The position numbers were made by a program, and so were the translations under genes. Shown piece after piece: positions 1-12,559 of a stretch of DNA of 12,559 bases. The notes beneath the pieces were generated by a model that saw nothing but the letters and a program-made list of their open reading frames with translations, searched no databases and was not told where the DNA came from. The stretch's first letter is position 1. Each line of letters starts with the position of its first letter. Origin of the DNA: a bacterium (lineage in GTDB: Bacteria; Patescibacteria; Microgenomatia; Levybacterales; GWA1-39-11); contig JAKAHW010000015.1 of the NCBI GenBank assembly GCA_021825285.1, forward strand, positions 1 to 12,559, in the 5' to 3' direction.

Positions 1-72
1 TTCAATAATCTTTTTAATCTCTTTTTCGCGTGTTTCTTCAGGGTAAAGAGCCTCAAAATGTTCTGTTTCCAT
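1..72 (-). CDS. N-terminus of an unidentified protein, cut by the window edge
   Basis: Reading leftwards from an ATG at 72, the frame stays open for 24 codons to the window edge. It begins METEHFEALYPEETREKEIK and is followed by Lys/Ile/Glu residues. The segment is hydrophilic and probably helical, with no signal peptide. The gene is divergent from the large gene starting at 181, and the 108 bp between them must hold both promoters. A TAAAAT hexamer on the minus strand (79-84) would place transcription start almost on the ATG, so the message may be leaderless. Too little is visible to name a family. Confidence 0.5.
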   Translation of the reverse strand, partial: METEHFEALYPEETREKEIKKIIE

Positions 73-78
73 GCTTTA

Positions 79-107
79 ATTTTACTCTAAAGCGCTTAAT
101 TTTGCAT
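79..107 (-). promoter_or_regulatory. Possible promoter for the left-edge gene
   Basis: On the minus strand TAAAAT (79-84) matches five of six bases of the -10 consensus. With a 17-bp spacer the -35 would be ATGCAA (102-107), a three of six match. The predicted start falls at about base 72, the A of the ATG, implying a leaderless transcript. The -35 is poor, so this is tentative. Confidence 0.3.
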
Positions 108-180
108 TTGTAAGGCTTTTGTTAGGTTCCTAAAACGCAAAAATCAGGTTCAAATGGCGATTATTTATTAAACTCTCTCT

Positions 181-3100
181 ATGACGGTTGAGTTGACACA
201 CACGAAGCCTTTACCTTATTCTAGAAGTAGGCATATGGAAGCCCAAGGGGAAAATACTGGCAAAACAGAACAAGAGAAACAGGAAGTAGTGGTTCGTCCT
301 GAAGAAATTGAGAGGGCGATGAAAGCTTGGGAAAAATTCAATTCAGAAAGAAAACTTAAAGGAAAAGAGATTACAGAAGATGAAAAACAAGCGCAAAAAG
401 CACTTGCAGAAGCAGGACAATTACCACCGGAGCCAGGTCAAGCGCTACTGAAAGCCGCCGAAGCTGCTCGGATAATTCAAATTGAGGGTGATAAAAAAGA
501 ATTAATAGAACTCTTAGAAAGGATTAAGAAATTAAAAAAAGCAGGGGTTGACGTAACCCCATTTGTTTTACAAGGCAAAAATTTAATTACTCTTCTTTTC
601 TCAATTTCTGATGCCCAACCTTTAATTTCAGAATTTGAATCGGTTTTGACTCCTGAGGAAAAAGCAAAGCAAAGGGAAAATGATCCAAAAACCCAAGCTC
701 CTTTGGAAGTTCAAGAAAAAGCAAGAAGATATTGGTTGGATAAGGTTAGAACAGGTAAATATGAGCCTACGGAAGAAAATCTTGACAATGCAGCATATCT
801 AACAAAAAAGGGTAGAAGCGCAATTGGTGGAGGAGCGGGAATTTTTGGAGAAGACGAAGAAGAGCCGGAAATTGGGTTCCCCGCAAGAGAAGCAGCCGGA
901 AGACCGCAGCCGGATGAAATGACAGAACAAGTAAGGAGTCAGATCGCCGAATCCTATGGAATGTCGACTCCGGATGGAAAGAGGCTCTTTGACGACGTAA
1001 TGATGGTAAGGACAACAAACATGTTTGATTACAATTTTGTAGAAAGAATTAGAAGTCAGGCGCAGGACAATGTTACAGGAGGGCGAATGACTCCTCAGGA
1101 AGCAAGCATAATAAACGGTTTGCTAAATGAAGGAATGGCTATGAGGCAGAAACAAGAAAGTGAGCAAGGAAGAAGAGGCAGAGGTGGGGGAAAGTCGTCG
1201 GCAGCTTTAGAGCAAACATATTTAGACTGCGTCGTCAAAGCAAGGACTAAGTCAATAGAAGAATTAAAAGAAGAAATAGGTGAAGGAGGCGAGATAAGAA
1301 ATTTTTTGAAATCGCTTGAGCCTTTCAGGGAAAAGCCTTTTGAAAAAGAAAATTTAGACCAGTTGTTAGGGATGGCTGATGAGGCACAATTTCGAAAAGG
1401 ACTTGAGGATATTTTAAATACGGAAGGGAATGATGTTATGGCACGTGCTGTTGTTCAGGAAATGGGATTTAGCGCCCCCGCATCAATCCAGGAAATCGCT
1501 TACCAAATTATGGCTTATGAGGGGTCTGAGTTTCGAACCGGAGGAAAGTATCCTATGTTTAAAGTTGTTGTAAAAAGAGATGCTCAAGGACGAGAGAAAC
1601 CTCATTTGGAGTTCCAGCAGCATAATTTTATAAGATGGGCAAGAAACAAAATGATCAATTGGCACGAAAGCAATCCTGACGATCCGGGGGATATGTTTAA
1701 AGTTGTAGGAGTCTTTGGATCTTTAAGGCCTGTAAGCCTTGGGGAAATGATTTATGTTGACGCATTTTTCCGGGATAAAGATACGGGAAAAGTTCTTTCC
1801 GATTTAAGAACGCAGTTAATTTATGAAGCCTGGCCATTTAACTCTTTCAGAAATTTTGATATTGAATACAGAAATATGAAAGGAAGCGACGAAAAACTTC
1901 CTGAAAGTCTTCAGAAGATTTACATGGGAAATGTGGCAACAAAGAAGAATGTCTTAAATAAAGTTTTTAATATGGCAGATATTAGCGAAACATTTGATCC
2001 TTCAGAAAAAAATAGCAGGACCGGACAAGGTCTTCGAATGGCACTTCTTTCTTATTATTATCTTGGAAACTACGAAATGCTTAATAAAATTTTCAAGGAC
2101 CAAAGAGGTGGGGATTTAGCATTTTTAGACTTTAATAAATTTAAAGAGCAATTCATTAAAGGGCATATGGATGAAGATGGGTGGACAAGAGAAAAAGCTG
2201 AAGAAGAATTTAATAAAAACCCAAATTATATAAAAAGACATTTTGGAGGAGACGGGAAATTATTGGATTCACAAAGCAATAAAGAAGATTTTGTCAGGAC
2301 GTCAAATCTTTTTGACAGCGCAATGGTAAATATTCAACAAGTGGAAGAGATCAGGGAGAGAATAAGACTTTCCATAATGGAAAGGTTTGGAATTTCTTAT
2401 AATGACGCCAAGTATGCAGAGAATTTTGCTTACACAATGACCAGGTGGACAGGCATATCATCCCTAAATGATACGAATTCTGTTGGTTTTGACGCCTGGT
2501 CTAAAGTTTTAAATACGGGTTATTATCTTCAGCATCAATCCTCAGACAGGCGCGGAGGAGCTTTTGGAAACAGATACACAATGTTTCAATTTAAAAGACT
2601 AGGAGTAGATTTTTTCACAGGAGTGACAGATGTTAATAAAAAAAGCATTCTTGAATGGATTCAGGGAGGGCAAGGGGGTAATGTTGACTTTAGCCATCCA
2701 TCTGACAGCTTGCTTTTCGGAGAAAACACAATGACCCAGTTTTACGCAAATCACATAAGCAGGACCTTCCAAACTTTTCATTCTTTTGTTGGGTCAAAAG
2801 CACTAAAGCTTAACGAAATAGTTTTTACTGATAGTACGGGATTTGTTCATACCGATCCTGAAAAATTTGACGAGCTTTATAAAGAAGGGTTTTTAAAACC
2901 AATGAGATATGCTTATGCTACTTGGCCCGGAACAGACCTTACAGAGGAAGTTCCCGTTTTTGAAGAAGAAAAATACAAGGATGCAGATGGAAGGATAAGG
3001 ACAAGAATGGTTTGGAAATCACAACCTTTGGCAAGAAGAATGTTTGGGAAAATGATGTTTAACGACATGAGATATTATCTCAATGGGGAATGGGTAGATT

Positions 3101-3681
3101 TTAAATATAGCGAAATGTTAAAGCCAAAAGATGATTTTGTTTCAGAGTTTTATGAAGCAAAAAAAAGATTAAATGGTAATAAATATGAGGGGGAAAACGG
3201 AGCTTACCAAAAGATTCAAGACGAAAGCCTTGTAAATAATCCAGACAATCTAAGGGTATATCAAGAAACTGTAAAAAAAGGAGAATACCAGAATCCTGAA
3301 ACAATAGAATATGCATTTAGGGGACCCGGAAGAGCATATTTTTGGAGGGAAGCGGCAAAAGTAAGGCTTGCGGCGGAAATTAAAGAAGGAAGAAAAAGGG
3401 GAACAATGAGAAAGAGGATGACATTTGAAGAGACAGAAAATTTTATAGCCATACTTGAGCAAATGGATGCTGATATTCAAGGATCAGAAGAAGGGTTTGA
3501 GACAGTCAGGCCAGGGAAAAGGTTTTTTTCACCTGAGGAGATACAGTGGATAAGAAAAAAAGCAGGAGTAAGTTTTTGGAAAATGGCAGGAACTGATGCA
3601 GGCATGGCAATATTAGAAGGGTCGGCTCCAGGATTCTTCCAGGCATTGTGGGCGCTTTTCTCCAATACTTTTAAAAGTTAA
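181..3681 (+). CDS. Giant 1,166-residue protein of unknown function
   Basis: I do not recognise this family. There is no signal peptide and no convincing internal membrane segment, so it is probably cytoplasmic or membrane-associated. Residues about 20-190 are rich in Lys, Glu and Gln and look helical or coiled. A Gly-then-acidic linker (about 215-232) and an RGRGGG linker (about 330-337) separate this from a long C-terminal part (about 345-1150) that is unusually rich in Tyr, Phe and Trp. The last 25 residues are hydrophobic and could be an amphipathic anchor. I see only one cysteine, near residue 349. ATG 181 has no ribosome-binding site; a second in-frame ATG lies at 235 (Met19). The gene is convergent with the VirB6-like gene, so a link to a secretion or surface apparatus is possible but only by neighbourhood. 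Confidence 0.9.
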   Translation: MTVELTHTKPLPYSRSRHMEAQGENTGKTEQEKQEVVVRPEEIERAMKAWEKFNSERKLKGKEITEDEKQAQKALAEAGQLPPEPGQALLKAAEAARIIQIEGDKKELIELLERIKKLKKAGVDVTPFVLQGKNLITLLFSISDAQPLISEFESVLTPEEKAKQRENDPKTQAPLEVQEKARRYWLDKVRTGKYEPTEENLDNAAYLTKKGRSAIGGGAGIFGEDEEEPEIGFPAREAAGRPQPDEMTEQVRSQIAESYGMSTPDGKRLFDDVMMVRTTNMFDYNFVERIRSQAQDNVTGGRMTPQEASIINGLLNEGMAMRQKQESEQGRRGRGGGKSSAALEQTYLDCVVKARTKSIEELKEEIGEGGEIRNFLKSLEPFREKPFEKENLDQLLGMADEAQFRKGLEDILNTEGNDVMARAVVQEMGFSAPASIQEIAYQIMAYEGSEFRTGGKYPMFKVVVKRDAQGREKPHLEFQQHNFIRWARNKMINWHESNPDDPGDMFKVVGVFGSLRPVSLGEMIYVDAFFRDKDTGKVLSDLRTQLIYEAWPFNSFRNFDIEYRNMKGSDEKLPESLQKIYMGNVATKKNVLNKVFNMADISETFDPSEKNSRTGQGLRMALLSYYYLGNYEMLNKIFKDQRGGDLAFLDFNKFKEQFIKGHMDEDGWTREKAEEEFNKNPNYIKRHFGGDGKLLDSQSNKEDFVRTSNLFDSAMVNIQQVEEIRERIRLSIMERFGISYNDAKYAENFAYTMTRWTGISSLNDTNSVGFDAWSKVLNTGYYLQHQSSDRRGGAFGNRYTMFQFKRLGVDFFTGVTDVNKKSILEWIQGGQGGNVDFSHPSDSLLFGENTMTQFYANHISRTFQTFHSFVGSKALKLNEIVFTDSTGFVHTDPEKFDELYKEGFLKPMRYAYATWPGTDLTEEVPVFEEEKYKDADGRIRTRMVWKSQPLARRMFGKMMFNDMRYYLNGEWVDFKYSEMLKPKDDFVSEFYEAKKRLNGNKYEGENGAYQKIQDESLVNNPDNLRVYQETVKKGEYQNPETIEYAFRGPGRAYFWREAAKVRLAAEIKEGRKRGTMRKRMTFEETENFIAILEQMDADIQGSEEGFETVRPGKRFFSPEEIQWIRKKAGVSFWKMAGTDAGMAILEGSAPGFFQALWALFSNTFKS

Positions 3682-5549
3682 GTTCTGGTTTCTTCAGGAG
3701 GAACTGGTTGACCAAGTTGAGCTGCTTCGTTTGCTTCTTGTGCTCGTTGGTTTTGAGCTCTAGCCTGTTCAACTCTTTGCCTTCTTTCTGCTTCTTGTCT
3801 TTGTCTTTCGGCTTGTGCAGTCTGTTCGGGGGTTCTTGCCCTTTCTCTGAGCCAGTTCACGCGACTTCCAACAGCCCTAAGTCCTCTTCCGACAGGTCCA
3901 GGTGTTGCTCCTGGTTGGGGTTGGGTTCTGCTTCTGTAGAAATTTTGTGCAGCCAGTTTTGCGGTATTTCGTATGACTCCTCCTTCACGTTTTCCTGTAA
4001 ACGGATTTTTTCTACCCATCAGACCTCTACCCATAGGAGTAAATAATTGTTGGTTCATTCCTGTCCCCATCTTAAGGGTTGCTCCTACAGCACTTGAATA
4101 CTTTCCTTCGGGAGCTTTTATTGCTGCTCTTACCATAGTTACGACTTGAGGAGTCAACAGTATAATGCCAAGACCTATTAAAGCGCCAAAATTATCGTGG
4201 TCTCCGGGATTTCCGACAAATGGGGGGGTAAATTGACCGCCTGTCCCTTTAGTACCGAATTTTTCAATAAAAATTCTTCCAATCAAAAACATAAAAAGCG
4301 TCGCCGGAAAAGCCGATAAATTCCCTACCATGTCTCTCATCCACATTCCGAAGTTTCTGGTTGAGCCCGGAATTAGCCCTCCTGCTATCCAAAAGGGAGC
4401 AATAACCGTATTAATAAGAATAAAAATGTAGGCTTTAATCAGCTGAAACCAAAGCCTGAAAAGGGCCGTAAGCATAGCCGCGATAATTATAAAGAATGCG
4501 ACAATTCCTCCAACAATTCCTAGCATTTTATCAACTCCGAATCCAAAAAGTCCTCCTGCGACTCCTCCAACAATTCCTCCAACTACATTTCCTACTCCTG
4601 GAACAATTATGCCTGCAACTGCACCAAAAAGCATCCCTCCCAGGGCGCCAATAATTCTTCCATAAATTCCGATGTTAAATAGGTTTGCGATGACTGAACC
4701 TATCCCTACGGAAGCATCTTTTGCGATTCCTGCCCCTCCTAAAAACCCTACTGTGCTAATAGGGTTTGCTCCCTGAATAGTGTTTGGGTTAAGTCCTGAA
4801 ACATCAACGTGAAGAGTAGGAGTGGTAAACAAATTGTATATAAGGTAAAGCATTACATACATCATGTCTATTAAAAATCCGGCAATTGCATAAGAAAAAG
4901 TGACCAACACAAGCGCAATAATTATTTTAGGGATTTGGTTTTGGATAGTCATAACAGTTCTGGGGTCTATTTTTATCCGGAACATTATTCCAAGCCCGAT
5001 TACGACAAAAACAAAAACAAAGAAAAGATATACCACGTTTCTAAAAACCTTCCATAACTCAAGTATTGGAGCTAAACCATCAAATCCTATACCGGTTCCG
5101 ATACTTGCGTTTGGGTCTGGACGGCTTGTTGTCCCCCGATCTTCGGATCCATCCAGTGTTTTTGCATAGCTTTTTTTTGCTACACCAAAATTATTTGCCA
5201 AATCAGAAAAATACTGACCGCTTGAGACAGGAACCTTAAAAGTCATCCCTATCATGTCTCCCATTATTCCTATTAGTCCATGGTTGCCCTCGACGTATCC
5301 AATTTTACCTGTTTTAATGTCAACCCCAAGGCATTTATTTTTTGGATTTATGGGGTCGATTCCTGCTGCTTGACATGAGAGTGCAGATAAAATCTCTATG
5401 AGAACTCCCTGCGAATAAGTATGGAAGTCACGGGGTACATCCGCATTCGTTTTTAACGGATAGTTTGTTGTTTGGGCAAAAACCGAAGTTTTAAATAAAA
5501 AACCAAATGAAGCTACAAAAAATAATAGCAAAAGGAATCTTGCTTTCAT
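3678..5549 (-). CDS. VirB6/TrbL-like polytopic membrane protein with signal peptide
   Basis: This 623-residue protein is probably an inner-membrane channel-like component of a type IV secretion or pilus-related machine; the family call rests on architecture, not a diagnostic motif. Residues 1-25 form a signal peptide ending VFA, before QTTNYP. An exported domain (about 26-165) holds two cysteines (59 and 73) that could pair. Hydrophobic segments follow at about 171-192, 207-240, 341-364, 366-390, 409-429 and 453-474. Residues about 296-338 form a glycine-zipper stretch with repeated GG and VGG motifs. The tail (about 480-623) is soluble: basic first, then Gln/Arg/Glu/Ala-rich and probably coiled coil (about 570-612). 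The start lies just downstream of a TTGACA promoter, with no Shine-Dalgarno site. Its stop overlaps that of the convergent giant gene. Confidence 0.85.
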   Translation of the reverse strand: MKARFLLLLFFVASFGFLFKTSVFAQTTNYPLKTNADVPRDFHTYSQGVLIEILSALSCQAAGIDPINPKNKCLGVDIKTGKIGYVEGNHGLIGIMGDMIGMTFKVPVSSGQYFSDLANNFGVAKKSYAKTLDGSEDRGTTSRPDPNASIGTGIGFDGLAPILELWKVFRNVVYLFFVFVFVVIGLGIMFRIKIDPRTVMTIQNQIPKIIIALVLVTFSYAIAGFLIDMMYVMLYLIYNLFTTPTLHVDVSGLNPNTIQGANPISTVGFLGGAGIAKDASVGIGSVIANLFNIGIYGRIIGALGGMLFGAVAGIIVPGVGNVVGGIVGGVAGGLFGFGVDKMLGIVGGIVAFFIIIAAMLTALFRLWFQLIKAYIFILINTVIAPFWIAGGLIPGSTRNFGMWMRDMVGNLSAFPATLFMFLIGRIFIEKFGTKGTGGQFTPPFVGNPGDHDNFGALIGLGIILLTPQVVTMVRAAIKAPEGKYSSAVGATLKMGTGMNQQLFTPMGRGLMGRKNPFTGKREGGVIRNTAKLAAQNFYRSRTQPQPGATPGPVGRGLRAVGSRVNWLRERARTPEQTAQAERQRQEAERRQRVEQARAQNQRAQEANEAAQLGQPVPPEETRT

Positions 5550-5562
5550 GATTACTAATTTT

Positions 5563-5592
5563 AGTATGAGGTAAGTAAGGTTTAAATGTCAA
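5563..5592 (-). promoter_or_regulatory. Promoter of the VirB6-like gene
   Basis: On the minus strand a perfect TTGACA (5587-5592) is followed after 18 bp by CATACT (5563-5568, four of six bases of the -10 consensus). Predicted transcription start is about 5555-5557, only 6-8 nt before the ATG at 5549. That leader is too short for a Shine-Dalgarno site. Confidence 0.6.
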
Positions 5593-5614
5593 CTGAGTCG
5601 TTTTAAGTAATTCA

Positions 5615-5643
5615 TTGACAAGAAACTTTCGAAAGAGTATCAT
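5615..5643 (+). promoter_or_regulatory. Promoter of the DUF5667-like gene
   Basis: A perfect TTGACA (5615-5620), an ideal 17-bp spacer and TATCAT (5638-5643, five of six) form one of the best housekeeping-sigma promoters in the window. The predicted start at about 5649-5651 leaves a leader of only 6-8 nt before ATG 5657. It sits back-to-back with the divergent promoter; the two -35 boxes are 22 bp apart. Confidence 0.75.
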
Positions 5644-5656
5644 TTAGTTCAGCAAA

Positions 5657-6202
5657 ATGAAGAAAAAATTAATTACTTTTTCGGTAATCCTTTTTGCCCT
5701 ATTTTTTATCAGAGCAAATTTTGTTTCTGCAGAAATCGCTACACAAAGTTCCACACCCACCGAAATAAATTATGAATTGCCGTACCCCGGAATTTTGCCG
5801 GATAGCCCCCTTTACTTTATTAAAACTTTAAGAGATAAAATCATAAGCATTTTAATTAACGACCAATTTAAAAGAGCTGAATTTGAACTTTTAACATCCG
5901 ATAAAAGACTTGCCGCTTCCCTTGCGTTGGCAAATAAAGGAAAAGACGCATTGGCCGTAACGACCTTTTCTAAAAGCAACAACTATTTTAAGCAAGCAAT
6001 TGACTCAACTCTAAAAGCCAAAGAAATGGGTAAAAATATTGACTCTTTAAAAGCAAATTTACCGTCAGCATTGAGAAAACATGAAGATGTTTTAAAGACT
6101 ATAACGACAAAATTGGATTCACAATACAAAAACCAGTTGGATGAAGAGAAGAGAAGGTTAGGTGCGTACGAAAAATTAGTAAGAGATTCTGTCCTCAAAT
6201 AA
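5657..6202 (+). CDS. Exported DUF5667-like protein
   Basis: A 181-residue secreted protein. Residues 1-25 are a signal peptide: a KKK start, a hydrophobic core, and cleavage after VSA. The mature part carries a YPGILPDSPLYFIKTLRDKI segment at about 43-62, which resembles the DSPLYxLK-type opening of DUF5667 domains, then a helical region with many Lys, Ala and Leu (about 75-181). It has no cysteines and no second membrane segment, so it is probably free outside the membrane. The function of DUF5667 is not established to my knowledge. The gene has its own promoter and is divergent from the VirB6-like gene, which suggests a cell-envelope role. The family call comes from recalled motif shape and is moderately secure; the reading frame and export signal are strong. 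Confidence 0.8.
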   Translation: MKKKLITFSVILFALFFIRANFVSAEIATQSSTPTEINYELPYPGILPDSPLYFIKTLRDKIISILINDQFKRAEFELLTSDKRLAASLALANKGKDALAVTTFSKSNNYFKQAIDSTLKAKEMGKNIDSLKANLPSALRKHEDVLKTITTKLDSQYKNQLDEEKRRLGAYEKLVRDSVLK

Positions 6203-6338
6203 GTGTATTTCCCATTTTTTGAATAAGAATTGTAACCATTTGGGTTAGTTGCCGGAGACCTTGTTTTGGTTTTTTTGTTACTTTTTAAAAGTTGAAGCTA
6301 AAAAAGACATTGGGATATTTTGATACATTTGTTAGTAG

Positions 6339-6367
6339 TTGACTATACAGATATAGTGCTTTACTAT
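6339..6367 (+). promoter_or_regulatory. Promoter of the nrdR-nrdJ operon
   Basis: TTGACT (6339-6344, five of six), a 17-bp spacer and TACTAT (6362-6367, four of six) predict transcription from about 6374, giving a roughly 30-nt leader before ATG 6405. The two NrdR-box-like sites overlap this element: one starts on the last -35 base and fills most of the spacer, the other covers the predicted start. That placement suits repression. Confidence 0.6.
6344..6359 (+). promoter_or_regulatory. NrdR box 1 (degenerate left half)
   Basis: Compared with the 16-bp NrdR box ACACWATATATWGTGT, the right half is well conserved (ATATAGTG, 6351-6358) while the left half is poor. It lies exactly 32 bp, about three helical turns, before box 2 and within the promoter spacer. 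The paired spacing supports it more than its own sequence does. Confidence 0.5.
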
Positions 6368-6375
6368 TTATTTTG

Positions 6376-6391
6376 GCACTAGATATAGTGA
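6376..6391 (+). promoter_or_regulatory. NrdR box 2
   Basis: GCACTAGATATAGTGA matches the NrdR box consensus at 13 of 16 positions by my count and is nearly palindromic (CACTA...TAGTG). It covers the predicted transcription start, 14 bp before the nrdR ATG. Known NrdR targets carry two such boxes about three turns apart, as here. Confidence 0.75.
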
Positions 6392-6404
6392 GCACCTTAA
6401 ATTT

Positions 6405-6854
6405 ATGCAGTGTCCATATTGTAAAAGTTCAGAAACAGAGGTTGTTGAGACAAGGGTAGCAGAGGAAGGCACAAATATAAGAAGAAGAAGGACCTGCAGT
6501 TCTTGCGGAAAACGCTTTACGACGTACGAAAGAATAGAAAATATTACATTAATAGTAAAGAAAAATGACGGAAGGCGTGAGCAATTTTCCCGCGAGAAAT
6601 TAAGAAGCGGAATAATAAAAGCTTGCGAGAAGACAAAAGTTTCGCTTGAAGAAATAAATAATATAGTAGACGACATTGAGCGGGAGCTTATGACAGGAGA
6701 TTCGGTCGAAATTGAGGGAAAAAAGATTGGGCAAATGACAGCGGTCAGGCTAAAAAAAGCCGACAAAGTAGCCTACATAAGATTCGCAAGTGTGTTTAAG
6801 AGGTTTGTGGACGTTGAAGATTTTGAAAAAGAGCTAAAGAGGCTTATTAATTAG
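6405..6854 (+). CDS. nrdR: NrdR, transcriptional repressor of ribonucleotide reductase genes
   Basis: NrdR binds ATP or dATP and represses ribonucleotide reductase genes when deoxynucleotides are plentiful. The 149-residue length is typical. A zinc ribbon is formed by Cys3, Cys6, Cys31 and Cys34, and the basic IRRRRTC stretch before the second pair is the usual DNA-contact region. The ATP-cone domain follows from about residue 49 (VKKNDGRREQFSREKLRSGI) to 139. The start sits 14 bp after a strong NrdR box, so the gene is probably autoregulated. No Shine-Dalgarno site is visible. nrdJ begins 28 bp downstream with no terminator between them, so the repressor and its main target appear to be one transcript. 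Confidence 0.97.
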   Translation: MQCPYCKSSETEVVETRVAEEGTNIRRRRTCSSCGKRFTTYERIENITLIVKKNDGRREQFSREKLRSGIIKACEKTKVSLEEINNIVDDIERELMTGDSVEIEGKKIGQMTAVRLKKADKVAYIRFASVFKRFVDVEDFEKELKRLIN

Positions 6855-6882
6855 TTAAAAACTTTAGAATTTATTTTAAAAT

Positions 6883-9339
6883 ATGAAAATTACAGGACTT
6901 TCCGAGAAAGTATTTTTAGATAGATATTCTTTAAAAGATAAAAAAGGTACCCCCGTAGAAAAAAACCCCGAGCAAATGTGGAAAAGGGTTGCGAAGGCTG
7001 TAGCGCAACTTGAAAAAAAAGAAGATCAAAAGAAATGGGAGAAAGAATTCTACAACTCTTTGACCGGATTTAAATACGTTCCGGGAGGAAGAATTTTAGC
7101 AGGCGCAGGAACTGGGTTTGCCGTTACCTATTATAATTGCTTTGTCATCCCAAGTCCCAAAGATTCCCGGGAAGGAATTCTTGATACTTTAAAACAGATG
7201 GTTGAGATTATGGCTCGAGGTGGAGGAGTAGGCATTAACCTTTCCTCATTAAGGCCTCGTGGGAATCGGGTAGAGAAGGTAAATGGTTTTTCTTCGGGCC
7301 CATGTAATTGGGCTGAGCTGTTTTCAGTTGCAACAAAAGACATAATTCAACAAGGCGGAACAAGACGCGGCGCATTAATGCTTATGCTTTGGGATTGGCA
7401 TCCGGATATTGAAGAATTTATAACCGTTAAGCAAGACTTATCCCGTATTAACGGAGCCAATTTATCGGTTTGTGTCTCCGATTCCTTTATGGAAGCAGTT
7501 GAGAAAGATGGAGATTGGGAATTAATTTTTCCTGATAAAAAAGACCCTGAATACGACACGGTTTGGGACGGAGACATATATCGCTGGAAGGAATTGGGCA
7601 AAAAAGTAATAGTTCAAAAACGAGTTCGCGCAAGAGCTCTTTGGGATTTAATTGCAGAAGCCGCTTGGAAGTCTGCCGAGCCCGGAGTTGTTTTTATGGA
7701 GCGCTACAACAAATGGCACAACAACTGGTATTGGAACAGGATTAATTGCGTAAATCCTTGCGGAGAGGAAGGTCTTCCTGCATGGGGAGTATGCAACCTG
7801 GGGTCAATTAATCTATCGGCATTAGTCAAAGGCGGCGATATAGATAGAAAAGGCACTTTTGATTTTAATAGTTTAAAAAAGGTTGTTCGTGCGGCAGTAC
7901 GGTTTCAGGATAATGTTGTTGAGATGGATCCTTACGTTTTTGAAGGGATTAGGGAGACTCAATACGAAGGAGAGAGAAGAATTGGACTTGGAACAATGGG
8001 ACTTGGGGATGCTCTTATCAAACTTCACATGAGATATGGGTCTTCGGCATCTTTGAAATTTATCGAAAAAGTCTACAAAACCATAAGAGACGAAGCTTAT
8101 CGAGCATCGGTGCAGGTAGCTCGTGAGAAAGGTTCATTTAAAAAATTTGATCCTGAACTTTTTCCAAAAGGAAAATTCATAGAAGCACTTCCAAAAGATA
8201 TCCAGGAAGATATTAAAAAATTCGGAATCAGGAATTCGGTAATTTTGATGCAGGCGCCGACAGGCTCGACTTCCTTAATGGCAAATACAACTTCAGGAAT
8301 TGAACCGGTTTACGAATTCGAGTTTACCCGTCGAGACAGAATTGGAGAGCACGTTATAAGACACTATCTTTATGAGCAATGGTTTAAAAAACATGAAGCG
8401 GAGGTTGCTTCCGGAAAATTAACAAGACCTGATTATTTTGTTTCAGCAAACGATCTTTCTCCTGAAGATCATGTGACTGTCCAGGGACTAATCCAAAAAT
8501 ACGTTGATGCTTCCATTTCAAAGACAGTTAATGCTCCAAAAACCCATACGGTTGAGGATGTAAAAAGACTTTATACTCTCGCTTATAAGCTTGGTTGTAA
8601 AGGAATTGCATATATGAGGGAAGGTTCCCGACAAGGAGTTTTAGAAAGAACCGAGCCGAAAAAAGAGGAAAAAGCCGAAGTTCCAAAACCGGCTCATGCA
8701 ATAAGCAAGCGCCCGACAGTGATGTTTGGCCTTACCTACAAGACACAGACTCCTTTGGGAGATGCATTTATAACTCTTAATAAGGATGATCAGGGAAATC
8801 CTTTTGAAGCGTTTGTTACGATTGGAAAATCAGGGTCAGATGTAGCTGCTATGACGGATGCTTTAGGAAGAATGATCTCTTTGATTCTTCGTCTTCAAAG
8901 TCCGGTTGAATCCCGTGAAAGAATTAGGCAAATTGTCGCCCAGCTTTCCGGAATCGGAGGAATGAGGACTGTCGGATTTGGAGAAAATCGGGTGCGTTCC
9001 GTTCCAGATGCAGTCGCAAAGGTACTGGCTGAAGAATTTGAGTTTGCCGTAAACGGAGTAGTGAAGGATCTTCATAAAAATGGGGTTGTACAGGGAGCGC
9101 CAAATGGGAAAACAAATGGTTTGACAAACGGACACTCTACCATGACAAATGGTCATGTTGTTGCTGATTCTGTTTCTTCAGCACAACAAGACAAGGTAGT
9201 TCTTGAGCAATTAAGCATTTCTTCCTCTGAGCCTTCGACGTCTGCAATGTTTGATTTGTGCCCCTCTTGCGGAGGAGCAAGCCTTGCCCACGAAGAAGGA
9301 TGTAAAAAGTGCTACGCCTGTGGTTATTCCGAGTGTTAA
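6883..9339 (+). CDS. nrdJ: Class II (adenosylcobalamin-dependent) ribonucleotide reductase
   Basis: NrdJ reduces ribonucleotides to deoxyribonucleotides using a thiyl radical generated with adenosylcobalamin, with no oxygen or second subunit needed. The active-site set is present: Asn291, radical Cys293 and Glu295 in NPCGE, with Cys86 and Cys304 placed as the reducible pair. The LMQAPTGSTS loop (about 455-464) is also conserved. Residues about 608-725 resemble the TSCPD-type C-terminal domain. An Asn/Gly/Thr-rich linker (about 740-760, repeated NG) leads to a cysteine tail with Cys793, 796, 807, 810, 813 and 818, probably a zinc ribbon plus the redox shuttle. The 818 residues begin directly at the catalytic core: no N-terminal ATP cone is present, so dATP overall inhibition is probably missing. 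The start has no Shine-Dalgarno site. No other reductase is visible. Confidence 0.97.
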   Translation: MKITGLSEKVFLDRYSLKDKKGTPVEKNPEQMWKRVAKAVAQLEKKEDQKKWEKEFYNSLTGFKYVPGGRILAGAGTGFAVTYYNCFVIPSPKDSREGILDTLKQMVEIMARGGGVGINLSSLRPRGNRVEKVNGFSSGPCNWAELFSVATKDIIQQGGTRRGALMLMLWDWHPDIEEFITVKQDLSRINGANLSVCVSDSFMEAVEKDGDWELIFPDKKDPEYDTVWDGDIYRWKELGKKVIVQKRVRARALWDLIAEAAWKSAEPGVVFMERYNKWHNNWYWNRINCVNPCGEEGLPAWGVCNLGSINLSALVKGGDIDRKGTFDFNSLKKVVRAAVRFQDNVVEMDPYVFEGIRETQYEGERRIGLGTMGLGDALIKLHMRYGSSASLKFIEKVYKTIRDEAYRASVQVAREKGSFKKFDPELFPKGKFIEALPKDIQEDIKKFGIRNSVILMQAPTGSTSLMANTTSGIEPVYEFEFTRRDRIGEHVIRHYLYEQWFKKHEAEVASGKLTRPDYFVSANDLSPEDHVTVQGLIQKYVDASISKTVNAPKTHTVEDVKRLYTLAYKLGCKGIAYMREGSRQGVLERTEPKKEEKAEVPKPAHAISKRPTVMFGLTYKTQTPLGDAFITLNKDDQGNPFEAFVTIGKSGSDVAAMTDALGRMISLILRLQSPVESRERIRQIVAQLSGIGGMRTVGFGENRVRSVPDAVAKVLAEEFEFAVNGVVKDLHKNGVVQGAPNGKTNGLTNGHSTMTNGHVVADSVSSAQQDKVVLEQLSISSSEPSTSAMFDLCPSCGGASLAHEEGCKKCYACGYSEC

Positions 9340-9344
9340 TTTGG

Positions 9345-9515
9345 AAGAATCCAGGCGCATGAATGAAGTGAATACTAGCGCTTTTGGAGATTAGTTTTCG
9401 ATTTTAAGTATATATTTGGAAATCGCCGTGAAAGTCGGCGGAACTGCCGGTACTGTTAAATCCAGAAAACAAATATATATTGTCCCCGTCTAAGGCGGGG
9501 AGCCCGAGCAGGCCA
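9345..9515 (+). promoter_or_regulatory. Probable cobalamin (AdoCbl) riboswitch
   Basis: A 10-bp perfect helix, TATATATTTG (9409-9418) with CAAATATATA (9470-9479), encloses a core starting GGAAATCGCCGTGAAAGTCG and ending in ACTGCCGGTACTGTTAA. This closely follows the conserved GGUG-AA-UCC and GCUGCC...CAACUGUAA elements of cobalamin riboswitches. Inside, CGCCG (9424-9428) pairs with CGGCG (9436-9440). Downstream come a CCCCG/CGGGG hairpin (9484-9500) and AGCCCGAGCAGGCCA (9501-9515), a variant of the B12 box. The 5' boundary and outer helices are not resolved. The next gene encodes the enzyme that makes adenosylcobalamin, which independently supports the call. It most likely acts by transcription attenuation through the adjacent terminator. 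Confidence 0.8.
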
Positions 9516-9523
9516 ATTTTGTA

Positions 9524-9549
9524 CCTCTCGGCAACGAGAGGTTTTTTTT
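9524..9549 (+). terminator. Intrinsic terminator controlled by the riboswitch
   Basis: A perfect 7-bp stem, CCTCTCG (9524-9530) with CGAGAGG (9535-9541), is closed by a GCAA tetraloop and followed by eight T residues. It ends 10 bp before the adenosyltransferase ATG, so termination here would shut off the downstream operon. It may also end nrdJ read-through transcripts. I did not identify the competing antiterminator with confidence. Confidence 0.9.
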
Positions 9550-9559
9550 GAGAAAAAAT

Positions 9560-10093
9560 ATGGCTATTTATACAAAAACAGGAGACAGGGGTAAAACATC
9601 TTTATTTACAGGGGAAAGGATTTATAAAGACAGCTTGAGGACTGATGCCTACGGAACAATAGATGAATTAAACGCTTCTATCGGTGTCTCAATTTCATTT
9701 ATAAAAAACAAAAAGATAATAAAGCTGCTTTTAGAAATTCAAAGCACATTATTTTATATAGGTTCCTACCTTGCCGGGAATACCTCCTTGGTAAATGAGG
9801 CGAATCTTGAGGAAAAAACAAAAGTTTTAGAAAAAAAAATTGATGAGATGACCGTGAAAATGCCAAAGTTAAAAAATTTTATTCTGCCAGGAGGTGGAAA
9901 GGGTGGAGCTCAACTGCATCTGGCAAGAACAATAGCCAGGCGCGCGGAGAGAAAACTCGTTTCTTTATCAAGGAAAGAAGAGCTAGAGCCGGAGGCTATT
10001 AAATATATTAACCGTTTATCAGACTTTCTGTTTACAGCAGCGCGTTTTTTAAACCATTTAGAGAAAAGAAAAGATTTTGTTTGGAAAAGATGA
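9560..10093 (+). CDS. PduO-type cob(I)alamin adenosyltransferase
   Basis: The enzyme transfers the adenosyl group of ATP to cob(I)alamin, giving adenosylcobalamin, the cofactor of the NrdJ encoded just upstream. Starting at ATG 9560 the product has 177 residues, usual for the family. The N-terminal ATP-binding motif reads YTKTGDRGKTSLFTG (residues 4-18), followed by AYGTIDELNASIG. Further on are ILPGGGKGGAQLHLARTIAR and RRAERK, then YINRLSDFLFTAARFLNH, all characteristic. A TTG at 9548 lies in frame but inside and just after the terminator T-tract, so ATG is preferred. Its TGA overlaps the next ATG (ATGA), which indicates translational coupling. Expression is probably repressed when adenosylcobalamin is abundant. 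Confidence 0.96.
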   Translation: MAIYTKTGDRGKTSLFTGERIYKDSLRTDAYGTIDELNASIGVSISFIKNKKIIKLLLEIQSTLFYIGSYLAGNTSLVNEANLEEKTKVLEKKIDEMTVKMPKLKNFILPGGGKGGAQLHLARTIARRAERKLVSLSRKEELEPEAIKYINRLSDFLFTAARFLNHLEKRKDFVWKR

Positions 10094-10998
10094 ATACAAC
10101 AGTAGAATCGCCAAGAATTGAGATTCAAAATGGCTTCAACCCTTTATATTCCGAAGTGCCAAGAGCGGTAGGTTCTTTTGATAAATTTTATAAGCTTGAA
10201 GGAACAGGTTTTAATGTTCCGCTTCAGGTAAATCAATTATCAAATGATCTCAAGACGGGTTTACGCGAAGGAAGAAGGTTCAATGATGTATATGAAGGTG
10301 CATTTCAAAAAATAGAGCAGGATATTCAAGGTTTTAAAACAGAATACCTTTGCGAGGGACTGCTTTTTCCAATTGTTTTGGATAAAAAGGTAGTAGATGG
10401 GCAAGAAAGAATTGTTTGTCCTCTTTATAACGACAAATTATTGGTAGATACGACTACTGAACAAGAAAGGCATGGCTCTGTTAAAAACTCATTAATAAAT
10501 GTAGAAAAATTTCTTCTTCAAGCTTCTCCCGGATCTGTTGCTGTTATGTCCTCGCCTGAAGGGTGGAGCGGTTTTAATGGAATTAATTACGAAGATTCCC
10601 AGACTTATATTTGGCAGGTTCAAAAAGATGGGCGAGTGAGAGGTTTCACAGTTAGAACAGATATGACTTTGGAAGAAAACAAGCGACTTTTAATTGCTTT
10701 GGGAGTTGATGAGGAGAAATTAAGGGGAGAAACCGAACGAGAAAAAATTGTTAATATTGTTTCAAATCCTATATTTCTTGATGCAAGAAAAAACGGGAAA
10801 AATTGGGAAATAGAGGACGTGGTAGGCGTAATAAAGTACGTAAAAGGGTCAGATGTTGCTTATAAAAATAAGGAGTTTAGTCAAATTTATGAAAGTTTAA
10901 AAAACCCCGAGCACCTTTGGACTTTGGATGAAACAACAAAGAGTCTAACAGATAATCTTAAGGATTATATTAGGATGAAGTTTTGGGAGGAAGCATAA
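10090..10998 (+). CDS. Unknown 302-residue protein in the B12 riboswitch operon
   Basis: I recognise no family. The protein is soluble, with no signal peptide or membrane segment, and has two cysteines (88 and 110). Its most pattern-like part is about residues 146-180: SPGSVAVMSSPEGWSG, then NYEDSQTYIWQVQKDGR, alternating short hydrophobic strands that suggest a compact mixed fold. The C-terminal third is charged and helical. ATG 10090 overlaps the adenosyltransferase stop by four bases and is preferred to an in-frame TTG at 10081. The gene's end overlaps the next reading frame by 16 bp. This packing puts it under the same riboswitch, suggesting a link to cobalamin or nucleotide metabolism, but co-transcription in a compact genome is weak evidence of function. 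Confidence 0.88.
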   Translation: MNTTVESPRIEIQNGFNPLYSEVPRAVGSFDKFYKLEGTGFNVPLQVNQLSNDLKTGLREGRRFNDVYEGAFQKIEQDIQGFKTEYLCEGLLFPIVLDKKVVDGQERIVCPLYNDKLLVDTTTEQERHGSVKNSLINVEKFLLQASPGSVAVMSSPEGWSGFNGINYEDSQTYIWQVQKDGRVRGFTVRTDMTLEENKRLLIALGVDEEKLRGETEREKIVNIVSNPIFLDARKNGKNWEIEDVVGVIKYVKGSDVAYKNKEFSQIYESLKNPEHLWTLDETTKSLTDNLKDYIRMKFWEEA

Positions 10999-11363
10999 AA
11001 AGGGAAGAGGTTGAGGCAGCACTAGGATTAACAGTCTTAAAGCTTGCTCAAAAAATAAGAGGAAAAGATGCAAAGGAAGATAAATATCAAAAAATTGTTC
11101 CAAATACAATTAATTATGCTACTTTTGGGAAAATACTTGCCGAAATAAGGTCTTTGCCGGGATGCAATGGGGGAGGAAAGAAGTTCTTAACAATTGTTGA
11201 CTCTGTCACCCCAAGGCTTGCTTCAACGCCCTGGGAGCAGGAGTGGTTTAAGTGCCCAAAATGTGGTGTCCAGGCAGATGGTCCTGTGGGTGATTCTTGT
11301 CCAAGCTGTAAAATTACTAAAGAACAGTTTTCGGCAGAATCCGGCCAGGAGACTTGTGATTAA
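10983..11363 (+). CDS. Zinc-ribbon protein of unknown function, uncertain start
   Basis: The frame encodes up to 126 residues. The first 60 are basic and helical. A GCNGGGKK segment follows (about 60-67), and the C-terminal part carries CPKC (91-94) and CPSC (106-109), 11 residues apart, a likely rubredoxin-like zinc ribbon. Two further cysteines are at 61 and 125. The start is a problem: no ATG or GTG occurs in frame and the protein has no internal Met. The only usual candidate is TTG 10983, inside the upstream gene. A GGGAGG (10985-10990) lies four bases before an in-frame ATA (10995). The frame is -1 relative to the preceding gene, so it could also be the C-terminal half of one interrupted protein. 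Its stop overlaps the next ATG (TAATG). Confidence 0.75.
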   Translation: MGGSIKREEVEAALGLTVLKLAQKIRGKDAKEDKYQKIVPNTINYATFGKILAEIRSLPGCNGGGKKFLTIVDSVTPRLASTPWEQEWFKCPKCGVQADGPVGDSCPSCKITKEQFSAESGQETCD

Positions 11364-11533
11364 TGGATAAAAATTGCGTAGATTGCTACAAAATTATTTG
11401 CCAAAAATGCAAATGGGAGCCAAATGAAAAAGAGGCGTGGTTAATTAGAGCAGGGGAGATTAAAAAATGTAGCAAATGCGGTTGGAGTCCGCCAATTCGT
11501 GAAAAGTCTTCCGTGAAAACATCTGGCCTATAG
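11363..11533 (+). CDS. Small six-cysteine zinc-ribbon-like protein (56 residues)
   Basis: ATG 11363 shares its A with the preceding TAA stop (TAATG), so translation is probably coupled. The product begins MDKNCVDCYKIICQKCKW and contains three CxxC pairs: Cys5/Cys8, Cys13/Cys16 and Cys36/Cys39. The last pair lies in CSKCGW, a zinc-ribbon knuckle sequence. Two pairs could bind one zinc in a treble-clef or ribbon fold; the extra pair might be redox-active or complete a second site. The rest is Lys/Glu-rich with several Trp. I do not recognise a family, and its small size means routine gene calling may miss it. It is the last gene of the tightly overlapped adenosyltransferase operon; comF starts 57 bp later. 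Confidence 0.75.
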   Translation: MDKNCVDCYKIICQKCKWEPNEKEAWLIRAGEIKKCSKCGWSPPIREKSSVKTSGL

Positions 11534-11590
11534 TTATTTTATTGCCTCTTTAAAATTGAAAAAAACGCCTAATTATGCAACTATTTATGT

Positions 11591-12289
11591 ATGTTTGAAG
11601 CGTTTTTAGATCTATTTTTCCCGAAAAAATGCGTAAATTGTCGTAAAATCGGAAATTTTCTTTGCGATAATTGTTTTTCACTAATTTCATACAATAACAT
11701 ATACTCTTGTTGTGTTTGTCTTCGTCCGTCAATTGATGGTTTTACTCACCCGGGATGTAAGAAAAAGCTAACAATTGATGCGGTAATTCCCGTAGTTTCT
11801 TATAAAGGTGTTGTGAAAAAACTTCTTTACCAATTCAAATACGCGCCATATCTTTCAAGCCTTGAAAAAGTAATGGGAGAAATTATGTATGAAGGGCTAA
11901 TTCAAAACGAATCAATAGAAAGATATATAAAAGCCAGTTTGTTTACATCTGTGCCTATTCATCCTTCAAAACTTCGCCAAAGAGGATACAACCATGCGGA
12001 GCTTCTGGCTAAAAATGTGGCTGAAAAACTGGGAAGGCCCTACTCGAATTTGCTTACCAGAGTTAAGAAAACGAGCCCACAATATAAGCTTGGAAAAACT
12101 GAAAGGGCTCATAATATAAAAGGAGCATTTGTCGTATCGCACAATATTAAAAATAGGTTTGAAAACAACGATATTATCCTGGTAGACGATGTGGCAACCA
12201 CCTACTCAACCCTTCGTGAATGTGCTCATATTCTTAAAAAAAACGGAGCCGGAAAAGTGATTGCCGTAACCTTCGCAAGAGAAACCTGA
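11591..12289 (+). CDS. comF: ComF-family phosphoribosyltransferase-like protein
   Basis: ComF-family proteins are linked to uptake of transforming DNA, probably in the cytoplasm with the ComFA helicase, but their exact reaction is unsettled. The 232-residue length is typical. The N-terminus has a zinc-binding set, Cys14, Cys17, Cys25 and Cys28, with further cysteines at 40, 41, 43 and 56. The family block VPIHPSKLRQRGYNHAELLA spans residues 121-140. The PRPP loop is ILVDDVATTYSTLRECA (residues 196-212). In most family members I know the loop reads DDVxTTGxT, so Tyr replaces the conserved Gly, which may weaken phosphate binding. ATG 11591 is the in-frame start; there is no Shine-Dalgarno site. 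The gene is 57 bp after the small zinc-ribbon gene and may be a read-through member of that operon or have its own promoter. Confidence 0.92.
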   Translation: MFEAFLDLFFPKKCVNCRKIGNFLCDNCFSLISYNNIYSCCVCLRPSIDGFTHPGCKKKLTIDAVIPVVSYKGVVKKLLYQFKYAPYLSSLEKVMGEIMYEGLIQNESIERYIKASLFTSVPIHPSKLRQRGYNHAELLAKNVAEKLGRPYSNLLTRVKKTSPQYKLGKTERAHNIKGAFVVSHNIKNRFENNDIILVDDVATTYSTLRECAHILKKNGAGKVIAVTFARET

Positions 12290-12301
12290 ATTACTACAGG
12301 A

Positions 12302-12330
12302 TTGCAAAATTAAGGCTAATTTGGTATAAT
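12302..12330 (+). promoter_or_regulatory. Strong extended -10 promoter of the tmRNA gene
   Basis: TTGCAA (12302-12307), a 17-bp spacer and a perfect TATAAT (12325-12330), preceded by TG one base upstream, form an extended -10 promoter. Predicted start is about 12336-12339. This suits a highly expressed stable RNA and starts only 13 bp after the comF stop. Confidence 0.85.
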
Positions 12331-12363
12331 ACCATATGACTTGGGGTTTACCCCGAGGTTTCC

Positions 12364-12559
12364 GGGGATGCATTGCATCGACAAGAATAGCTCTTTTAAA
12401 ACTGCAAGCCGACAACTGATATCAAAGTCGTTAAAACGGTATCAAAAATAAATGCTGATAGTAATGTCAGTCGTCCAACTTACGCAGGTGCGTTCGCATT
12501 TGCTTAACTAAGACTGTTTATGTCACACTCCAATCTTAGCGGAAAGACATAGGCATAAA
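12364..12559 (+). ncRNA. ssrA: tmRNA (5' part; 3' end beyond the window)
   Basis: tmRNA rescues stalled ribosomes and tags unfinished proteins for degradation. The likely mature 5' end is GGGGATG (12364), followed by CATTGCATCGACAAG, the TLD-domain start. CTGCAAGCCGA (12402-12412) matches the conserved segment before pseudoknot 1. That pseudoknot is visible: CGAC (12410-12413) with GTCG (12427-12430), interleaved with GATATC (12418-12423) and GGTATC (12438-12443). The tag frame runs from GCT 12454 to TAA 12505-12507 and reads ADSNVSRPTYAGAFAFA. The tag's end folds into helix H5 (12484-12491 with 12496-12503). A second pseudoknot follows: CTAAGA (12508) with TCTTAG (12534), interleaved with TATGTC (12519) and GACATA (12546). 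The rest, including the tRNA-like 3' end, lies outside. A short 5' leader of about 25 nt would be removed, presumably by RNase P. Confidence 0.93.

Follow-up and report, generated by a model that had tools for sequence, protein, structure and literature searches.

A predicted class-II cobalamin riboswitch between nrdJ and cobA in a CPR-type genome, and an uncharacterised gene family behind its relatives

Genes of the locus

We analysed a 12,559-nucleotide stretch of bacterial DNA, hereafter the window, in which nrdR and nrdJ are followed on the same strand by an RNA element, a cobalamin adenosyltransferase gene (for which cobA is the short name used here) and a gene of a family without recognised domain, called X. 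The genes are as follows.

6405..6854, + strand: nrdR repressor gene (Pfam Zn_ribbon_NrdR and ATP-cone)
6883..9339, + strand: nrdJ, ribonucleotide reductase (Ribonuc_red_lgC, E 1.6e-127, and a TSCPD domain)
9560..10093, + strand: cobA, cobalamin adenosyltransferase (Cob_adeno_trans, PF01923; Pfam E 1.2e-57)
10090..10998, + strand: family X, N-terminal part, 302-aa protein P0141; its start and the stop of cobA overlap as ATGA
10983..11363, + strand: family X, C-terminal part in another frame, with a zinc-ribbon-like tail; 79% identical to residues 297-420 of P0134

A preliminary description of this DNA had placed a riboswitch and a terminator between nrdJ and the adenosyltransferase gene, and the domain matches agree with it, with the NrdJ barrel domain within 6883-9339 and Cob_adeno_trans within 9560-10093. 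Judged from its context, nrdJ would encode a B12-dependent class II reductase. X, the gene next after cobA, is split by a frame change near position 10980, which may be a sequencing error or the sign of a pseudogene; its full-length relatives P0134 and P0135 have 420 and 424 aa. Named relatives of the adenosyltransferase include Levybacteria and those of X include Curtissbacteria, both of which are Microgenomates-type CPR lineages; the window has the look of a genome of this type. Elsewhere in the window, two large genes at 181-3681 (1166 aa) and 3678-5549 (623 aa) lack a Pfam match, the second showing long hydrophobic stretches by eye, and at 12364-12559 there is a partial tmRNA match, truncated where the window stops, which scores 25.5 bits (E 4.4e-7) and so stays below the cut-off of 47.

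The aptamer belongs to the AdoCbl-II family

The preliminary description had noticed a cobalamin-riboswitch-like core and proposed a search with covariance models. With Rfam release 15, that search returned AdoCbl-II (RF01689) on the forward strand at 9401-9480 with 44.7 bits (E 3.3e-8 over the window), above the curated gathering cut-off of 36.5 bits, and the match spans the full model (1-81 of 81). The scan listed no second cobalamin-clan match in the window at E <=5; the class-I models RF00174 and RF01482 were likewise absent from the window at this E-value, and no overlapping clan match was noted as omitted. The aptamer comprises the following parts.

9401..9480, + strand: AdoCbl-II (class-II cobalamin) riboswitch aptamer, RF01689 (Rfam, 44.7 bits against 36.5)
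9407..9481, + strand: aptamer closing helix, 9407-9418 with 9470-9481 (minimum-energy fold; sequence)
9424..9440, + strand: P4 hairpin, CGCCG 9424-9428 with CGGCG 9436-9440 (Rfam alignment; compensated variation in 52 relatives)
9445..9449, + strand: L5, UGCCG (position; kept or compensated in relatives)
9453..9465, + strand: P6 hairpin, CUG 9453-9455 with CAG 9463-9465 (Rfam alignment; relatives)

The 5' outer helices, previously called unclear, resolve in the fold into the one helix 9407-9418/9470-9481, which is consistent with a compact class-II aptamer. This closing helix is present in the unconstrained fold of the window, where the interior is unlike the Rfam core. The strand 9405-9549 folds more stably than 200 of 200 dinucleotide shuffles (z -3.65). 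The suggestion that the element might be a new or divergent cobalamin subclass has to be dropped, as the curated threshold of a named class is passed; the element is a member of the known family RF01689, not a new class. An anti-hemB match at 9483-9550 was also rejected (25.7 bits against a cut-off of 49.5), as it tracks GC hairpins and the U-run. Judged by its sequence, the RNA appears to be a true vitamin-B12 sensor and to belong to a compact class already described.

A proposed kissing loop, a predicted antiterminator and a terminator in the expression platform

Downstream of the aptamer, folding and terminator scoring delineated four features.

9483..9501, + strand: spacer hairpin between aptamer and P13 (folds; -11.0 kcal/mol for 9481-9500)
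9502..9513, + strand: P13-L13 hairpin, GCC 9502-9504 with GGC 9511-9513, loop CGAGCA 9505-9510 (-2.5 kcal/mol alone; relatives)
9502..9532, + strand: antiterminator, CCGAG 9504-9508 with CUCGG 9527-9531 and AGG 9510-9512 with CCU 9524-9526 (duplex; stepwise folding)
9523..9549, + strand: intrinsic terminator, stem 9523-9530/9535-9542 with GCAA loop, U-run 9543-9549 (folds; terminator scoring)

The motif AGCCCGAGCAGGCC, described earlier as a B12-box variant, is present in the window, but it contains the P13 hairpin and is the P13-L13 hairpin of the expression platform. The loop of this hairpin, CGAGCA, is complementary to L5 (UGCCG) when its A is bulged (C-G, G-C, G-C, C-G, A-U), and, as far as sequence can tell, the window element could form a kissing loop from L5 in the aptamer to L13 in the expression platform. 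The GCAA-loop terminator reported 10 bp before the adenosyltransferase start was confirmed: its stem occupies 9523-9542 and its U-run, seven U ending at 9549, stops 10 nt upstream of the ATG at 9560. It is the sole terminator-like site in 9150-9700, a region for which shuffled sequences gave a mean of 0.4.

The terminator has a predicted energy of -13.8 kcal/mol (9520-9550) and the antiterminator one of -10.0 kcal/mol (9500-9534). In stepwise folding, the antiterminator was dominant for transcripts ending at 9532-9538, where it displaced P13, while from 9541 onward the terminator formed and P13 reappeared; a fold of 9401-9536, from which the terminator 3' arm is mostly absent, also yielded the antiterminator. 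According to the predicted folds and duplexes, antiterminator and terminator are mutually exclusive and P13 is compatible with the terminator. At equilibrium the terminator prevails in these folds even without ligand, so that the switch must be kinetic.

Because the antiterminator competes with both P13 and the terminator, the arrangement is a repressing design. Corrinoid riboswitches that activate do exist (PMC10653944), and an ON switch resembling that of A. halodurans cobT would have P13 and the terminator exclude each other, with ligand blocking termination. We give this reading very little credence, since P13 and the terminator of the window use separate sequence, are able to coexist in the window fold and share the antiterminator as a competitor.

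The fit between L13 and the terminator arm was examined in 45 elements, the window among them, in which a terminator had been scored downstream of L13. Duplexes of L13 with its own terminator arm had a mean energy of -12.4 kcal/mol against -9.7 kcal/mol (sd 0.33) with arms exchanged, and 0 of 2000 permutations were as good, a count made optimistic by shared ancestry. The window duplex, at -12.3 kcal/mol and with unpaired bases, ranked 26th of the 45; 11 duplexes were weaker than the permuted mean, and two barely pair (-2.8 and -2.4).

We consider it probable that the class-II cobalamin riboswitch is an OFF switch that controls cobA and the overlapping X by transcription termination. Cofactor binding would let L5 (UGCCG) dock on L13 (CG(A)GCA) and hold the weak P13 hairpin; the antiterminator would then be blocked, the 5' arm of the terminator would stay free, and the terminator would form in time to leave cobA and the overlapping X untranscribed. 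With no cofactor, the emerging terminator 5' arm would invade P13-L13 to give the antiterminator, which would persist long enough for RNA polymerase to pass, so that transcription would continue. The switch thus probably halts transcription of a B12-processing gene and its uncharacterised neighbour when the cofactor is plentiful. A search for sigma-70-like promoters, the type covered by the method, found none in 9150-9700, and the switch may therefore attenuate read-through from nrdRJ. What the sequence itself shows is the aptamer match, the P13-L13 hairpin, a complement able to form the antiterminator, the terminator and the order nrdR-nrdJ-riboswitch-cobA-X.

The position of the hairpin between two same-strand genes would also suit an ordinary terminator of the nrdRJ operon, with cobA under its own promoter and the aptamer a decaying relic. 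That is a very improbable account of the locus: the U-run is separated from the ATG by just 10 nt, with no sigma-70-like promoter in 9150-9700, P13-L13 is complementary to the terminator arm of the same transcript, and the aptamer helices and P13 vary with compensation across relatives, as described next.

Occurrence and covariation in relatives

A scan of genome contigs retained 80 loci, of which 13 were taken as CPR (12 by name, plus L001), and the RNA-family scan covered these 13. RF01689 was above cut-off at 3 of the 13 loci and in 4 of their 13 genomes. In the taxonomic class of G003, one of these four, it exceeded the cut-off in 102 of 373 genomes (186 at E <=1e-3), as against 1 of 14 control genomes (4 at E <=1e-3); in the class of G013 the counts were 5 and 20 of 191. 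The resulting element set numbers 109, from 105 genome labels: 106 over cut-off from the 373-genome class, the window, L083 (over cut-off, from outside the 373-genome draw) and L085 (36.0 bits, slightly below cut-off). Two over-cut-off AdoCbl-II elements occur in tandem in G379 (L108/L128; contig 97, 2239-2311 and 2378-2470), 66 nt apart and before one reading frame. G044 likewise has a pair of over-cut-off elements, spanning about 1.1 kb, and in G009 a stretch of 0.8 kb holds two that stay below cut-off.

Covariation, another check put forward in the preliminary description, gave a positive outcome: pairing of P4, P6 and P13 is conserved in relatives, along with a matching antiterminator. Across 52 relatives (window excluded), 97.9% of P4, P6 and P13 cells were paired, against 68.9% in shuffles and 33-57% in slid alignments; as these rows were preselected for a P13 of >=3 bp, the P13 percentage holds by construction, while the variety of its pair types does not. 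P4 was paired in 95.4% of cells and P6 in 100%, with changes on both sides, and cells altered on both sides numbered 175 against 45.6 in shuffles. Further pair types (23 against 25.9) were the 1 of 5 measures not above shuffles. Among the 88 elements with CGAGCA, for which no P13 preselection was applied, 79 have a P13 of >=3 bp, with many different stems.

In 91 of 108 elements (the 109 minus one without L5), P13 closes an L13 that can pair with the L5 of the same element, against 41 of 2160 shuffled segments. Compensating variants include AGCCG-CGAGCU (L159), UACCG-CGAGU(C)A (L179, L198) and UCGCG-CGCG(GA)A (L147); in L190 (UCUCG/CGAAGA) and L132 (GGCCG/CGAGCC) the letters match and the strict stem test failed. 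Some of the 17 elements that missed the strict test reflect the pattern misreading L5 (e.g. L122, L150, L154, L165), and among the passes at least L157 is false, its L5 having been misread and its match being due to chance.

Genes and platforms behind class-II elements

A usable first gene was available for 107 of the 109 elements, and single-linkage BLAST clustering assigned 60 of these genes to family X and 15 to cobA (window included), the remainder being 13 short proteins, a pair and 17 others. X is thus the commonest first gene behind RF01689 elements in these ultra-small bacteria, ahead of cobA, and cobA was rejected as the general target, with just 15 of 107 first genes. A Pfam search of 50 first genes (47 from outside the X cluster and 3 from inside) matched Cob_adeno_trans in 15 rows, DUF4430 in 12 and DUF6580 in 2.

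All 15 cobA-first elements (window included) have nrdJ upstream on the same strand; in the full set of 109, whose flank lengths differ, nrdJ was seen at a distance of up to 1.5 kb upstream for 58. In 32 of the 109, cobA precedes the riboswitch by <=800 nt and is therefore not led by that element; X is the first gene in 22 of the 32. Behind the cobA-first elements, a listed X follows within 3 kb in 12 of 14 relatives; the contigs of G359 and G354 stop short of that distance. The row nrdJ-cobA-X is therefore often kept, with the riboswitch before or after cobA. The earlier proposal of feedback on adenosylation is in this light incomplete as a regulon, given 60 of 107 first genes in X and 32 of 109 elements with cobA upstream.

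Several smaller groups were also seen. The 13 short proteins have a hydrophobic start (L081, L107, L111, L121, L126, L134, L138, L143, L147, L171, L175, L193, L200), and 12 rows of their cluster match DUF4430; the pair L199 and L204 presumably holds the two DUF6580 matches. Perhaps the DUF4430-type cluster and the DUF6580 pair are B12 uptake genes of the same regulon. Two further first-gene clusters, with six (L118, L134, L174, L179, L181, L198) and four members (L115, L129, L184, L194), have no clear Pfam family and are possibly divergent X or other B12 genes.

By script, a terminator follows L13 in 13 of 15 cobA elements against 12 of 60 X elements; 35 of the 60 X elements are of translation type, with L13 <=18 nt from the start codon and no scored terminator, and 13 fall in neither group. 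It therefore seems that one kind of L13 can work with a transcriptional as well as with a translational platform. These X-type elements, together with the env8HyCbl riboswitch, which is reported as translational (PMC10653944), lend some colour to the idea that the window aptamer is real and its decision translational, with L13 docking masking the ribosome-binding site and the hairpin and U-run incidental. We think this very improbable for the window, where L13 ends 49 nt before the ATG with a strong terminator in between whose 5' arm fits its own L13, and where the element belongs to the cobA group, 13 of whose 15 members have a scored terminator after L13 (the terminators of L159 and L162 being read by eye). 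Transcription termination remains our preferred reading.

Family X is tied to B12 riboswitches and to NrdJ

A profile, A2, was built from 56 of the 60 X-cluster proteins and the two window pieces, with L108, L122, L128 and L169 omitted. In the class of G003 it detected X in 209 of 373 genomes at E 1e-3 and in 168 at E 1e-10. In the other class (191 genomes), all 26 listed X matches, from 24 genomes, start at position 247 or later, with E 3.7e-6 or weaker. We abandoned counting all X hits at E <=1e-3 and preferred the stricter count because these weak matches cover only the zinc-ribbon end.

NrdJ (TIGR02504 at E 1e-30) is present in 302 of the 373 genomes, and in 160 of the 168 with X at E 1e-10 (odds ratio 8.9, Fisher p 4e-11, uncorrected for ancestry); 142 of the 302 NrdJ genomes are without X at this threshold. 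CobA, present in 131 of the 168, showed a weaker association (odds ratio 2.0, p 0.003). With X counted at E 1e-3, NrdJ occurred in 192 of 209 X genomes (odds ratio 5.5), and the CobA-X association was not significant in the 373-genome class (p 0.14). Some NrdJ matches lie in open frames of about 1300-1850 codons, and a single genome can have several NrdJ matches (e.g. G079, G170, G115, G061), which suggests inteins, fusions or extra copies.

Positions of X and RF01689 were taken from the best 150 matches listed for each. A listed RF01689 precedes 85 of the 150 listed X genes on the same strand, at up to 450 nt in 69 cases and up to 3 kb in 16, and none of the 150 has a listed RF01689 on its far side within 450 nt. 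Genes behind RF01689 served to define X, so that part of its association with RF01689 is built in; 54 of the 85 are in the profile, and the fair set consists of the 96 listed X genes outside it, 31 of which have RF01689. We scanned the upstream DNA of the other 65, using Rfam on 60 and our own model R1, whose E-values are rough, on all 65. RF00174, the class-I cobalamin riboswitch, was over cut-off in 28; 12 had sub-threshold cobalamin-clan matches (3 of them RF01689), nine had an R1 match alone at E <=1e-5 and four a weaker R1 match. The remaining 12 had no counted match, and six of these have <300 bases of upstream DNA. All counted riboswitch matches are on the X strand. Altogether, 80 of the 96 fair-set X genes are preceded by a B12-riboswitch match of class I or class II, the weakest R1 group being left out.

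That riboswitches of two classes stand before one gene family, in different genomes, speaks for a B12 function of X. Structure prediction gave X a high-confidence core, for which solved structures offered no convincing counterpart. We infer that the protein serves B12 acquisition, B12 processing or the support of NrdJ at times of cofactor scarcity; it would likely act in the processing of cobalamin ahead of adenosylation, in corrinoid handling or in NrdJ support. It would be expressed under cofactor scarcity, and its gene is often kept beside cobA and nrdJ. We lean towards the view that X is a part, so far undescribed, of the way in which Microgenomates-type CPR bacteria manage B12, perhaps a missing factor for cobalamin processing, cobalamin handling or NrdJ maintenance.

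Significance and comparison with known systems

These results carry a class tabulated as marine over to CPR bacteria, here joined to a terminator platform readable from sequence. In the open-access literature we found no account of RF01689 in CPR bacteria, which is weak evidence as subscription papers mostly fall outside it. The survey singles out an uncharacterised family whose expression is seemingly set by B12, in a reduced-genome group with few cultured members, and X offers a testable entry into how CPR cells supply class-II ribonucleotide reductase.

Among known cobalamin riboswitches, env8HyCbl belongs to class II and the P. megaterium metE corrinoid riboswitch to class I. The window element resembles RF01689 as known in its whole-model match, its compact aptamer and the lack of a listed class-I match in the window. 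A table in Weinberg et al. 2010 (PMC2864571) gives the taxa of RF01689, also called AdoCbl-variant, as "Marine"; the window element differs in lying in a CPR-type genome, where the class is common (102 of 373), in having a transcription terminator and in standing upstream of cobA-X.

The env8HyCbl riboswitch is described in PMC10653944 as translational, with a kissing loop containing a mismatch and a bulge. The window RNA would share with it a kissing loop of L5 and L13 in which L13 carries a bulge, but is followed by a terminator. For P. megaterium metE, PMC10653944 reports that the logic of P13 and antiterminator was demonstrated by mutants. The predicted window switch is like metE in that the kissing loop would stabilise P13, unbound P13 would pair with the terminator 5' arm and ligand would repress. 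It differs in aptamer class and in the make-up of the antiterminator, which in metE comes from the 3' side of P13, whereas in the window loop bases and both sides of P13 contribute.
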